64,000 nt of DNA. Origin: Burkholderiales bacterium (GTDB lineage Bacteria > Pseudomonadota > Gammaproteobacteria > Burkholderiales > Burkholderiaceae_C). Positions 1-64,000 of this stretch are shown in pieces; position 1 is the stretch's first letter; each line of letters begins with the position of its first letter. The DNA lies in NCBI GenBank assembly GCA_017307855.1, contig JAFKGD010000004.1, positions 248,001 to 312,000 of the forward strand, in the 5' to 3' direction. Made by a program: the position numbers and the translations under genes. The notes below the pieces were generated by a model. The model did no database searches. It saw only the letters and a program-made list of their open reading frames with translations, and had not been told where the DNA came from.

Positions 1-859
1 TGCGCACGTCAGGCGTCTGCAGCGCCGCATTGGTGGCGGCGGCGAGCTTGTCGACGATGGGTTTGGGCAGGTCGCGCGGGCCCATAAGCATGTACCAGGC
101 GCCGATCTCGTAGCCGGCGATGCCGGATTCGATGAGCGTGGGCGTGTCGGGCAGGCTGGCGATGCGCTCGCGCGTGGTCACGGCCAGGGCGCGCAGCTTG
201 CCGGCGCGCACCTGTTGCAGCACGGTGGGCACGGTGTCGAAGTTCACGTCCACCTGGCCGGCCATCAGGTCGGTCAGCGCGGCGCCGCTGCCCTTGTAGG
301 GCACGTGGACCATGTTGGCTCCGGTGGCCTGCTGGAACAGCTCGGCCGCAAAGTGCTGCTGCGTGCCCGTGCCCGACGACGCGTAGTTGAGCGACTTGCT
401 GCGCGCGAGCTGGATGAACTCGGGCATCGTCTTGGCGGGCGATGTGGGGGGCACCACCACCACCTGGGGCACGCTGCCGATGAGGGTGATGGCGGTGAAG
501 TCGGTGTCGGCGGCGTAGGCCAGCTTGTTGTTGATGGCGGGCAACATGGCGTTGGAGCTGACGTGGCCCAGGATGAGCGTGTAGCCGTCGGGCCGAGCCT
601 TGGCCGCCGCGGCCGTGGCGATGGCACCGCTGGCGCCGGCGCGGTTCTCCACGATCACGGACTGCTTGAGCAGTTCCGACAGGCGCGGCGCGATGTGGCG
701 CGCGATCAGGTCGGTGCCGCCGCCGGGCGCAAAGCCCACCAGCAGGGTGATGGGTTTGCTGGGCCAGTCTTCCTGGGCGGCCACGTAGCCGGGGGCCGCC
801 AGCAGGGCCGATGCCATGGCGGCCATGGCGGCGCGGACCACTTGTCTTTTCGTGTTCAT
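1..859 (-). CDS. Bug-family tripartite tricarboxylate transporter substrate-binding protein (partial)
   Basis: The gene starts at 859 behind an excellent Shine-Dalgarno (AAGGAG, 6 nt upstream) and runs off the left edge, so the C-terminus is missing. The N-terminus is a Sec signal peptide, followed by Bug/TctC hallmarks: KPITLLVGFAPGGGTD near the mature N-terminus, IVENRAGASG, PDGYTLILG, NYASSGTGT and HVPYKGSGAA. Such periplasmic proteins bind carboxylates and feed TctAB permeases. None is adjacent; the only tctBA pair here is 60 kb away. The gene follows the isomerase-like gene with a 29-bp gap, so the ligand may be that enzyme's substrate (inference). Family assignment is firm; the ligand is unknown. 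Confidence 0.93.
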   Translation of the reverse strand, partial: MNTKRQVVRAAMAAMASALLAAPGYVAAQEDWPSKPITLLVGFAPGGGTDLIARHIAPRLSELLKQSVIVENRAGASGAIATAAAAKARPDGYTLILGHVSSNAMLPAINNKLAYAADTDFTAITLIGSVPQVVVVPPTSPAKTMPEFIQLARSKSLNYASSGTGTQQHFAAELFQQATGANMVHVPYKGSGAALTDLMAGQVDVNFDTVPTVLQQVRAGKLRALAVTTRERIASLPDTPTLIESGIAGYEIGAWYMLMGPRDLPKPIVDKLAAATNAALQTPDVR

Positions 860-888
860 GCTTGTCTCCTTTTTTCTGTGCCGGGGGC

Positions 889-1692
889 TCAGTGGAATTC
901 GCAGAGGCTGCCGAAACCCGGGAACTGGTCCTTGATGCCCATCTTGCGCAGGGCCGACCAGTAGATGACGGGGCCCGATGCGAAGACCGGCATCTTGAGC
1001 CACTTCTCGGCGTCGTTGGCCACGCGCGCATAGGCCAGGTTGGTGCCCAGCTGCAGGATGGCGTCGGGCTTGGCGGCGTGGCAGCGCATCGTGGCTTCGG
1101 CCAGTTGTTCATAGGTCTGCGATGCGACGTGGATGATGCTCTTGCACTTGAGCCCTTCCACGTGCACCACTTCGAAGCCGCGCGCGCTGAAGTAGTCGAT
1201 GGCGTTCTGCTCGATCACCGGGTAGTAGGGCGTGAGCAGCGCGATCTTCTTCGCGCCGCAGAGCTTGAAGGCCTGCTCGGCCGACTGCGCGCCCATGGTC
1301 ACTTCCATGCCCGAGAGTTTTTCCAGATGCTCCTGCAGCGCGAAGCTGCCCTTCTCGCCGCCCATGTAGCTCTGCGACGACATGCCCAGCACGAGGTGGT
1401 CGATGAGCGCTTCTTTCAGGCGGCGCACCGAGTCGTCCAGGTTGGCCGTGACGTTGCGCATGATGACCGACCAGTCTTCGTTCTGGGCGATCTTCTGGTT
1501 GGGCACGTAGTAGCGGTCGACGGCGTTGATCACGCCCCGGGGGCGCATGTCCATCATTTCGTTCTCGACGTTGACGTTGGGGCCGGGCGTCATCACGCCG
1601 ATGACACCGCGCGGGCCGAGCGCATTCACGTAGCGCTGCGTGTCGTGGGTGGAGCCGGCGATCTCTTCGATGCCCTTCTGGAATGCATTCAT
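889..1692 (-). CDS. Arylmalonate decarboxylase / maleate isomerase family protein
   Basis: A 267-residue cytosolic protein of the Asp/Glu racemase superfamily, which catalyses cofactor-free racemisation, isomerisation or decarboxylation using one or two cysteines. The family signature GVMTPGPNVNVENEM lies near the N-terminus. The first active-site loop reads LGMSSQSYMGG, close to arylmalonate decarboxylase, where glycine replaces the first cysteine. The second loop reads QLGTNLAYA and also lacks the expected cysteine, so the chemistry may differ or be lost. I chose the start at 1692 because AAGGA lies at the right distance; an in-frame start at 1755 adds an unlikely 21-residue extension. Probably co-transcribed with the downstream Bug gene. 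Confidence 0.85.
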   Translation of the reverse strand: MNAFQKGIEEIAGSTHDTQRYVNALGPRGVIGVMTPGPNVNVENEMMDMRPRGVINAVDRYYVPNQKIAQNEDWSVIMRNVTANLDDSVRRLKEALIDHLVLGMSSQSYMGGEKGSFALQEHLEKLSGMEVTMGAQSAEQAFKLCGAKKIALLTPYYPVIEQNAIDYFSARGFEVVHVEGLKCKSIIHVASQTYEQLAEATMRCHAAKPDAILQLGTNLAYARVANDAEKWLKMPVFASGPVIYWSALRKMGIKDQFPGFGSLCEFH

Positions 1693-1791
1693 TTTTGGTC
1701 CTTCAATGCGGAAATTCAGACAGTTCGGGTACTCATCCTGGTCGAATGAATGCACGGAATGTAGAAAAACCGGCGTGGGCCGTCAACCGTC

Positions 1792-1866
1792 ATGAATTCA
1801 AAACAGGGTTTCCACCGAGAAATAGCAGGCCATTCGGCCGTTTTATGCAGAAAATGAATTCATAAT
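1792..1866 (+). promoter_or_regulatory. Paired ATGAATTCA elements and -10 box before the GntR gene
   Basis: The divergent intergenic region holds ATGAATTCA at 1792-1800 and again, as the perfect palindrome ATGAATTCAT, at 1854-1863. The second copy overlaps a -10-like CATAAT at 1861-1866, which ends 6 nt before the ATG at 1873. Palindromes of this size suit a dimeric GntR/FCD repressor, so autoregulation is inferred. No Shine-Dalgarno precedes the gene, which fits a leaderless transcript. Confidence 0.5.
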
Positions 1867-1872
1867 CGCGCC

Positions 1873-2568
1873 ATGACCAAGACTTTCGTCCATGCCACGC
1901 TGCTCGATGAGCTGCGCGAGGTGTTCGTGCAAGGAGAAATCGCGCCCGGCAGCAAGGTGCCCGAAGCCATGCTCTGCGAGCGCTTCGCGGTGTCGCGCAC
2001 GCCCTTGCGCGAGGCGCTGAAGGTGCTGGCCGCCGAGGGGCATGTGGAGCTGCTGCCCAACCGTGGCGCGCGGGTGCGGCAGCTCTCGCTGGATGAGGTG
2101 GAAGGCCTCTTCTCGGTGGCCGGTGCGTTGGAGGCGCTGGCCGGTGAACAGGCCGCCGAGCGCATCAGCCGCGAAGAGCTGGCCGAGATCCGCGCCCTGC
2201 ACGAACGCATGTACGACGCCTTCCAGCGCCGCGATCGATCCACCTACTACGAAGACAACCGCGCCATCCACGAAGCCATCGTGCGTGCCACGCGCAATCC
2301 GGTGCTGCTGAGCCAGTACGCCGTGGTCAACGCGCGTATTCGCCGCATCCGCTTCAATTCGCCGATGACCGAGGAAATCTGGGAGCGCGCGATGGCAGAA
2401 CACGACGGCATGCTCAACGCCCTCTCGCGCCGTGACGCGGCCTCGTTGGCGGGCATTCTCAAGACGCACCTCAAGAACAAGTGCGAAGCCATCGTGAAGG
2501 AACTGGGGGCAGAAGATGCCGCCGCGCCGCCACGGCGGCAGCGGCGGGGCAAGGCAGCCGCCATCTAG
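1873..2568 (+). CDS. GntR family transcriptional regulator (FCD/FadR subfamily)
   Basis: A 231-residue repressor-type regulator. The N-terminal winged helix-turn-helix includes the FadR-type signature VSRTPLREALKVLAAEG (about residues 40-56). The rest is an all-helical FCD effector domain with candidate metal/carboxylate ligands in DNRAIHEAI and in the late histidines of AEHDGML and KTHLKNK. It is divergent from the isomerase-Bug pair, so control of that pair by its carboxylate substrate is likely (inference). The C-terminus has a basic tail (PPRRQRRGKAAAI). No ribosome-binding site is visible; the -10-like box sits right at the start codon. Confidence 0.92.
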   Translation: MTKTFVHATLLDELREVFVQGEIAPGSKVPEAMLCERFAVSRTPLREALKVLAAEGHVELLPNRGARVRQLSLDEVEGLFSVAGALEALAGEQAAERISREELAEIRALHERMYDAFQRRDRSTYYEDNRAIHEAIVRATRNPVLLSQYAVVNARIRRIRFNSPMTEEIWERAMAEHDGMLNALSRRDAASLAGILKTHLKNKCEAIVKELGAEDAAAPPRRQRRGKAAAI

Positions 2569-2588
2569 TCGTGGGGCGCGCCGCTTTT

Positions 2589-3704
2589 TCAGGGGTAAGG
2601 CTGGAATTGGTTGTTGTCCCGGCTGAGCAACTGCATCAGCTTGGGGTGGATGAACAGCCTCTCTTTGCCGAACGGCATTTCGCGCAGCACGCCCAGGTCA
2701 GCCAGATCATGCAGGTAGCGAGAGGCAGCCTGGCGCTGCGCAATGCCTTTGTCCACCAGGTTGCCAATGCGGCAATAGGGCTGCTCGAAGATCACGTCCA
2801 CCAGCTCGTGGGTGTAGATCTTGGGTAGCCGCGCACGCACGTGTTCAGTGGTGTGCGCAGCCAACGCGCGGATGGCGGCGATCTTGCCCGTCGTCCATCT
2901 GGACGTTTCTGCAACGGCCTGCAGCATGAACAGCAGCCAGGGCTCCCAGGCGCCATCGCGCGTGACGCCGAGCAGCAGGCGGTAGTAGTCGGCCTTGTGG
3001 GCGATCACATGGCGGCTCAGGTACAGGATGGGCAGGTTCAACAACTCTTCCTGAATGAGGTAGAGGATGTTGAGCACGCGGCCGGTACGGCCGTTGCCGT
3101 CGATGAAGGGATGGATGGCTTCGAACTGGTAGTGGCCCACGGCCATGCGAATCAAAGGGTCCAGCTCGGTCTGGTTGTGAAGGAAGCGTTCCCAGTTGGC
3201 CAGCATGTCGCGCAGGCGGGCTTCGCCTTCGGGCGGGGTGTAGACCACCTTGCCAGTCCGGTCGTTGGTGAGCTGGGTGCCCGGGGTGCGGCGGATGTCC
3301 ATGTCCACGCCTTTGAGGGTGCGGCAGATATCTACAGCCGTAGCGGTGCACAGCGGGCGCGCTTCAAGAGACTGAAATCCCTGTTGCAGCGCGGTGCGGT
3401 AGCGCAGCGCTTCCTTGGTGGCCGGATCGGCGTTGTCCTGGCCCTGCGCGTACTGGAACAGCTGGTCGGTGGTGGTGACGATGTTCTCGATTTCCGAGCT
3501 GTCTTTGGCTTCCAGAAGCGGAATCGTGTTGATCAACATCGACTGGTTGGGGATCAGCTCAGCCGCCTGCTTGAGCTCGGCCAGCGCGGCGCGGGCCTCG
3601 ATACAGGCTTTGAGCACTGCTCGGGTTTCCAGCTCGTACGCTGGAGGAAGAGCGGGTAGCTGGTTGTACGGTCGATCGGCTTGCCAAGCGGGAGCAGTCG
3701 TCAT
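2589..3704 (-). CDS. fic: Fic family protein with C-terminal winged helix
   Basis: Fic proteins transfer AMP or another nucleotide moiety onto target proteins. The catalytic loop HPFIDGNGRTGR (residues 198-209) is intact, including His and the Arg pair. An SSEIEN motif at about 69-74 matches the (S/T)xxxE(G/N) inhibitory helix at the N-terminal side of the core (class II, self-inhibited). After the Fic core, about 65 residues (THELVDVIFEQPYCRIGNLV onward) look like a winged helix-turn-helix, so the protein may also bind DNA. I chose the ATG at 3704 because AGGA precedes it; an ATG at 3731 adds nine residues but lies inside an operator-like repeat. It lies downstream of hipBA on the same strand. 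Confidence 0.93.
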   Translation of the reverse strand: MTTAPAWQADRPYNQLPALPPAYELETRAVLKACIEARAALAELKQAAELIPNQSMLINTIPLLEAKDSSEIENIVTTTDQLFQYAQGQDNADPATKEALRYRTALQQGFQSLEARPLCTATAVDICRTLKGVDMDIRRTPGTQLTNDRTGKVVYTPPEGEARLRDMLANWERFLHNQTELDPLIRMAVGHYQFEAIHPFIDGNGRTGRVLNILYLIQEELLNLPILYLSRHVIAHKADYYRLLLGVTRDGAWEPWLLFMLQAVAETSRWTTGKIAAIRALAAHTTEHVRARLPKIYTHELVDVIFEQPYCRIGNLVDKGIAQRQAASRYLHDLADLGVLREMPFGKERLFIHPKLMQLLSRDNNQFQPYP

Positions 3705-3723
3705 GATGCAAAAATCCTGTTTT

Positions 3724-3830
3724 GGCGACATATAGACAGCTTATGTCGCCACCAGCGACACGTCAACAAAACATGTTCTTATTTCCCGAAAATGGCGACA
3801 CGTCGTGTATTCATGTCGCCCGCGGCGACA
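3724..3830. promoter_or_regulatory. Two GGCGACA-N13-TGTCGCC operators upstream of fic
   Basis: Two inverted repeats of identical geometry lie in the 130-bp gap between hipA and fic: GGCGACA 3724-3730 with TGTCGCC 3744-3750, and GGCGACA 3794-3800 with TGTCGCC 3814-3820. Their centres are exactly 70 bp apart. The first has longer arms (TGGCGACATA / TATGTCGCCA). A further half-site GGCGACA is at 3824-3830 and a partial GCGACAC at 3755. Half-sites 20 bp apart suit a dimer reading one face of the helix; binding by the Fic winged helix or by HipB is inferred. Confidence 0.7.
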
Positions 3831-3834
3831 TGAC

Positions 3835-5058
3835 TCAGCCCTCGCCTTTGAGCCACGTAAAGTCGGGCGGCGGCACGGTGTCTGGCGCCACACCCACGGC
3901 CGACTGCTCGGCGGCCCAGCTGGTGGCCACGGCGTCTTTGGTTGCCTCGATGTACTGCGCGGCCTCGGTGCGGTCGTAGCCGAAGTGGCCGCACGTGGCC
4001 AGCAGGTTGGCGGTAGTCGCCAGCGCGCTGCCTTCCCGCGTGATGGCCATGGCCAGCGTGCCCGAGAAGGTGATGTACGGTGCGATGTCGAACGCCTCGG
4101 CCAGGCCCCAGCGGCCGTCCTGGTGCAGCAGGCCGTGGTTGCGCGGATGGTCGTCGCCGTTGCCGCAGATGGCATTGAAGGCCATGCGGCGCCACAGCTC
4201 GCGCTGCATGGCGGCGATGTCCACGTCGGCGCGGCCGCACCAGCGGCCGATTTCCCAGGCCAGCGCGACGTACGAGCGTTGGCGCTCGCCGCGCGTCTGC
4301 GCGTCCAGGCGCAGCACGGTGTGCGCGCTGGCGTAGAGCGAGCGCAGTACCTGGCCGGAAGCGGTCACCTGCCGGTCGAAGCGCTTGACCAGCAGTACCT
4401 CGCGCTCGCCCACGGTCTGGAACTGCACGTCGGCCGCCTGAATGCCGCAGCGCCGCGCCAGGCGCATGGCCACGTACTCGCGCAGCGGCGCGTGCGGCGG
4501 GTCGCCACGGTCTTGCAGTTTGGCGATCCAGTGCTGGCCCTGGTGCAGCACGGTGAGCTTGGGCCGCTCGCCACCCAGGCTGGTGCCGTGCATGCCGCGG
4601 ATCTCGCGTGCGGCGTGGCTGCTGGCCCGCTCCGGCGGCAGGGCGGCCAGCACGTCGAGCAGGTGTCCGGATGCGGGTGGCTCGAAGGCGAGCTTGGCCG
4701 CGATGTCGTCGCAGACCTCGATCGCGCCCACCGAATCGCCTTCGGAGAGTTCGAGCCGCTGCATCGGATCGGCCAGCGTGGTGCCGCGCAGTTGTTCCAG
4801 CAGCGCGAGGCCGAAGCCTTCGGGGCTCGCGTCCCTGAAGACGCCGAAGAGTCCCCCCTGCCGCGTTTCTTTCAGGCCCGCGCGCGAGCGGGGGAACCGC
4901 AGGCTGAATTCATCGAGCGGCAGCGCGTCGGGCCGCGCCAGATAGTCGTCGTCGTAGTGAAAAGTGCCGACGCCGCGCGCCAGCGAAAACATGCCGCAAC
5001 GCACGGGCTCGGGCCGGCCGGGCAACCAGATCCAGACGGGTTTGTGCGTGTCGCTCAT
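3835..5058 (-). CDS. hipA: HipA-like serine/threonine kinase toxin
   Basis: A 407-residue HipA-family kinase; characterised HipA phosphorylates glutamyl-tRNA synthetase and causes growth arrest, but the target here is unknown. The N-subdomain ends around residue 100. The regulatory/ATP loop GTSLGGERPK is at 158-167. The catalytic segment NGDDHPRNHGLL (300-311) provides the catalytic Asp and metal-binding Asn, and FDIAPY (323-328) supplies the second metal Asp. All key residues are present, so an active kinase is expected. It follows the hipB-like gene by 40 bp and lies upstream of fic. Confidence 0.9.
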   Translation of the reverse strand: MSDTHKPVWIWLPGRPEPVRCGMFSLARGVGTFHYDDDYLARPDALPLDEFSLRFPRSRAGLKETRQGGLFGVFRDASPEGFGLALLEQLRGTTLADPMQRLELSEGDSVGAIEVCDDIAAKLAFEPPASGHLLDVLAALPPERASSHAAREIRGMHGTSLGGERPKLTVLHQGQHWIAKLQDRGDPPHAPLREYVAMRLARRCGIQAADVQFQTVGEREVLLVKRFDRQVTASGQVLRSLYASAHTVLRLDAQTRGERQRSYVALAWEIGRWCGRADVDIAAMQRELWRRMAFNAICGNGDDHPRNHGLLHQDGRWGLAEAFDIAPYITFSGTLAMAITREGSALATTANLLATCGHFGYDRTEAAQYIEATKDAVATSWAAEQSAVGVAPDTVPPPDFTWLKGEG

Positions 5059-5098
5059 GGGTGCAAGGCTCAGGGGTGTTCAGATGAAGCGCACGCGT

Positions 5099-5428
5099 TC
5101 AACCGCGCCCGTTGCCGCGCACGCGCTGGGGCAGTTGCGATTCGAGCAGCGCCACGTCGCCCTGTGCGCGGCCCAGCTGCGCGACGGCATCGCCGAAGCC
5201 GGCCAGCACGTCCAGCGCCCACAGCACCTTGAGCCAGTAGCCCAGTTGCACGCTGCCGCCGCCCTTCTCCATGGTCACCAGGGTGTTGGTGCTGATGCCC
5301 GCCTTGGCCGCCAGATCGGGCTGCGTGAGCCCACGCGCGCGGCGCACGGTGCGCACGCGCTCGGCAAGGGTTGTCAAGACGTCCTCGGCTTCGAAGGGAA
5401 GTCGCTGACCGGTGGAAGATGTTCTCAT
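5099..5428 (-). CDS. hipB: HipB-like XRE antitoxin / repressor
   Basis: A 109-residue protein with a helix-turn-helix at about residues 25-75 (LTQPDLAAKAGISTNTLVTM) typical of HipB and other Xre antitoxins. HipB neutralises HipA and represses the operon by binding palindromes at the promoter. The start at 5428 lies inside an inverted repeat, the expected autorepression arrangement. The C-terminal 35 residues are charged and probably partly disordered. Confidence 0.88.
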   Translation of the reverse strand: MRTSSTGQRLPFEAEDVLTTLAERVRTVRRARGLTQPDLAAKAGISTNTLVTMEKGGGSVQLGYWLKVLWALDVLAGFGDAVAQLGRAQGDVALLESQLPQRVRGNGRG

Positions 5429-5498
5429 ATCGTGTGATTAAAGATTGATAAATCACGAGATATTGAGATTTTATAGCGTCAGCTGGCTGAAAATGCAA
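5427..5498 (-). promoter_or_regulatory. hipB promoter with overlapping operator
   Basis: On the minus strand TTGCAT (5498-5493) and TATAAA (5475-5470) are separated by exactly 17 bp, a good sigma-70 promoter and unusually AT-rich for this window. Immediately downstream is an inverted repeat, AATCACGAGATAT (5451-5463) with ATATCGTGTGATT (5427-5439), matching at 11 of 13 positions. It spans the predicted transcription start and the hipB start codon, as expected for HipB autoregulation. Confidence 0.7.
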
Positions 5499-5595
5499 TG
5501 ACGATGCCTTGCACCCGACAGGCCTTACCGCATTGGGCGCTGCCCGTACGTGCGGATGTACTGGCGCGGCCTGTGTCCACCGCGCCGCAGCGCAC

Positions 5596-6009
5596 TTACG
5601 CCGCCAGCCAGTTCTTCGACTGCGACAGCGTGCGCAGCAGCGTGCTGGCCTTGTCGGCGTCGATGTCGTAGAGGTCGTGCTCGCCCTCGGGCATGAAGAA
5701 CTCGTACATGGCGCGGGTTTCGTCCGTCCAGGTCAGCAGGGCGAGCGACCAGTGCTCGAAGTAGCGGCGCTGCACCGCTTCGAGCTTGAGCAGGCGCAGG
5801 TCGCCGTGGCGGGTGTCGCGGGCGATGCGGCGGTAGGCTTCCTGCAGCGCGGGCAGCTTGCCCTCCAGGCACTGCATGTACACGCCGTCGAGCAGGCACA
5901 GGGCGCCGGTGATGCCCGCTTCGGCGTTGCGCACGCGCGAGGTTTCGAGGATTTCACGCAGGTGCTGCAAGTCGCCGGCGCGGCTCACGTAGGTCAGGCG
6001 GTGGGTCAT
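5596..6009 (-). CDS. BLUF-domain blue-light sensor
   Basis: A 137-residue short BLUF protein; the domain binds FAD and senses blue light. The first strand carries the photoactive Tyr (RLTYVSRA, residues 4-11). RNAEAGITGALC holds the flavin-binding Asn, and YMQCLEG holds the essential Gln. There is no fused output domain, so it probably acts through a partner. The GAF gene lies just upstream on the same strand. An in-frame ATG at 6066 would add 19 residues and begin 20 nt after the GAF stop codon. Confidence 0.87.
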   Translation of the reverse strand: MTHRLTYVSRAGDLQHLREILETSRVRNAEAGITGALCLLDGVYMQCLEGKLPALQEAYRRIARDTRHGDLRLLKLEAVQRRYFEHWSLALLTWTDETRAMYEFFMPEGEHDLYDIDADKASTLLRTLSQSKNWLAA

Positions 6010-6085
6010 GGCAGGCGCGGTATCGGCGGGCGGACGGGCGGGCCCGGGCAGGGCCGCCTGATACATGCGAAAGGTGTGGCGCGGC

Positions 6086-6601
6086 TCAGGCCGGCAGGTA
6101 GGGCGAGATGAAGCGCGCGGCGCGCTGCATGAATTCGAACTGCTCGTCGCCCAGATCTTTCTGCAGGGCGTCGAAGTGGCACAACGTGCCGAAGAGCTCG
6201 CCCCGGTTGTCAAGCACGGGCACGCCGTGATAGGACAGCAGCACGCCCTGGTACTTGTGGCCGTTCAGGCGCTCATCGGTGCCGGTGTTGCTGGTGCGGA
6301 AGACGCCGTCGCGCAGCACGAACTGGCAGAAGCTGTCCTGCAGCGGCACCACGGCCAGGAATTCGGGGCGCACTTCGCCCTGCTTGTCATGCAGTTCGAC
6401 GTTGTGCAGGTGGCCGTCGCGCAGGCGGTAGACGCCGGTGTAGCGGTGCGACACCGGCTCATTGAGGAAACCCATGGCCTTGGCCAGGCCGCCCTGTTGC
6501 AGGGCGGTCTGGAAGAGTTCGAGCTGGAAGGGCATGGGGTGTGGCGGTTGTGCCGGCAAATCGAAGGCGCAATTGTCGCCGATCGAACTGTGTCTTTTCA
6601 T
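6086..6601 (-). CDS. GAF-domain protein
   Basis: A 171-residue single-domain GAF protein. The fold is recognisable from SYHGVPVLDNRGELFGTLCHFD followed by the closing helix DEQFEFMQRAARF. The bound ligand cannot be told from sequence. It is 19 bp downstream of the transglutaminase gene and just upstream of the BLUF gene, so light and small-ligand sensing may be combined (inference). An alternative start at 6535 (MPFQLELF) removes a poorly conserved 22-residue leader; neither start has a strong ribosome-binding site. Confidence 0.82.
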   Translation of the reverse strand: MKRHSSIGDNCAFDLPAQPPHPMPFQLELFQTALQQGGLAKAMGFLNEPVSHRYTGVYRLRDGHLHNVELHDKQGEVRPEFLAVVPLQDSFCQFVLRDGVFRTSNTGTDERLNGHKYQGVLLSYHGVPVLDNRGELFGTLCHFDALQKDLGDEQFEFMQRAARFISPYLPA

Positions 6602-6620
6602 GCACCGCGCGCGGCGGGTG

Positions 6621-7502
6621 CTAGGACGCCGCGGTGGAGAGGGCTTCGCCCGTGCGCTGCGGCCAGGTGGTGTGGCCTTGCGCGTCGGCCACCGGTGTCA
6701 CGAACAGCCTGCGGCCCAGGGGTTGCACGTCGCCGAACAGCGTGGCGTAGGCGTTGTCGGCCGCGTCCAGCCCGGTGGAGATGCGCAGCAGGCCGCGCGG
6801 TATCGCCGTGCCCGAGGGGTCGAACAGATACCAGCGGCCCGACAGGTAGACCTCCACATAGGCATGGAAGTCGGGCGGGCCCAGGGCCGGGTCGGCGCCG
6901 TAGTCCAGCCCTGTGGTGAAGCGTGCCGGCATGTTGAGCGCGCGGCAGATGGCGATCATGACGTGGGCCGAATCGCGGCACACGCCCCTGCCCTGCGCCA
7001 GCGTCTGCATGGCGGTGGTGCTGGGCAGCGAGCTGCCCGATTCGAATGCGATGTGGCGCTGCACCCAGTCGCAGATGGCCTGCGCGCGACCGTGGCCCTG
7101 CCACATGGCGCCGAATTCGCGCAGGGCGAAGGCGGCCATCAGGTCGGATTCGCAGTAGCGGCTGGCGCACAGGTAGGGCAGCACCTCGGCGGGCAGATTG
7201 CGCACCCAGGTTTCGGCCACGTCGGCCGGGTTGGCGTGATGGAAGATCACGTCCACCTCGGCGTCGTAGCGCAGCACCAGCGGGCCCGGCATCGCGGTCA
7301 CGTGCAGGCGCCGGCTGGTGTTGCCAGGGGCTTGCAGCTCGCGCACCGGCACGGCCTGGCTCAGGTGCAGTTGTTCGCGCACCACCGTCTGGTGGGGCGT
7401 GCGTGCGGCCTGCACGCAGAAGAGGAAGTCGCAGTTTCCTGCGCGCACGTCGTAACTCAGCTCGACCTGATAGGCGAGCCGGGTGGGCCGGGTGTCAAGC
7501 AT
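6621..7502 (-). CDS. Transglutaminase-like cysteine protease family protein
   Basis: A 293-residue protein with the transglutaminase-core triad: Cys in GRGVCRDSAHVMIAICRAL, His in PDFHAYVEVYL and Asp in WYLFDPSG. These domains act as proteases, amidases or cross-linkers; no substrate can be named. A paralogue with the same triad lies at 50439-51230. I chose MLDTRPTRLAYQVEL at 7502 because it begins where the beta-sandwich N-domain begins; longer in-frame starts would run into the RRM gene. Probably part of the operon running from 8445 to 5596. Confidence 0.87.
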   Translation of the reverse strand: MLDTRPTRLAYQVELSYDVRAGNCDFLFCVQAARTPHQTVVREQLHLSQAVPVRELQAPGNTSRRLHVTAMPGPLVLRYDAEVDVIFHHANPADVAETWVRNLPAEVLPYLCASRYCESDLMAAFALREFGAMWQGHGRAQAICDWVQRHIAFESGSSLPSTTAMQTLAQGRGVCRDSAHVMIAICRALNMPARFTTGLDYGADPALGPPDFHAYVEVYLSGRWYLFDPSGTAIPRGLLRISTGLDAADNAYATLFGDVQPLGRRLFVTPVADAQGHTTWPQRTGEALSTAAS

Positions 7503-7566
7503 GGAAGCTGCGAGCGGGCCGCCCGACCACGGCAGGGCTGCGGTGTGAGGGGTGGCCGTGGCGTGC

Positions 7567-7872
7567 TCAGTAGCGGCGGGGACGGCCGGCGTCCGACTTG
7601 AAGCCGCCACCGTTGCCGCGCGATTCCATCGGGCGCGCGACGTTCACCGTCAGCGCGCGGCCGTGGATCGACTGGCCGTTGAGCGCCTCGATGGCGGCGT
7701 TGGCTTCGGCATCGCTGCCCATCTGCACGAAGCCGAAGCCCTTGGAGCGGCCGCTGTCGCGGTCCATGACGATCTGGGCCGAGCCCACGCTGCCGTGCTC
7801 GCCGAAGGCGTTGCGCAGGTCGGATTCGCTGGTGTCGTAGGAAAGATTGCCGACGTAGAGTTTGCTGTTCAT
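7567..7872 (-). CDS. Single-RRM RNA-binding protein
   Basis: A 101-residue protein with one RNA recognition motif: RNP2 is LYVGNL (residues 5-10) and RNP1 is KGFGFVQM (about 44-51). A short basic, glycine-containing tail follows (SRGNGGGFKSDAGRPRRY). Bacterial single-RRM proteins are often cold-inducible RNA chaperones. Translation starts behind AAGGA 7 nt upstream. The 55-nt gap after infA is an unstructured CA-rich stretch (repeats of ACAAC on the coding strand), which may help ribosome loading at low temperature (inference). Confidence 0.94.
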   Translation of the reverse strand: MNSKLYVGNLSYDTSESDLRNAFGEHGSVGSAQIVMDRDSGRSKGFGFVQMGSDAEANAAIEALNGQSIHGRALTVNVARPMESRGNGGGFKSDAGRPRRY

Positions 7873-7928
7873 TGAATGTTCCTTGAAAGGTGTGGGTTGG
7901 GTTGTGTTGTGTTGAATGGAGCGGGCGG

Positions 7929-8198
7929 TCAGCGACGCGGACGGCCTTGCGCCGGCGCCGGTGAGCCGGGCTTGCGCGGCTCGAGGTGGCGGAAGGTGAT
8001 GCGGCCCTTGTTGAGGTCGTAGGGCGACATCTCCAGCGACACGCGGTCCCCGGCCAGCACGCGGATGCGGTGCTTGCGCATCTTGCCGCCCGAGTAGCAG
8101 ACGAGCGTGTGTCCGTTGTCGAGGACGACGCGGAAGCGCGAATCGGGCAGGACTTCGTCTACCTTGCCCTGGGCTTCGATGAGTTCTTCCTTGGACAT
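7929..8198 (-). CDS. infA: Translation initiation factor IF-1
   Basis: An 89-residue protein; the S1/OB-fold covers residues 1-72 with the IF-1 signature [19 protein letters not shown] and [20 protein letters not shown]. It binds the ribosomal A site during initiation. The basic Pro/Arg-rich tail ([15 protein letters not shown]) is longer than in E. coli IF-1 (72 residues). The context, away from ribosomal protein genes and next to an RRM protein, suggests a second or cold-adapted IF-1 copy (inference). It starts 4 bp after the stop of the preceding small gene. Confidence 0.95.
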
Positions 8199-8202
8199 GC
8201 GG

Positions 8203-8445
8203 TCAGCCCGCCGCGCAAGGGGTGGGGGCCAGGGCCGCCTTCGCTTCGCCGAGCAGGGCGCGTGCCTGGCTCATCGCGTAGAGCATGGCGCGCCGGTCGG
8301 TGCGAAAACGTGGCACGAAGCGGTAGACCCGGTCGTGCATGCCGCGGCGGATGGAAACCGAGGCCTGGTAGAGCCCGGCTTCGGTGAGCCTGCTCATGGG
8401 TGTGACGAGATAGCGGCCCATCGTCTGGGCTGTGGGTTGGTTCAT
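8203..8445 (-). CDS. Small protein of unknown function upstream of infA
   Basis: An 80-residue basic protein, not recognised. Arg-rich segments ([19 protein letters not shown]) are followed by a helix ([20 protein letters not shown]). The 4-bp spacing to infA argues that it is real and co-translated. No Shine-Dalgarno precedes the ATG; the adjacent sequence is pyrimidine-rich on the coding strand. A link to translation or RNA handling is only suggested by neighbours. Confidence 0.7.
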
Positions 8446-8464
8446 TTGCTGAGGAGGAATCCGC

Positions 8465-8502
8465 CGCGCCTGGAAGAGGCGCGCATGCCGATGGCGGCAT
8501 GC
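8465..8502 (-). promoter_or_regulatory. Tandem hairpins in the leader of the infA-RRM operon
   Basis: Two perfect hairpins sit back to back 20-57 nt upstream of the first start codon: CGCGCCT (8465-8471) with AGGCGCG (8477-8483), and GCATGCCG (8483-8490) with CGGCATGC (8495-8502). Structured leaders are known upstream of cold-shock genes; a regulatory role here is inferred. The rest of the 8503-8678 gap shows no clear feature. Confidence 0.4.
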
Positions 8503-8678
8503 TGTGTAGGGGACGGAGGCGATCCGATGAGGCGGATCTGGAGGGCTCGCCGGAAGTGGATGACTGTCTGGCGCGTTGGGCGCCGTGACGTTCCGGGCGG
8601 GGGCAAGGGCTGCCGCGAGGTGTCAAGCGTGTGCAGGGAAGCGAGTAAGCCCTGGACCGGTGAGACATTGTACAGCAG

Positions 8679-10289
8679 TTACGGTGCCTGCCCCCGTGTC
8701 CGCGCTGCGCCTGCGTTGCAAGTGACGCCGGCCGGGCTGCGCGCCAGCGCCCCGCCCTTGCGCACCAGACGGCGCAGGCCGATGACGACACCGGTGGCGC
8801 TGAGCAGCAGGCCGCCGGCACTCAGCGCGATCAGAACGATGTCCCACAGCGGCCGGCGCTGCAGCAGCGGCAGCCAGTCCCAGCTGTGCAGCATGGCGAA
8901 CAACCATCGGCCGGCCCGGCGCCAATCGTCGGTGCGGCCGAGGACTTCGCCCGTGGCCGGATCCAGGTGAACCCAGGTGGCGTGCGCGTCGGCGAACTTC
9001 ATGCGCAGCACGGGCAGCGGCTTGTCGTTGCCGCCGGTCATGGTGTGCGCGTCCCGCGCGTAGTAGTAGAGGTCGTAGGCCGCGAGGCTTTGCGCCTCGT
9101 GCACGGGCGCGTCGACCAGCCGCGCGGCGGCCTGCCGCAGCGCGGTGGCATCGGGAACGTGCGCGCGCGCCGTGCCGGCGTCCAGCACGGCCACGCGGCC
9201 CAGGGGGCCGGACACGGCGACGAGATCCCGGCCCGGCGCGCGCAGCCAGCGCAGCTCGCGCACGTCGCCCCCGGCGGCGGCCAGCAGCGCGCGCGGCGGC
9301 GTGCCCAGCGCATCGGCCGCCAGGCGCCCGCCGTTCATGGCTTCGGTGCGCAGCGCGGGCGCGCCGCTGTCCAGCACGCGCCACGGGTTCATCGACATGA
9401 GGCCGCTGAAGATCCACGAGAACGTGATGCCCGCGAAGGCCAGGCCCGCGATGTGGTGCCAGCGCATGGCCCGGCCCGTGTAGGGCGAGCGCGAGGCAGA
9501 GCGGTAGCGGCGCGTGAAGCGCCAGCGCATCACGCCCACCACCGTGCCCGTGACGGTGAGCACGATGCCGGCGATGGAGAGCCAATTGACGATGTCGGTC
9601 CACCAGCGGTCGAACACGTTGCCGCGAAACGGGTAGAGCCAGTGGATCCACGCGCCCGCGTAGTTCCAGAGCCGCTCCGCACGCGGCGCATCGCGCACCA
9701 CTTCGCCCGTGGTGCCGGAGACGTAGAGCCGCGTGCGGGCCGCGTCGTGCAGTTGCACCACGTGCAGCGGCCGGTGCGCGTCGAGCGCGCGCGAGTGGGT
9801 GAAGGCGTCTTCGTCGATGGTGCCTTCGTAGTCCGGTGCGGCGGCCCCCGGATCGGCACCGCTGCCCGCGAAAGCACGGGCCGACGCCAGTGCCGCTTCG
9901 CGGTCCGCCACGCGCAACACGCTGCCATCGCGCGCGTCGATGACCACGGGCGCAGCGGCGCGCGGCCGGCGGGCGCCCTGCCCTGCGCCGCCCCGGGCCG
10001 GCGCGGGCGTGGCCAGGTACACCGCCTGGCCCCGGCTGGCCATGGCCAGGCGCAGGTCGTCCAGCTCGCGCCCAGCCAGGCCCGCGGCGGCCAGCGCCCG
10101 CGCGGGCGAGAGGTAGTCGGCGCCGCCATCCAGCGCCGGCAGGTGCGCGAGCCGCTCCTGCGCGGTGAGCTTGGGATAGCCCACGTACATCATCACCACG
10201 CCGGAGACGAACCACATGGCGAAGAAGGCGCAGAGCACGACCCCCATCCAGCGATGGACGAGGTAGAGCAGGCGTCGGGCGGAGGACAT
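8679..10289 (-). CDS. PepSY-domain membrane protein (siderophore-linked reductase type)
   Basis: A 536-residue inner-membrane protein. An N-terminal helix (YLVHRWMGVVLCAFFAMWFV) begins with the family HRW signature. Two PepSY-like periplasmic regions alternate with further membrane helices (WLSIAGIVLTVTGTVVGVM, HHIAGLAFAGITFSWIFSG, and a last one near WDIVLIALSAGG), with conserved HR/HW/HS histidines that may bind haem. PepSY-TM proteins paired with TonB receptors are implicated in reducing imported ferric or copper complexes. It starts 14 bp after the TonB receptor stop codon. Confidence 0.88.
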   Translation of the reverse strand: MSSARRLLYLVHRWMGVVLCAFFAMWFVSGVVMMYVGYPKLTAQERLAHLPALDGGADYLSPARALAAAGLAGRELDDLRLAMASRGQAVYLATPAPARGGAGQGARRPRAAAPVVIDARDGSVLRVADREAALASARAFAGSGADPGAAAPDYEGTIDEDAFTHSRALDAHRPLHVVQLHDAARTRLYVSGTTGEVVRDAPRAERLWNYAGAWIHWLYPFRGNVFDRWWTDIVNWLSIAGIVLTVTGTVVGVMRWRFTRRYRSASRSPYTGRAMRWHHIAGLAFAGITFSWIFSGLMSMNPWRVLDSGAPALRTEAMNGGRLAADALGTPPRALLAAAGGDVRELRWLRAPGRDLVAVSGPLGRVAVLDAGTARAHVPDATALRQAAARLVDAPVHEAQSLAAYDLYYYARDAHTMTGGNDKPLPVLRMKFADAHATWVHLDPATGEVLGRTDDWRRAGRWLFAMLHSWDWLPLLQRRPLWDIVLIALSAGGLLLSATGVVIGLRRLVRKGGALARSPAGVTCNAGAARTRGQAP

Positions 10290-10303
10290 CGCGTCGCCCC
10301 CTC

Positions 10304-12532
10304 TCAGAAGCTGGCACGCAGCGTGACGTCCACCGTGCGCGGCGCGCCCAAGTAGCCCTGCGTGCTGCCGGCGTTGGCGAAGTAGATGCGGTCGGTGGCG
10401 TTGCGCACGCGGCCCACGAGCGACACCGTGCGGCTCACGCGCCAGTCCAGCCCCACGTCGAGCAGGGTGTAGGCCGGCGCGGTGAGCGTGTTGGCCGCAT
10501 TGGCGTACACGCGCGAAACGTGGCGCAGGCCCGCAATGCCGGTGCGCCCGGGCGTGAAGGCATACGACGTCCACAGGTTGGCCACCACGTCGGGCGTGTT
10601 GGTGGGCGTGTTGCCGGCCAGCGAGACGCCGCCCTGCACGAACTGGTCGTAGCGCGCGTCCACGTGGGTCAGGTTGGCCTGCACCGACCAGGCGCGCGTG
10701 GGCTGCAGGCCCACGGCCAGCTCGATGCCGCGAGACGACTGCTGGCCCACCAGCACGGTGAGCGCGGTGTTGTTGGGGTCTTGCGTGGCGATGTTGCTGC
10801 GCTCGATGCGGTAGAGCGCGGCGCTGGCCGTGCCCTTGCCCTGCCAGAAGTCCAGCTTGCTGCCCACCTCCACCTGCCGGCCGGTGGTGAGCGCGCTGTT
10901 GTTCGCCACGTCGGAGAACGATGCCGTGGACAGGATGCCCGAGGGCGGGTCGGCCGCCGTGGCGTACTGGGCGTACAGGTTGGCGCCCGGGGCCACGTCC
11001 CACACCACGCCGATGCGGCCCGTGGTGGGCGCGTAGTCGCGGCCGTAGGCAGCGGGCGTGGTGGGCGTGACGGCGCGGCGGTTGGTCAGGTCCAGCTCGA
11101 TGCGCTCGTGGCGCAGGGCGCTCACCACCGACCAGGCCGGTGCCACCACGGTGCGGTTTTCCACGTAGGCGGCCACGGTGGTCACGCGGTTGGTGCGGTC
11201 GGGGTTGAAGACCGGCGACGTGCCGGGAATGGAGAAGAAGTTCTCGGTGGTGAAGCTGTACGGATCGACCGTGCTCACCGTGCCCGCGATGCTGTTGGGA
11301 AAGCGGGTCTGCCGGTTCACGCTCACGTCGGTGCCGAAGGCCCAGTCGCTCTTCATGCCGGCGAGCTTGCCCTTGTAGGTGGCTTCCAGCCGGTCGCCCA
11401 CCACCTGATGGTCGTGCCGCTGCAGCAGGGCCGACGAGCGGATCACCGCCGTGTTGCCGGCGTTGTAGCGGTAGTTCTCGACGTTGCGGTAGTCGCGCAG
11501 CGCGTCGTAGGCGTAGAAGGTGTTCCTCCACTGCAGCGCGTCCGAAGCCGTCCACTCGGTGATGGACCGCAGCCACTGCACGCGCTGGGCATACACGCCG
11601 TCGGCACTGTTGTAGTTCTTGAAGCGCACGCCGGGGTCGATGCGGATCTCGCCGGCCACCGGATTGAGCAGCGGCGTGCCCCAATACGGGCGGTCCACGT
11701 GTTCGGCCTGGTATTCGTAGGCCAGCGTGTGGCGCCAGCCGCCGCCCAGGTCGGACAGCAGCGATGCCGCCAGTTGTGTGGCGCGCGTCTGCGTGCCGTC
11801 GGTCCAGCTGCCGGCGTTCCTGTGGTTGGCGTCGATACGCAGGTAGTGGCTGGCGGCAGCGCCACCGCCCTCGCCCGCCACGCGGCGGTTCAAGCCGATG
11901 GAGGCCTCCTTCAGGTCGTGGCTGCCCATGCGCAGGCGGCCTTCGGTGAAGTCGCCCGGCTCGGCCAGCTTGGTGATGTAGTTGATGGTGCCGCCCACGG
12001 CGCCCGCGCCGTACAGGAAGCTGGAAGCGCCGCCGATGGCTTCGACGCGGTCGTAGATCCAGCTGTCCACCGGCCGTGCCGCGATGGTGTATTGCACGTT
12101 GATGCCATTGAACAGCTGGCTGAGCGACGCGCCGCTGAAACCGCGGTACGACACGCCGATGCTGCCCGGCGCGTTGTGCGCGGTGATGCCGGGCACGCCG
12201 CGCAGGATCTCCTGCGTGTCCTGCGCGCCGCGGGCCTCGATGGTGGCGCGGTCCACCACGTGCACTGCCGCCGGCGTCTCGCGCGGCGTGAGGCCCAGGC
12301 GGCTGGCCGTCTGCGAGGGTGTGTCCAGATTGAGCCGGCCGCTGGCCTGCGGGGCCGTGTCGGTCACGGTGATGGGCGCGAGGGTGCCTTCGGCATCGGC
12401 AGCAGCTTGTGCGCTGGCCGCGCGGGGCGCCCAGGCCGCGGCCAGGGACAGTGCGAGAAGGGACAGCGCGCCGGTGTTCACGCGCGCAGGGGGGATGCGG
12501 CCTGCCGGGCGGCCGCGATGGAACGGGGTCAT
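10304..12532 (-). CDS. TonB-dependent siderophore receptor
   Basis: A 742-residue outer-membrane receptor. A signal peptide ending in AASAQA precedes a TonB-box-like TLAPITVTD. The plug domain contains VVDRATIEARGAQDTQEILR and VEAIGGASSFLYGAGAVGG. The barrel ends in the canonical aromatic TLRASF. It resembles FhuA/FoxA-type hydroxamate receptors in organisation; the ligand is not determinable. I chose ATG 12532 over an upstream in-frame start because it begins just before the signal peptide. Confidence 0.9.
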   Translation of the reverse strand: MTPFHRGRPAGRIPPARVNTGALSLLALSLAAAWAPRAASAQAAADAEGTLAPITVTDTAPQASGRLNLDTPSQTASRLGLTPRETPAAVHVVDRATIEARGAQDTQEILRGVPGITAHNAPGSIGVSYRGFSGASLSQLFNGINVQYTIAARPVDSWIYDRVEAIGGASSFLYGAGAVGGTINYITKLAEPGDFTEGRLRMGSHDLKEASIGLNRRVAGEGGGAAASHYLRIDANHRNAGSWTDGTQTRATQLAASLLSDLGGGWRHTLAYEYQAEHVDRPYWGTPLLNPVAGEIRIDPGVRFKNYNSADGVYAQRVQWLRSITEWTASDALQWRNTFYAYDALRDYRNVENYRYNAGNTAVIRSSALLQRHDHQVVGDRLEATYKGKLAGMKSDWAFGTDVSVNRQTRFPNSIAGTVSTVDPYSFTTENFFSIPGTSPVFNPDRTNRVTTVAAYVENRTVVAPAWSVVSALRHERIELDLTNRRAVTPTTPAAYGRDYAPTTGRIGVVWDVAPGANLYAQYATAADPPSGILSTASFSDVANNSALTTGRQVEVGSKLDFWQGKGTASAALYRIERSNIATQDPNNTALTVLVGQQSSRGIELAVGLQPTRAWSVQANLTHVDARYDQFVQGGVSLAGNTPTNTPDVVANLWTSYAFTPGRTGIAGLRHVSRVYANAANTLTAPAYTLLDVGLDWRVSRTVSLVGRVRNATDRIYFANAGSTQGYLGAPRTVDVTLRASF

Positions 12533-12644
12533 CGGGAAAATTCCTGTCGCGCCGGCCGCGCGCCCATGGGGTGCGGCGCGGCGCCTGATCTTTCTGCGGT
12601 ATGCGCATCCCCCGTGCCCAGGCACGCAGGATGGCGGCGGAGGA

Positions 12645-13001
12645 TCAGGCGGCGGCGGGGGGCCCGCGCGCGGGCAGCGGCGCGGCCGTGATGGCCGCCA
12701 GGCGCGCGGCCGGGATCGACCGCATGACGTGGCCCAGGCCAGGCTGCACGCCCACGGCGTCGAGTTGCACGACGGCCGGCGGTGCGGCGGTCATCACGCA
12801 CAGCGGGCAGTCCATCGACATGCTGCCCATCTCCACGGATTCGCCGTCCACCTGCGCGATGAACTTGACCGTGGTGCCGCTGCAGATCATCTCGTAGCTC
12901 ACGGGATGCACCAGCGGCGAGGCGATGGCCGCGCCCAGCGACAGCCCGAACCAGATCAGCACCAGGCGGTGCAGACGGGTCAGGGCGCGGAGGGCTTGCA
13001 T
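12645..13001 (-). CDS. Small CxxC membrane-anchored protein (DUF2946-like)
   Basis: A 118-residue protein with one N-terminal helix (LHRLVLIWFGLSLGAAI), a region with Cys at YEMICSG, and an MDCPLCVM CxxC motif near residue 64. Proteins of this kind (DUF2946-like) are often encoded beside TonB receptors and PepSY proteins and are suspected metal-binding accessories. Assignment rests on motif and context. It is probably the first gene of the operon with the receptor, 112 bp upstream. Confidence 0.72.
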   Translation of the reverse strand: MQALRALTRLHRLVLIWFGLSLGAAIASPLVHPVSYEMICSGTTVKFIAQVDGESVEMGSMSMDCPLCVMTAAPPAVVQLDAVGVQPGLGHVMRSIPAARLAAITAAPLPARGPPAAA

Positions 13002-13046
13002 GCCGCGATTATGCGGGAGGGCCTTCGGCGCGCCCGTGAGCGTCGC

Positions 13047-14687
13047 TCAATCGGTGAAGCTGCGCACCGCGATGGGCAGCACCGGTGGCTGCCATGCATA
13101 TGCGGGATCGAGCACGTTGGCACCCGGCTGCCGCGCCGCCCAGTCCAGCCCCAGCAGATCGGCCATCGTCCAGGCCACCCAGTCGGCACGGAACGGCCGC
13201 GCCGAGATGAGGGCGGCGTCGGCGAACGGCTCGGAGCGCCACACGATGGCCGGGATGCGGTAGCCCGCCGCCGTTCCCGGGCTGTGGCCGGCGCGGTCGG
13301 ATTCGTGGCCGACCTCCTGCCCGTGGTCCGAGAGGTACACGAAGGCGCGCCGGTCGTCGGCCCGACCCTCGGCGCGGGTGGTGTGCAGCATCTCGGCCAC
13401 CACGAAGTCGTGGTAGAGCAGCGCGGCGTCGTATTGCTGGCGGAAGCGCCTGAGCCACAGCGAGCGGCCGCTGCGCACCAGATCGGCTTCCACCGCGTCG
13501 GCCGCCGCGTCGAACGGCGCGAAGCCGGCCGGAAAGCGCAGGCCGTAGTGCGGATGCGCGCCCTGCAGGTGAACCACGATGAACTTGCGCCCGGCCGGAT
13601 CGTGCATGGCCTCCTGCAGGCAGTCGAGCAGCCCGCCATCGAGCGAGGCGCTGGAGCGGCCGGGCGTGCGATTGACCAGATCCACCACGTCGGCCAGGCG
13701 CGCGTGCTGCTGGTCCACGGCGACGTCGTCATGGTTGCTCATCCAGAAGGTCTTGTAGCCGGCGGCACGCGCCAGCGCCAGCAGGTGGCGCGCATCGGGC
13801 CGGCCGGGCGCGCCGAAGCCCATCATGTTGCGCAGCGCCGGCAAGGTGCTGGCATCGGCCGACCAGGCATTGCGCAGCACCAGCATGCGCTCGCCTTCCA
13901 TCTCCTTGAGCGCGGCCAGGCGCGGCGTCGTCGGACGGCGGTAGCCGTAGAGCGACAGGTTGTCGCGGTTGATGCTGTCGGAGATGACCATCACCACGGT
14001 CGAGCGGCCGGCCCATGCCACCGTGGGTCGGTCCAGCAGCGCGCGGCGAAGGGCCTCGTCACGCTCGTGCTGCTCGTCGGCCCAGTTGTCGCGCAACGCG
14101 GCAACGGAGCGGCCCCAGTCGGGCCAGAAAGCCACGGGGTGCAGGCGCCGCCAGGGCTTGCTGGCATGGCCCACGGCACCGATCACGACGACCAGCGCGA
14201 GGCCGGCCATGATCCAGCGCGACGGACGCGCCTGCGGTGCCGGCCGCGCCTGCGCGATGAGTCGCCACACCAGCACGGCCGCCGAAACCGACAGCAGCGT
14301 CCACAGCGTGAGCGGCCGCCACTGCGTGACAAGGTATTCACTGCCTTCGCGCACACCGGTGTTGGCGATCGCGCCGAGCACGAAGGAGCTCTCGGGCGCG
14401 GCCTGATAGGCGCTCAGCAGGTACGCGCGCACGCTGCCGTCGAGCACGAAGGCCATGATCCACAGCCACGCGGCCACCGCGCGCAGCCGCGCCAGGCCCG
14501 CGTGCCGCACCGGCCATGCGAGCCACGCCAGCATGGGCGCCGCCAGCACCAGGGTCTGGGCGACGCGCCGGCCCTCGTGGCCCAGCACGGCGAACAGCGC
14601 CAGGATGGCCAGCAGCGATGCGAGCGCCAGGGGCGGCAGCTGCCGTCCGGCACCGGCCGGCGGCAGGCCCGAGCGCGCCGTCATCAT
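13047..14687 (-). CDS. Sulfatase-fold phosphoethanolamine-transferase-like membrane protein
   Basis: A 546-residue protein with about five N-terminal membrane helices and a periplasmic alkaline-phosphatase-fold domain from about residue 210. Signatures: RDNLSLYGYRRPTTPRL, VVHLQGAHPHYGLRF and VYLSDHGQEVGH, the last carrying metal ligands. Family members modify lipid A or glycans with phosphoethanolamine. The usual GET/GES metal motif reads SDS and the nucleophile region reads ADASTLPAL, so the active site is divergent. The ATG at 14687 overlaps the upstream stop codon (ATGA). Confidence 0.82.
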   Translation of the reverse strand: MMTARSGLPPAGAGRQLPPLALASLLAILALFAVLGHEGRRVAQTLVLAAPMLAWLAWPVRHAGLARLRAVAAWLWIMAFVLDGSVRAYLLSAYQAAPESSFVLGAIANTGVREGSEYLVTQWRPLTLWTLLSVSAAVLVWRLIAQARPAPQARPSRWIMAGLALVVVIGAVGHASKPWRRLHPVAFWPDWGRSVAALRDNWADEQHERDEALRRALLDRPTVAWAGRSTVVMVISDSINRDNLSLYGYRRPTTPRLAALKEMEGERMLVLRNAWSADASTLPALRNMMGFGAPGRPDARHLLALARAAGYKTFWMSNHDDVAVDQQHARLADVVDLVNRTPGRSSASLDGGLLDCLQEAMHDPAGRKFIVVHLQGAHPHYGLRFPAGFAPFDAAADAVEADLVRSGRSLWLRRFRQQYDAALLYHDFVVAEMLHTTRAEGRADDRRAFVYLSDHGQEVGHESDRAGHSPGTAAGYRIPAIVWRSEPFADAALISARPFRADWVAWTMADLLGLDWAARQPGANVLDPAYAWQPPVLPIAVRSFTD

Positions 14688-15259
14688 CCGAACAGCCGGC
14701 CGACGTTGAGCAGCGTGAGCACACCCAGCACCGCGAAGATGGCGGCGGCAATGCCGTGCACCAGCCGCATCGACACCTTCTGCGCGATGCGGTCGCCCAG
14801 GAAGACGGCCGGCGCATTGGCCAGCATCATGCCCAGCGTGGTGCCCATCACCACCTGCACCACCTCGGGGTAGCGCGCGGCCAGCGCCACGGTGGCGATC
14901 TGCGTCTTGTCGCCCATCTCGGCGAGGAAGAAGGCAATCACCGTGGTCCAGAAGACGCCGAAGCGGTGCTTCTGGTTGGCGGTGTCGTCGTCGAGCTTGT
15001 CGGGGATCAGCATCCAGCCGGCCATGGCCAGGAACGAGATGCCGATGACCCAGCGCAGGATGTCGGGCCCCAGCTGGGCCGCCACCCAGCCACCCAGCGC
15101 GCCGGCCGCCGCGTGATTGACGACAGTGGCCACGAAGATGCCGGCGATGATGACCAGAGGTTTGCGGAACGCGGCAGCCAGCACGATGGCCAGCAGCTGC
15201 GTCTTGTCGCCCATTTCTCCCAGCGCGACGACGCCGGTAGAGACGAGAAAGGCTTCCAT
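14684..15259 (-). CDS. UPF0016/GDT1 family manganese exporter
   Basis: A 191-residue inner-membrane protein with six predicted helices in two inverted halves, each carrying the family motif ExGDKT: GEMGDKTQLL near the N-terminus and AEMGDKTQIA in the middle. Bacterial members (MneA-like) export Mn2+. The upstream yybP-ykoY riboswitch independently supports a manganese role. I chose the start at 15259 (MEAFLVSTG). It is coupled by ATGA overlap to the sulfatase-like gene downstream. Confidence 0.93.
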   Translation of the reverse strand: MEAFLVSTGVVALGEMGDKTQLLAIVLAAAFRKPLVIIAGIFVATVVNHAAAGALGGWVAAQLGPDILRWVIGISFLAMAGWMLIPDKLDDDTANQKHRFGVFWTTVIAFFLAEMGDKTQIATVALAARYPEVVQVVMGTTLGMMLANAPAVFLGDRIAQKVSMRLVHGIAAAIFAVLGVLTLLNVGRLFG

Positions 15260-15281
15260 GATGAACGGGAACTCCAGGGCC

Positions 15282-15448
15282 GGACCAAAGACCACACGGC
15301 ATCCCGGCCCAGTACCAGAGGACGTGTGGTCAAAGGTCTTGCCAGGCCTAGAAGGCTGCCTGCGCCATGGCCGTGAGGCCAAGTGTGTTGACGCGGGCCC
15401 CTGCATTGCGCAGGGCGGCTACTCCCCAATGACGAAGCGGCGATTGTA
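15282..15448 (-). promoter_or_regulatory. yybP-ykoY manganese riboswitch and expression platform
   Basis: Reading the minus strand, the leader has the class hallmarks: TTGGGGAGTAGC at the 5' side, TCAACACAC in the middle, and GGCAAGACCTTTGACC at the 3' side. P1 can form from GTCATTGG (15433-15426) and CCTTTGAC (15336-15329), with a UU/UU internal loop. The 3' strand of P1 overlaps a competing hairpin, GACCACACG with CGTGTGGTC (15331-15323 and 15298-15290), extended by outer GACC/GGTC pairs. This gives a natural switch. A -10 box TACAAT lies at 15448-15443. The class senses Mn2+. Confidence 0.9.
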
Positions 15449-15579
15449 ACCGCATCCGTTACGACGATGCGGCCGCCCCTGCGTCGCACGGGGATGCGCG
15501 GCATGCGAATCGCTTGCAGCTGCCGGTCTGCCTGGCGTCCTACAGGAGCGCGCCTGCGCTGCGGCTACGGTTGGCCGCC

Positions 15580-16563
15580 ATGGACACGCAAGCCCCGCCC
15601 GCACCCGCCCCCTCTCCGGCCACCTGGTGGAGCCTGATCAAGCGCGCAGTGGCCGCCTGGGCCGCCGACTACGCGCCGAGCATGGGCGCCGCCCTCGCCT
15701 ACTACAGCGTGTTCTCGCTGGCGCCGCTGCTGGTGATCGTGATCGCCATCTCGGGCCTGGTGTTCGGGCAGGAAGCGGCGCGCGGCGAAGTGTTCGCCCA
15801 GATTGCGGGCCTGGTCGGCCCCGAGGCCGCGAAGACCGTGGAGGAGCTGCTGGACGCGGCCTCGCGCCCGTCGCGCGGCATCACGTCGGCGGTGATCGGC
15901 GTGGTGGTGCTGCTGGTCGGCGCCACCACCGTGTTCGCCGAGCTGCAGGACGCGATGGACCGCATCTGGCGCGCGCCCGTCCGCGACGGCGCGAGCGGCC
16001 TGTGGAGCGTGGTGCGCGCGCGCCTGCTGTCGTTCGGCATGATCCTGGGCATCGCCTTCCTGCTGATGGTGTCGCTGGTGATCAGCGCCGCGGTGGCGGC
16101 GCTGGGCAAATGGTGGGCGCCGGCCTTTGGCGCCTGGGAAGCGACGGCGCAGGCGGTGAACGCGCTGGTGGGCTTCGGCATCACCACGGGCGTGTTCGCC
16201 ATGATCTACAAGATCATGCCGCGCGTGAAGGTGCGGTGGCACGACGTGTGGCTGGGCGCGGCGATCACGGCGGTGCTGTTCACCGTGGGCCGCGTGCTGA
16301 TCGGCCTGTACATCGGCACCACCGGCCTGGCCTCGGGCTTCGGCGCGGCCGGCTCGCTGGCGGTGATCTTCGTGTGGGTGTACTACTCGGCCCAGATCTT
16401 CCTGATGGGCGCGGAGTTCACCTGGGTGTACGCCACCACGTTCGGATCGATGAAAGACCGGCCCGCCGAGACCCCTGCGGCCGATCCGACGCCGGCCTCC
16501 GAGCCCGGCAGCGGCAAGGCCGCGGCGATGGCACCTGCGCCACCGGATCGCGACCGGCCCTGA
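15580..16563 (+). CDS. YihY/BrkB family inner-membrane protein
   Basis: A 327-residue protein with six predicted helices and family motifs: MGAALAYYSVFSLAPLLVIV (about 35-54), a mid-protein AMDRIWRAP, RVKVRWHDVWLGA and FGAAGSLAVIFVWVYYSAQI. The function is unknown; it is not the tRNA exonuclease once assigned to this family. The C-terminal 45 residues are a Pro/Ala-rich tail. I chose ATG 15580 (GCCGCC-ATG, no Shine-Dalgarno); an upstream in-frame start would add 22 residues of low-quality sequence. Confidence 0.88.
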   Translation: MDTQAPPAPAPSPATWWSLIKRAVAAWAADYAPSMGAALAYYSVFSLAPLLVIVIAISGLVFGQEAARGEVFAQIAGLVGPEAAKTVEELLDAASRPSRGITSAVIGVVVLLVGATTVFAELQDAMDRIWRAPVRDGASGLWSVVRARLLSFGMILGIAFLLMVSLVISAAVAALGKWWAPAFGAWEATAQAVNALVGFGITTGVFAMIYKIMPRVKVRWHDVWLGAAITAVLFTVGRVLIGLYIGTTGLASGFGAAGSLAVIFVWVYYSAQIFLMGAEFTWVYATTFGSMKDRPAETPAADPTPASEPGSGKAAAMAPAPPDRDRP

Positions 16564-16636
16564 CATGACGCCGCCCCGCAGGCCTGGTGGACAATCACCC
16601 CCCGGCCCCGACCGGCGCCACTGTCTCCAGATCCCC

Positions 16637-17116
16637 ATGAGTTCCATCGACCACGACACCTACCAGTTCACCCTGCCCGTGGGCTGGAGCATCCAGCCCA
16701 GCCACACCGACGACGTGACGGCCTACATGCTGTTCACGGGCGAGGCCGACCGCGACGCGGCGCCCGAGAGCCTGGACGCGGTGGGCAGCATCAGCGACTT
16801 CACGTACTTCGTGCGCGAGGGCCAGCGCCCCATCGACATGTACGACCTGGTCGAAACCTTCGAGACCTGGGCCCACCAGCGCAAGCTGAAGTTCGACGAG
16901 CCCAAGGAAACATCCCGGCCGCGCGACACCATCGACTTCGAAGTCATCGGCCAGGCCACCGGTGCCGACGGCCGCCGTCACTTCGTCTGGCTGCTCGGCG
17001 ACAAACGCACCGCCGTGCGCGTTCATTTCGTGTTGAAAGAACTCAACAGCGGAACGAAGACGATCATGGCGTCGCTGATCGGCATGGTGTCGTCCATCCG
17101 CATCCAGGCGCGCTGA
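16637..17116 (+). CDS. Protein of unknown function (about 159 residues)
   Basis: Not recognised. A soluble alpha/beta protein without a signal peptide. The start FTLPVGWSIQPS and the end HFVLKELNSGTKTIMASLIGMVSSIRI recall DcrB/PsbP-like small domains, but I cannot assign it. It follows the BrkB-like gene by 73 bp and converges with the hybrid kinase gene. A GC-rich hairpin (GCCTGC-GT-GCAGGC, 17125-17138) lies in the 28-bp gap between the two stop codons. Confidence 0.72.
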   Translation: MSSIDHDTYQFTLPVGWSIQPSHTDDVTAYMLFTGEADRDAAPESLDAVGSISDFTYFVREGQRPIDMYDLVETFETWAHQRKLKFDEPKETSRPRDTIDFEVIGQATGADGRRHFVWLLGDKRTAVRVHFVLKELNSGTKTIMASLIGMVSSIRIQAR

Positions 17117-17144
17117 TTCCTCGCGCCTGCGTGCAGGCCTGCGC

Positions 17145-22834
<5,690 letters not shown>

Positions 22835-23027
22835 CGGCGATCCCCCATGGAGTCCACGTCATCGAGCACCCATAGGCGCTGGCGCGTGGCGGCATTGCGG
22901 CGCCGGGCCCGGGTCGCCAGGAGTGGCGCCTCTTGTCTCTGGCCGGCGGGCTATTTGTTACTGATTATTGCGCAAAGCCGGGCCGCGTGCCCTGCGATCC
23001 CAGTCGCATGCCGCCATGCGTGCAGCA

Positions 23028-23231
23028 TCAGCCGGCGTCGAGCGCGGGCGGACGCAGCAGGTCCTCGTTCACACCCATGGCCTCGCTGGCCCGCTCGACA
23101 GCCAGCCACAGCGGGCCCGGCATGCGCAGGATGTCCTCGGGCGAGCTGGAGTGCGCGATCCAGTCGTTGATCTGGTGGTGCTGATCGGCGGTCAGCAGGT
23201 CGAGGTTCAGCATCTCGTCGATGGTTTTCAT
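23028..23231 (-). CDS. Small conserved-looking protein of unknown function
   Basis: A 67-residue acidic, helical protein (MKTIDEMLNLDLLTADQHHQ at the N-terminus, a Pro-Gly break at RMPGPLW, then a second helix). Not recognised as a named family. It reads as a normal gene, with balanced composition unlike the Arg/Ala-rich shadow frames, and stands alone behind the kinase pair. The gap 22835-23027 shows nothing I can identify. No strong ribosome-binding site is visible. Confidence 0.62.
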   Translation of the reverse strand: MKTIDEMLNLDLLTADQHHQINDWIAHSSSPEDILRMPGPLWLAVERASEAMGVNEDLLRPPALDAG

Positions 23232-23334
23232 CTGGGCGGGGTCCGATCGCAAGTGGGCGCGGCGTGATGGCCGCCCCTGGCCAAGGATGCTAGCCCAGCG
23301 GGCGCGGGCGCGCGTGCGGCCGATACGCAGACAC

Positions 23335-23553
23335 TCAGCCCTTCGTGGGCTTGGCCGGCGTGCGGCGGCGCCCGGCGGCCAGCAGGGCCACCACCTTCTT
23401 GAGCTTGCGCCCCGCGCGCAGTACCTGGCCGGCCGTGCCCGTGCCCTGCTGGCGACGCTCGATCGCGTCGGCCAGGTCGGCGCGGGCCTGCTGCAGCGCC
23501 TCGTGGTGGCGGCTACGTACCGGGTCGTCGGCGGGCGGTTCGGTTGGGTCCAT
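23335..23553 (-). CDS. Small basic helical protein, unknown function
   Basis: About 72 residues from the ATG at 23553 (an alternative at 23574 adds seven). A predicted amphipathic helix (HHEALQQARADLADAIERRQ) is followed by a Lys/Arg-rich end (AGRKLKKVVALLAAGRRRTP), suggesting a nucleic-acid-associated or coiled-coil protein. Not recognised; support is limited to composition and a plausible open frame. Confidence 0.45.
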   Translation of the reverse strand: MDPTEPPADDPVRSRHHEALQQARADLADAIERRQQGTGTAGQVLRAGRKLKKVVALLAAGRRRTPAKPTKG

Positions 23554-23673
23554 GGCAGATGAAACGCCCTGCATGCCCCGGCGGCTGACAAGGCGGTGGC
23601 CGGGCTATCCGCACTTCGCGGTTTCGTGCATTCCTTCTCGGCCGCGCAAGTGCCGGCGGGATAATTCCGGCCC

Positions 23674-24591
23674 ATGCAGGCTTTCTCCCATGCCATCCGC
23701 TATTTCCAGGAAGTGGCGGCCCAGGGCTCCATCCGCCGGGCAGCGGAGCGGCTGAACATCGCGCCATCGGCCGTCACCCGGCAGGTCGCGCGTTTCGAGC
23801 AGCAGTTGGGCGCACCGCTGTTCGAGCGGCTGCCGCGCGGCGTGCGCCTCACCGCCGCGGGCGAGATGATGCTCACGCAGATCCAGCGCATGCAGCGCGA
23901 CTTCGGCCACGCGGTGACGCAGGTCGAAGCGCTCAAGGGCGCTCGGCGCGGTCACGTGCGCTTCGGCGTGCTGCAATACATGAGTGCCGGCTTCGTGCCC
24001 GAGCTGATCGTTGACCTGGCGCGCGACTATCCGGGCCTCTCGCACACGGTCTACGTGGGCAACTCGCCGGAGATCGTCGACGCCGTGGTGCGCGGCGACC
24101 TCGACCTGGGGCTGTGCTGGCAGCCCGCTGCGTCGCTGCCCGTGCGCAACGTGCGGACCTTCGCCGTCCCGGTGGGCGTGGTGGTGGCGGCCGGCCACGA
24201 GCTCGCGGCGCGCAAGTCGATGCGGGTGGCCGAGTGCCTCACCTATCCGCTGATCATCCAGTCACAGGACACGCGGCTGCGCCAGATGGTGGACGACGCC
24301 ACGCGCGGCGCGGCCAGCCGGGTGGTGCCCTTCGTCGAATCCAACTCCATCGCCACCATCACCGCGCTGCTGGTGGCGGGCGCGGGCGTGGCACTCATGA
24401 CGCGGGCCACTGTCCAGCGTGAGATCGAGCAGGGCCTGCTGCGTCATATCCCGATCTCGGACCGCGGCATCGGCAGCCTGTCGCTGTCGCTGTTCGTGCG
24501 GGCCGACCGCCCGCTGTCGCCGCTGGTGGCCCTGTTGCTGGAACTGATGGCCGCGCGCTTCGACGCGCTGGCGGGGTCGGCGGCCGGCTAG
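23674..24591 (+). CDS. LysR family transcriptional regulator
   Basis: 305 residues. The N-terminal HTH (EVAAQGSIRRAAERLNIAPSA) is followed by the linker helix and a two-lobed co-inducer domain. A -10-like GATAAT at 23660-23665 lies 8 nt before the ATG with no Shine-Dalgarno, consistent with a near-leaderless message. The gene converges with the 2OG oxygenase gene; stop codons are 10 bp apart within a GCCGGC-repeat hairpin. The regulated gene is not evident, though the oxygenase / binding-protein pair is an obvious candidate. Confidence 0.92.
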   Translation: MQAFSHAIRYFQEVAAQGSIRRAAERLNIAPSAVTRQVARFEQQLGAPLFERLPRGVRLTAAGEMMLTQIQRMQRDFGHAVTQVEALKGARRGHVRFGVLQYMSAGFVPELIVDLARDYPGLSHTVYVGNSPEIVDAVVRGDLDLGLCWQPAASLPVRNVRTFAVPVGVVVAAGHELAARKSMRVAECLTYPLIIQSQDTRLRQMVDDATRGAASRVVPFVESNSIATITALLVAGAGVALMTRATVQREIEQGLLRHIPISDRGIGSLSLSLFVRADRPLSPLVALLLELMAARFDALAGSAAG

Positions 24592-24601
24592 GGCCGCCGG
24601 C

Positions 24602-25612
24602 TCAGCTGCGCCACGACTTGCGGTCGCGCCTGAAGCCCTCGCCCACGAAGTCGCCCGCGGTGATCGGCGGGTAGACCGTGTCGCCACCGCCCGGGATGTC
24701 CGCCGGGTCCACCACCGCGAAGTAGTTCAAATGGTGGAAGAACGGGATCGAATAGCGCTCGTGGCCCGACACGTTGACCACGCGGTGCACGGCCGAGCGG
24801 TAGCGCCCGTTGGTCCAGCGAGTGAGCAGGTCGCCCACGTTGACGATGAGCGCGTCCGGCCGCGGCGGCGCGTCGATCCAGCTGCCGTCGGCGGCCTGCA
24901 CGTGCAGGCCGCCGTTCGCATCGTTGAGCAGCAGGGTGATGAGGCCCTTGTCGGTGTGGGCGCGCGCGCCGATGCCCTGCTCTGCGGTGGGCGGCTGCGG
25001 CGGGTAGTGCACCAGCCGCATGTTGGAGAACGGCTGCCGGCAGCGCGAGACGAAGAAGTTCTGATCCAGGCCCAGCGCCGGGGCCACCGCGCGCAGCACC
25101 TGCTGGCCGCAGGCCAGCATGGCGAAGTAGAGACTCTCGACGCGCCAGCGGAAGGCCGGATCGTGCGGCCAGGCGTTGCTGGAATGGAACGGCAGGTGCG
25201 ACAGCTGGGCCAGCTCGGCATCGGGCAGCGGATAGCCCATGTCGAACGACTCCTTCACATCGGGCGCCTCGCCCTCGCGCTGCGTATCGAACATGGGCTG
25301 GTAGCCCCGGTTCTGCCGGCCGCCGGCGGACTTGCAGGCTTGCCGCTGGGCCAGCGGCAACGCGAAGAACTCGCGGGCGGCGGCGAAGTTGGCGGCGATC
25401 AGGTCGCGGGCGATGCCGTGGTTCTCCAGATAGAAGAAGCCGTAGTCGCGGCAGGCGCTGTCGATGGCGGCGGCGGCCTGGGCGCGCTCGGGCGCCAGTC
25501 CATAGAGATACTGCGCGAGATCGACGACCGGCAGGCGGTCTGGCGACATGCGCGAGGTGGGCAGGCCAGCCGGCGCGGGCGGGGCCGCAGGCAATTCCAG
25601 GCGTGCGTTCAT
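24602..25612 (-). CDS. Isopenicillin N synthase-like 2OG-Fe(II) dioxygenase
   Basis: 336 residues, double-stranded beta-helix oxygenase. The iron facial triad is visible: HTDKGLITLLLND gives the HxD pair and AVHRVVN the distal His; ERYSIPFF supplies the 2-oxoglutarate-binding RxS. The N-terminal DIOX_N region (VDLAQYLYGLAPERAQ onward) matches the family. Its substrate is unknown. It begins behind AAGGAG, 36 bp after an ABC-type binding protein gene, so it may oxidise the imported compound (inference). Confidence 0.9.
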   Translation of the reverse strand: MNARLELPAAPPAPAGLPTSRMSPDRLPVVDLAQYLYGLAPERAQAAAAIDSACRDYGFFYLENHGIARDLIAANFAAAREFFALPLAQRQACKSAGGRQNRGYQPMFDTQREGEAPDVKESFDMGYPLPDAELAQLSHLPFHSSNAWPHDPAFRWRVESLYFAMLACGQQVLRAVAPALGLDQNFFVSRCRQPFSNMRLVHYPPQPPTAEQGIGARAHTDKGLITLLLNDANGGLHVQAADGSWIDAPPRPDALIVNVGDLLTRWTNGRYRSAVHRVVNVSGHERYSIPFFHHLNYFAVVDPADIPGGGDTVYPPITAGDFVGEGFRRDRKSWRS

Positions 25613-25648
25613 GGTGTGGGTCTCCTTCGGTCGGCGCGCACGCGGCCC

Positions 25649-26704
25649 TCAGGCGGCGAAGATCATGCGGGACGCGGCCGGCGGCAGGTGGCGCATGTCG
25701 ATCAGGCTGGCGGCACGCGGCACGCTCTTGAAATCGAGGGCCTTCGCGAGCGAATCGATCCCGCGCTGGTAGCGATCGACCTCGATCATTCCCAGGCCGG
25801 CGCGGCGCACGTTGGGCGAGGCGATCTCGTCGTCCAGGATCACGGCCAGGCGCCGCGTCTCGATGCCTTCGTCCACCAGGGGCTCGTGCGCCTTCAGCGC
25901 GGCCACGGCGCCGGCGCGGTCGAGCACCGCATCGCGATAGGCACGGGTCAGTGCGCGCAGGTAGGCCGCCACGGCCTGCGGCTTGTCGCGCAGGAAAGCA
26001 TTGCTGGCCATGACGGCGTTGCCGTAGAGCGGCACGCCGTACTCGGCGAACCGCATCACGGCGATGTCCTCGGGCTTCACGCCCAGGCGCTGCAGCGAGA
26101 CATAGCCCGACGCGATGTAGCCCGTGATGGCGTCGGCCTGGCCGCGCACCAGCATGGTTTCGCGCAGCGCGGGCTCCACCGACATCCACTTGATGTCGGC
26201 CTGCGCGTCCAGCCCCGTGGCCTGGGCGAACAGCGGAAAGATCCGGCGCGCGCCGTCGTTGGCGGGCGCGGCGACGGTCTTGCCGCGCAGGTCGGCCGGC
26301 CGGGCGATGTTGTTCTTCCTGAGCGTGAACACGGCGGCCGGCGTGGTCTCGTACAGCACCATCACCGCCGTGGCGGGCGCCTGCGCGTTGTTGCCGGCGA
26401 ATTCGGCCAGCGAGTTCAGATCGCCCGTGCCCATGTCGAAATTGCCCGACGCCAGCCGGTTGACGGTGGCCGACGCGCCCGCGCCCACGTTGAGCGTGAC
26501 GTCCAGCCCCTCTTCGGCGAAGTAGCCTTTGCGCAGCGCCAGGATGTGCGGGATGGTGCCGGCCTCGAAACGCCAGTCGAGCTGATAGCGCACCTTGGTG
26601 GGCGCGGCCTGGCCCATTGCGGGCATGCCGATGGAGGCCACGGCGGCCATGGCGCCGGCACGGGCCAGCAGTTGACGGCGGGATGGGTTGAGTAGGGTTT
26701 GCAT
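25649..26704 (-). CDS. ABC transporter substrate-binding protein (SsuA/NMT1-like)
   Basis: 351 residues with a twin-arginine signal (SRRQLLARAGAMAAVASIG). The mature protein begins KVRYQLDWRFEAGTIPHILA, typical of the NMT1/SsuA family that binds sulfonates, taurine, pyrimidine precursors or nitriles. No permease or ATPase gene is adjacent, so it is an orphan that must use components encoded elsewhere. Co-transcription with the downstream oxygenase is likely from the 36-bp spacing. Confidence 0.88.
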   Translation of the reverse strand: MQTLLNPSRRQLLARAGAMAAVASIGMPAMGQAAPTKVRYQLDWRFEAGTIPHILALRKGYFAEEGLDVTLNVGAGASATVNRLASGNFDMGTGDLNSLAEFAGNNAQAPATAVMVLYETTPAAVFTLRKNNIARPADLRGKTVAAPANDGARRIFPLFAQATGLDAQADIKWMSVEPALRETMLVRGQADAITGYIASGYVSLQRLGVKPEDIAVMRFAEYGVPLYGNAVMASNAFLRDKPQAVAAYLRALTRAYRDAVLDRAGAVAALKAHEPLVDEGIETRRLAVILDDEIASPNVRRAGLGMIEVDRYQRGIDSLAKALDFKSVPRAASLIDMRHLPPAASRMIFAA

Positions 26705-26840
26705 GGGGAACTCCGCGCTGGAACGACGAACTTGATGTCGCTCAATCTAGGCGCATGACGGATGCCCCACAAGCACCGTTTTAAGCGGTCTGCGTTCCAA
26801 TCAAGGCAACGCAGAAGCGCTGTGCACGATGCGTCGGTTA

Positions 26841-26921
26841 GACTGCCCGCCGGGTGGGACGCCGATGCGGGCGTCCCAGGTACAGCGAATGGTCGGGCCG
26901 CCTCGCGGCTTTTCCACGACC
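26841..26921 (+). promoter_or_regulatory. Structured leader RNA of the antiporter gene (riboswitch candidate, nhaA-I-like)
   Basis: The 80 nt before the antiporter start fold compactly. GGGACGCC (26856-26863) pairs with GGCGTCCC (26870-26877), enclosed by CTGCC (26843-26847) with GG-UA-CAG (26879-26885). GGTCG (26891-26895) pairs with CGACC (26917-26921) and encloses a terminator-like GCCGC-CTC-GCGGC hairpin followed by TTTT (26910-26913). GCCCG (26845-26849) can instead pair with CGGGC (26894-26898), disrupting that hairpin. Mutually exclusive pairings before an ion antiporter suggest a riboswitch. It recalls the Li+/Na+-responsive nhaA-I type, from memory only. Confidence 0.6.
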
Positions 26922-26926
26922 CTGCC

Positions 26927-28189
26927 ATGACCGCTACCCCGATCCAGTGGATCGCTGCCTTCATCTTCGCCATCGCGCTCATCCACACGTTCGCAGCCAA
27001 GCAGCTCGAGCGTCTCTCCCACCGATACCCGCGCCACGCCGGACTGTTCCACCTGCTGGGCGAGGTGGAAGTCGTGTTCGGCTTCTGGGCCATCGTGCTC
27101 ATCGCCACGATGGCGCTGGCGCTGGGGGGCGGTGAGGCGCTCTCCTATGCCGAATCGCGCAACTACACCGAGCCGCTGTTCGTGTTCGTGGTCATGGTGA
27201 TCGCCGCGTCGCGCCCCGTGCTGCGCACGGTCATGTCGGCCGTGAACGCCATCGCCGAACGCATGCCCGTGCGCACGCCGCTGGCCACCGCCTGGCTGGG
27301 CCTGGCTGCCGTGCCGTTGCTGGGCTCGCTGATCACAGAGCCTGCCGCGATGACCATCGCGGCGCTGATGCTGGCGCCGCAGATCTTCCGCCCCGGCGTG
27401 CCCGAGGGCGCGAAGTACCTGGCCCTGGGCGTGCTCTTCGTGAACATCTCCATCGGCGGCACGCTCACCTCTTACGCGGCACCGCCCGTGCTCATGGTGG
27501 CCGCCACCTGGCAATGGGACAGCGCCTTCATGTTCCTGAACTTCGGCTGGAAGGCCGCGATCGCGGTGCTGGTGAACGCCACGGTCGCCACGCTGGTGCT
27601 CAGCCGCCATCTCGGCCGCGGCCCGCTGGCCAACGACGAGCTGCCCGAAGAGATCCGCGTGCCGCTGCCCGTGGTGACGGTGCACCTGGGCCTGCTGGCC
27701 GGCGTGGTGCTGGCGGCCCACCATCCGGTGATCTTCCTGGGCCTGTTCCTGATGTTCATGGGTTTCACGCAGGCGTACCGCGAACACCAGAGCCCGCTCA
27801 TCCTCAAGGAGGCGCTGCTGGTGGCCTTCTTCCTGGCCGGCCTCGTGGTACTGGGCGGCATGCAGGCCTGGTGGCTGCAGCCGATCGTCTCGGGCCTGGA
27901 GCCGGTGGCGCTGTTCTTCGGCGCGCTGGGACTCACCGCCATCACCGACAACGCCGCCCTCACGTACCTGGGCTCGCTCATCGAGGGCATGCCGGACACC
28001 TCGAAGTACATGCTGGTGGCCGGGGCCGTGGCCGGTGGCGGCCTCACGGTGATCGCCAACGCGCCCAACCCCGCGGGCGTGGCGCTGCTCAAGGGCGGCT
28101 TCGCCGACGAGACGGTGAGCGCGGGCGGGCTGCTGCTGGGCGCGCTCGGCCCGACGCTGGTGGCCGCCGCCGCGTTCGGCCTGCTCTGA
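26927..28189 (+). CDS. Putative Na+/H+ antiporter (Na_H_antiport_3-type)
   Basis: 420 residues, about eleven predicted membrane helices, starting MTATPIQWIAAFIFAIALIH. Conserved-looking charged residues lie in helices (VPLLGSLITEPAAMTIAALM; LGLTAITDNAALTYLGSLIE), the latter with the Asp-Asn pair expected for ion exchange. I chose ATG 26927; longer in-frame starts would lie inside the structured leader RNA. Likely role is sodium or lithium export coupled to proton entry in the inner membrane. Confidence 0.82.
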   Translation: MTATPIQWIAAFIFAIALIHTFAAKQLERLSHRYPRHAGLFHLLGEVEVVFGFWAIVLIATMALALGGGEALSYAESRNYTEPLFVFVVMVIAASRPVLRTVMSAVNAIAERMPVRTPLATAWLGLAAVPLLGSLITEPAAMTIAALMLAPQIFRPGVPEGAKYLALGVLFVNISIGGTLTSYAAPPVLMVAATWQWDSAFMFLNFGWKAAIAVLVNATVATLVLSRHLGRGPLANDELPEEIRVPLPVVTVHLGLLAGVVLAAHHPVIFLGLFLMFMGFTQAYREHQSPLILKEALLVAFFLAGLVVLGGMQAWWLQPIVSGLEPVALFFGALGLTAITDNAALTYLGSLIEGMPDTSKYMLVAGAVAGGGLTVIANAPNPAGVALLKGGFADETVSAGGLLLGALGPTLVAAAAFGLL

Positions 28190-28199
28190 ACGTCAGAGC
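28183..28199. terminator. 17-bp hairpin spanning two convergent stop codons
   Basis: GCTCTGA-ACG-TCAGAGC is a perfect inverted repeat. It contains the TGA of the antiporter gene on the plus strand and the TGA of the 88-residue gene on the minus strand. It lacks a T tract, so bidirectional termination or 3'-end protection is a guess. Confidence 0.4.
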
Positions 28200-28459
28200 G
28201 AGCCGAAGTCGGTGTCGCCCGAGTGCGCGCGGCTCTCGTAGTCGACCACCCAGCGCCGCGCCTTCTCGCGCAGCGTGGCGATGGATTCGCTTTCGCCCGC
28301 CGTGGCGGCGTTGGAGAGACTCAGGCGTGCCCGCGTGTGTCCGCCGAGTTCGACCTGCACCGTCCAGCTCTGCCCCTCGCCATCGGTGGGCTGCCTGGCG
28401 AACACCAGCTGCCATTCGCCGAATCGCTCGGTGAGGACATCAGTGTGCCGTTCCTCCAT
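28193..28459 (-). CDS. Unknown 88-residue protein in the Crp/Fnr operon
   Basis: Not recognised. An acidic mixed alpha/beta protein (GEWQLVFARQPTDGEG, then WTVQVELGG) with a C-terminal helix (ATLREKARRWVVDYESRA). A strong AGGAGG lies 8-9 nt upstream of the ATG. The start overlaps the end of the preceding gene by 20 bp, so it is third in a tightly packed operon led by a Crp/Fnr regulator. Confidence 0.75.
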   Translation of the reverse strand: MEERHTDVLTERFGEWQLVFARQPTDGEGQSWTVQVELGGHTRARLSLSNAATAGESESIATLREKARRWVVDYESRAHSGDTDFGSL

Positions 28460-28661
28460 CGCCTGCCTCCTGTCGTGTGGTTGGACCCTGGCCCCGCGCC
28501 TGGGCGGCAGCGGCCAGCAGGCTGTGCGCGGTCTGCTCGGCCGCGTCGGCCGTCATGGCCACGGCCACGCCGTCGGGCCCGTCCAGCAGCACGATACCGT
28601 CTTCCACGGTGGCGGTGCCTGCATCGCGGCACGGCCGGGTGATCGCCCGTCGCAGAGTCAT
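28440..28661 (-). CDS. Unknown 73-residue protein in the Crp/Fnr operon
   Basis: Not recognised. Residues 17-40 form a beta-rich segment (TVEDGIVLLDGPDGVAVAMT), followed by an Ala-rich helix. Its ATG shares one base with the stop codon of the regulator gene (TGATG), with AGGAAG upstream, so translation is coupled. The 88-residue gene overlaps its end. Position suggests a role with the regulator. Confidence 0.72.
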   Translation of the reverse strand: MTLRRAITRPCRDAGTATVEDGIVLLDGPDGVAVAMTADAAEQTAHSLLAAAAQARGQGPTTRQEAGDGGTAH

Positions 28662-29443
28662 CACAGACTTCCTTTCCCGCTGACCGCGAGCCTGGCGGTC
28701 GCATCGTTGAGGTACAGGTAATGGGGATCGAAATTGCCCAGCTGGGCCAGGCGCGGCACGTCGTGCAGCTCGACCGAGGACGCCCGCATGGTGCACAGCC
28801 CGAGTTCGCGCAGCTCGCGCAGCACGCGGCTGACGTGCACGTTGGTCAGGCTGCACACCTCGCCGATGTCCACCTGCGTCATCGGCAAGTCGAAGCGCTC
28901 GCCATCGGAGCGGCCGATGGCCGCCAGTCGCGCATTCATCTCGCACAGGAAATGCGCCACCCGGCCGATGGCGTTGAGACTGGCCAGGCGGAGCACCCAT
29001 TGCCGGTGCTGCGCGGCGTCGAGCAGCGTGAGGAACCACAGCCGACGCGTGAGATGCGGGTAGTCGGTCTGGATGCGCTCCAGCGCCGAGTGCGGCACGA
29101 TGCCGATGGTGACGTCGGTGAGCGCGCCCACGTCGTGGTCCAGCCGCTTGAGCGCATAGGCGTGCAGATCGACGAAGTCTCCCGGCAGGTAGATGCCCAC
29201 CAGATGCCGCCTCCCGTCGCGCGCATCGATATGGCGCGTCATGAGACCTTCGATCAACACGGTGCTGGCGTCGACCTCGCGGCCTTGCCGCACGGCGATC
29301 TGTCCGGCGCGCATGACGCGCGTGCCGCTGATCGCGCTTTCGAGTACGTCGCGCTCTTCGCGCGTCAGGTTGCCAGGCGTCCGGTTTCGCAAAACGTTCT
29401 CTGTCCGGGTGTGGAGAGACATGGGGGCCGCATCATCTGACAT
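28661..29443 (-). CDS. Crp/Fnr family transcriptional regulator
   Basis: 260 residues. An N-terminal cyclic-nucleotide-binding-type beta-barrel (about 25-145, with YLPGDFVDLHAYA) is followed by a dimerisation helix and a C-terminal winged HTH (QVDIGEVCSLTNVHVSRVLR). The N-terminal cysteine cluster of FNR is absent and the cAMP-binding residues are not obvious, so the signal is unknown. I chose ATG 29443, which has GAGG upstream. A TTAAC-N4-GTTAA palindrome 16 bp upstream fits autoregulation; the same type of site occurs at 45014. Confidence 0.9.
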   Translation of the reverse strand: MSDDAAPMSLHTRTENVLRNRTPGNLTREERDVLESAISGTRVMRAGQIAVRQGREVDASTVLIEGLMTRHIDARDGRRHLVGIYLPGDFVDLHAYALKRLDHDVGALTDVTIGIVPHSALERIQTDYPHLTRRLWFLTLLDAAQHRQWVLRLASLNAIGRVAHFLCEMNARLAAIGRSDGERFDLPMTQVDIGEVCSLTNVHVSRVLRELRELGLCTMRASSVELHDVPRLAQLGNFDPHYLYLNDATARLAVSGKGSL

Positions 29444-29458
29444 GGGGGAGTACCTCGC

Positions 29459-29474
29459 ATTAACCTGCGTTAAT
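29459..29474. promoter_or_regulatory. Crp/Fnr-type palindrome ATTAAC-CTGC-GTTAAT
   Basis: A perfect 6-4-6 inverted repeat 16 bp upstream of the Crp/Fnr gene and 234 bp upstream of the hybrid kinase gene. The five-base half-site and four-base spacer are those of Crp/Fnr operators (compare TTGAT-N4-ATCAA for FNR). A matching CTTAACC-CA-GGTTAAG palindrome lies at 45014-45029. The rest of 29475-29707 contains one CTCCTACGTTG element (29545-29555) and nothing else I can name. Confidence 0.6.
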
Positions 29475-29707
29475 CGTGAAGGACGAGTGCGCCTGCGGGC
29501 AATGCCCGGCACAGCAGGACTCCGCCTGACATCGAAGTAGTCCGCCTCCTACGTTGCGCACATCTCACCGGCCTTACAGTCTTCCGGCGCCGGCCAAGGG
29601 GGCCGGTGCGCTCCAGATTCCAGAAAGCTCCACCTGATGCAGGCCCTTCCCACGGTCGACCCCCGCAGCACGCCTGACGGCCAGCCGCAGCCCCCGCGGG
29701 GCACCGC

Positions 29708-32140
29708 ATGACCGAAGCGCTCAAGGTCCTGCTGCTCGAAGACTCGCGCGCCGACGCCGAACTGCTGGGCATCCGCCTGCATGCTTCCTATCCCGATGCC
29801 GAACTGGTGACGGTGGCCGACGAGAAAGCCTTCGCCCAGGCCCTCGCCGAGGGTGGCTTCGACGTCGTGCTCTCCGACATCCGCGTTCCTGGCTACGACG
29901 GCATGCAGGCCTTCCGGCAGGCCCGCGCCACGCACCCCACGACGCCGTTCATCTTCGTCTCGGGCACCGTGGGCGACGACGAGGCGGTCGAGATGCTCAA
30001 GCAGGGCGCCACCGACTACGTGAACAAGAACCGCCTCGCGCGCCTCGTGCCGGTGATCGAGCGCGCCGTGCGCGAGAAGCGCCAGCTCGACGCCATCGAG
30101 CGCGTGCGGGCTCGCCACCGCGAGGAAGAGGCAGCTGCCGCCCGGCTGCAGGCACAGAAGAACGAGGTGGAAGAGCGGCTGCGCCTGGCGGTGCTGGCCA
30201 CCAACGACGCGGTCTGGGACTGGAAGTTCGACTCCGGCCGGGTGGTCTGGAACCGCGCGCTCGCCACGCTGTTCGGCCATGACCTGGAGGAGACCAGCGC
30301 GCAATGGTGGATCGATCACATCCATGCCGACGATCGTCAGCAGGTCGATGACAGCATCCACGCCGTCATCGACGGTACCGGTGCGTCGTGGACGAACGAA
30401 TACCGCTTCCAGCGCGCCGACGGCAGCTACGCCGACGTGCTGGACCGGGGCCACGTCCACCGCGATGCCGAGGGCCGCGCCGTGCGCATGATCGGCGCCA
30501 TGCTGGACCTCACGGCGCGCAACGCCGCCGCCGCCGCGCTGCGCGAGAGCGAGCGCCAGTACCAGACACTCTTCGAACTGATCGACGAAGGCTTCTGCGT
30601 GATCGAGTTCCTCGACGGCCCGCACGGGCCCCTGAGCGACTACGTGCACGTGGCGGCCAACCCGGCCTACCTGGCGAACGCCGGCATTGCCGACGTGGTG
30701 GGCCAGCGCGTGCGCGACATGGTGCCGGACGAGGCCGAAGGCTGGGTCGAGATCTACCGCGAGGTGCTGCTCACCGGCAAGCCCATCCGCTTCGAGCGCG
30801 AGCTGGTGGCCACCCGGCGATATCTGGCGCTGTCGGCCTTCCGCATCGATCCGCCCGATCGCCGACAGGTGGCGGTGCTGTTCCAGGACGTGACGCAGCG
30901 CCACCGGGCCGAGATCGCGCTGCGCGAGCTCAACGAATCGCTGGAGCGCCGCGTGGCCGAAGAAGTGGCGCGCCGTGGCGAAACCGAGAACGCCCTGCGC
31001 CAGGCGCAGAAGATGGAAGCCATCGGCCAGCTCACCGGCGGCATCGCGCACGATTTCAACAACCTGCTGGGCACCATCAGCAGCAGCGTGCAGATCCTGC
31101 AGATGCGCCTGTCGCAGGGCAAGACCGACGGGGCCGAGCGCTACCTGGGCTTCGCCGAGGATTCGGTCAGGCGCGCCGCCGCCCTCACCCACCGTCTGCT
31201 GGCCTTCTCGCGCCAGCAGACGCTGGACCCGCGGCCGCTGGACGTCAACCGGCTGGTGCGTGGCATGGAAGAGCTGATTCGCCGTTCCGTGGGGCCGCAG
31301 ATCGAGGTCGAGGTGGTGGGCGCGGTGGGCCTGTGGCTCACGCGCGTCGATCCGTCTCAGCTGGAGAACTCGCTGCTCAACCTGTGCATCAACGCGCGCG
31401 ACGCCATGCCCGAGGGCGGGCGCCTGATCATCGAGACGGCCAACAAGTGGCTCGACGAGCGCGGCGCGGGCGAGCGCGAGCTGCGCTCGGGCCAGTACGT
31501 CTCGCTGTGCGTGACCGACACGGGCACCGGCATGACGCCCGAGGTACAGGAGCGCATCTTCGATCCCTTCTTCACCACCAAGCCCATCGGCCTGGGCACC
31601 GGCCTGGGCCTGTCGATGGTCTACGGCTTCGTGCGCCAGTCCGAAGGCCAGGTGCGCGTGTATTCCGAAGTCGCCAAGGGCACGACCATGTGCCTGTATC
31701 TGCCGCGCCACGTGGGCGCCGACGCGCCAGCCGACGAAACACCCTACGAGCCGCCCGCGGCGCCCGGCGAAGGCGAGACCGTGCTCGTCGTCGAGGACGA
31801 ATGGGGCATCCGCTCCACACTCGAGGAAGTGCTGGCCGAGTCGGGCTATCACGTACTGGCGGCCGAGCACGGCCCGGCGGCGATGAAGATCCTCGAGGGC
31901 GACATGCGCATCGACCTGCTGATCAGCGACGTGGGGCTGCCGGGCGGCATGAACGGCCGGCAGGTGGCCGATGCGGCACGCGAGAAGCGACCAGGCCTGA
32001 AGGTACTGTTCATCACCGGCTACGCCGACAACGCCGCCGTGGGCAACGGCCTGCTCGAACCCGGCATGGCGGTGCTGACCAAGCCGTTCGAGATCGCCGT
32101 GCTCAAGCGGCGCGTGAAGGAGCTGGTGGAGGGGCTGTGA
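29708..32140 (+). CDS. REC-PAS-PAS hybrid sensor histidine kinase
   Basis: 810 residues, no membrane helices, so cytosolic. An N-terminal receiver ([13 protein letters not shown]) feeds a coiled linker, a PAS_3-type domain ([17 protein letters not shown], about 180-280) and a second PAS domain (about 285-410). HisKA ([20 protein letters not shown]), HATPase ([27 protein letters not shown]) and a C-terminal receiver ([14 protein letters not shown]) follow. Receivers at both ends suggest input from another kinase and phosphorelay output. It is divergent from the Crp/Fnr operon. Confidence 0.93.
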
Positions 32141-32195
32141 CGCAGGCCGGCGCGCCGCGCCGCCCATTCGCAACACAGGCCTCTTCCTACGGTAC

Positions 32196-32241
32196 GTCCG
32201 CCACCTGAGGCGGACCATGGGTGACGATCCGCGACGGATCG
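32196..32241 (+). other. Two tandem 7-bp hairpins between kinase gene and small gene
   Basis: GTCCGCC-ACCTGA-GGCGGAC (32196-32215) and CGATCCG-CGA-CGGATCG (32225-32241) are perfect hairpins downstream of the kinase stop codon and just upstream of the AAGGAG of the next small gene. The first may end the kinase message; the second would sit 8 nt before the ribosome-binding site and could mask it. Confidence 0.4.
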
Positions 32242-32260
32242 CCTGCGCAAGGAGCTTCCC

Positions 32261-32491
32261 ATGCCCGCCACCCGACCCTGGCCGTTCCCGACGGCCGAAT
32301 CCCATCCCGCCGCGCCCGAAGCCGCCGACCCGGCTGCGGACGGCGTGGCACGCTCCGCGCGCGAGGTATCGTCCGCCGAACGCGAGCTCGCCGAGGAGCA
32401 GAAGCAGGCCGACCGCGACGCCGCGCGCGCCGCGGACGATGCCCGGGGGTTGCGCGACCCGGCCGCGCCGCCCTCCGGAAACCGCCAATGA
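32261..32491 (+). CDS. Small disordered/helical protein, unknown function
   Basis: 76 residues, Ala-, Asp- and Glu-rich, low complexity; the middle (SAERELAEEQKQADRDAARA) should form a single charged helix. A good AAGGAG lies 7 nt before the ATG, the main support for translation. It sits among stress-type genes, and small hydrophilic helical proteins are common in such regulons (inference). Confidence 0.55.
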   Translation: MPATRPWPFPTAESHPAAPEAADPAADGVARSAREVSSAERELAEEQKQADRDAARAADDARGLRDPAAPPSGNRQ

Positions 32492-32591
32492 GGCGCGGGA
32501 CGCTGGCCTTGGGCGTGGCGCTGGCACGGGTGCCGGCGGGCGCCTGACACGGCCCGCCAGCCACGCGCCGGCACGCCGCGCGGCAACGCGG

Positions 32592-33650
32592 TCAGGCGGC
32601 CTTGCGCCGCGCCGCTGTTTTGGCCGCGGCCTTCTTCGCCGCCGGGCGCGCGCCAGATGCGGACGCACCCTTGCCGCCCACTGCCTTCTTCGTCGCGGCC
32701 TTTTTTGGCTCGGACTTCTTCGCAGCGGTCTTTTTCGTCGCTGCCTTGCGCGGCGCGATGTCGTCCTCGGCTTCGCCGTCGCTGCGACCCCGGGCCACGG
32801 TCTTGGCGGCCGGCGTGCGCTTGCCAGAGGCCAGACTGCGCCGCAGCATTTCGGAGAGGTCGTGCACGGTGGCGCCGGCCGGCGGCGCCTCGCCCTTCTC
32901 CGGCTCGGTGACGGCCATGAGCTTGCCGGACTGCGCTTTCTTCTCGACCAGCTCCATGACCTGCTCGCGGAACGAGTCGCGGAACTTGTTCGGGTCCCAC
33001 TTCGTGGTCATCTCGTCGACCAGTTGCTCGGCCATCTTCAACTCGCCGGGCTTGAGGCCCTCCCTGCCTTCGTCGGGCAGCGAGAGCTGCTCCCACGAGC
33101 GCACTTCGTCGCCCCAGCGCAGCAGGTTGAGGATGAGCGCTGGCCCGCATGGAATCAGCACCGCCAGATGCTGGCTGCTGGAGATCACCACCTTGGCCAG
33201 GCCCACGCGACCCGATGCCTTGAGCGTTTCGCGCAGCAGCGCATAGACCCGGGAGCCCCTGTTGATCGGCGCCACGTAGTAGGGCTTTTCCAGATACACG
33301 AACGGGATCTCGCCCGCCTTCACGAAGGCCTCGATCTCGATGGTCTGCAGTGTTTTGGGATAGGCCGCCTCGAGTTCCTCGGGCGTGAGGATGACGTACT
33401 GGCCGTCCTCGTACTCGATGCCCTTGACGATGTCGGACGTGGCGATTTCCTTGCCCGTGGCCTTGTTGATGCGCTTGTAGCCGACGCGGTCGCCACTGCG
33501 CTTGTCGATCCAGTCGAAGTCCAGCCCCGACTCCTGCGTGGCCGAATGCAGGCCCACCGGGATGTGCACGAGCCCGAAGGTGATGGCGCCTTTCCAGAGC
33601 GTGCGCGTGGAGGTGGGGGCGATGCCGCCCGCGATCTTCTTGGTGGCCAT
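32592..33650 (-). CDS. ku: Ku, non-homologous end-joining DNA end-binding protein
   Basis: 352 residues. The bacterial Ku core occupies about 12-265, with hallmarks WKGAITFGLVHIPVGLHSAT, PYYVAPINRGSRVYALL and GLAKVVISSSQHLAVL. Ku homodimers thread onto DNA ends and recruit LigD. The C-terminal 70 residues form a Lys/Ala tail with KKAATKK-type repeats, like histone H1-type tails that prolong DNA binding. No ligD is in the window. I chose ATG 33650; a TGTCCTAC element 61 bp upstream is a candidate stress promoter. Confidence 0.95.
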   Translation of the reverse strand: MATKKIAGGIAPTSTRTLWKGAITFGLVHIPVGLHSATQESGLDFDWIDKRSGDRVGYKRINKATGKEIATSDIVKGIEYEDGQYVILTPEELEAAYPKTLQTIEIEAFVKAGEIPFVYLEKPYYVAPINRGSRVYALLRETLKASGRVGLAKVVISSSQHLAVLIPCGPALILNLLRWGDEVRSWEQLSLPDEGREGLKPGELKMAEQLVDEMTTKWDPNKFRDSFREQVMELVEKKAQSGKLMAVTEPEKGEAPPAGATVHDLSEMLRRSLASGKRTPAAKTVARGRSDGEAEDDIAPRKAATKKTAAKKSEPKKAATKKAVGGKGASASGARPAAKKAAAKTAARRKAA

Positions 33651-33710
33651 GGCGTCTGACTTCTCCGAGCGAAGGGCACGACAGCATCGCGCGCGCGGCC
33701 GCTGGCGGGT

Positions 33711-33756
33711 GTAGGACAACGGCGGCGGATCGCCTCGTCATCCTCCCGTGTCCTAC
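33711..33756. promoter_or_regulatory. Divergent TGTCCTAC elements between ku and nadE
   Basis: TGTCCTACAC reads toward ku on the minus strand (33718-33711) and TGTCCTACCC toward nadE on the plus strand (33749-33756), 61 and 79 bp before the respective start codons. TGT-CCTAYA resembles the extended -10 (TGN-CTAYACT) preferred by RpoS. No matching -35 is evident, which is common for that sigma factor. Assignment to RpoS is inference. Confidence 0.45.
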
Positions 33757-33834
33757 CCCGCCCCGCACGCCGATGCGCGAGGATGTTGCCGTGCGCGCAT
33801 GCCGTGTGGCCGCGCAGGCAGCCAAGGAGAGCCG

Positions 33835-34659
33835 ATGAGTGACGAGAACCCGCGGCGGATCGCCGCAGAACTGGGCGTCAGCCCGGATTTCGAAGCGTCC
33901 CACGAGATCGCCCGCCGGGTCGGTTTTCTCGTGGACTACGCCCGCGCCGCGCGTGCGCGCGTGCTGGTGCTGGGCATCAGCGGCGGTGTCGATTCCAGCG
34001 TGGCAGGCCGGCTGTGCCAGCTGGCCGTCGAACACGTGCGCGAAGGCGGTGGCGACATGCGCTTCATCGCCATGCGCCTGCCCTATGGCCGCCAGGCCGA
34101 CGAGGCCGATGCCCAGCGCGCCCTGGCCTTCATCCGCCCCGACGAAACGCTCACGGTGGACATCCGCCCCGCCGCCGATGCCCTGCGCGATGCGGTGAAG
34201 GCTGCTGGCGCGGCGCTCGGCGAGGCCGCCCGCGAGGACTTCGTGCTGGGCAACATCAAGGCGCGCCAGCGCATGATCGCGCAGTACGCCGTGGCCGGCG
34301 CGCGCGGCGGGCTGGTGGTGGGCACCGACCACGCCGCCGAAGCACTGATGGGCTTCTTCACCAAGTTCGGCGACGGTGGCTTCGATCTCTCGCCGCTGGG
34401 CGGGCTGACCAAGCGGCGCGTTCGGGCGCTGGCCCTGGCTCTGGGTGCCGCCGAAGCGCTGGCGCTCAAGCAGCCCACGGCCGATCTGGAATCGCTGCGC
34501 CCGCTGCTGCCCGACGAGGCCGCGATGGGCGTGCGCTACGACGACATCGACGACTTCCTCGAAGGCAAGCCCGTGGATGCGGCCGCCGCGCGCATCATCA
34601 CGGACACCTGGCGGCGCACAGCCCACAAGCGCGCCTTGCCGGCCATGCCCGGGCCTTGA
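33835..34659 (+). CDS. nadE: NH3-dependent NAD+ synthetase
   Basis: 274 residues, the size of the E. coli enzyme. It adenylates deamido-NAD and amidates it with ammonia, the last step of NAD synthesis. The PP-loop SGGVDSS (about 45-51) is intact, followed by [48 protein letters not shown] and a KPxAD-like [10 protein letters not shown]. It lacks a glutaminase domain. AAGGAG precedes ATG 33835. Its last 62 bp overlap the convergent DUF2243 gene. Next to ku under a similar promoter element, it may be a stress-specific copy. Confidence 0.93.
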
Positions 34660-35500
34660 GGCAGGCGGCCGAGGCGCGGGTCCAGCTGGCGCAGCCCAGG
34701 CCGATCGCGGATCGGGTGACGAGCAACGCTCCGTCTGCGTAGAGTGCGCGCAACCGCTGCGGATCGCCGCCGGCTTCGACCAGCCAGACGCCACCGACCG
34801 CATCGTTCCAGACGATGCGGGCATCCACACGGCCCAGCGCATTGAAGGCGCGCGCGGAACTCACGCCGGGACCGAAGACGACCACCGTCTGCCCGGCGCC
34901 GGACGGCGGCAGTGCCGCCAGCGGGCCCGCCAAGCCGGCGGCGAGCCCCATGGCGACAGCCACGCGCCCCGCCCGGCGGGCTTCGCCATCACCCGGTCCG
35001 GCCGGCGGGGGCGCCCGGCGGTGCAGCCACCATGCCAGCAGCAGGGGGGCGATGCCGAACACGGCCAGCCACAGCAGATCCCACGCCAGCGGATGGGTCG
35101 CATCGCCGCGCACACGGTGAATGCGCAACAGACCGTGCGAGAGGATCGCATCCGCCACGTGCCACAAGCCGAAACCGGCCGCGAGAGATACCTGCAGCAC
35201 GCGCGCCGCCATCGGCGCGGCAAGTGCCGCACGCCGACGCCACAAAAGGACGATGGCCGCCGCGCCGATCACGTACATCAGCGCATGGAACAGGCCGTCG
35301 GCCAGGATCTGCGTGCGCACGTCGCGCACGGCATCGACCTCGCTGAGCAGGTGATGCCACTGCAGCACCTGATGCAGAAGGATGCCGTCGAAGAAGCCGC
35401 CCAGGCTGATGCCGAGGCACACCGCCGGCCAGCGCAGCGGGGAGTTCCGGGGTGCGCGATCAAACACTGCGTGTACTGCCTTGCGGGGACGCGAGTTCAA
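34598..35500 (-). CDS. DUF2243 membrane protein with C-terminal extension
   Basis: 300 residues. The first 165 are a DUF2243 four-helix membrane domain with the hallmark [19 protein letters not shown] further helix precedes an unusual soluble segment (about 205-300; [35 protein letters not shown]) I do not recognise. The start is TTG at 35500, whose last bases form the stop codon of the upstream small gene (TTGA). The 3' end overlaps nadE convergently by 62 bp, so the Arg/Cys-rich end should be treated cautiously. Confidence 0.78.
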
Positions 35501-35760
35501 CCACGCTGGCGCGGTATCTCGTGCGAATGCACGCCCCGCACCTCGCGTTCCGGCAATGGGCCACCTTCGGCCACAGGGCGGGTCAATCCATATTGACCGT
35601 GCTCCATCTCAGGTCGGCCGAGAGCCGCACCGCTGCGGCTCACGCGCTGCCCGTCAGGCGCGACATGCGTGCCGTCCGGCGATGGCCTGTCCTTCGCACC
35701 GTCCTGCTCCGTGGAGGGTCTGCCCGCCTCAGGGGCGCGCGCACGTCTGTCGTCTGCCAT
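35497..35760 (-). CDS. 87-residue hydrophilic protein upstream of the DUF2243 gene
   Basis: Starts MADDRRARAPEAGRPS at 35760 behind a clear AAAGGA 6 nt upstream. Very hydrophilic, rich in Arg, Pro, Gly and Glu, no hydrophobic core, so probably disordered. It resembles small stress proteins in character, but I cannot name a family. Its stop overlaps the TTG start of the DUF2243 gene. A TGTCCTAC element lies 73 bp upstream on the same strand. Confidence 0.62.
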   Translation of the reverse strand: MADDRRARAPEAGRPSTEQDGAKDRPSPDGTHVAPDGQRVSRSGAALGRPEMEHGQYGLTRPVAEGGPLPEREVRGVHSHEIPRQRG

Positions 35761-35832
35761 GTCGATCCTTTGTTCCGGCGCTGACCGGTCACTCCGAAGC
35801 CTCTCATCTTCCCCTCGCCAGGCCAGCGCGGC

Positions 35833-35897
35833 GTAGGACAAGGTTGCGGTTGAACCTGGCATTACGCCCGGCGCCCCACCCGTCACTTCCGTCCTAC
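35833..35897. promoter_or_regulatory. Divergent TCCTAC elements (small gene / hydrolase)
   Basis: TGTCCTACGC reads toward the 87-residue gene (35840-35833, minus) and GTCCTACATC toward the hydrolase (35891-35897, plus; 37 bp before its GTG). Same core as the pair at 33711-33756. Confidence 0.4.
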
Positions 35898-35933
35898 ATC
35901 CACGAGTCAAGGACCGAGCTAAGGTGGGCCACC

Positions 35934-36626
35934 GTGAGCGACGCCATGACCGACGGATCCGACGCAACCGCCATCGCCGCCCTGCTCGTCCTGCCCGGCT
36001 GGGATGACGACGGGCGTTCCCAGTACGAGCGCCTGGAGCGCGACCTGGCTCCGCGCGGCTGGGCGTGCTCGCGGGCAGACCTGCCCGATGCGAGTTGGCC
36101 CGACGCGGAACGGCACGCTGCCAACCGTGAGCAGAACCTGAGCCAGACGCTGCACGACTTCGACGCACTTGTTGCCCGCGCAACGGATGCGCCGCTGTGC
36201 GCTCTGGGTTTCAGCTACGGCGGCTACATGGCCGCGCTGCTGGCCGGGCAACGCGCGGTCGATGCGCTGGTACTGCGCTGTCCCGCGCTCTATCCCGACG
36301 AAGACTGGCTGCGCCCGAAGGAAGAACTCGACAAGCAGGAGCTCGACGACTACCGATCCCGCCTGCATTCGCCATCGACGAACCGTGCGCTGGCGGCCTG
36401 TGCCGGTTTCGCAGGCGATGTATTGCTGGTCTCGTGCGAGCACGACGAGGTGATTCCTCCACCTGTCATCGAAAGCTACGCACGGGCCCTCAGCCATCGC
36501 GCACGCTCGGTCACGCGCCACGTGCTGGCTGGCGCGGACCACGAGCTCTCCGAGCGGCGCTGGCAGGACGAATATCACGCGAAGGTGCTGGACTGGCTGG
36601 GCCGGCGCGTGGGGGCCGGCCGCTGA
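35934..36626 (+). CDS. Alpha/beta hydrolase (dienelactone-hydrolase-like)
   Basis: 230 residues, soluble. The nucleophile elbow GFSYGGYMAALLAG, an Asp in SCEHDEVIPP and a His in AGADHELSE complete a serine-hydrolase triad. Substrate unknown; prolyl-oligopeptidase-like esterases share this GxSYGGY form. I chose GTG 35934 because AAGGTGG lies about 7 nt upstream; an in-frame ATG at 35946 has none. It is preceded by a TCCTAC promoter-like element. Confidence 0.85.
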   Translation: MSDAMTDGSDATAIAALLVLPGWDDDGRSQYERLERDLAPRGWACSRADLPDASWPDAERHAANREQNLSQTLHDFDALVARATDAPLCALGFSYGGYMAALLAGQRAVDALVLRCPALYPDEDWLRPKEELDKQELDDYRSRLHSPSTNRALAACAGFAGDVLLVSCEHDEVIPPPVIESYARALSHRARSVTRHVLAGADHELSERRWQDEYHAKVLDWLGRRVGAGR

Positions 36627-36645
36627 GAGGCTGCCGCTTCAGGAA

Positions 36646-36670
36646 GGCGGCGGGTTGACGCTCCGCCGCC
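36646..36670 (+). terminator. GC-rich hairpin after the hydrolase gene
   Basis: GGCGGCGG (36646-36653) pairs perfectly with CCGCCGCC (36663-36670) across a 9-nt loop, 20 bp after the stop codon. No T run follows, so it is a weak intrinsic terminator candidate. Confidence 0.35.
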
Positions 36671-36749
36671 AGCCTTCGAACATCGCGGGGGCACAGACTG
36701 CGCCCGGGCATGCGGCGCGGCAAGCAACAACGAGACAACGGAGAACCTC

Positions 36750-37070
36750 ATGCACAACGGTCATTACCGCATCGTGTTCACCACCACCACGGGCACGCTT
36801 GGCGAGGGCGCCTGCCTGATCCGGGACGGCCGGTTCGTCGGCGCGGACTTCCTGCATCACTACCACGGCGACATCCGCAGTGACGGTGGCGTGCTGGATT
36901 TTCCAATGCATTGTGCGCGCCATTCACCCGACGTGGTCTCGCAGCTGGGTCTGCCGCTCGAGTTCGACGTGCACTGGACTGGCCGGGAGACCGAGCACGG
37001 TTTCGTCCTGCAGGCGATGCTGCCGGGCGGCGTGGTTCTGAGCGCATCCTGCACGCTGCTGGCGGCTTGA
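36750..37070 (+). CDS. GrlR-like small beta-barrel protein
   Basis: 106 residues starting MHNGHYRIVFTTTTGTLGEG. The opening YRIVF-x5-GxGxxxxxDGRFVGADFLHHYHG matches the T3SS-repressor GrlR-like fold found in many proteins unrelated to type III secretion. GGAGAA lies 6 nt before ATG. The function is unknown; a calycin-like ligand- or protein-binding role is plausible. Confidence 0.72.
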   Translation: MHNGHYRIVFTTTTGTLGEGACLIRDGRFVGADFLHHYHGDIRSDGGVLDFPMHCARHSPDVVSQLGLPLEFDVHWTGRETEHGFVLQAMLPGGVVLSASCTLLAA

Positions 37071-37099
37071 CGCAGGCGTGCTGTCGTTGACACGCACTT

Positions 37100-37615
37100 T
37101 CAACTCTGCCGGTCACGGCGATCAGGCGCCATCTCCTCTGCAGTCCTGCCCGGATGCGCGCCGCGTCTGCCACGGGCAGTGCGACGCAATGCGAGAGATG
37201 TGAATCGGTCGAGTTGACGTTGCAGGCGATCAACCTCGGCACGAAGGTGCATGAACTCACCCAGGTTGTCTGGCGGCGTGTGCTCCAGCTGGTCCTGGGC
37301 TGCCCGCCATGAAGAGTAAGCCGCTGTCCAACTGTCGCTCAACGCCTCCTGCCGCAAGGCAGGGGCGCCGTCGCCAGAGCCTGTGGATGCAGCCTGTCCA
37401 GGGGATGCGGCTGAACGCCGCGGACGGCTGCGCAGCGCGACGGAACACGCCGCCTCGCGCGCGGCTTCCGCGCTCGCGTGACGACTCTGCACGCCATGCC
37501 AGTGGCGCCCATGGGGCTCACGCCATGCACTGCGCCACGCCGTCCCTTCGACCCACAGCATCACCTGGAACTCATGTTCTTCACGTGTGATGGTTTCGAT
37601 GGGTGCCGGCTCCAT
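37100..37615 (-). CDS. Unknown 171-residue protein
   Basis: Not recognised. The N-terminus (EEHEFQVMLWVEGTAWRSAW) looks like a folded beta/alpha start; the middle is low complexity. A predicted helix (DNLGEFMHLRAEVDRLQRQL) precedes an Arg-rich tail. It converges with the GrlR-like gene with a 29-bp gap. No strong ribosome-binding site is visible, so confidence is moderate. Confidence 0.55.
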   Translation of the reverse strand: MEPAPIETITREEHEFQVMLWVEGTAWRSAWREPHGRHWHGVQSRHASAEAAREAACSVALRSRPRRSAASPGQAASTGSGDGAPALRQEALSDSWTAAYSSWRAAQDQLEHTPPDNLGEFMHLRAEVDRLQRQLDRFTSLALRRTARGRRGAHPGRTAEEMAPDRRDRQS

Positions 37616-37705
37616 AAGGCCAGCCTACGACATACCCCGGCCTTGCGCGGTCGGCGCAGGCGCGCCTAGCCTGTCGGCGCAGACCGACGCTACACATCTC
37701 CGCCA

Positions 37706-38200
37706 TCATGTGCCGGTGCGGCTGATTCCCAACGCGTGCCGGCCCGCGTAGGCGCCAGCGCTGCCTGCGCACGCAGACACCCAGTCTCGCAGTCGCGCGA
37801 GCTGGGGCATCTCGGTGAGCCACCAGTGCGGAGGGCCGGCACGCAGCGCCTCGAACTGAGTGAGTGCCACCAGGAGCGGCGCGAGCACGTCTTCGCTGCT
37901 GCCATGCACCGACGCCACGGTTTCCTTGGCAGAGAAAAACGTCTGCCGCGCATGGGACACCCGAAGATGGAAGATGTCGTCCAGTCGTGTGAATTCGAAG
38001 AAATAGCCCTCGGGATCGACATGCCACAGCACCGTGCCGCGTCCTCCTGAGAGCACCGCCTGGATGGCCTGATACAGCTCGCGCACCGGATCGGAAGGCC
38101 CGCGCCACGCGTGAAACTCGAGCGCCAGACCGCCCACCATGACCCGTACCGGCAACCACCCGTGCCGCGGCGGACCGAGATGAAGGCTGAGGCGATGCAT
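37706..38200 (-). CDS. Unknown 164-residue soluble protein
   Basis: Not recognised. Well-balanced composition with aromatic-rich strands (GGLALEFHAWRG, TVLWHVDPEGYFFEFTRLDD, HWWLTEMPQL), so clearly a folded protein rather than a shadow frame. It resembles small immunity or accessory proteins in size only. It lies 50 bp downstream of the diiron-oxidase-like gene on the same strand and could be the last gene of that operon. Confidence 0.68.
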   Translation of the reverse strand: MHRLSLHLGPPRHGWLPVRVMVGGLALEFHAWRGPSDPVRELYQAIQAVLSGGRGTVLWHVDPEGYFFEFTRLDDIFHLRVSHARQTFFSAKETVASVHGSSEDVLAPLLVALTQFEALRAGPPHWWLTEMPQLARLRDWVSACAGSAGAYAGRHALGISRTGT

Positions 38201-38250
38201 CGGATCAAGCGTGGCTTATCGCAACTCCCATGGGGGCCCGTGGCGTGGAG

Positions 38251-39756
38251 TCAACCGCGCGCTGCGAACAGGCGTGTCGCGTACAGGCCCGCCGGGGTCC
38301 AGTGACTGGCCGGCCCCAGAGCGCTCACCATCAGCGCGTGGCGTGAGGCGCCACTGCTGCCGGCCCATGCCCGTTTGAAATCGGCGAGATCCGGATCGAG
38401 TTCCAGCCCCGGAAGCGGAGCAGCCACCGCCTTGGCCCGCGCTGCCCGGGCCTGCATCGCGCGAAAGCGTGGGCGGCGCGCGCCCTCGTTCGTGGCAGCT
38501 GTCTCGGTGAACGGCATTCCATCATGGCTTTCGGAGCCACGGATCCAGTCGTGGATGACTTGCAGTTCGTAGGCGCTGAACACGCCGAACATCTGCGCGC
38601 GCTCTCCCTGGAGCAGTTGCCAGAAACGGCTGTGGACCGGCGGCTCGCCCAGACGAAGCCATCCGGGAGCCTGTTCAAGCTGTCGAAGAAAGCCGTCCAT
38701 GCCTGCAGGTTCCCGCAACCAGTCGTTGATGGAGCGACCGGCGAGGCGGCAATGGCTGGCATGGGCACCTGCGCCCAACGGTGCCTTGTCGGTCAGGATG
38801 CGCACCACCTCCGCCCGGGGGTCGAACCCCGCGATGGCCTCATTCGTGCCCATTCCCACGCAGCCGAGCTTCGCGCCCTCACGGACCCGATTCCAGAACG
38901 CGTCGGCATCGCCATATCGCGGCAGCAGGCCCAGCACGGCGTCGCATGCCTGACGGGCATGGCCTGACGCTCCGTTGTCCACTGTCACGTGGAGCGTGAA
39001 GTAGTACGGATCGATACCCAGCTCGTCGAGTTCGTAGGCCGTGATAAGCAGATGAAGCGGCAGTTGCTCATACCCCAGGTTGAAGCCCACGACCTCGGGC
39101 AGGTAACGCTCGGCCTGGCATCCCAACGCCAGCTGGATCGCACCCTGATGCCACGCCGCATCGGGGGCCGCCCGTTCCTGATCGAGGCCCAGCCCTTCGA
39201 GCAGGCGTCGATACAGCAAGACGTGGTTCTTGGAAGGGTCGCCATCGCCCAATTCTTCGAGGTAGGTGCGCACCAGGGGTGCCAGGCGCGGGTTGTCCGC
39301 CTGCGCTGTGAGGCCCCAGAGCCACGAACCGTCCACCAGCTTGGTGGGTGCGACCATCCGCAGGAAATACAACGCGTGCGCGCGATTGCTGAAGAAGCGC
39401 CGAGGCGCGCCCTCCTCGCGTTCGCGCATGTATTCCCCATAGCGGCGCATCACGTCGCGCGCGCCGTCTTCCATCCACTCGTGCAGCTGCGCGGGGGTGT
39501 CAGGAAGATCGACAGGCTCTCCCCCCACCGCGCGCAGGTTGTCGTCGAGGTATGACGCCGCGTCGTGCAGGCTCTGTTCATCCAGATGCGGCTGGAGCAA
39601 CCGCCGATACAGCTGCTCGTGGGGGCCGAGCGCACTGCGCCGGGACACCAGGCCAAGGCGAGGCGCGCCGGCCAGGGCATGCATCGTCGAAGGGGCGGAG
39701 AGTTGTGGGGACATGACTGCAGTGGTGTCTCTTTGATGCATCCATGCTCGGTGCAA
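38251..39756 (-). CDS. Haem-oxygenase-like diiron (iron-containing redox) protein
   Basis: 501 residues. The C-terminal two thirds match the haem-oxygenase-like diiron oxidase (HDO) family: candidate ligands lie in QAERYLPEVVGFNLGYEQLP (two Glu) with nearby His, then PYYFTLHVTVDNGASGHA (His, Asp, His). HDO enzymes use O2 for C-C cleavage, N-oxygenation or desaturation in natural-product pathways. The N-terminal 150 residues are helical and less typical. In-frame starts at 39741 and 39714 are possible. It lies 50 bp after the ATP-grasp gene, so it is probably the fifth gene of the operon from 44880. Confidence 0.82.
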   Translation of the reverse strand: MHRAWMHQRDTTAVMSPQLSAPSTMHALAGAPRLGLVSRRSALGPHEQLYRRLLQPHLDEQSLHDAASYLDDNLRAVGGEPVDLPDTPAQLHEWMEDGARDVMRRYGEYMREREEGAPRRFFSNRAHALYFLRMVAPTKLVDGSWLWGLTAQADNPRLAPLVRTYLEELGDGDPSKNHVLLYRRLLEGLGLDQERAAPDAAWHQGAIQLALGCQAERYLPEVVGFNLGYEQLPLHLLITAYELDELGIDPYYFTLHVTVDNGASGHARQACDAVLGLLPRYGDADAFWNRVREGAKLGCVGMGTNEAIAGFDPRAEVVRILTDKAPLGAGAHASHCRLAGRSINDWLREPAGMDGFLRQLEQAPGWLRLGEPPVHSRFWQLLQGERAQMFGVFSAYELQVIHDWIRGSESHDGMPFTETAATNEGARRPRFRAMQARAARAKAVAAPLPGLELDPDLADFKRAWAGSSGASRHALMVSALGPASHWTPAGLYATRLFAARG

Positions 39757-39806
39757 TGGGTCCCGGCCGCCATCGGTAGCGCCCGCGTGGGCCGGTGGTC
39801 CGGCTC

Positions 39807-41135
39807 CTACGTTGAGGTCACCTGCACTTCAGCCGTATCGAACAGTCTCAGTGTGCGCAGGCGTTCGAGATCGCCATCGGCGAGACGCTGGCCGATGTCG
39901 TTGCGGTAGCGAAGATTGGGCACCCAGACGCGGCGTGCCAGCGCCAGCGCCGCGTCGCGCGCCTCGATCACCTCTGGCGCCAGCCCGGTGGCCACGCCCA
40001 GGTAGCCACTGGCGCCCGCCGTCACCATGTCGCTACCGGCCAGCGCCACTTCTGCCCAGGCCAGGCGTGAGCTTTCCCCGGCTGTGAGGGTCGCATCCAC
40101 CTGCACGCGCATGCCCTTCGACAACTCGGCGTAGCCCTGGCGATAGGGAAACGGCGGCACGGTCAGGACCACGCCCGCGGCCCATCCGCCACGCGTGCCG
40201 AAGTCCAGCCGTTCGCGGCGCAACATGCGCCGGAAAATGTCTTCCCACGTCGTGGTGTGCAGCGCCTCGCAGATCGCGAAACCGGGGTAGCCGAAGCGGC
40301 TGGTGAATTCCAGCGGCCACAGGCCGTCTTCGTTGGCAATGAGGTTGACGTTGATGTAGCCGCAATAGCCGCTTGCGGCCAGCAGCGGCGCCACGGGCGC
40401 GAGCACGCGCTCGAACAGCGTGCGCCCCCCGCGGTAGGTGACGAGCGTGCCCATCTCGCCCGTGAGTTCGCCCAGGTCACCGGGAAACAGTCGCTTGTGC
40501 TCGAAGTCCACGCACACCGGCGTCATGAACTCCCGCCCGTTGAAGTAGCCGCCGACGCCCACTTCGACGCCGTCGAGATGGTCCATCAGCACGAAGTCGC
40601 AGCATTCGCCCTCGGGCACATGGTCCTCGTAAGTAGCCAGCAGCGCGGCCATGTCGGCGCCATCGGCGCGCTGGCCGATGTAGTTGCGTGTACGCGCCAC
40701 CGCGGCGTCGTTGAACTTGAGCACGTAGCGGCCGGGCTCGCGGCCGATGAAGTCGTGCGCGTCGTGCCAGTGGGTGAAGCGACGGCTGGCCGCCACACGC
40801 AGACCGGCCTCGGCGAGCACGTGCTGGCCGTACTCGCGATCGGCCTCCAGCCGGTCGCCCACGCCGCTGCCGCCGATCACCTGGAAGCCCTCGGCGCGCA
40901 GGGCGTCCTGCACCGGGCCGTGCGTGGCAGTCTCGAAGAGCGCGATGCCATCCTCGCCGGCCTCGCGCAGCCAGCCCAGCTCGCCCATCCAGTCGTCCGT
41001 GCGCTGCAGCCAGCCCGCGTGCACGTCGTGGCAGGCGTCGTCGTGCACGAACACGCGCACTTCGTGGCCACGCCCGGCCAGGCCCCGGTACATCCATGCG
41101 AGGTCGCAGGTGTCGCCGACGCCCAGGAACCTCAC
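39807..41135 (-). CDS. ATP-grasp ligase (PurD-like)
   Basis: 442 residues. The N-terminus VRFLGVGDTCDLAWMYRGLAG is a Rossmann-type start; the ATP-grasp fold follows, with RYVLKFNDAA for the nucleotide-binding strand, VEVGVGGYFNGREFM and HKRLFPGDLGELTGEMGTL as in glycinamide ribonucleotide synthetase, and NVNLIANEDGLWPLEF for metal-binding Glu/Asn. It should join a carboxylate to an amine via an acyl phosphate. It is not the purine enzyme, judging from context. The GTG start overlaps the methyltransferase stop codon (GTGA). Confidence 0.85.
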   Translation of the reverse strand: MRFLGVGDTCDLAWMYRGLAGRGHEVRVFVHDDACHDVHAGWLQRTDDWMGELGWLREAGEDGIALFETATHGPVQDALRAEGFQVIGGSGVGDRLEADREYGQHVLAEAGLRVAASRRFTHWHDAHDFIGREPGRYVLKFNDAAVARTRNYIGQRADGADMAALLATYEDHVPEGECCDFVLMDHLDGVEVGVGGYFNGREFMTPVCVDFEHKRLFPGDLGELTGEMGTLVTYRGGRTLFERVLAPVAPLLAASGYCGYINVNLIANEDGLWPLEFTSRFGYPGFAICEALHTTTWEDIFRRMLRRERLDFGTRGGWAAGVVLTVPPFPYRQGYAELSKGMRVQVDATLTAGESSRLAWAEVALAGSDMVTAGASGYLGVATGLAPEVIEARDAALALARRVWVPNLRYRNDIGQRLADGDLERLRTLRLFDTAEVQVTST

Positions 41136-42112
41136 CCGTCGGGCCTTTCGATGACGGCTCCCACGGCAGCGATGCGGTCGCAGTGCGCGTAGGCCGGCGT
41201 GTCCAGCTCTTCGCCGAACACATCGGGATCGAGCTCCTCGTAATGCCATGGCCAGCCGCGTGCGTGGGCCAGCGCACCGACGGCCTCGCGCATCGCATCA
41301 TGGCCATGGACGATGGCCGCGCCCGTGTAGAGCAGCAGCCGCCCGCCGGGCGCCAGCCGCTCCAGCCCTTCGGCCACGATGCGTTGCGACAGGCCGCCGC
41401 CCAGCGGGCCGCCGCCGTTGCGGTAGGTCCGCTGGCGGTCGTCGACCAGATAAGGCGGGTTGGAGACGATGAGATCGAACTCACCCGCCACCGGCGCATA
41501 CAGGTCGCCCTGCACGAAGGTGGCCTGCTGCCCGGCCAGCCTGGCATTGGCGCGGGCATGCTCGAGCGCGTGCGGGTTGATGTCGGCCAGCACCAGCCGG
41601 GCCGCTCGCCCGGCACGGGCGGCCAGCAGTCCGCCAGCGCCGCTGCCGCAACCTACGTCGAGCACGCGGGGCCGTGCGGACAAGGGCCTGAGCGCCAGCT
41701 CGGCCGCGATCTGGCGGGCGAAGCGGCTGGTGTCGGGGCCGAAGAAAACCGCGTCCTCGTGCTCCGTCGGAAAGGCCGAATGCGACAGCAACAGATCGGC
41801 CAGCGACGAAAACCGCACCCGGCTGCGCCATGAGCCCCCAGCCACGTCGATCAGGCCGGCGGCGGCCAGCACGTCATGCAGCGGCCGGGGCAGCAGATCG
41901 GCGCCGAACGGACGGCTCCAGCCAAACGCATCGTGCAGCGACGACGCACCTTGCGCCGGGCGGCGCAGCACGCGGGCATGCGTGGCGGGCGTGGGCGTGA
42001 CGAAGGTGTAGCCCTGCTGGCGCAACCACTCGCCGAGCGCGACCAGCGCGTCTTCGCAGGCTGTGCCGCCCGGATCGTCGGCCAGCCGCGCAGGTGTGTC
42101 GCGTGCGCCCAT
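41132..42112 (-). CDS. SAM-dependent methyltransferase with NPPY motif
   Basis: 326 residues. An N-terminal helical region of about 140 residues precedes a class I Rossmann methyltransferase with RVLDVGCGSGAGGLLAARAG (SAM loop) and the catalytic IVSNPPYLV. NPPY enzymes (HemK/PrmC, RsmC type) methylate planar nitrogens, such as glutamine amide or base amino groups. I chose ATG 42112, 8 bp after the sodC stop codon. In this operon the substrate may be a small molecule rather than RNA or release factor (inference). Confidence 0.87.
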   Translation of the reverse strand: MGARDTPARLADDPGGTACEDALVALGEWLRQQGYTFVTPTPATHARVLRRPAQGASSLHDAFGWSRPFGADLLPRPLHDVLAAAGLIDVAGGSWRSRVRFSSLADLLLSHSAFPTEHEDAVFFGPDTSRFARQIAAELALRPLSARPRVLDVGCGSGAGGLLAARAGRAARLVLADINPHALEHARANARLAGQQATFVQGDLYAPVAGEFDLIVSNPPYLVDDRQRTYRNGGGPLGGGLSQRIVAEGLERLAPGGRLLLYTGAAIVHGHDAMREAVGALAHARGWPWHYEELDPDVFGEELDTPAYAHCDRIAAVGAVIERPDG

Positions 42113-42119
42113 CGTGTCT

Positions 42120-43619
42120 TCAGCGCGCGAGATCGATCGTGACGAGGTCGAACGGCAGCACGGGCGGCGGGCTCTTCTGCCGGTCGAGCTGGCCATTCAC
42201 GACGATCAGCCGCCCGCCCTCGCCCCACGCGGCCGTGGTCGGGTAGCGCAGTCGCGGATCGGTGATGCGGCGCAATTCGCGCGCCGCGCTCCAGTCGTCG
42301 GACAGCTGCAGCTGCACCACCTCGTTGGTGGCGTTGCGCAGCAGCACGAGCTGGTTGCGCTCGCCCAGCAGCAAGCCATCGCCGCCGGTAAGCGGTCCGC
42401 CCTCCACGCGCACCTGCGTCACGCCCCGCGTGGCGGGGTCGATGCGCCAGAGCTGGCCGGTGGACAGCTGAACGGCGAGCAGCATGCGCCCGTCGCGCGA
42501 GACGACGATGCCGTTGAGGTTGATCTGGTTGGGCAGGTAGCGGATCGGCGTGCCGCGCAGATCCAGCCACGGCTCCATCGCCATGGGCGCTCCGGGCGCG
42601 GTGGACACACGCCAGAGCACGGGGTGGAAGGAGTCCGTCACGTAGGCGGCGCCGTCCGGGGCGATGGCGATGTCGTTGAGAAAGACATGCAGTCCCTTGG
42701 GCGGCAGCGTCTGCCCCAGCGTCGCCCCGCTGACCGGATCGATGACCGACACCACGCCGCCGGGACCGCCGGCCACCCAGAGCCGGCCTTGCCCGTCGAG
42801 CTTCATGCCGAACGCGCCCTGCCGGCCAGGCGATCCACCCGCCTGCAGCAGTTGTGCCTGGGCGCCGGCTTTCACGCGGTAGATATGCCCTTCGCTGCTG
42901 GAGCCTGTGAACACATCGCCGCTGCGGCCATCGCGCGCGATGCCTTCGGGAAAGACGTTGCTGCCCTCCAGGATCGCGCGGCCGGCCACCGGGCCCGGCG
43001 CCGCGGGCTCGATCAGTCCGCAGAGGATGCGTGCGCCCGAATTGCCTGCCGGGTCGCTCTCGTAGTCGTCCGGCTGGGCATGCACCACCAGCGCCCGGCC
43101 CATGACCGACCGGGGCCCCGGCTTCACCGTGAGGTGCGGATGCATCCACGCGAGCGCACCGCGCCCGTCGGCCGCGACATCGATGTTGGGCAGCTCGCCC
43201 GCGTGCGCGCTCCCGTGGTGCTCGCCGGGGCGGCCATGATTGCGCGACAGGCCTGGGTCGAAATGGCCGCCGGCGCCGCCGAAGTTAACCGTCTGTCCGG
43301 TCTGCGGATCGGGCCCGGGCTCGCACGACGCATTGGCATGCACATGAAAACCATGGGCGCCGGGCGCGATGCCCGAGACCTGGACCCGCACGTCCAGCCC
43401 CTGCGCGGTGTCGGCGAGCGCCGCGCGGCCGGCTTCGCGGCCCGAGGGATCGAGCAGCCGCACGACGGCGTCGGGCGCCGGCGCCTGGCCGCCACCCGGC
43501 GCGACGGGCGCAGCTGGCGGCACGGGCGCGGCACAGCCCGCGACGATGGCGACACCGGCCGCGAGGCCTGTCAGGCGCAGGGAAATGGCGCTCGCGCGCG
43601 CAGAGGTGAACAGGCTCAT
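42120..43619 (-). CDS. sodC: Cu/Zn superoxide dismutase fused to a beta-propeller, lipoprotein
   Basis: 499 residues. A lipobox (VAGC, Cys29) anchors it in the periplasm. The SodC domain spans about 50-205: Cu ligands His92, His94, His119 and His180, Cys99/Cys200 for the disulfide, and the Zn loop with His139; the usual Zn-ligand Asp (GDLP) is Glu142 (GELP). From about 215 to the end is an SMP-30/NHL-like six-bladed propeller (VFPEGIARDGRSGDVFTGS; AFGMKLDGQGRLWVAGG; NGIVVSRDGRMLLAV). This fusion is unusual. It starts one base after the upstream gene ends. Confidence 0.88.
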   Translation of the reverse strand: MSLFTSARASAISLRLTGLAAGVAIVAGCAAPVPPAAPVAPGGGQAPAPDAVVRLLDPSGREAGRAALADTAQGLDVRVQVSGIAPGAHGFHVHANASCEPGPDPQTGQTVNFGGAGGHFDPGLSRNHGRPGEHHGSAHAGELPNIDVAADGRGALAWMHPHLTVKPGPRSVMGRALVVHAQPDDYESDPAGNSGARILCGLIEPAAPGPVAGRAILEGSNVFPEGIARDGRSGDVFTGSSSEGHIYRVKAGAQAQLLQAGGSPGRQGAFGMKLDGQGRLWVAGGPGGVVSVIDPVSGATLGQTLPPKGLHVFLNDIAIAPDGAAYVTDSFHPVLWRVSTAPGAPMAMEPWLDLRGTPIRYLPNQINLNGIVVSRDGRMLLAVQLSTGQLWRIDPATRGVTQVRVEGGPLTGGDGLLLGERNQLVLLRNATNEVVQLQLSDDWSAARELRRITDPRLRYPTTAAWGEGGRLIVVNGQLDRQKSPPPVLPFDLVTIDLAR

Positions 43620-43620
43620 G

Positions 43621-44880
43621 TCAGCGCCCCTGGTACTGGATACGGTAGATCACGCCGTTCTGGTCTTCGGCGACGAGGAGCGATCCGTCGGCAGCCACGG
43701 CCAGTCCGGCCAGCCGGCCGAACTGCGATGGACGCTGCGCCTGCCGGCGCTCGGCCTCGCCCGCGGCCGGACCGGGACGGGCGTGTGTATCGGCAGGCCC
43801 CGCCATCAGCCAACCGCTGATGAAGTCTTCGAACGCCACGGGCCGGCCCGCCGCATCGAAGCGCACGCGCACCACCTTGTAGCCGCTGGGCTGGCCACGG
43901 TTCCACGAGCCGCGCATGGCCACGAACGCATCGTTGCGGAACTCGGCCGGGAACTGGGCGCCGGTGTAGAACACCATGCCGATCGGCGCCGCGTGCGCGG
44001 TGTAGGTCAGAACCGAGGGCTCGGTCGTCGGGCAGAAATCGCGCTTGGTGCTGTGGGGCGGATCGTTGAACTGGCGGCTGTCCACCACGCGGCGCTCATA
44101 GCAGAAAGGCCAGCCATAGTGCTTGCCCTGCATGAGTGCGTTGAGTTCTTCGGGCGGCCAGTCATCGCCGTGGTAGTCGGCGCCATGGTCCATGCCGTAC
44201 ATCACGCCCGTGGCCGGATGCCAGCCGAAGCCGATGGTGTTGCGCAGCCCGCGTGCGAACACGCTGCGCGCTCGGCCGTCGGGCTGGGCCTGCACGATGG
44301 TGGCGGCCTCGGGATTGGATTCGCGGCAATCGTTGCAGGTGGAGCCCACCGTGATGTAGAGCAACCCGTCGGGTCCGAACGCGAGCGTGCGGTTGGGATG
44401 CTGGCCGGCATCGGGCAGATCGTCGATCAGCACGCGCGGCTCCCCCAGGGCGCCGTCGGGCAGCACGGCTGCGGCCAGCACCTTCTTGTCGGTCGCCATA
44501 TAGAGCTGGCCGCCGCGCAGCGCCAGACCGTGCACCCACTTGAGGTTCTGCGCCACGATGCGGCGCTCGGCCACGCGGCCCTGCGCATCGGTGCCGCGCA
44601 GCAGCATGACGTCGCCCTGCTCGCGCCGGCTCACATAGACGTCGCCGTTCGGCGCCACCTGCATCCAGCGCACGTTGCCCGCATCGCGGGCCCACACGCT
44701 GGCCTTGAAGCCCGCGGGCACGGACAGGCGGGCCAGCAAGGCCTCGTCGAACTTGAGCGGCGTCGGCTCATTCACGGTGGTACTGACGGTGGCTGGCCCG
44801 TCGCCCGGAGGCAACTGGGCGAAGGCGTCGACCGCCTGGATGCCGGCGACGAAAGCCGCGCAGATCAACAATGTCTTCAT
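43621..44880 (-). CDS. PQQ-dependent sugar (sorbosone-type) dehydrogenase-like protein
   Basis: 419 residues with a Sec signal (MKTLLICAAFVAGIQAVDAFA). The mature protein is a soluble-glucose-dehydrogenase-type propeller: LLARLSVPAGFKASVWARD, QHPNRTLAFGPDGLLYITVG, RNTIGFGWHPATGVMYGMDHG, GWPFCYE and AFVAMRGSWNR. Family members oxidise aldoses or sorbosone, but many lack activity. First gene of the operon that continues with sodC. A TGTCCTAC element lies 188 bp upstream and a Crp/Fnr-type palindrome 134 bp upstream. Confidence 0.87.
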   Translation of the reverse strand: MKTLLICAAFVAGIQAVDAFAQLPPGDGPATVSTTVNEPTPLKFDEALLARLSVPAGFKASVWARDAGNVRWMQVAPNGDVYVSRREQGDVMLLRGTDAQGRVAERRIVAQNLKWVHGLALRGGQLYMATDKKVLAAAVLPDGALGEPRVLIDDLPDAGQHPNRTLAFGPDGLLYITVGSTCNDCRESNPEAATIVQAQPDGRARSVFARGLRNTIGFGWHPATGVMYGMDHGADYHGDDWPPEELNALMQGKHYGWPFCYERRVVDSRQFNDPPHSTKRDFCPTTEPSVLTYTAHAAPIGMVFYTGAQFPAEFRNDAFVAMRGSWNRGQPSGYKVVRVRFDAAGRPVAFEDFISGWLMAGPADTHARPGPAAGEAERRQAQRPSQFGRLAGLAVAADGSLLVAEDQNGVIYRIQYQGR

Positions 44881-45013
44881 CTCGCTCGATCCCTGCAGGA
44901 GTGACCGGCGATTGTTGGCAGCAGCATGGCGTGCCGGCCATCGTTCGTCATCGCCATCAGGCGTGGGAATGGGCCCACAGGGCCGCCGTTACAGATGCCA
45001 GGCCCTCCGCGGA

Positions 45014-45075
45014 CTTAACCCAGGTTAAGACCCTGTCCCGGATCGCAGGACGCGGGGCCCTTTGCGTGTAGGACA
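45014..45075. promoter_or_regulatory. Divergent control region of the sodC and stressosome operons
   Basis: The 290-bp gap 44881-45170 contains the perfect palindrome CTTAACC-CA-GGTTAAG (45014-45029), which can be read as TTAAC-N4-GTTAA like the site at 29459, and a TGTCCTACAC element on the minus strand (45075-45068) reading toward the sodC operon. For the plus strand, CATAAT at 45122-45127 is a possible -10. Joint control of both operons by the Crp/Fnr protein is inferred. Confidence 0.55.
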
Positions 45076-45170
45076 ACGCCCCTATCGGTTGGCGCTGCGG
45101 CGTTTTTTCAGGGCCCCCACCCATAATCGGCGCGCTGTTACATCCCTTGACTCTTCCCGTGAGGTTGCAC

Positions 45171-46049
45171 GTGCCCGACAAGAAAAGCGCTGGCCAGATC
45201 CTGAGTGCCGACGAGACCACCATCCTCGACGAATGGATGCAGGCGCAATTGGCCGACACCACGCGCCGCGAACTGATCGGCGAGGCCGAGCTGAACGAGC
45301 AGTCGCGCCGCTTCCTGAGCCTGCTCTCGCAGGCACTCTCGCATGGCGCGGAGGGCGACCTCTCGGGTGCGCACTGGGACGACGTCAAGGCCGCGCTGGG
45401 CGCGCTGTCGAAGAGCCGCGCAGTCGCCGGCTTCAGCCCGGGCGAAACCGCCACCTTCGTGTTCTCCCTCAAGCAGCCGCTGTTCGCCTCGCTCGCCCGC
45501 GCCTATACCGGCGACGCTGCGCGCCTGGCTGACGAGAGCTGGAATGTGTCGCTGCTGCTGGACAAGCTGGGCCTGCTCACGGTGGACGCCTACCAGCAGA
45601 GCCGCGAACTGGTCATCGTGCGCCAGCAGCAGGAACTGCTGGAACTCTCCACCCCCGTCATCCGGTTGTGGGACGGCATCGTCGCCGTGCCGCTGATCGG
45701 CACGCTCGACAGCGAGCGCACGCAGGTGGTGATGGAATCGCTGCTGGAGTCCATCGTGGAGAACGAGGCCACCATCGCCATCATCGACATCACCGGCGTG
45801 CCCACTGTGGACACGCTGGTGGCGCAGCATCTGCTCAAGACCATCTCGGCCGCGCGCCTGATGGGAGCCGAGTGCATCCTGTCGGGCATCCGGCCGCAGA
45901 TCGCGCAGACCATCGTGCATCTGGGTGTGGACCTGGGCGGCGTGGGCACGAAGTCGACGCTGGCCGATGCGCTCAAGCTTGCTTTCCAGAGGCGCAGCCT
46001 GGTGGTGAACACCAGGGCCCTTGCCGCCAGCGGCACGCCGGGAGCCTGA
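45171..46049 (+). CDS. rsbR: RsbR-like stressosome sensor (RsbRD_N + STAS)
   Basis: 292 residues. The N-terminal 150 form an all-helical sensor domain (ILDEWMQAQLADTTRRELIG start, RsbRD_N-like). The STAS domain (about 165-275) carries DITGVPTVDTLVAQHL and CILSGIRPQIAQTI, the regions phosphorylated in Bacillus RsbR; Thr and Ser are present. It should assemble with RsbS into a stressosome. GTG 45171 is chosen because GAGG lies 6 nt upstream; a TTG at 45147 is possible. First gene of a seven-gene operon. Confidence 0.9.
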   Translation: MPDKKSAGQILSADETTILDEWMQAQLADTTRRELIGEAELNEQSRRFLSLLSQALSHGAEGDLSGAHWDDVKAALGALSKSRAVAGFSPGETATFVFSLKQPLFASLARAYTGDAARLADESWNVSLLLDKLGLLTVDAYQQSRELVIVRQQQELLELSTPVIRLWDGIVAVPLIGTLDSERTQVVMESLLESIVENEATIAIIDITGVPTVDTLVAQHLLKTISAARLMGAECILSGIRPQIAQTIVHLGVDLGGVGTKSTLADALKLAFQRRSLVVNTRALAASGTPGA

Positions 46050-46053
46050 GGCC

Positions 46054-46437
46054 TTGGAACGCATCCCCATCCTCAAGCTGGGCGACCTGCTGCTCGTCAC
46101 CGTGCAGGTCGAGCTGCACGACCAGCTCGCGCTGACGCTGCAGGACGACCTGACCAACATGCTGGCGCGCACGCGCGCACGCGGCGTGCTGATCGACATC
46201 TCCGGACTCGAGATCGTCGATTCGTTCATCGGCCGCTCGCTCGGCAACATCGCGGCCGTGGCCGGCATCATGGACGCCACCACCGTGCTGGTGGGGATGC
46301 GGCCGGCCGTCGCGATCACGCTGGTGGAGCTGGGCATGTCGTTGCGCGGCATCCGCACGGCACTCAATGTGGACAAGGGCATGGCGCTGCTGCGGGAATC
46401 GGTCGATGAACCGGGAGCCACGCCATCGCCGTCCTGA
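46054..46437 (+). CDS. rsbS: RsbS-like STAS scaffold protein
   Basis: 127 residues, a lone STAS domain. DISGLEIVDSFIGRSLG includes the Ser equivalent to the RsbS phosphorylation site, and VLVGMRPAVAITLVELG the second STAS loop. It should form the stressosome core with RsbR and hold RsbT until phosphorylated. The start is TTG at 46054, 4 bp after the rsbR stop codon; ATG candidates further upstream would overlap rsbR and lack conservation. Confidence 0.9.
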   Translation: MERIPILKLGDLLLVTVQVELHDQLALTLQDDLTNMLARTRARGVLIDISGLEIVDSFIGRSLGNIAAVAGIMDATTVLVGMRPAVAITLVELGMSLRGIRTALNVDKGMALLRESVDEPGATPSPS

Positions 46438-46835
46438 CAGCACAGACACTGGACATCCGCACACCCGACCAGCTCACCCTGGCGCGGCGTACCGTCCAGG
46501 AATGGGCCACGCGTATCGGCTTCAGCGTCGTCGAACGCACGAAGTTCGTCACGGCGGCCAGCGAGATCGGCCGCAATGCGCTGGTACACGGCAAGGGCGG
46601 CACCATGCGCATCGAGGAAATCGCCCGCGACGGGCGCCAGGGCCTGCAACTGGTTTTCCAGGATCAGGGCCCGGGGATCGCCGACGTGCAGCGCGCCATG
46701 ACCGATGGCTTCTCCACCGCCAACAGCATGGGACTGGGCCTTGGCGGCACGAAGCGGCTGGTCAACGAGTTCGATATTTCATCCACCCCGGGCCAAGGCA
46801 CGCGGGTCGTCATCACGCAATGGAAACGTCGGTAG
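46434..46835 (+). CDS. rsbT: RsbT-like serine kinase (non-ATG start)
   Basis: 133 residues, the same length as Bacillus RsbT. A GHKL ATPase/kinase: N box TAASEIGRNALVHG, then FQDQGPGIADV and the G box NSMGLGLGGTKRLV. It should phosphorylate RsbS/RsbR and, when released, act on a downstream partner. No ATG, GTG or TTG exists before residue 54 of this frame. The likely start is CTG at 46434, overlapping the rsbS stop codon (CTGA); AUC at 46425, 7 nt after GGGAG, is the alternative. The 76-residue ATG form at 46605 would lose the N box. Confidence 0.88.
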   Translation: MTAQTLDIRTPDQLTLARRTVQEWATRIGFSVVERTKFVTAASEIGRNALVHGKGGTMRIEEIARDGRQGLQLVFQDQGPGIADVQRAMTDGFSTANSMGLGLGGTKRLVNEFDISSTPGQGTRVVITQWKRR

Positions 46836-47818
46836 AAATCGAAGGCGCCAACCGGGCGGCCGACGTGCGCCGCGCGGTCGCCGATGTGGCTGCGCGCCTG
46901 AGGCTGGACGAAACCACGGCCGGCCGCGCGGCCCTGGTGGGCACCGAGATGGCCACCAACATCGCCAAGTACGGCAAGCGCGGCAGCGTGGCGGTGGATG
47001 CGTTCGACGACCGCGATGGCGTGGGCGTGCAGTTGCTGGCCACCGACAGCGGCCCCGGCATCGCGAATTTTGAGCTGGCCGCACGCGATGGCCATTCCAC
47101 CGGCGGCAGCCTGGGCCTGGGTCTGGGCGTGCTGCGGCGCAATGCGGATGTCTTCGACCACTACTCGGTCGAGCAGCGCGGCGCGGCCCTCCTCGCGCGC
47201 GTGCGGCGGCCCGGCAGCGAGCCCGCGCGCGCACCCGGACGGCTGGACATCGGCTGGCGCATGTCGCCCAAGCCGGGGCAGGAACAATCCGGCGACAACT
47301 GGACCGCCAAGCGTGCCGGCCGCTGGCAGCGCGTGAGCGTGATCGACGGCTTGGGCCATGGCCCGCTGGCGGCCACCGCATCGGCCGAGGCCGTGGCGGC
47401 GGTGCAGGCCTCAATGGAGCGCGACGGACCCGAGGACGTGCTGGCCGCCGCCCACCGCCAGCTCAAGAACACGCGCGGCGCCGTGATGTCCGTGGTTGAC
47501 GTCGACACCGCCAGCGGCGTCGTGCGCTTCGCGGGCATCGGCAACATCACAGGACTGATCTGGAGTGCCGCGCGCGCGCAGCACCTGCTGCCGGCCGAGG
47601 GCATCGTGGGCTACAACATGCAGCGGCTGCGCACGCACGAGTACCGCTGGGCCCCCAATGCCGTGCTGGTGCTGGCCAGCGACGGCCTGTCGTCGCGCCT
47701 GCAGTTCGAGCCGGCGCTGATGAGCCGCCACCCGGCACTGATCGCGGGCGTGCTGTTCCGCGACCACCTGCGCACCACTGACGATGCCACCGTGGTGGTC
47801 GCGAAGGTCGTTGCATGA
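46820..47818 (+). CDS. RsbT-like ATPase fused to RsbX-like PP2C phosphatase
   Basis: 332 residues. Residues 1-135 are a second anti-sigma-type GHKL domain (GTEMATNIAKYGKRG; TDSGPGIANFE; GGSLGLGLGVLRR). Residues 140-332 are a SpoIIE/RsbX-type PP2C phosphatase with metal Asp motifs SGDNW, VIDGLGHGPLAA, GIGNITG, LASDGLSSR and TDDATVVV all intact. It should reset RsbR/RsbS by dephosphorylation. The ATG lies 16 bp inside rsbT. In Bacillus RsbX is a separate protein, so the fused ATPase is notable. Confidence 0.9.
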   Translation: METSVEIEGANRAADVRRAVADVAARLRLDETTAGRAALVGTEMATNIAKYGKRGSVAVDAFDDRDGVGVQLLATDSGPGIANFELAARDGHSTGGSLGLGLGVLRRNADVFDHYSVEQRGAALLARVRRPGSEPARAPGRLDIGWRMSPKPGQEQSGDNWTAKRAGRWQRVSVIDGLGHGPLAATASAEAVAAVQASMERDGPEDVLAAAHRQLKNTRGAVMSVVDVDTASGVVRFAGIGNITGLIWSAARAQHLLPAEGIVGYNMQRLRTHEYRWAPNAVLVLASDGLSSRLQFEPALMSRHPALIAGVLFRDHLRTTDDATVVVAKVVA

Positions 47819-49080
47819 AGCAGCACCCGCTGGTCACCACGCGCGTCACCGGTGCTCAGTTGCTGAACGTGCGCGATCGCGCGCGGCAGATCGCCGGCCT
47901 GTTCCAGCTCGACCGGCTGCAGACCACACGCTTCGTGACGGCGGTATCCGAGATCGCGCGCAATACCGCCGACTACGCCGTCGAAGGCACGGCGTCGTTC
48001 TTCTTCGAGGAAGCCGCGCACCGCGACGCGCCCCAGTACGTGGGGGTGACGCTGGCCGACAAGGGCCCGGGCATCGAGCGCGCGGACGACCTGCTGGCGG
48101 GCGCGCGAACGGCCCATGGCGCTGTGCCGGTGGGCCTGGCGGGCGCGCGCCGGCTGGTCGACGTGTTCGCCATCGACACGGCCCCCGGTCGCGGCACGAC
48201 GGTCACGCTGCGCATGGCCCTGCCCCGCGCGGCCGGCACCGTCGAGGTGAAGGCGCTGTCGCGCATGATGGACGACCTGACGCGCCAGCGGCCCCCCTCG
48301 GCGCTGGAAGAACTGGAGCGCCAGAACCGCGAGATGCTCGCAACGCTCGACGAACTGCGCGTGCGGCAGACCGAACTGCAGCGCGCTGACGAACGGAAGA
48401 ACAATTTCCTCGCCATGCTGGCGCACGAGTTGCGCACGCCGCTGGGCACGCTGCAGATGATGCTGGAGATCATCGCGCGCAACCCGCAGATCGGTGCCGA
48501 CGAGCTGGAACGCCGGCGCGCCGTGATGGCGCGGCAGACCGAACAGATGACGCGGCTGGTGGCCGACCTGATGGATGTCTCGCGCGTCAGCCAGGGCAAG
48601 GTCGAGCTGGCCCGCGTGCCCATCGAAATCAACGAACTCGTCGCTCAATCGGTGGAGGCCGTCACGGGCATGATCGGCGCGCGCCATCACCAGCTGCACA
48701 TCGATGCCAGCCCGGTGGAGCTCTGGTCGGTGGGCGATCCCGCCCGACTGCGCCAGGTATTCACCAACCTGCTGCAGAACGCTGCGCGCTACACGCCCGA
48801 CGGCGGCGAGATACGCGTCGGACTGTCCCGTGAAGGCGCCAGCGCCGTGATTCGCGTGGCCGACAACGGCGTGGGCATCGAGCCCGACACCATGCCGCAC
48901 ATCTTCGACCTCTTCGTGCAGGGCCATCCCGGCGCGGTGGAGGGCCACAGTGGCCTGGGCATTGGTCTGACGCTGGTCCGCCGGCTGGTAGGCGAACATG
49001 GAGGCGAGGTGATGGCAGAGAGTGCGGGCCAAGGCAAGGGCAGCACATTCACCGTCCGGATTCCCCTGACCACGACATGA
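47815..49080 (+). CDS. RsbT-like ATPase fused to a sensor histidine kinase
   Basis: 421 residues. Residues 1-145 are a third RsbT-like GHKL domain (FVTAVSEIARNTADYAVEG; LADKGPGIERADDLL; VGLAGARRLVDVF). A coiled linker leads to HisKA (NFLAMLAHELRTPLGTLQMM) and a classical HATPase (NLLQNAARYTPDGG; GLGIGLTLVRRLVGEHGG). No membrane segment. The N-terminal domain probably docks to the stressosome in place of a sensor, passing its state into a phosphorelay (inference). ATGA overlap with the phosphatase gene. Confidence 0.92.
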   Translation: MKQHPLVTTRVTGAQLLNVRDRARQIAGLFQLDRLQTTRFVTAVSEIARNTADYAVEGTASFFFEEAAHRDAPQYVGVTLADKGPGIERADDLLAGARTAHGAVPVGLAGARRLVDVFAIDTAPGRGTTVTLRMALPRAAGTVEVKALSRMMDDLTRQRPPSALEELERQNREMLATLDELRVRQTELQRADERKNNFLAMLAHELRTPLGTLQMMLEIIARNPQIGADELERRRAVMARQTEQMTRLVADLMDVSRVSQGKVELARVPIEINELVAQSVEAVTGMIGARHHQLHIDASPVELWSVGDPARLRQVFTNLLQNAARYTPDGGEIRVGLSREGASAVIRVADNGVGIEPDTMPHIFDLFVQGHPGAVEGHSGLGIGLTLVRRLVGEHGGEVMAESAGQGKGSTFTVRIPLTTT

Positions 49081-49499
49081 ACACCGATCTCCCGGTCCCC
49101 CCTGCGACGCAAGCCGACACTCGCCCGATGACGGTGCTGGTGGTGGATGATTCCGTCGCTTCCGCCCAGGCCCTGGCCATGGCGCTGGAGATGGACGGCT
49201 ATGTGGCGCATGTCGCTTTCACCGGGCAGTCCGCGCTGGCCGAAGCCAGCACGCACCGGCCCGATTGCGTGCTGCTGGACTTCGGTCTCGACGACATGGA
49301 CGGGCTGCAACTCGCCCGCACGCTGCGCGAGCGCCACGGCGACGATGTCGTGATGATCATGATCACCGGATGGGATACGACACAGGAGCGCGTGGGCGAA
49401 GCCGCCGCGCTGGTCGACCACCACTTCACGAAGCCGCTCGATCTCAACCGACTGCGGCGCATCCTGCCGCCGATCGGCCCGCCGAGGGCCGCGGGATGA
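49077..49499 (+). CDS. Single-domain response regulator
   Basis: 140 residues, REC only: acidic pair in VVDDSVASAQ, phosphoacceptor in LLDFGLDDMDG, Thr in MIMITG and Lys in HHFTKPLDLN. Without an output domain it must act by phosphotransfer or protein contact. The ATG overlaps the stop codon of the histidine kinase gene (ATGA), so it is the likely direct phosphoacceptor. Confidence 0.93.
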   Translation: MNTDLPVPPATQADTRPMTVLVVDDSVASAQALAMALEMDGYVAHVAFTGQSALAEASTHRPDCVLLDFGLDDMDGLQLARTLRERHGDDVVMIMITGWDTTQERVGEAAALVDHHFTKPLDLNRLRRILPPIGPPRAAG

Positions 49500-49882
49500 G
49501 CGCGCTGCACAACGTGGACATCGTCGTGGTGGACGACGACGCCGAGGCGGCGCAGACCCTGGCTGAACTTCTGCAGACCGATGGCTACGCCGTACGCAGC
49601 GCCAGCAGCGGGGCCGAGGCGCTGCAGCTCATCATGGAGCGCCGGCCGCTGGGAGTGTTGCTGGACGTCGACATGCCGGCCATCAACGGCTACCAGCTCG
49701 CGCGGCGCCTGCGCGAGCATTTCGCCGGCGACCTCGTACTGATCGCATTCACGGGCCTGGGCGACGAGGCCGCCCTGGTTCAGCAGACCTTGCCGCTGGT
49801 GGACGACTTCCTGCGCAAACCGGTGGATCCGAAACAGTTGCGCAAGATCTTCCCGCAGCTGGGGGGGTCGAGTCCTACATGA
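49496..49882 (+). CDS. Second single-domain response regulator
   Basis: 128 residues, REC only: VVVDDDAEAAQ, phosphoacceptor in VLLDVDMPAINGYQ, Thr in LIAFTG and Lys in DDFLRKPVDPKQL. Last gene of the stressosome operon, again joined by ATGA. The pair of REC-only proteins could compete for phosphate or one may be a sink. No DNA-binding output is encoded here. Confidence 0.92.
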   Translation: MSALHNVDIVVVDDDAEAAQTLAELLQTDGYAVRSASSGAEALQLIMERRPLGVLLDVDMPAINGYQLARRLREHFAGDLVLIAFTGLGDEAALVQQTLPLVDDFLRKPVDPKQLRKIFPQLGGSSPT

Positions 49883-49959
49883 GTCACCTGCTCCGAACTA
49901 CGAACCGGACGATGCGCCACGCGGAAGATTCGTTCCGTTCGCAACCCAAGGAGATCAGC

Positions 49960-50352
49960 ATGAACGCAAAACTCACCCTCGTCGCTTCGCTCATCGCCGC
50001 CTCGTCGATGTTCTCGGCCCACGCCATGACCAAGGCCGAATACGACGCCGCCAAGGACCGCATCGAGCAGACGCACAAGGCCGACAAGAAGGCTTGCGAC
50101 GCCATGAAGGACAACGCCAAGGACGTGTGCGAGAAAGAAGCCGACGGCAAGGAAAAGATCGCCAAGGCCGAACTCGAGCAGTCGTACAAGCCCAGCGACC
50201 GCAACGCCCGCAAGGTGCAGGAAGTGCGCGCCGACACCACCTATGACATCGCCAAGGAAAAGTGCGATGACATGAACGGCGATGCCAAGAAGTCGTGCGA
50301 GAACGACGCCAAGGCCGCGCGCGACACCGCCAAGCGCAATCTCAAGGGTTGA
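49960..50352 (+). CDS. Small periplasmic Lys/Asp-rich helical protein
   Basis: 130 residues. A Sec signal (MNAKLTLVASLIAASSMFSAHA) is followed by a long charged region made of Lys, Asp and Ala with repeated ACDAMK/CEKEA/CDDMN segments that carry four spaced cysteines. Such proteins in Burkholderiales are abundant and often stress-induced; no biochemical role is established. AAGGAG precedes ATG 49960, GTCCTAC is at 49872-49878, and a strong terminator follows. Confidence 0.85.
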   Translation: MNAKLTLVASLIAASSMFSAHAMTKAEYDAAKDRIEQTHKADKKACDAMKDNAKDVCEKEADGKEKIAKAELEQSYKPSDRNARKVQEVRADTTYDIAKEKCDDMNGDAKKSCENDAKAARDTAKRNLKG

Positions 50353-50373
50353 GGCCTGACCGCCTTCGATCGA

Positions 50374-50399
50374 AGCCCCGCAGCCGCGGGGCTTTTTGT
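50374..50399 (+). terminator. Rho-independent terminator
   Basis: AGCCCCGC (50374-50381) and GCGGGGCT (50386-50393) form a perfect 8-bp stem with a four-base loop, followed by TTTT. It ends the periplasmic-protein message and is the clearest intrinsic terminator in the window. Confidence 0.9.
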
Positions 50400-50438
50400 T
50401 GCCCTGCCCTCCAACGCCAGATCCGGAAGACCCCAGCC

Positions 50439-51230
50439 ATGCGCCTGCTCGTGCGAAGCCACGTCGAACTCGAATGCGAGGATGTCTGCCCGACCGTCGC
50501 CATGCTGCGGCCGTCGAGCGGCGACGCCCAGTGGGTCGTGTCGCAAAGCTACGAGATGGCGCCGTGGATCCGCGCCAGCGAATACACCGATTCCTTCGGC
50601 AACGTGTGCCAGCGCTTCACGCTGCCCGAAGGCATCTCGACGATCGATGTGCAGTCGCAGGTGGTGGTGGCCGACGACATCAACGACTCGGAAGACGACG
50701 GCTTCGTGCTGATCGACGAGTTGCCCACGGACTGCCTGATGTACCTGCTGCCCAGCCGATACTGCCCTGCCGACGCCGCGATCGAGCGCGCCTGGGAGAT
50801 CGTGGGCAAGGCCACGCCCGGCTTCGGCCAGGTCATGGCGATCAGCAACTGGATCCGGAAGAACATCACCTACCGGTACGGCGTGAGCACCGAGAGCACC
50901 GGTGCGTTCGAGACGATGGAAGCCCGCGCCGGCGTGTGCCGTGACTTCTCGCACGTCGCCATCACGCTGTGCCGGGCGCTGCGCATCCCCGCGCGTTATG
51001 TGTCGGGCTACCTGCACAAGCTCGACCCGATGGACATGCACGCCTGGTTCGAAGCCTACGTCGGCGGCTCGTGGCACACCTTCGACGCCACCCAGGCCAC
51101 ACGCGAGCCGGGCCGCGTGGTGGTTTCCTACGGTCGCGACGCGGCCGACGTGGCCTTCCTGTCCAACTACGGGCCGATGAAGGTGAACGCGATGAAGGTG
51201 AGTGTGGAGAAGCTGCTGACGGCCGGTTGA
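50439..51230 (+). CDS. Transglutaminase family protein (second paralogue)
   Basis: 263 residues. An N-terminal beta-sandwich (RLLVRSHVELECEDVCPTVAM) precedes the transglutaminase core: Cys in AGVCRDFSHVAITLCRAL, His in MDMHAWFEAYVG and Asp in WHTFDATQ. No signal peptide. It resembles the protein at 6621-7502 but the N-terminal domain differs. ATG 50439 has GGAAG upstream; longer starts would cross the terminator. Function unknown; it is probably a single-gene unit. Confidence 0.9.
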   Translation: MRLLVRSHVELECEDVCPTVAMLRPSSGDAQWVVSQSYEMAPWIRASEYTDSFGNVCQRFTLPEGISTIDVQSQVVVADDINDSEDDGFVLIDELPTDCLMYLLPSRYCPADAAIERAWEIVGKATPGFGQVMAISNWIRKNITYRYGVSTESTGAFETMEARAGVCRDFSHVAITLCRALRIPARYVSGYLHKLDPMDMHAWFEAYVGGSWHTFDATQATREPGRVVVSYGRDAADVAFLSNYGPMKVNAMKVSVEKLLTAG

Positions 51231-51338
51231 TCCGCCGGCAATCCAGCCCCGCCGGCGCGCTCGCCGGCCATGGAAACAGGCCGGCCGCGCATCAATTTCT
51301 TACGAACGCGAATCGCTCGCATTACAATGCGGGCCGTC

Positions 51339-51680
51339 ATGCGTCGTTGGCTTTTCGCGTTGTTCACTCTCCATTTCTGCCTGAGCGTCGGGATGTTCTC
51401 GTTCGCCCACGCGGATGTGCAGGGCGTGCTGGACCATGCGCACGCCGCGCAGGCCGTGCACGCCGACGCCCCCGACATGCTGGATGTGCTCGCCCAGATG
51501 GACGAGGCCGAGCACGGCCTGTCGGACGGCCACGCCGACATTCCCGAGTTCATCCCCACTGACGCCGTCCTCGCCCTGCCGTCCACGGTAGCGGTGTATC
51601 GCACGGCCGTCCTGCACGGCCGCGCATCGCCTCCTCTGGCCGGACTCGACCGCCCTCCGATCCTGCCCTGCGTGGCCTGA
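51339..51680 (+). CDS. Small exported His-rich protein ahead of TonB receptor
   Basis: 113 residues. A signal peptide (RRWLFALFTLHFCLSVGMFS) is followed by a His/Asp-rich stretch (VLDHAHAAQAVHADAPDMLD; EAEHGLSDGHAD) that could bind metal. It precedes a TonB receptor by about 230 bp, so metal handling is suggested. A -10-like TACAAT at 51323-51328 lies 10 nt before the ATG and no Shine-Dalgarno is seen. The gap 51681-51908 holds no recognisable element. Confidence 0.62.
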   Translation: MRRWLFALFTLHFCLSVGMFSFAHADVQGVLDHAHAAQAVHADAPDMLDVLAQMDEAEHGLSDGHADIPEFIPTDAVLALPSTVAVYRTAVLHGRASPPLAGLDRPPILPCVA

Positions 51681-51908
51681 GGCCGCGGCCGGGCTCCTGC
51701 GCCCGCAGCCCCGGCGTCTGCGCCACCTGATCCGGTGAGCCGCGCGCCAGCGCGCCGCCGCCGTCCTTGCCCGCGTCCGTCGCGGTGCGCTCTCCTTTTT
51801 CCTCGCGTTCCTTCCGCCAGCAAACCTGGTCGCGGGCCTTGCCCGCGCACTCCGGCCAGCCAGCCATTCCGAAGCTCTGTGTCCCGTTTCTCCAACCAGG
51901 TTTGCACC

Positions 51909-54107
51909 ATGACTGATCACACGAAACCGTCCCGTCCCCTTCCCGCATTCGCGCTGCGCCTCACGGCTCTGGCCGCGTTCGGCGCCTGCGCCGGCACCGC
52001 ACTGGCGCAGGCCACGACCGCCACCGATGTGGCGCTGCCCGAAGTGGTGGTCTCCGCCTCCGGCTTCGAGCAGGACGTGCGGCAGGCGCCCGCTTCCATC
52101 TCGGTGGTCACGCGCCAGGAACTCGAAACCCGCCAGTACCGCGACTTGGCCGAAGCGCTGCAGAACGTGGAAGGCATCGACGTGGGCGGCGGCACCGGCA
52201 AGACCGGCGGGCTGGACATCAGCATCCGCGGCATGCCCAGCGAATACACGCTGATCCTCATCGACGGCCGCCGCCAGAACGTGGCCGGCGACGTGACGCC
52301 CAACGGCTTCGGCGCCGCGCACACCAGCCTGATCCCGCCGCTGGCCGCCATCGAGCGCATCGAAGTCATCCGCGGCCCGATGTCCACGCTCTACGGCTCA
52401 GACGCCATGGGCGGCGTCATCAACATCATCACGCGCAAGGTGGCCAGGCAATGGGGCGGGCAGGTGTCGGCGCAGGTCGGCATTCCGGAAGACGGCAGCT
52501 GGGGCCAGCAGTACCGCGGCAACTTCTATCTCTCCGGCCCCATCAAGCAGGACATGCTGGGCCTGGCCATCCGCGGCGACGTGTACGAGCGCGGCACATC
52601 GGATTTCGTCCTCGCGCCGGGCGCCACGCCGCCCGCGGGCGCCCGCAACCCGGCACCCGCCAAGAGCCGCCAGCACACGCTGGGCGCTCGCCTCACGCTC
52701 ACGCCATCGCGCCAACACGACCTGTGGCTCGACGTGGAACAAGGCCGCACCTGGTACGACAACAGCGACGGGCGCCTGGGCAACCGCGACGCCCTCACCA
52801 ACCTGCTGGGCAACAACCCGCCCGGTTACCGCGACTCGCTGCGCTTCAACCGCGACCAGATCGCCCTGGGCCACACGGCGCGGCTGGGCATCGGCCTGCT
52901 GGAAAGCAGCCTGATGCGCAACGTGACCGAAACCATCGGCCGCACCATCCCCGGCGGTGCCGTGCCGGCGGGCGATCCGCGCCGGGGCACGCACCGCGAG
53001 CTCGAAACCACCAACACCGTGCTCGACACCAAGCTGGTGGCGCCGCTGGGCGAGTCGCACGTCGTGACCGTGGGCGGCCAGTGGTGGGACGCGGAACTGG
53101 TCGACGGCCTGCTGCCGCAGACGCACAGCCAGACCATGTGGTCGCTGTTCGCCGAAGACGAATGGAAGCTCGGCAACAACCTCACGGCCACGCTCGGCGC
53201 CCGCTATGACGACCACAGCACCTTCGGCGGCCACGTCAGCCCGCGTGCGTACCTCGTCTGGAACGCCCAGCCGACGCTCACCATCAAGGGCGGCGTCAGC
53301 CGCGGCTTCCGCGCGCCGCGCCTGAACCAGCTGATCGACGGCGTGAGCGGCGTGAGCGGCCAGGGCGCGACGATCAACATCGGCAATCCGACGCTCAAGC
53401 CCGAGACCAGCACCAGCACCGAGGTGTCGGCGATCTTCGACAACCTGCAGGGCGTGAACGCGGCCGTGACGCTGTTCCACAACCAGGTGGACGACAAGAT
53501 CAGCAGCGGCGGCGACTGCGCCACCAACTTCATCTCCAGTTGCGCGGCCAACCCGGCCGCCACCTACTCGATCAACGTCGACGAAGCGCGGACCTGGGGG
53601 CTGGAGCTGAGCACCCGCCTGAAGCTCTCGCCGCAGTGGTCGGTACGCGCCGGCTACACCTGGACGAACAGCGAAGTGATCGAGAACGGCGTGAAGAACG
53701 GGCAGCTGGCCAACACGGCCAAGCACCTGCTCAACGCGCAGCTGGATTACGACCTGAACGACCAGTGGCGCTTCTGGTTCCGCGGCGAATACCGCGGCAA
53801 GAGCCCGCGCTTCACCGGCGATCCGGCGCAGCTGACCGGCAACAACCGCATCATCTACGACACCATCGGCGACATCAACGCCTACGCGCTGTTCCACCTG
53901 GGCGGCTCGTACAAGGTGTCCAGGGCGCTGACGTTCAACGCGAACATCTACAACCTGTTCGACAAGGACTTCCGCACCGCGTACCGCGAGGCACCCACCA
54001 CGCCGACGCCGACCTGGGTCAACCAGTACTTCCAGGGTGGCTCGTCGGTGGCTGGCACGACGCCGGTGGGCCGCACGCTGTGGATCACCGGGATCGTGAC
54101 CTTCTGA
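51909..54107 (+). CDS. TonB-dependent receptor (FepA/CirA type)
   Basis: 732 residues. A signal peptide ends at ALAQA; a TonB-box-like LPEVVVSASG follows, then plug motifs RGMPSEYTLILIDGRRQN and IEVIRGPMSTLYGSDAMGGV typical of catecholate/colicin I receptors. The barrel ends NLFDKDFRT...WITGIVTF with terminal Phe. Ligand unknown; ferric catecholate is the usual class. ATG 51909 is the only start directly before the signal peptide. Confidence 0.91.
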   Translation: MTDHTKPSRPLPAFALRLTALAAFGACAGTALAQATTATDVALPEVVVSASGFEQDVRQAPASISVVTRQELETRQYRDLAEALQNVEGIDVGGGTGKTGGLDISIRGMPSEYTLILIDGRRQNVAGDVTPNGFGAAHTSLIPPLAAIERIEVIRGPMSTLYGSDAMGGVINIITRKVARQWGGQVSAQVGIPEDGSWGQQYRGNFYLSGPIKQDMLGLAIRGDVYERGTSDFVLAPGATPPAGARNPAPAKSRQHTLGARLTLTPSRQHDLWLDVEQGRTWYDNSDGRLGNRDALTNLLGNNPPGYRDSLRFNRDQIALGHTARLGIGLLESSLMRNVTETIGRTIPGGAVPAGDPRRGTHRELETTNTVLDTKLVAPLGESHVVTVGGQWWDAELVDGLLPQTHSQTMWSLFAEDEWKLGNNLTATLGARYDDHSTFGGHVSPRAYLVWNAQPTLTIKGGVSRGFRAPRLNQLIDGVSGVSGQGATINIGNPTLKPETSTSTEVSAIFDNLQGVNAAVTLFHNQVDDKISSGGDCATNFISSCAANPAATYSINVDEARTWGLELSTRLKLSPQWSVRAGYTWTNSEVIENGVKNGQLANTAKHLLNAQLDYDLNDQWRFWFRGEYRGKSPRFTGDPAQLTGNNRIIYDTIGDINAYALFHLGGSYKVSRALTFNANIYNLFDKDFRTAYREAPTTPTPTWVNQYFQGGSSVAGTTPVGRTLWITGIVTF

Positions 54108-54110
54108 GGT

Positions 54111-54129
54111 ACGGCGCGCGGCACGCCGT
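54111..54129. terminator. Hairpin between convergent TonB receptor and pcaL genes
   Basis: ACGGCG (54111-54116) and CGCCGT (54124-54129) pair across seven bases in the short gap between two convergent stop codons. No T tract; weak candidate for bidirectional termination. Confidence 0.35.
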
Positions 54130-55334
54130 CAGTGGCTGGCGTCGAAGCCTTCGGGCTGCGCCAGCCCCTTGTCCTTGAGGATCGCGCCCGCGATGCCGAA
54201 GGCATGGTTGGCGGCGGGCACGCCGCAGTAGATGGCGGCCATCAGGATCGCTTCCTTGATGTCGTCGGGCGACAGGCGCGAATCGTCCTGCGCGTCGAGC
54301 GCGGCGCGCACGTGCAGCGCGAACTCTTCCCACGCGCGCAGGCCCAGCATCATCGACAGCACCATGAAGCGCCGCGTGCGGTCGCCCAGCGCGGGCCGTC
54401 CCCAGATGTCGTTCCAGGCGTGGCGCGTGATGAGTTGCTGGAACTCGCCGTTGAACGCCGTGCGCTGCGCCAGCGAGCGATCGACCCAGGCGTCGCCCAG
54501 TACGCGGCGGCGCTGGCGCAGGCCGCGGTCGTAGTCGTCCTGCACCCGCGCCTGGCCGTCCACGCGGCCGGCCACGAAGGCCAGCAGCAGGCGCGCGAAT
54601 TCGGCCGGCTGCTCGATGGCGCTGATGTGCGAGGCCTGCGCGATCACCGCCAGCTGCGCGCGCGGCACCGCATCGGCGATGGCCTGCGACATGGCGGGCG
54701 GCGTGCCGCCGTCCAGCTCACCCGCGATCACCAGCGTGGGACACGCGATGCGCGCCAGGCCCGCGCGCCAGTCCACATCGCGGATGGCGCGGCAGCAGTC
54801 GGCATAGGCCACGGGATCGGTGGCGCGCAGCACTTCGCGCGCACGCGCCACGGCATCGGGCTGCGCGGCGCGGAAACCCTCGTGGAAGTAACGCGCCATC
54901 ACCATGTCGGCGATGGCGTCCATGCCGCCCTGCGCCACGGCGTCGATGCGCGCGCTCCAGGCGGCGCGCCCGGCCTCGGGATAGAACGCCGTGCTGTTGG
55001 CCACCACCAGGCCGCGCAGCAGATCCGGATGGCGGATGGCCAAGCCCTGCCCCACCATGCCGCCCATCGACAGGCCCACCCACACCACGGGCTCGCGCGC
55101 GACGTCACGCAGGAAGTCGGCCGCCTGCTCCACCAGGCTGTCCATGCTGCACGGCGGCAGCGGTGCGGCAGACCGTCCGTGGCCGGCGTGGTCGAACACC
55201 AGCACGCGCCAGCGCCCGCGCAGCGCGTCGATGACGGGCGCCCAGGCCGTGTGGTCCATGCCCAAGGCATGGCTGAAGACCAGCAGCGGGCCGTCGCCGC
55301 CTGCGTGCGAGAGATGGAAGAGTGGGTTCGACAT
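54129..55334 (-). CDS. pcaL: PcaD-PcaC fusion: 3-oxoadipate enol-lactonase / 4-carboxymuconolactone decarboxylase
   Basis: 401 residues. Residues 1-260 are an alpha/beta hydrolase with nucleophile elbow VGLSMGGMVGQ, an Asp in AGELDGGTP and a late His in QASHISAIEQ, matching 3-oxoadipate enol-lactonase. Residues 275-395 are a CMD domain (GRPALGDRTRRFMVLSMMLG; HVRAAL; AIYCGVPAANHAF) with the decarboxylase Cys/His motif. The fusion does two consecutive steps of the protocatechuate branch. It follows pcaB by 11 bp. Confidence 0.93.
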   Translation of the reverse strand: MSNPLFHLSHAGGDGPLLVFSHALGMDHTAWAPVIDALRGRWRVLVFDHAGHGRSAAPLPPCSMDSLVEQAADFLRDVAREPVVWVGLSMGGMVGQGLAIRHPDLLRGLVVANSTAFYPEAGRAAWSARIDAVAQGGMDAIADMVMARYFHEGFRAAQPDAVARAREVLRATDPVAYADCCRAIRDVDWRAGLARIACPTLVIAGELDGGTPPAMSQAIADAVPRAQLAVIAQASHISAIEQPAEFARLLLAFVAGRVDGQARVQDDYDRGLRQRRRVLGDAWVDRSLAQRTAFNGEFQQLITRHAWNDIWGRPALGDRTRRFMVLSMMLGLRAWEEFALHVRAALDAQDDSRLSPDDIKEAILMAAIYCGVPAANHAFGIAGAILKDKGLAQPEGFDASH

Positions 55335-55345
55335 GGCCGGTGAGG

Positions 55346-56698
55346 TTACAGCGCGTCGCTATCGGCGGCCTGCAGCATCCGTTCGCACAGCCGGGCCGAG
55401 GGCAGCACGGCCACGGCCGGGTCGCAGGCGGTGGTCAGTGCGCTGCGTTGCGATGCGTCCAGTGCCGCCACGGCCGGATCGGCCAGCAGCAGCGTGACCA
55501 GCGGCGTGCGCCGCTCGATGGCCTGCGCGCCCAGCGAGCGCACCAGCGCCGCGGCCGCGGGCTTGCCCAGCGACACGGCCAGCGTGTGCGCGAGCGCCTC
55601 GGAGCAGACCACGCCCTGCAACTCGTCGATGTTGCGGGCCATGCGTTGCGGATCGGCGCGCAGGCCGGACAGCGCCGAGTTCACGGCGCTGGCGGCGGCG
55701 AAGGCCTGCACCCACAGCTGCGGCCACACGGCCACCTCGGCCTGCCACTGGCCCATGCCGCGCTCGTGCGCCTGCGCCATGGTCGAGAGCAGCGTGGCCG
55801 CCAGATGCGGCACCTGCGCACAGGCCGCCACGGCCTGCATGCAGGCCACGGGATTGCGCTTGTGGGGCATGGCGCTCGATCCGCCGCTCTGCGCATCGCC
55901 CGCCACCACTTCGGCGACCTCGGCCTGCGACATCAGCACCAGGTCGCCCGCGATCTTGGACAGCGATCCCGCGAGCACCGCCACCTCCAGCCCGAGGCGC
56001 ATCCACTCGTCACGCTGCGTATGCCAGTTGCCCACGGCGCAGCGCAGGCCCAGCTGCGCGGCCATGCGGGCCGCCACGCGCTCGCCCGCCTCGCCCAGCG
56101 TCGAGAGATTGCCGACGGCACCGCCGAGCTGCAGCGCCAGCGCGCGTTGCGCAAGCTGCCGCAGCTGCGCGTGGCTGCGCGCCAGCGGCGCGGCCCACTG
56201 CGCGCATTTGAGTCCCCAGCTGGTCACCTGCGCGGGCTGCAGCAGCGTGCGTGCCAGCATGGGCGTGCGCGCGTGGCGGGCGGCTTCGTCGCGCAGCCAT
56301 TGCACGCTGGCCTGCACCTGGGCAAGCAGTTCGCCCAGCGCATGGCGCGTCATGAGCGCCTGCGCGGTGTCGACCACGTCCTGCGTGGTGGCACCGTAGT
56401 GCAGGTGGCGCACGGCGTCGGCCTGGCCGGCGGACTGCAGCGCCTGCGTGAGCGCGGCCACCAGCGGCACGGCCATGGCGCCGCTGCGACGCCCGCCTTC
56501 GGTCAGCGCGGCGGCATCCAGTTGCAGGCTGTCGCACGCGGCCACGATGGCCTGCGCCGCGGATGGCGGGATCACCTCTTCCTGCGCCTGGGCGCGGGCC
56601 AGCGCGGATTCGAAATCCAGCATGGCGCGGCACAGCGCCGCGTCGTCGAACAGCGTGCCGGCCGCGGCCGGCACGAGGATGTTCCCGAAGACGTTCAC
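55346..56698 (-). CDS. pcaB: 3-carboxy-cis,cis-muconate cycloisomerase
   Basis: 450 residues, the usual PcaB length, fumarase/aspartase superfamily. The signature GGSSAMPHKRNPVACM and HLHYGATTQDVVDTA are intact. It converts 3-carboxy-cis,cis-muconate to 4-carboxymuconolactone, the substrate of the PcaC half of the downstream fusion. I chose GTG 56698 (VNVFGNILVP), which has GGAG 12 nt upstream; an in-frame TTG at 56719 is an alternative. Confidence 0.93.
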   Translation of the reverse strand: MNVFGNILVPAAAGTLFDDAALCRAMLDFESALARAQAQEEVIPPSAAQAIVAACDSLQLDAAALTEGGRRSGAMAVPLVAALTQALQSAGQADAVRHLHYGATTQDVVDTAQALMTRHALGELLAQVQASVQWLRDEAARHARTPMLARTLLQPAQVTSWGLKCAQWAAPLARSHAQLRQLAQRALALQLGGAVGNLSTLGEAGERVAARMAAQLGLRCAVGNWHTQRDEWMRLGLEVAVLAGSLSKIAGDLVLMSQAEVAEVVAGDAQSGGSSAMPHKRNPVACMQAVAACAQVPHLAATLLSTMAQAHERGMGQWQAEVAVWPQLWVQAFAAASAVNSALSGLRADPQRMARNIDELQGVVCSEALAHTLAVSLGKPAAAALVRSLGAQAIERRTPLVTLLLADPAVAALDASQRSALTTACDPAVAVLPSARLCERMLQAADSDAL

Positions 56699-56735
56699 GA
56701 TGCGCGAGGGCTCCTGCAAAGGGCGGCGGCGGGCC

Positions 56736-57716
56736 TCAGACCGTGGCGCCCGACGCCTTGATGACGGCGCCCCACTTGGCGCTCTCGCGCTGGATCAGCG
56801 CCGCGTACTGCGTGGCATCGCCCAGCAGCGGCTCGGCGCCTTCGACGCCCAGCTTGGACTGGAAGGCCGCCGTGCCCGCCACCTGCAGGATCTGCCTGCC
56901 CATCGCCTCGATCGCCGGTGCCGGCGTGGCGCGCGGGGCCATCAGGCCGTAGGTCAGCGTGCTCTCGAAGCCCTTGAGCTGGGCCACGCCCGATTCGGCC
57001 ACCGTGGGCACATTGGGCAGCTGCGCCAGGCGCTTCGCGCTGGTGACCGCCAGCGCGCGCAGCTTGCCGCTGGCCACCAGCGCCTGCGCCGGCGGAATCA
57101 CGCTGAACATCATCTGCACCTGCCCGCCCACCACGTCGGTGAGCGCGGGCGCCGTGCCCTTGTACGGGATGTGCGTCATCTTCGTGCCCAGCATGTGCGC
57201 CAGCATCTCGGCCGTCAGGTGGCCGCCCGTGCCGGCGCCGCTGGAGGCGTAGTTGAAGTTGCCGTTGGCTTTGCGGATGGCCGCCACCAGGTCGGCCATC
57301 GACTGGATGGGCGAGGTTTCGGCCACCACCAGCACCAGCGCCGAGGTGGCGAACATGGCCACGGGCGCCAGGTCTTTCTGCACGTCGAACTTCAGGCCCG
57401 TGTAGAGCGCGGGATTGATCGAGATGGTGCCCGTGTGGCCCAGCAGCAGCGTGGTGCCGTCGGCCGCCGCGCGCACCACGAACTCGGTGCCGATGTTGCC
57501 GCCGGCACCCGCGCGGTTTTCCACGATGTGGCTGCGGCCGGTGGATTCGGTCAGCCCGTTGGCCATCTGGCGGCCCAGCACGTCGTTGCCGCCGCCCGGC
57601 GCGAACGGCACGACGATGCGCACGGGCCGGCTGGACTGGGTCCGGCCCAGGGAGGGCAGCGCGCCCAGGGCGGAAAGCGCCAGCAGGTGACGGCGGTTGG
57701 GTTGGAAGCGGTTCAT
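56736..57716 (-). CDS. Bug-family tripartite tricarboxylate transporter substrate-binding protein
   Basis: 326 residues. A signal with an Arg pair (NRRHLLALSALGALPSLG) precedes PVRIVVPFAPGGGNDVL, IVENRAGAGGNIG, NYASSGAGTGGHL and HIPYKGTAPALTDVVGG, all Bug hallmarks. AAGGAG lies at a good distance. Placed first in an operon with pcaB and pcaL, it probably binds an aromatic acid or a pathway intermediate for import (inference). The tctBA permease genes at 60.4 kb may supply its membrane parts. Confidence 0.93.
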   Translation of the reverse strand: MNRFQPNRRHLLALSALGALPSLGRTQSSRPVRIVVPFAPGGGNDVLGRQMANGLTESTGRSHIVENRAGAGGNIGTEFVVRAAADGTTLLLGHTGTISINPALYTGLKFDVQKDLAPVAMFATSALVLVVAETSPIQSMADLVAAIRKANGNFNYASSGAGTGGHLTAEMLAHMLGTKMTHIPYKGTAPALTDVVGGQVQMMFSVIPPAQALVASGKLRALAVTSAKRLAQLPNVPTVAESGVAQLKGFESTLTYGLMAPRATPAPAIEAMGRQILQVAGTAAFQSKLGVEGAEPLLGDATQYAALIQRESAKWGAVIKASGATV

Positions 57717-57818
57717 GGCGGAGGTCTCCTTGTGTCTTTCGCTCGGCGGCAGTGTGACCGGACGACAATCAAGAAAAAACCACTTCCACCTTTCTTCACA
57801 AGCTACAAAATACGCCGT

Positions 57819-58700
57819 GTGGATACCAACTTCCTGCACACCTTCCTGCTCGTGGCCGCCAAGGGCTCGATGGCCGAGGCGGCACGGCAGCTCGACCTGA
57901 GCCCGGCCGCCGTGGCGCAGCAGATGCGCGTGCTCGAAGCCGAGCTGGGCACCCCGCTGCTGCTGCGGGCCGGCCGCACGGTGCGCCCCACCGAGGCGGG
58001 CTACCGGCTGGTCGAGAAGGCCGAGGCCATCGTGCGCGACACCGCGCGGCTGCGCACCTGGGTGCATGGCGACGAACTGCAGCACGAGCTGCACGTGGGC
58101 ACCATCAATACCGTGCTGCACAGCGCCCTGCCCCTGATCCTGCAGGTGTTCACCGGCCGCCATCCGGCCACGCGCGTGTCGATCCGCTCGGCTGTGGCCA
58201 CGCAGCTCTACGACCTGGTGACGGACGGCAGCATCGATGCCGCGCTCACGCTCAGGCCCGCGTTCGAGCTGCCCAAGACACTGCGCTGGAAGCTGTTGCG
58301 CGAGGAACCGCTGGTGCTGCTCGTGCCGCGCCGGCTGGCGGGTGAAGATCCTCTGCAACTGCTGCGCACCCAGCCACTGATCCGCTACGACCGCACGCTG
58401 GGCGGCGGCAAGCTGGCCGACGAATACCTGCGGGACGCGGGCATCGTCCCGCTCGAGCGGTTCGAACTCAATTCGCTGCTGGCGGTGTCGATGATGGTCG
58501 AGCGTGGCCTGGGCGTGGCGCTGGTGCCCGACATCGATTCGCCGCTGCAGGCCGGCAAGGCGCTCGCACGCCTGCCGCTGCCGCAGGCGCGCTCGCGGCG
58601 CTCGCTGGGTTTGCTGTGGCTGCGCGCCTCGCCGCGCAAGGGGTTGATCGAGAGTTTCCTGCAGTGCTCGCAGCAGGCGATGGGCGGCCCACGCAACTAG
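57819..58700 (+). CDS. LysR family regulator divergent from the pca operon
   Basis: 293 residues. HTH at the N-terminus (AAKGSMAEAARQLDLSPAAV), then a two-lobed co-inducer domain (HVGTINTVLHSALPLILQVF; LGVALVPDIDSP). It starts at GTG 57819 (MDTNFLHTFL), with TACAAA at 57804-57809 as a possible -10 only 9 nt upstream. Divergent orientation from the Bug-pcaB-pcaL operon makes it the likely activator. The 58701-58913 gap shows no clear element. Confidence 0.92.
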   Translation: MDTNFLHTFLLVAAKGSMAEAARQLDLSPAAVAQQMRVLEAELGTPLLLRAGRTVRPTEAGYRLVEKAEAIVRDTARLRTWVHGDELQHELHVGTINTVLHSALPLILQVFTGRHPATRVSIRSAVATQLYDLVTDGSIDAALTLRPAFELPKTLRWKLLREEPLVLLVPRRLAGEDPLQLLRTQPLIRYDRTLGGGKLADEYLRDAGIVPLERFELNSLLAVSMMVERGLGVALVPDIDSPLQAGKALARLPLPQARSRRSLGLLWLRASPRKGLIESFLQCSQQAMGGPRN

Positions 58701-58913
58701 GGCCTGTTCACCTGGCGACCGATCCGCCCACGAAATGCCCCGGCACTAGTTCACGGCCAGCGCTGTGGTCGCAGCGCGACGCGGGCCCATCCAGATGGCG
58801 CCAGCGTGACAAACAGCCGCTCCCGCGTGGCCTTGTGAAACGTCCGGTGATCCTTTACTGCCTAGACTGCGTAGTTACCCTGAGTCACCCCACCCCCCTT
58901 ATTGGTCCTGCGC

Positions 58914-59684
58914 ATGGAAAAACTGGTCACGAGCTATTCGACGACGATGGTCGCCATCTCCTTCCTCATTTCGATGGTGGGCGCCTTCATCGCGTTGAAT
59001 GCCGCGCGCAACATGCTGCGCGCCGACGGCAGCCTCCATCGCATGAATACCTTCACGGCCAGCCTGGCGCTGGGCGGCATCGGCGTGTGGGCCATGCACT
59101 TCGTGGGCATGCTGGCGCTGCGCCTGCCGCTGGGCCATGGCTACTCGATGGTCGAGACCGGCCTGTCGCTGGTGGCCGCGGCCGCCGCCACGGGTGCCGC
59201 GCTGGTGTTCGTCGCGCGCAACCCGGGCAGCCGCGTGCGCCTGCTCGTGGCCGGCGTGCTGCTGGGCCTGGCGGTGTGCGTGATGCACTACCTGGGCATG
59301 CAGGGCATGCGCTTCGGCGGCTACTTCCTGTGGTCGGTGCCGCTGGTGCTGGCTTCGATCGCCATCGCCATCGTCGCAGCCACCGCCGCGCTGTGGCTGG
59401 CCTTCAACACGCGAGGCGTGGCCGGAACCACGCTGGCCGCCATGGTGATGGCCGTGGCCGTGTGCGCCATGCACTACACCGGCATGGGCGCCGCCGACTT
59501 CATCTGCACCGTGGACAACCGCTCGGCCGTGCCCACCGGCTTCGGCGTCATCAGCTCGTGGGAACTGCCCTCGATGGTGATCTTCTCGGTGGCCTGCTTC
59601 GCCGTGGTGCTGGCGGCCGACCAGCTGTTCAACGCCCTGTCCGAAGCGCCCCGGGCAGCCACCAAACCGGCCACCGGCAACTGA
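58914..59684 (+). CDS. Stand-alone MHYT-domain membrane sensor
   Basis: 256 residues, seven predicted membrane helices. Three MHxxGM repeats are visible: MHFVGMLAL, MHYLGMQGM and MHYTGMGAA, proposed to bind copper and sense gases such as O2, CO or NO. MHYT domains are usually fused to GGDEF/EAL or kinase output; here the protein ends after the last helix (a 20-residue tail), so output must come from a partner. ATG 58914. Confidence 0.9.
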   Translation: MEKLVTSYSTTMVAISFLISMVGAFIALNAARNMLRADGSLHRMNTFTASLALGGIGVWAMHFVGMLALRLPLGHGYSMVETGLSLVAAAAATGAALVFVARNPGSRVRLLVAGVLLGLAVCVMHYLGMQGMRFGGYFLWSVPLVLASIAIAIVAATAALWLAFNTRGVAGTTLAAMVMAVAVCAMHYTGMGAADFICTVDNRSAVPTGFGVISSWELPSMVIFSVACFAVVLAADQLFNALSEAPRAATKPATGN

Positions 59685-59721
59685 GCGACGGCAGCGCGGC
59701 GCCCAGCCGCCGCCGTCCGGC

Positions 59722-60147
59722 TCAATCGCGCATCCGGCTCGCGAACGTCACGGCATCCACCAACGCCGGCAATTGGCCGGAATGAAGCCCCGCCAGCCGC
59801 TCGAGCTTGCGGCGTCCGGCCGCCAGCAGGTGCACTTCGACTTGCCGTCGATCCTCCGCGCTCGGCCTGCGCCGTACCAGCCCCGCCTGTTCGCACCGCG
59901 TCACCAGTGCCACGACGCCGTGCACTTGCGTCTGCAAACGCTCGGCCAGTTCTGAAATGCTGGCCCATTCGCGACCGTCGAATCCCTGCGTGTGCAGCAG
60001 GAGCTGGTACTGCAGCGCGGTGATGCCCTCTACACGCGCCGCGTCTTCGCTGAAACGAAGGAAGCAGCGCAGCATGTACCTGAAATTGGAAAGCGCTTCG
60101 TAGCGGCTCTTCTCGACCGCGGCGGCGCTTTCATCGTCCGGCTTCAT
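59722..60147 (-). CDS. MarR family transcriptional regulator
   Basis: 141 residues, winged HTH with the recognition region ISELAERLQTQVHGVVALVTRCEQAGLVRR and wing SAEDRRQVEVHL. GGAGG lies upstream of ATG 60147. Divergent from tctBA, with candidate operator repeats in between, so control of that transporter by an aromatic or carboxylic acid is likely (inference). Confidence 0.92.
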   Translation of the reverse strand: MKPDDESAAAVEKSRYEALSNFRYMLRCFLRFSEDAARVEGITALQYQLLLHTQGFDGREWASISELAERLQTQVHGVVALVTRCEQAGLVRRRPSAEDRRQVEVHLLAAGRRKLERLAGLHSGQLPALVDAVTFASRMRD

Positions 60148-60207
60148 TCCTTCGTCCTCCGTTCGTGGGGCGCGACTATAGCGCCGGCTCCGCCCTGCCC
60201 GCATCCG

Positions 60208-60257
60208 TTGACAGGGAAATTACTCATGTTGTGATGCAAATTACCTCATACCATGAG
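60208..60257. promoter_or_regulatory. Promoter and repeat array between marR-type gene and tctB
   Basis: TTGACA (60208-60213) is a good plus-strand -35. It overlaps direct repeats AAATTACTCAT (60217-60227) and AAATTACCTCAT (60238-60249), spaced 21 bp, and an inverted repeat CTCATG (60223-60228) / CATGAG (60252-60257). A dimeric MarR repressor covering this area would block tctBA transcription (inference). The remainder of 60148-60399 shows nothing further. Confidence 0.55.
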
Positions 60258-60399
60258 ACACCTGACCGGAAGCTGACTCACCCCATCCGGCTTGCCTTGC
60301 GGCGCTACGCGTCGCCTTCAGACATTCCTCGTCGCCCGTCTCGCGGTGCCCTGCGCCGCGGGCCGATCCGTTTTCCATTTTTCCGATTGATTCCAACGA

Positions 60400-60885
60400 A
60401 TGCAGATCAAGAGTCACAAGGATTTCGTCGCCGGACTGATGTTCATGGCGGTTGGTACGTCATTCGCCGTCGGCGCACTTTCATACAAGGTCGGCGATGC
60501 CGCACGCATGGGGCCGGGCTACTTTCCGCTGCTGCTGGGGATCATCCTGGCGTTGCTGGGCAGCGGCGTGGCGGCAGGCGCCCTGTCTCCCCGCAGCCAG
60601 GGGGCGGCACGCATCGGCGGCATCGCGTGGAAGCCATTGCTGCTGATCGTCGGCGCCAACCTGCTGTTCGGCGTGCTGCTGGGCGGCATTCCCACGCTGG
60701 GCGTTCCGGCCATGGGATTGATCGTGGCCATCTTCGGCGTGGTGATCGTGTCCAGCCTGGCCGGCCACCAGTTCACGCTGCGCGGCGCGCTGCTGCTGGC
60801 CGTGGTGCTGGCCATCGGCAGCTATCTGACCTTCGTCGTCGGCCTGAGCCTGCAGTTCCAGGTCTGGCCCACGTTCATCGGCTGA
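60400..60885 (+). CDS. tctB: Tripartite tricarboxylate transporter small membrane subunit TctB
   Basis: 161 residues, four predicted helices. The N-terminus (KDFVAGLMFMAVGTSFAVGA) and RMGPGYFPLLLGIILALLG match the family. It forms the permease with TctA in the inner membrane. No Shine-Dalgarno is visible at ATG 60400. The stop codon is 11 bp before tctA. Confidence 0.92.
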   Translation: MQIKSHKDFVAGLMFMAVGTSFAVGALSYKVGDAARMGPGYFPLLLGIILALLGSGVAAGALSPRSQGAARIGGIAWKPLLLIVGANLLFGVLLGGIPTLGVPAMGLIVAIFGVVIVSSLAGHQFTLRGALLLAVVLAIGSYLTFVVGLSLQFQVWPTFIG

Positions 60886-60896
60886 GGATCGACACC

Positions 60897-62411
60897 ATGG
60901 AATTGCTCGACCATCTCGCACTGGGCTTCGGCACCGCCTTCACCCTTCAGAACCTGATGTATGCCTTCATCGGCTGCCTGCTGGGCACGCTGATCGGCGT
61001 ACTGCCCGGCGTGGGGCCCACGGCCACCATTGCCATGCTGCTGCCCGCCACCTATGCGCTGCCGCCTGTGGCGGCGCTGATCATGCTGGCCGGCATCTAC
61101 TACGGATCGCAATATGGCGGCTCCACCACCGCCATCCTGGTCAACCTGCCGGGCGAAGCGTCGTCCGTCGTCACGGCGATCGACGGCCACGCCATGGCCA
61201 AGAACGGCCGCGGGGGCGCCGCACTGGCGGCGGCCGGTCTGGGGTCTTTCTTCGCGGGCAGCGTGGCCACGCTGGTGCTGGCCGCATTCGCTCCACCGCT
61301 CACCGAGATCGCCTTCAAGTTCGGGCCCGCCGAGTATTTCTCGCTGATGGTGCTGGGCCTGATCGGTGCGGTGGTGCTGGCCTCCGGCTCGCTGCTCAAG
61401 GCCATTTGCATGATCATCCTGGGCCTGCTGCTGGGACTGGTGGGCACCGACGTGAATTCGGGCGTGGCGCGCTATTCGTTCGATATTCCCGAGCTCACCG
61501 ACGGCATCAGCTTCATCGCGATCGCCATGGGCATCTTCGGTTACGGCGAGATCATCGCCAACCTTGCCAAGCCCGAGGAAGAGCGCCAGATCTACACGGC
61601 GCGACTGAGCGGCCTGTGGCCCACGGCACAGGATTTCCGCAACATGACGCCCGCCGTGCTGCGCGGCACCACGCTGGGCAGCTGCATGGGCATCCTGCCC
61701 GGTGGCGGCGCCCTGTTGTCGGCGTTCGCCTCGTACACGCTCGAGAAGAAGCTGGCGCTGCGCCCCGGCGAAGAGCCCTTCGGCCAGGGCAACATCCGCG
61801 GTGTGGCGGGCCCCGAGTCGGCCAACAACGCCGGCGCGCAGACATCGTTCGTGCCCCTGCTCACCCTGGGTATCCCCAGCAACACGGTGATGGCGCTGAT
61901 GGTGGGTGCGATGACCATCCACAACATCCAGCCCGGCCCGCAGGTGATGACCAGCAACCCCGAGCTGTTCTGGGGCCTGATCGCCTCGATGTGGATCGGC
62001 AACCTGATGCTCATCGTGCTGAACCTGCCGCTGATCGGCGTGTGGGTGAAGCTGCTGTCGGTGCCCTACAAGTGGCTGTTCCCGGCCATCGTGCTGTTCT
62101 GCGCCATCGGCGTGTACTCCACCAACAACAACACCTTCGACGTCTGGATGCTGGGCTGGTTCGGCGTGGTGGGCTACATCTTCCACAAGCTCGAATGCGA
62201 GCCCGCGCCGCTGCTGCTCGGTCTCATCCTGGGTCCGATGATGGAAGAGAACCTGCGCCGCGCGCTGCTGCTCTCGCGCGGCGACTGGAGCGTGTTCGTC
62301 ACCCGCCCGATCTCGGCGACGTTGCTGGTCGGCGCCGTTCTGCTGATGACGATCGTGCTGTTGCCGGCGGTGCGCCAGAAGCGCGAAGAGGCCTTCGTCG
62401 AGGAGGGGTGA
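60897..62411 (+). CDS. tctA: Tripartite tricarboxylate transporter large membrane subunit TctA
   Basis: 504 residues, about twelve helices. Hallmarks: GTLIGVLPGVGPTATIAML near the N-terminus, GIYYGSQYGGSTTAILVNLPG, the mirror motif GSCMGILPGGGALLSAFASY and GPESANNAGAQTSFVPLLTL. GAGG lies 10 nt before ATG 60897. Typical of the Na+-driven TTT permease. No tctC lies beside it, so it probably works with Bug proteins such as those at 1-859 and 56736. Confidence 0.95.
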   Translation: MELLDHLALGFGTAFTLQNLMYAFIGCLLGTLIGVLPGVGPTATIAMLLPATYALPPVAALIMLAGIYYGSQYGGSTTAILVNLPGEASSVVTAIDGHAMAKNGRGGAALAAAGLGSFFAGSVATLVLAAFAPPLTEIAFKFGPAEYFSLMVLGLIGAVVLASGSLLKAICMIILGLLLGLVGTDVNSGVARYSFDIPELTDGISFIAIAMGIFGYGEIIANLAKPEEERQIYTARLSGLWPTAQDFRNMTPAVLRGTTLGSCMGILPGGGALLSAFASYTLEKKLALRPGEEPFGQGNIRGVAGPESANNAGAQTSFVPLLTLGIPSNTVMALMVGAMTIHNIQPGPQVMTSNPELFWGLIASMWIGNLMLIVLNLPLIGVWVKLLSVPYKWLFPAIVLFCAIGVYSTNNNTFDVWMLGWFGVVGYIFHKLECEPAPLLLGLILGPMMEENLRRALLLSRGDWSVFVTRPISATLLVGAVLLMTIVLLPAVRQKREEAFVEEG

Positions 62412-62451
62412 GCCGTTCCTGAAGCCGGCCGGCCGCCGCTATATTGGCCGC

Positions 62452-63057
62452 ATGGTCGATTTCATCACGGGCTTCATCGAGCGCTTCGGCTACCTGGGCG
62501 TGGCGCTGCTCATGGCGGCGGAGAACATCTTCCCGCCCATCCCCTCCGAACTCATCATGCCGTTCGCCGGCGCGGCCGCCGCGCGCGGCGAACTCAGCCT
62601 GGCCGGGCTGGTGGTGGCGGGCGGCATCGGCTCGCTGCTGGGCACGCTGCCGTGGTACTGGCTGGGCCGCAGCATCGGCGCCGAGCGGCTGCGCGCCTGG
62701 GTGCGGCGCCATGGCCGCTGGCTGGCCATGACGCCGCCCGACCTGGCGCGGGCCGAAGACTGGTTCGGGCGCAAGGGCGGCTGGGCCTTGCTGGGCGGAC
62801 GGATGGTGCCGGCCGTGCGCAGCGTGATCTCGATGCCGGCCGGTATCGCGCGCATGCCGCTGGCGACGATGCTGGCCTGGTCGGCCGGCGGCACGCTGGC
62901 ATGGTCCGCGTTGCTGGCGGGGCTGGGCTATGCGCTGGCCGAGCAGTACGCACGCGTGGCCGACGTGGTCGACACGGTCGCGACGGGCGTGGTCATGGTG
63001 CTCGCCGTGGTGTATGCGTGGCGGGTGGTGGCCATCCCGCGTTCGCAGGAGGGCTGA
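62452..63057 (+). CDS. DedA family membrane protein
   Basis: 201 residues, four to five helices. Motifs: ENIFPPIPSELIMPFAGA (E and PPIPSE near residue 25), then FGRKGGWALLGGRMVPAVRS and SMPAGIARMP. DedA proteins are proposed undecaprenyl-phosphate or phospholipid translocases using the proton gradient. A TATATT box at 62440-62445 ends 6 nt before ATG and no Shine-Dalgarno is present, suggesting a leaderless transcript. Confidence 0.92.
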   Translation: MVDFITGFIERFGYLGVALLMAAENIFPPIPSELIMPFAGAAAARGELSLAGLVVAGGIGSLLGTLPWYWLGRSIGAERLRAWVRRHGRWLAMTPPDLARAEDWFGRKGGWALLGGRMVPAVRSVISMPAGIARMPLATMLAWSAGGTLAWSALLAGLGYALAEQYARVADVVDTVATGVVMVLAVVYAWRVVAIPRSQEG

Positions 63058-63072
63058 GGCCGCAGGGCCTGT

Positions 63073-63693
63073 TCAGGCGTGGCCTGCGGTGGGCTGCGTC
63101 GCCATGCCTGCCGTCTTCGCCTCGTCATACGCACGGTGCACCGCCAGTGCCCGCCCCCGTGGCGTGAGCTGCAGCACACGGTCGCTGCCGGCGGTTTCGT
63201 GTGCCGCCATCTGGCGCGCGATCAGCAGATCGACGGCGTGCTCCAGCGCCAGCGCCGGTTCGCCGCCGATGCGCTCGCCCAGCGCGGCGGTGGGAATCGG
63301 CTGGGGATCGGCGCGGGCCAGCTCGATCATCACGAGCTCCTCGGCGCGCGACAGCGGCACGCGCTCGGGCCCCGAGCCGAACAGCGTCGCCGGGCCCCGG
63401 CGCAGGTAGTCGCGGCGGGCGTCGCGCGGATCGCGCCGCGGCGGATCGGCTCGCGGGCGCGGCACCGGATCGTCACGATCGAGCAGCGGGGCCAGCACCT
63501 CGACCAGCGCCACGCACACCACGCCGCCAATCAGCACGATCACCGCCACGCGCGGCACGGGCACGGCGCCCGTGAGGAAATCCAGCAGCGGCCCGGCTGG
63601 GCGCGCCCACGGCGCCGCCTTGAGCCATTCGGCCACCAGGGCGGCCAGCGCGGGCGCGGCCACCACCAGCAGGAAGATCCTGAAGTACTTCAT
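63073..63693 (-). CDS. Membrane protein of unknown function with winged-helix-like tail
   Basis: 206 residues. Two N-terminal helices (FRIFLLVVAAPALAALVAEW and VAVIVLIGGVVCVALVEVLA) are followed by an Arg/Asp/Pro linker and a helical domain (PLSRAEELVMIELARADPQP; LEHAVDLLIARQMAAHE; VLQLTPRGRALAV) resembling a winged helix. Not recognised as a named family. GAGGG precedes ATG 63693. It converges with dedA. Confidence 0.75.
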   Translation of the reverse strand: MKYFRIFLLVVAAPALAALVAEWLKAAPWARPAGPLLDFLTGAVPVPRVAVIVLIGGVVCVALVEVLAPLLDRDDPVPRPRADPPRRDPRDARRDYLRRGPATLFGSGPERVPLSRAEELVMIELARADPQPIPTAALGERIGGEPALALEHAVDLLIARQMAAHETAGSDRVLQLTPRGRALAVHRAYDEAKTAGMATQPTAGHA

Positions 63694-63757
63694 CGTCCCT
63701 CGCCTTCCGGGTTGTCGAGGGCCCATGGTAGTACGGCGCCCGTCGAGGCGCCGTCCA

Positions 63758-64000
63758 TCAGGGCGCCATCACCTTGTCGGGCGTGAAGGGCTTGTCGCAC
63801 AGGCGGCGGCCGGTCGCATGCCGGATGGCGTTCGACACGGCGGCGGCGACGGCCACGCTGCCGATCTCGCCCACACCCTTGGCGCCCAGCCGGCTGACGA
63901 TGCGGTCGTCCTCGGCGACGAAGAGCACGTCGATGTCGTGGATGTCGGCGTTCACCGGCACGTGGTATTCCGACAGGTTGTGGTTCATGAAGCGGCCCTG
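63758..64000 (-). CDS. Xanthine dehydrogenase-family molybdopterin-binding subunit (3' end only)
   Basis: The last 80 residues of a molybdenum hydroxylase large subunit; the gene enters from the right edge. GRFMNHNLSEYHVPVNADI, the catalytic-Glu motif GAKGVGEIG and the closing AIRHATGRRLCDKPFTPDKV match the YagR/XdhA/CoxL family. The enzyme hydroxylates aldehydes or N-heterocycles using Mo-cofactor. Small FAD and 2Fe-2S subunits, if present, lie outside. Confidence 0.93.
   Translation of the reverse strand, partial: QGRFMNHNLSEYHVPVNADIHDIDVLFVAEDDRIVSRLGAKGVGEIGSVAVAAAVSNAIRHATGRRLCDKPFTPDKVMAP

Follow-up and report, generated by a model that had tools for sequence, protein, structure and literature searches.

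A predicted stressosome operon whose output histidine kinase carries an RsbT-type domain of its own

How stressosomes transfer their signal in bacteria outside those using SigB is a question that bears on a Burkholderiales operon in which three consecutive proteins carry RsbT-type ATPase domains: a stand-alone RsbT, an RsbX-like phosphatase and a histidine kinase. Our reading, which we hold at about even confidence and which rests on sequence comparison, is that the operon encodes a stressosome with a histidine kinase output bearing its own RsbT-type docking domain. The stress switch would then probably feed directly into a phosphate relay.

Gene order and the predicted STAS scaffold

The operon lies on the forward strand of the window, i. 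e. the whole 64,000-nucleotide stretch that was analysed. A Pfam scan of positions 45171-49882 bore out the order given in the preliminary description (RsbR, RsbS, RsbT, fused phosphatase, fused kinase, two REC-only proteins), with all domains over the curated cut-offs. RsbR (45171..46049) consists of the sensor domain RsbRD_N (PF14361, 98.6 bits) and a STAS domain (53.6 bits), and the second scaffold protein RsbS (46054..46437) of a STAS domain (31.1 bits). The rsbS frame is open from 46021; the TTG at 46054 is preferred as the start because of comparison with the annotated RsbS of D. radiodurans, and the gap between rsbR and rsbS is then probably 4 nt. The stand-alone kinase RsbT (46425..46829; HATPase_c_2, 52.1 bits) is of the GHKL type and has the catalytic Glu, the N-box Asn and the G1 Asp. 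No ATG, GTG or TTG start exists in its frame. Probably rsbT starts at a conserved AUC codon at 46425; a CTG at 46434 is the alternative.

In the RsbX position follows T·X (46820..47818), with an RsbT-type domain (about 46820-47215; HATPase_c_2, 39.1 bits) and a SpoIIE-type phosphatase domain (about 47216-47818; 53.2 bits). The kinase, T·HK (47815..49080), comprises an RsbT-type domain (47854-48213 by Pfam; HATPase_c_2, 45.1 bits), HisKA (48397-48597; 53.7 bits) and HATPase_c (48733-49071; 122.3 bits). Its HATPase_c_2 match is split into two stretches, the best of which covers residues 14-133; in a genome scan the N-terminal stretch by itself scored 29.3 bits against a cut-off of 27.4. Two receiver-only proteins, REC1 (49077..49499; Response_reg, 76.1 bits) and REC2 (49496..49882; 79.4 bits), complete the operon. 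None of the NCBIfam models reached its cut-off for RsbR, RsbS, RsbT or T·X. From rsbS onward all junctions overlap, as had been described: rsbT overlaps both rsbS and T·X, and the genes at the three junctions T·X/T·HK, T·HK/rec1 and rec1/rec2 overlap by 4 nt each. No sigma-70-like promoter for the operon was found in 44880-50460; terminator-like sites in the same region number four (shuffle mean 2.3, sd 1.9).

Adjacent RsbR and RsbS STAS proteins with phosphorylatable residues at known sites are what a stressosome requires, and they are found here. The window RsbR has Thr at the position of Listeria T209 and Ser instead of Thr at that of T175, and RsbS has Ser at the S56 position. In the aligned rows the RsbS Ser is present in 92/93, and RsbR has Thr at the T209 position and Ser at the T175 position in 93/93 each. 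The two invariant Thr columns of RsbR were considered as the two Listeria phosphosites, which was rejected; they correspond to the T209 and T241 positions. RsbR and RsbS are thus predicted to form the STAS scaffold.

The preliminary description had stated that no anti-sigma gene is present, and for the RsbW type this holds genome-wide: RsbT is the only short HATPase_c_2 protein, all other matches lying in frames of at least 388 aa. SpoIIE matches above cut-off are T·X and two partial ones (25.0 and 25.7 bits). The genome also has one RsbR, one RsbS and a 106-aa STAS frame (25.1 bits), which could be an RsbV or MlaB. Hence neither a short RsbW-like protein besides RsbT nor a second full SpoIIE phosphatase, as in a SigB-type cascade, was found in the genome.

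RsbT-type domains of the phosphatase and the kinase

The claim that the N-termini of phosphatase and kinase are related to RsbT has stood: both align with RsbT and retain the residues of the ATP site. The N-box Asn and the G1 Asp are present in every aligned row of the RsbT, T·X and T·HK classes, and the catalytic Glu and most G2 residues are also retained in T·X and T·HK, so that both are RsbT homologues with N, G1 and G2 boxes. In the window T·HK the first G2 Gly is replaced by Pro. Glu and Asn are likewise retained in T·HKs from outside the pattern search (loci L146 and L157, D. radiodurans). In locus L143 the fused domain is present, but its N-box Asn and G1/G2 motifs are lost.

SpoIIAB R20, which aligns with R18 of the window RsbT, is reported as essential for the interaction with SpoIIAA (cited part of PMC4166321). 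The equivalent Arg is found in 94/95 RsbT, 93/93 T·X and 86/86 T·HK rows of the alignment; the motif SEIAR, present in most T·HK rows, is there by construction, as part of the pattern used to fetch the loci. The Arg preceding the N-box Asn is common to T·HK (86/86) and RsbT (93/95), whereas T·X mostly has Thr (72/93). On the basis of the R20-equivalent Arg, the front domains of T·X and T·HK are predicted to dock to STAS proteins. The lid region of T·HK is unlike that of RsbT, its Asp-Gly and Ser/Thr being mostly substituted. An Asp that we take to be equivalent to D92 of B. subtilis RsbT is mostly Gly in T·HK, which speaks against our reading. D92 is described as a contact to the RsbU linker (PMC12143880, in the part cited).

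In the front-domain tree T·X and T·HK form two cross-phylum clades (support 100/100), the T·X clade dropping to 78 when more diverse sequences are included. For this reason both fusions look old, each with a single origin in the trees. A duplicated ATPase attached to each output enzyme had been proposed. What stands of this is the presence of three RsbT-type domains, of which two belong to fusion proteins. The two apparently old fusions occur under ten phylum labels and are not a duplication confined to a single betaproteobacterium; nor is RsbX an output enzyme, since it is described as a feedback enzyme (PMC9237108, in the part cited).

Distribution and exchange of kinase cores

The gene set was found well beyond this genome, including in D. 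radiodurans. RsbR, RsbS, RsbT, T·X and T·HK are all present in 71 of the 80 loci fetched using the T·HK front-domain pattern, under ten phylum labels. Among RsbT-positive Pseudomonadota genomes all five occur in 10/42 with the window genome and in 9/41 without it. The T·X fusion is widespread. Eight of the 42 genomes pair T·X with a kinase lacking the RsbT-type domain, which therefore is dispensable in some lineages. In L040 a T·HK has no STAS gene inside 13.5 kb, which argues against our reading. A second T·HK in genome G885 lies off the core operon, with no RsbS, RsbT or RsbX in the 14 kb read. It was considered an orphan, which was rejected as it adjoins an RsbR paralogue, a neighbour that speaks for our reading.

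With its H-box His and HATPase_c, T·HK has the make-up of a HisKA sensor kinase, and H204 is invariant in 50 aligned T·HKs (drawn from 91 listed plus the window). A single front-domain clade (100/100) is carried by several kinase cores. By score comparison the window core resembles the long-linker T·HK cores no more than it resembles other kinases encoded in the window genome. At the level of sequence this shows exchange of the kinase core under one front domain, which points to the front domain as the connector to the stressosome. A single family of T·HK cores was rejected by the core tree and the score comparison (p-AU 0.0039 for the one-clade tree); the core tree was computed quickly, gave long-branch warnings and includes a very long row (L046_9516), so that more weight rests on the score comparison.

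The linkers differ as well. That of the window T·HK, between the RsbT-type domain and HisKA (48265..48396), is of the short type, without the block of about 28 residues found in long-linker T·HKs. This block scored at least 21.6 bits in 16/18 operons with T·X and a histidine kinase and at most 6.0 bits in the other 24 RsbT-positive loci, a distribution that favours our reading; the window T·HK scored 5.7 bits, which counts against it. The domain gaps cluster at 56, 84, 119 and 133, and the linker lengths, measured in 90 T·HKs from one fixed residue to another, at 91, 118-119, 146 and 160, the last two clusters belonging to another H-box type. Exact heptad steps were rejected: two of the differences can be divided by 7 (119-91=28 and 160-146=14) but 146-119=27 cannot, so that the spacing is suggestive only. 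RsbU_N gave no match in the window T·HK at E≤0.05, which is thus not classed as an RsbU_N-type output kinase.

Possible mechanism and relation to known systems

Our preferred interpretation is as follows. RsbR and RsbS would build the STAS scaffold, to which RsbT would bind. A signal perceived via RsbRD_N would lead RsbT to phosphorylate RsbR and RsbS at their conserved Ser/Thr sites. T·X could locate the scaffold with its RsbT-type domain and reset it with its phosphatase. T·HK would dock via the same kind of domain and, as long as RsbS carries no phosphate, be kept in one kinase state; upon RsbS phosphorylation it would be released or re-docked. This change would be passed through the helical linker to HisKA, and HisKA would in turn supply REC1/REC2, giving a His-Asp output. 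From these comparisons we infer the docking of all three proteins on the STAS proteins, their competition, the direction of switching and the phosphotransfer. More generally, there may be a separate, phylum-spanning class of stressosomes in which the RsbT domain is a portable plug on the kinase, the reset phosphatase and the output histidine kinase, with swapped cores (two distinct HisKA branches, the HDFNNL-box type and HisKA_2/HWE), and in which a Ser/Thr partner switch is joined to a His-Asp relay in one polypeptide; we would give this an even chance.

Several other interpretations have to be considered. Possible, though clearly less probable, is that RsbT acts in trans, binding the kinase linker or pairing with the fused domain and thereby ordering a coiled coil; the fused domain would tune or mimic this in cis, and STAS binding would not be needed. 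RsbT is described to activate RsbU by ordering its coiled-coil linker, which speaks for our own reading as well, and RsbU_N histidine kinases are reported beside rsbT (both in the cited parts of PMC12143880, the latter citing Heinz 2022). Kinases without the fused domain retain the linker block and form one clade among the long-linker T·HK cores, which speaks for this alternative. Yet the block is absent from the window-type linker, RsbU_N was found neither in the window T·HK nor in one short kinase scanned (E≤0.01), and the STAS-contact Arg is retained in all T·HK rows. That T·X and T·HK retain the catalytic Glu, the N-box Asn, G1 and most G2 residues, and that the T·HKs of L146, L157 and D. 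radiodurans have Glu and Asn too, could instead mean that the fused domains act as Ser/Thr kinases themselves and help RsbT to phosphorylate RsbR and RsbS, the histidine kinase half having an independent activity within one polypeptide. We consider this improbable, given the deviating lid region of T·HK and the persistence of the degenerate L143 domain; moreover, the retained linker block would, we infer, be left unexplained.

It is very unlikely that the front domain of T·HK is an RsbW-like anti-sigma module which binds a sigma factor outside the stressosome. Its nearest solved sequences are indeed chains of the anti-sigma F factor SpoIIAB, and database records call such short proteins anti-sigma regulatory factors; however, the genome has no short RsbW-like protein besides RsbT, RsbR and RsbS adjoin T·HK in 71/80 loci, and the Arg before the N-box Asn is shared by T·HK and RsbT while T·X mostly differs. 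Equally slight is the chance that the gene order reflects co-inheritance alone, the fused domain being a leftover that regulates nothing. Domain-free lineages and the L143 domain would fit, but the ATP-site and Arg residues are retained across ten phylum labels and the front domain persists while the kinase core is exchanged. We prefer the docking of T·HK through its RsbT-type domain. As the output kinase bears this domain, a partner can be proposed for it and put to the test, and the exchange of cores amounts to a natural domain-swap experiment on the input module driving a histidine kinase.

With the Bacillus/Listeria stressosome the operon shares the RsbR/RsbS scaffold with phosphorylatable known sites, the RsbT kinase and a SpoIIE-type phosphatase. 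Whereas that system also comprises RsbX and RsbU-RsbV-RsbW-SigB, neither a second full SpoIIE phosphatase (RsbU) nor an RsbW was found here; the RsbT-type domain is present also on phosphatase and histidine kinase, the sensor is RsbRD_N, and Ser replaces Thr at the T175 position. Two-component or phosphorelay output of stressosomes has already been proposed in print (PMC9237108, PMC10014275, in the parts cited). The Vibrio type (VvD1-VvD2) likewise has an RSTX module followed by kinase and receiver genes, but with a globin RsbR and a single-domain RsbX in place of RsbRD_N and the HATPase_c_2 fusion, and the cited parts of both papers mention no RsbT-type domain on its kinase. RsbT of V. vulnificus showed no positive interaction with its downstream kinase VvD1 (cited part of PMC9237108), which counts against our reading, although that operon is of a different type. 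RsbU_N histidine kinases and GGDEF proteins encoded beside rsbT (Heinz 2022; PMC12143880, in the parts cited) also combine a dedicated N-terminal module with a coiled-coil linker; in T·HK this module is itself RsbT-like and not the RsbT receptor RsbU_N. Among the matches listed from the open-licence literature we came across no account of a histidine kinase with a fused RsbT domain.

T·X has the architecture of PPM phosphatases with HATPase_c_2, annotated as 'ATP-binding SpoIIE family protein phosphatase' on a Paraburkholderia plasmid, and we saw no difference; here it is placed between RsbT and T·HK. A close counterpart of the whole operon is DR_RS15570-DR_RS15595 on MP1 of D. radiodurans R1, with order and domains as in the window. 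Its T·HK ends in a REC domain, and a REC-HK protein comes next where the window has two REC-only proteins, and the linker block absent from the window T·HK is present by eye. Taken as DR_B0028, this kinase is among the proteins higher during vacuum recovery, and DR_B0028/DR_B0029 are thought to be co-regulated with an antisigma-regulation operon (PMC6501615, in the part cited, the latter citing Makarova 2001). The operon is thus found in a tractable organism.

The operon and its gene order

The preliminary description placed RsbR, RsbS, RsbT, T·X (an RsbT-type domain fused to a SpoIIE/RsbX-type phosphatase), T·HK (an RsbT-type domain fused to a HisKA-HATPase_c kinase) and two REC-only proteins, REC1 and REC2, in this order at window 45171-49882. 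Gene set and order were borne out by Pfam (RsbRD_N-STAS, STAS, HATPase_c_2, HATPase_c_2-SpoIIE, HATPase_c_2-HisKA-HATPase_c, Response_reg, Response_reg; all above the curated cut-offs). RsbS matched the RsbS chain 6jhk_A (1.3e-30), and RsbR matched RsbR chains of stressosomes (8e-35 to 1e-33). The window rsbT overlaps its neighbours on both sides, and overlaps of 4 nt join T·X to T·HK, T·HK to rec1 and rec1 to rec2. Two frames lie just 3' of the operon and outside the overlapping chain: 49960-50352 has a ribosome-binding site of its own and presumably encodes a small protein of secreted appearance, and 50439-51230 we take to be a transglutaminase-like protein. RsbR and RsbS each occur once in the genome, RsbT is its only short HATPase_c_2 protein, and a further STAS frame of 106 aa scored 25.1 bits. 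All remaining HATPase_c_2 matches are in frames of at least 388 aa, and no RsbW was seen in this search. Since Pfam found no output domain in REC1 or REC2, the end of a relay would not lie in these genes.

In the 93 aligned loci (one duplicate dropped), the residue corresponding to S56 of Listeria RsbS is Ser in 92 and Thr in one. The RsbR positions T209 and T175 (Listeria numbering) are Thr in 93/93 and Ser, never Thr, in 93/93, respectively. Thus the switch retains phosphorylatable residues.

No ATG, GTG or TTG start was found for the window rsbT. Ten codons ahead of the conserved Ile8, the codon in 120 rsbT genes is ATG in 41, ATC in 17, GTG in 12, ACG in 9 and TTG in 4, the rest being others; many genes with other codons there start elsewhere. 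Sixteen of the 17 ATC genes belong to the window, a Xylophilus MAG, Comamonadaceae or Burkholderiaceae (including L059-L073); in 15 of the sixteen, a Shine-Dalgarno-like run precedes the ATC by 6-7 nt. A canonical start within 25 codons is missing from 14 of 121 rsbT genes, all 14 of which have ATC at exactly this position. The window rsbT seems to start with AUC at 46425-46427, the site of ATG or GTG in other rsbT genes. AUC initiates weakly, so that a conserved AUC start, if true, would hold RsbT at low levels compared with its scaffold.

When 250 genomes of the window's family were searched with the front domain of T·HK, i. e. its N-terminal RsbT-type domain, 41 matched at E<=0.001, a number that includes matches to RsbT and to T·X. 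Twenty loci were picked from these matches for reading of gene content. T·HK was present in 7, six times within the operon and once alone (L040); RsbR-RsbS-RsbT-T·X followed by a short kinase, which has no front domain, was found in 11; and in the other 2, RsbT was accompanied by another unfused RsbT-like gene and the phosphatase was encoded separately. A scan of GTDB species genomes with A1, in which eight T·HK front domains are aligned, gave 356 confirmed stretches. In 71 of the best 80, RsbR, RsbS, RsbT, T·X and T·HK were all present, which describes the constancy of the neighbours and not the frequency of the class, because the scan itself sought T·HK. The phylum labels of the 71 are Pseudomonadota (44), Cyanobacteriota (8), Acidobacteriota (6), Rokuibacteriota (4), Nitrospirota (3), Chloroflexota (2) and, with one each, Methylomirabilota, Gemmatimonadota, Bdellovibrionota and Armatimonadota; Rokuibacteriota and Methylomirabilota are united in some taxonomies. 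Seven of the nine others have the operon cut, or nearly cut, by a contig end (L077, L097, L098, L111, L117, L125, L133). The remaining two, Ramlibacter L076 and L079, have no separately recognised RsbT, and L079 also no RsbS. The same operon is present on megaplasmid MP1 of Deinococcus radiodurans R1 (L179 3131-8935). The D. radiodurans proteins carry the database names 'STAS domain-containing protein', 'anti-sigma regulatory factor' and 'ATP-binding protein'.

Frequencies were taken from 398 Pseudomonadota genomes including that of the window, of which 42 matched RsbT (E<=1e-6; one locus annotated per matching genome). These comprise T·X with T·HK (10, among them L143 with a degenerate front domain), T·X with a short kinase (8), T·X and RsbT with no kinase seen (1), unfused RsbT, second RsbT-like protein and RsbX (2), unfused RsbT and RsbX (10), T·X without separate RsbT (7) and others (4). 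The T·HK at L143 3966-5279 retains an RsbT-type domain although the N-box Asn and the G1/G2 motifs are gone. T·X is the only RsbT-type protein found in the operons of L168, L171-L174, L176 and L177. In L163 and L169, a frame of 309-328 aa 3' of an unfused phosphatase carries an RsbT-like (HATPase) domain, beside which no partner domain was recognised.

Conserved residues and age of the two fusions

The residue counts cover 95 rows for RsbT, 93 for T·X and 86 for T·HK, taken from the family-draw loci, the best-80 scan loci and the window (duplicate L039 dropped; one RsbT row is L098_T_5953). The N-box Asn, the G1 Asp and the second G2 Gly are invariant in all three classes. The first G2 Gly is kept in 95/95, 93/93 and 74/86 rows, respectively, and is Pro in the window T·HK. 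The catalytic Glu is likewise invariant, for T·HK partly by construction since the scan pattern was [AVI]TAVSEIAR; it is also kept in T·HKs found without the pattern (seven non-window A1 rows, L146, L157, D. radiodurans). R20 of SpoIIAB, which according to PMC4166321 is essential for the interaction with SpoIIAA, aligns with R18 of the window RsbT. Arg occupies this position in 94/95 RsbT, 93/93 T·X and 86/86 T·HK. The residue preceding the N-box Asn is Arg in 93/95 RsbT and 86/86 T·HK and mostly Thr in T·X (72/93), as in SpoIIAB.

In the main tree (72 domains, 24 of each class, Deinococcus included; 126 columns; bootstrap not fully settled), the T·X domains and the T·HK domains each formed one side of a branch (100/100 in both cases), and RsbT as a third clade was not rejected (p-AU 0.274). 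A quick tree of 110 domains agreed; the sole RsbT-labelled row inside its T·HK clade is L098_T_5953, a frame cut by a contig end. With 27 domains of other operon types added in a third quick tree, support was 99 for T·HK and 99 for RsbT and fell to 78 for T·X, while T·X-only and lone domains scattered. In these trees, for which no root was placed, each fusion thus seems to go back to a single old event, after which it spread as a module. Most front domains of the T·X-only operons (L168, L171-L174, L176, L177) lie outside the main T·X clade.

Kinase cores, linker and satellite genes

The window kinase core scored a median of 93 bits (73-105) against the cores of 55 long-linker T·HKs, i. e. those with a linker block of about 28 residues. 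This does not exceed its scores with other kinases from the same genome, of which the best 7 gave 85-95 bits. The median against 25 short-linker cores, itself included, was 219 bits (161-494), and some kinases without a front domain from the same loci reached up to 199 bits. A single clade of T·HK cores was rejected (p-AU 0.0039; quick core tree with long branches). The kinase types also differ: HisKA was found in 7 of 8 T·HKs scanned, L157 has HisKA_2/HWE, and the H-box HDFNNL occurs in T·HKs of Sphingomonas and Methylobacterium. Thus the front domain is the constant part and the kinase the variable one. The short kinases form one clade (100) in the quick core tree, positioned by weaker forks among the long-linker cores, which suggests that the front domain was lost in their lineage.

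T·HK could be a simple copy of RsbT. Against this counts the lid Asp, which is present in 90/95 RsbT and 93/93 T·X and mostly lost in T·HK, where Gly is found in 73/86. We take this Asp to be D92 of B. subtilis RsbT. According to PMC12143880, D92 contacts the RsbU linker, and RsbU is activated when RsbT orders its coiled-coil linker. We therefore considered that RsbT might act in trans on the kinase linker as on RsbU, instead of the front domain docking on the STAS scaffold. A block around ETNRGVxALYxELD, immediately N-terminal of HisKA, is common to long-linker T·HKs and short kinases. In the 42-genome sample, 18 loci have T·X and a kinase; a 35-residue query from the block reached 21.6-37.2 bits in 16 of them, 5.7 bits in the window and at most 6.0 in the remaining 24 loci, with no score in L157. 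The window's clade is without the block, its Arg-to-His distance being 91 versus mostly 118-119. A longer query that included the common H-box matched 119 of the 398 genomes. The 14 best matches (>= 65 bits) were stressosome kinases; the best unrelated match had 47.6 bits and two stressosome kinases 48 and 44, so that the two overlap at low scores.

Two T·HKs lie outside a core operon. The second T·HK of genome G885 adjoins an RsbR paralogue on the opposite strand (L189 5018-7521), an arrangement expected of a scaffold client; no RsbS, RsbT or RsbX was found around it within the 14 kb read. The T·HK at L040 4497-5930 (G097) has no STAS gene nearby in 13.5 kb, and the same genome has a complete RsbR-RsbS-RsbT-T·X-short-kinase operon elsewhere (L058).

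A proposed three-client scaffold and its relation to known systems

Most economically, RsbT (writer), T·X (eraser) and T·HK (output) would be three clients of one STAS scaffold. This reading is supported by the conserved docking Arg, by the conserved neighbours, by the persistence of one front domain while the kinases change and by the satellite pair of RsbR and T·HK. Binding, competition and phosphotransfer are predictions that follow from it.

Two-component outputs of stressosomes (PMC9237108, PMC10014275) and stressosome-linked kinases with RsbU_N (PMC12143880) have been described. PMC6501615, citing Makarova 2001, ties the D. radiodurans kinases DR_B0028 and DR_B0029 to an antisigma-regulation operon and reports DR_B0028 as higher after vacuum exposure; DR_B0028 is taken to be DR_RS15590 by the order of genes, not by mapping. 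Searches of open-licence literature turned up no account of a histidine kinase that carries an RsbT domain. In the 42-genome sample, RsbRD_N was found on RsbR in 18/18 operons with T·X and a kinase and in 0/10 with unfused RsbT and RsbX, as judged by a profile of our own, from which divergence could hide it. RsbRD_N thus goes with T·X and a kinase and its absence with unfused RsbT and RsbX, so that these operons may form a class apart from the Vibrio type, possibly as one of two stressosome lineages.
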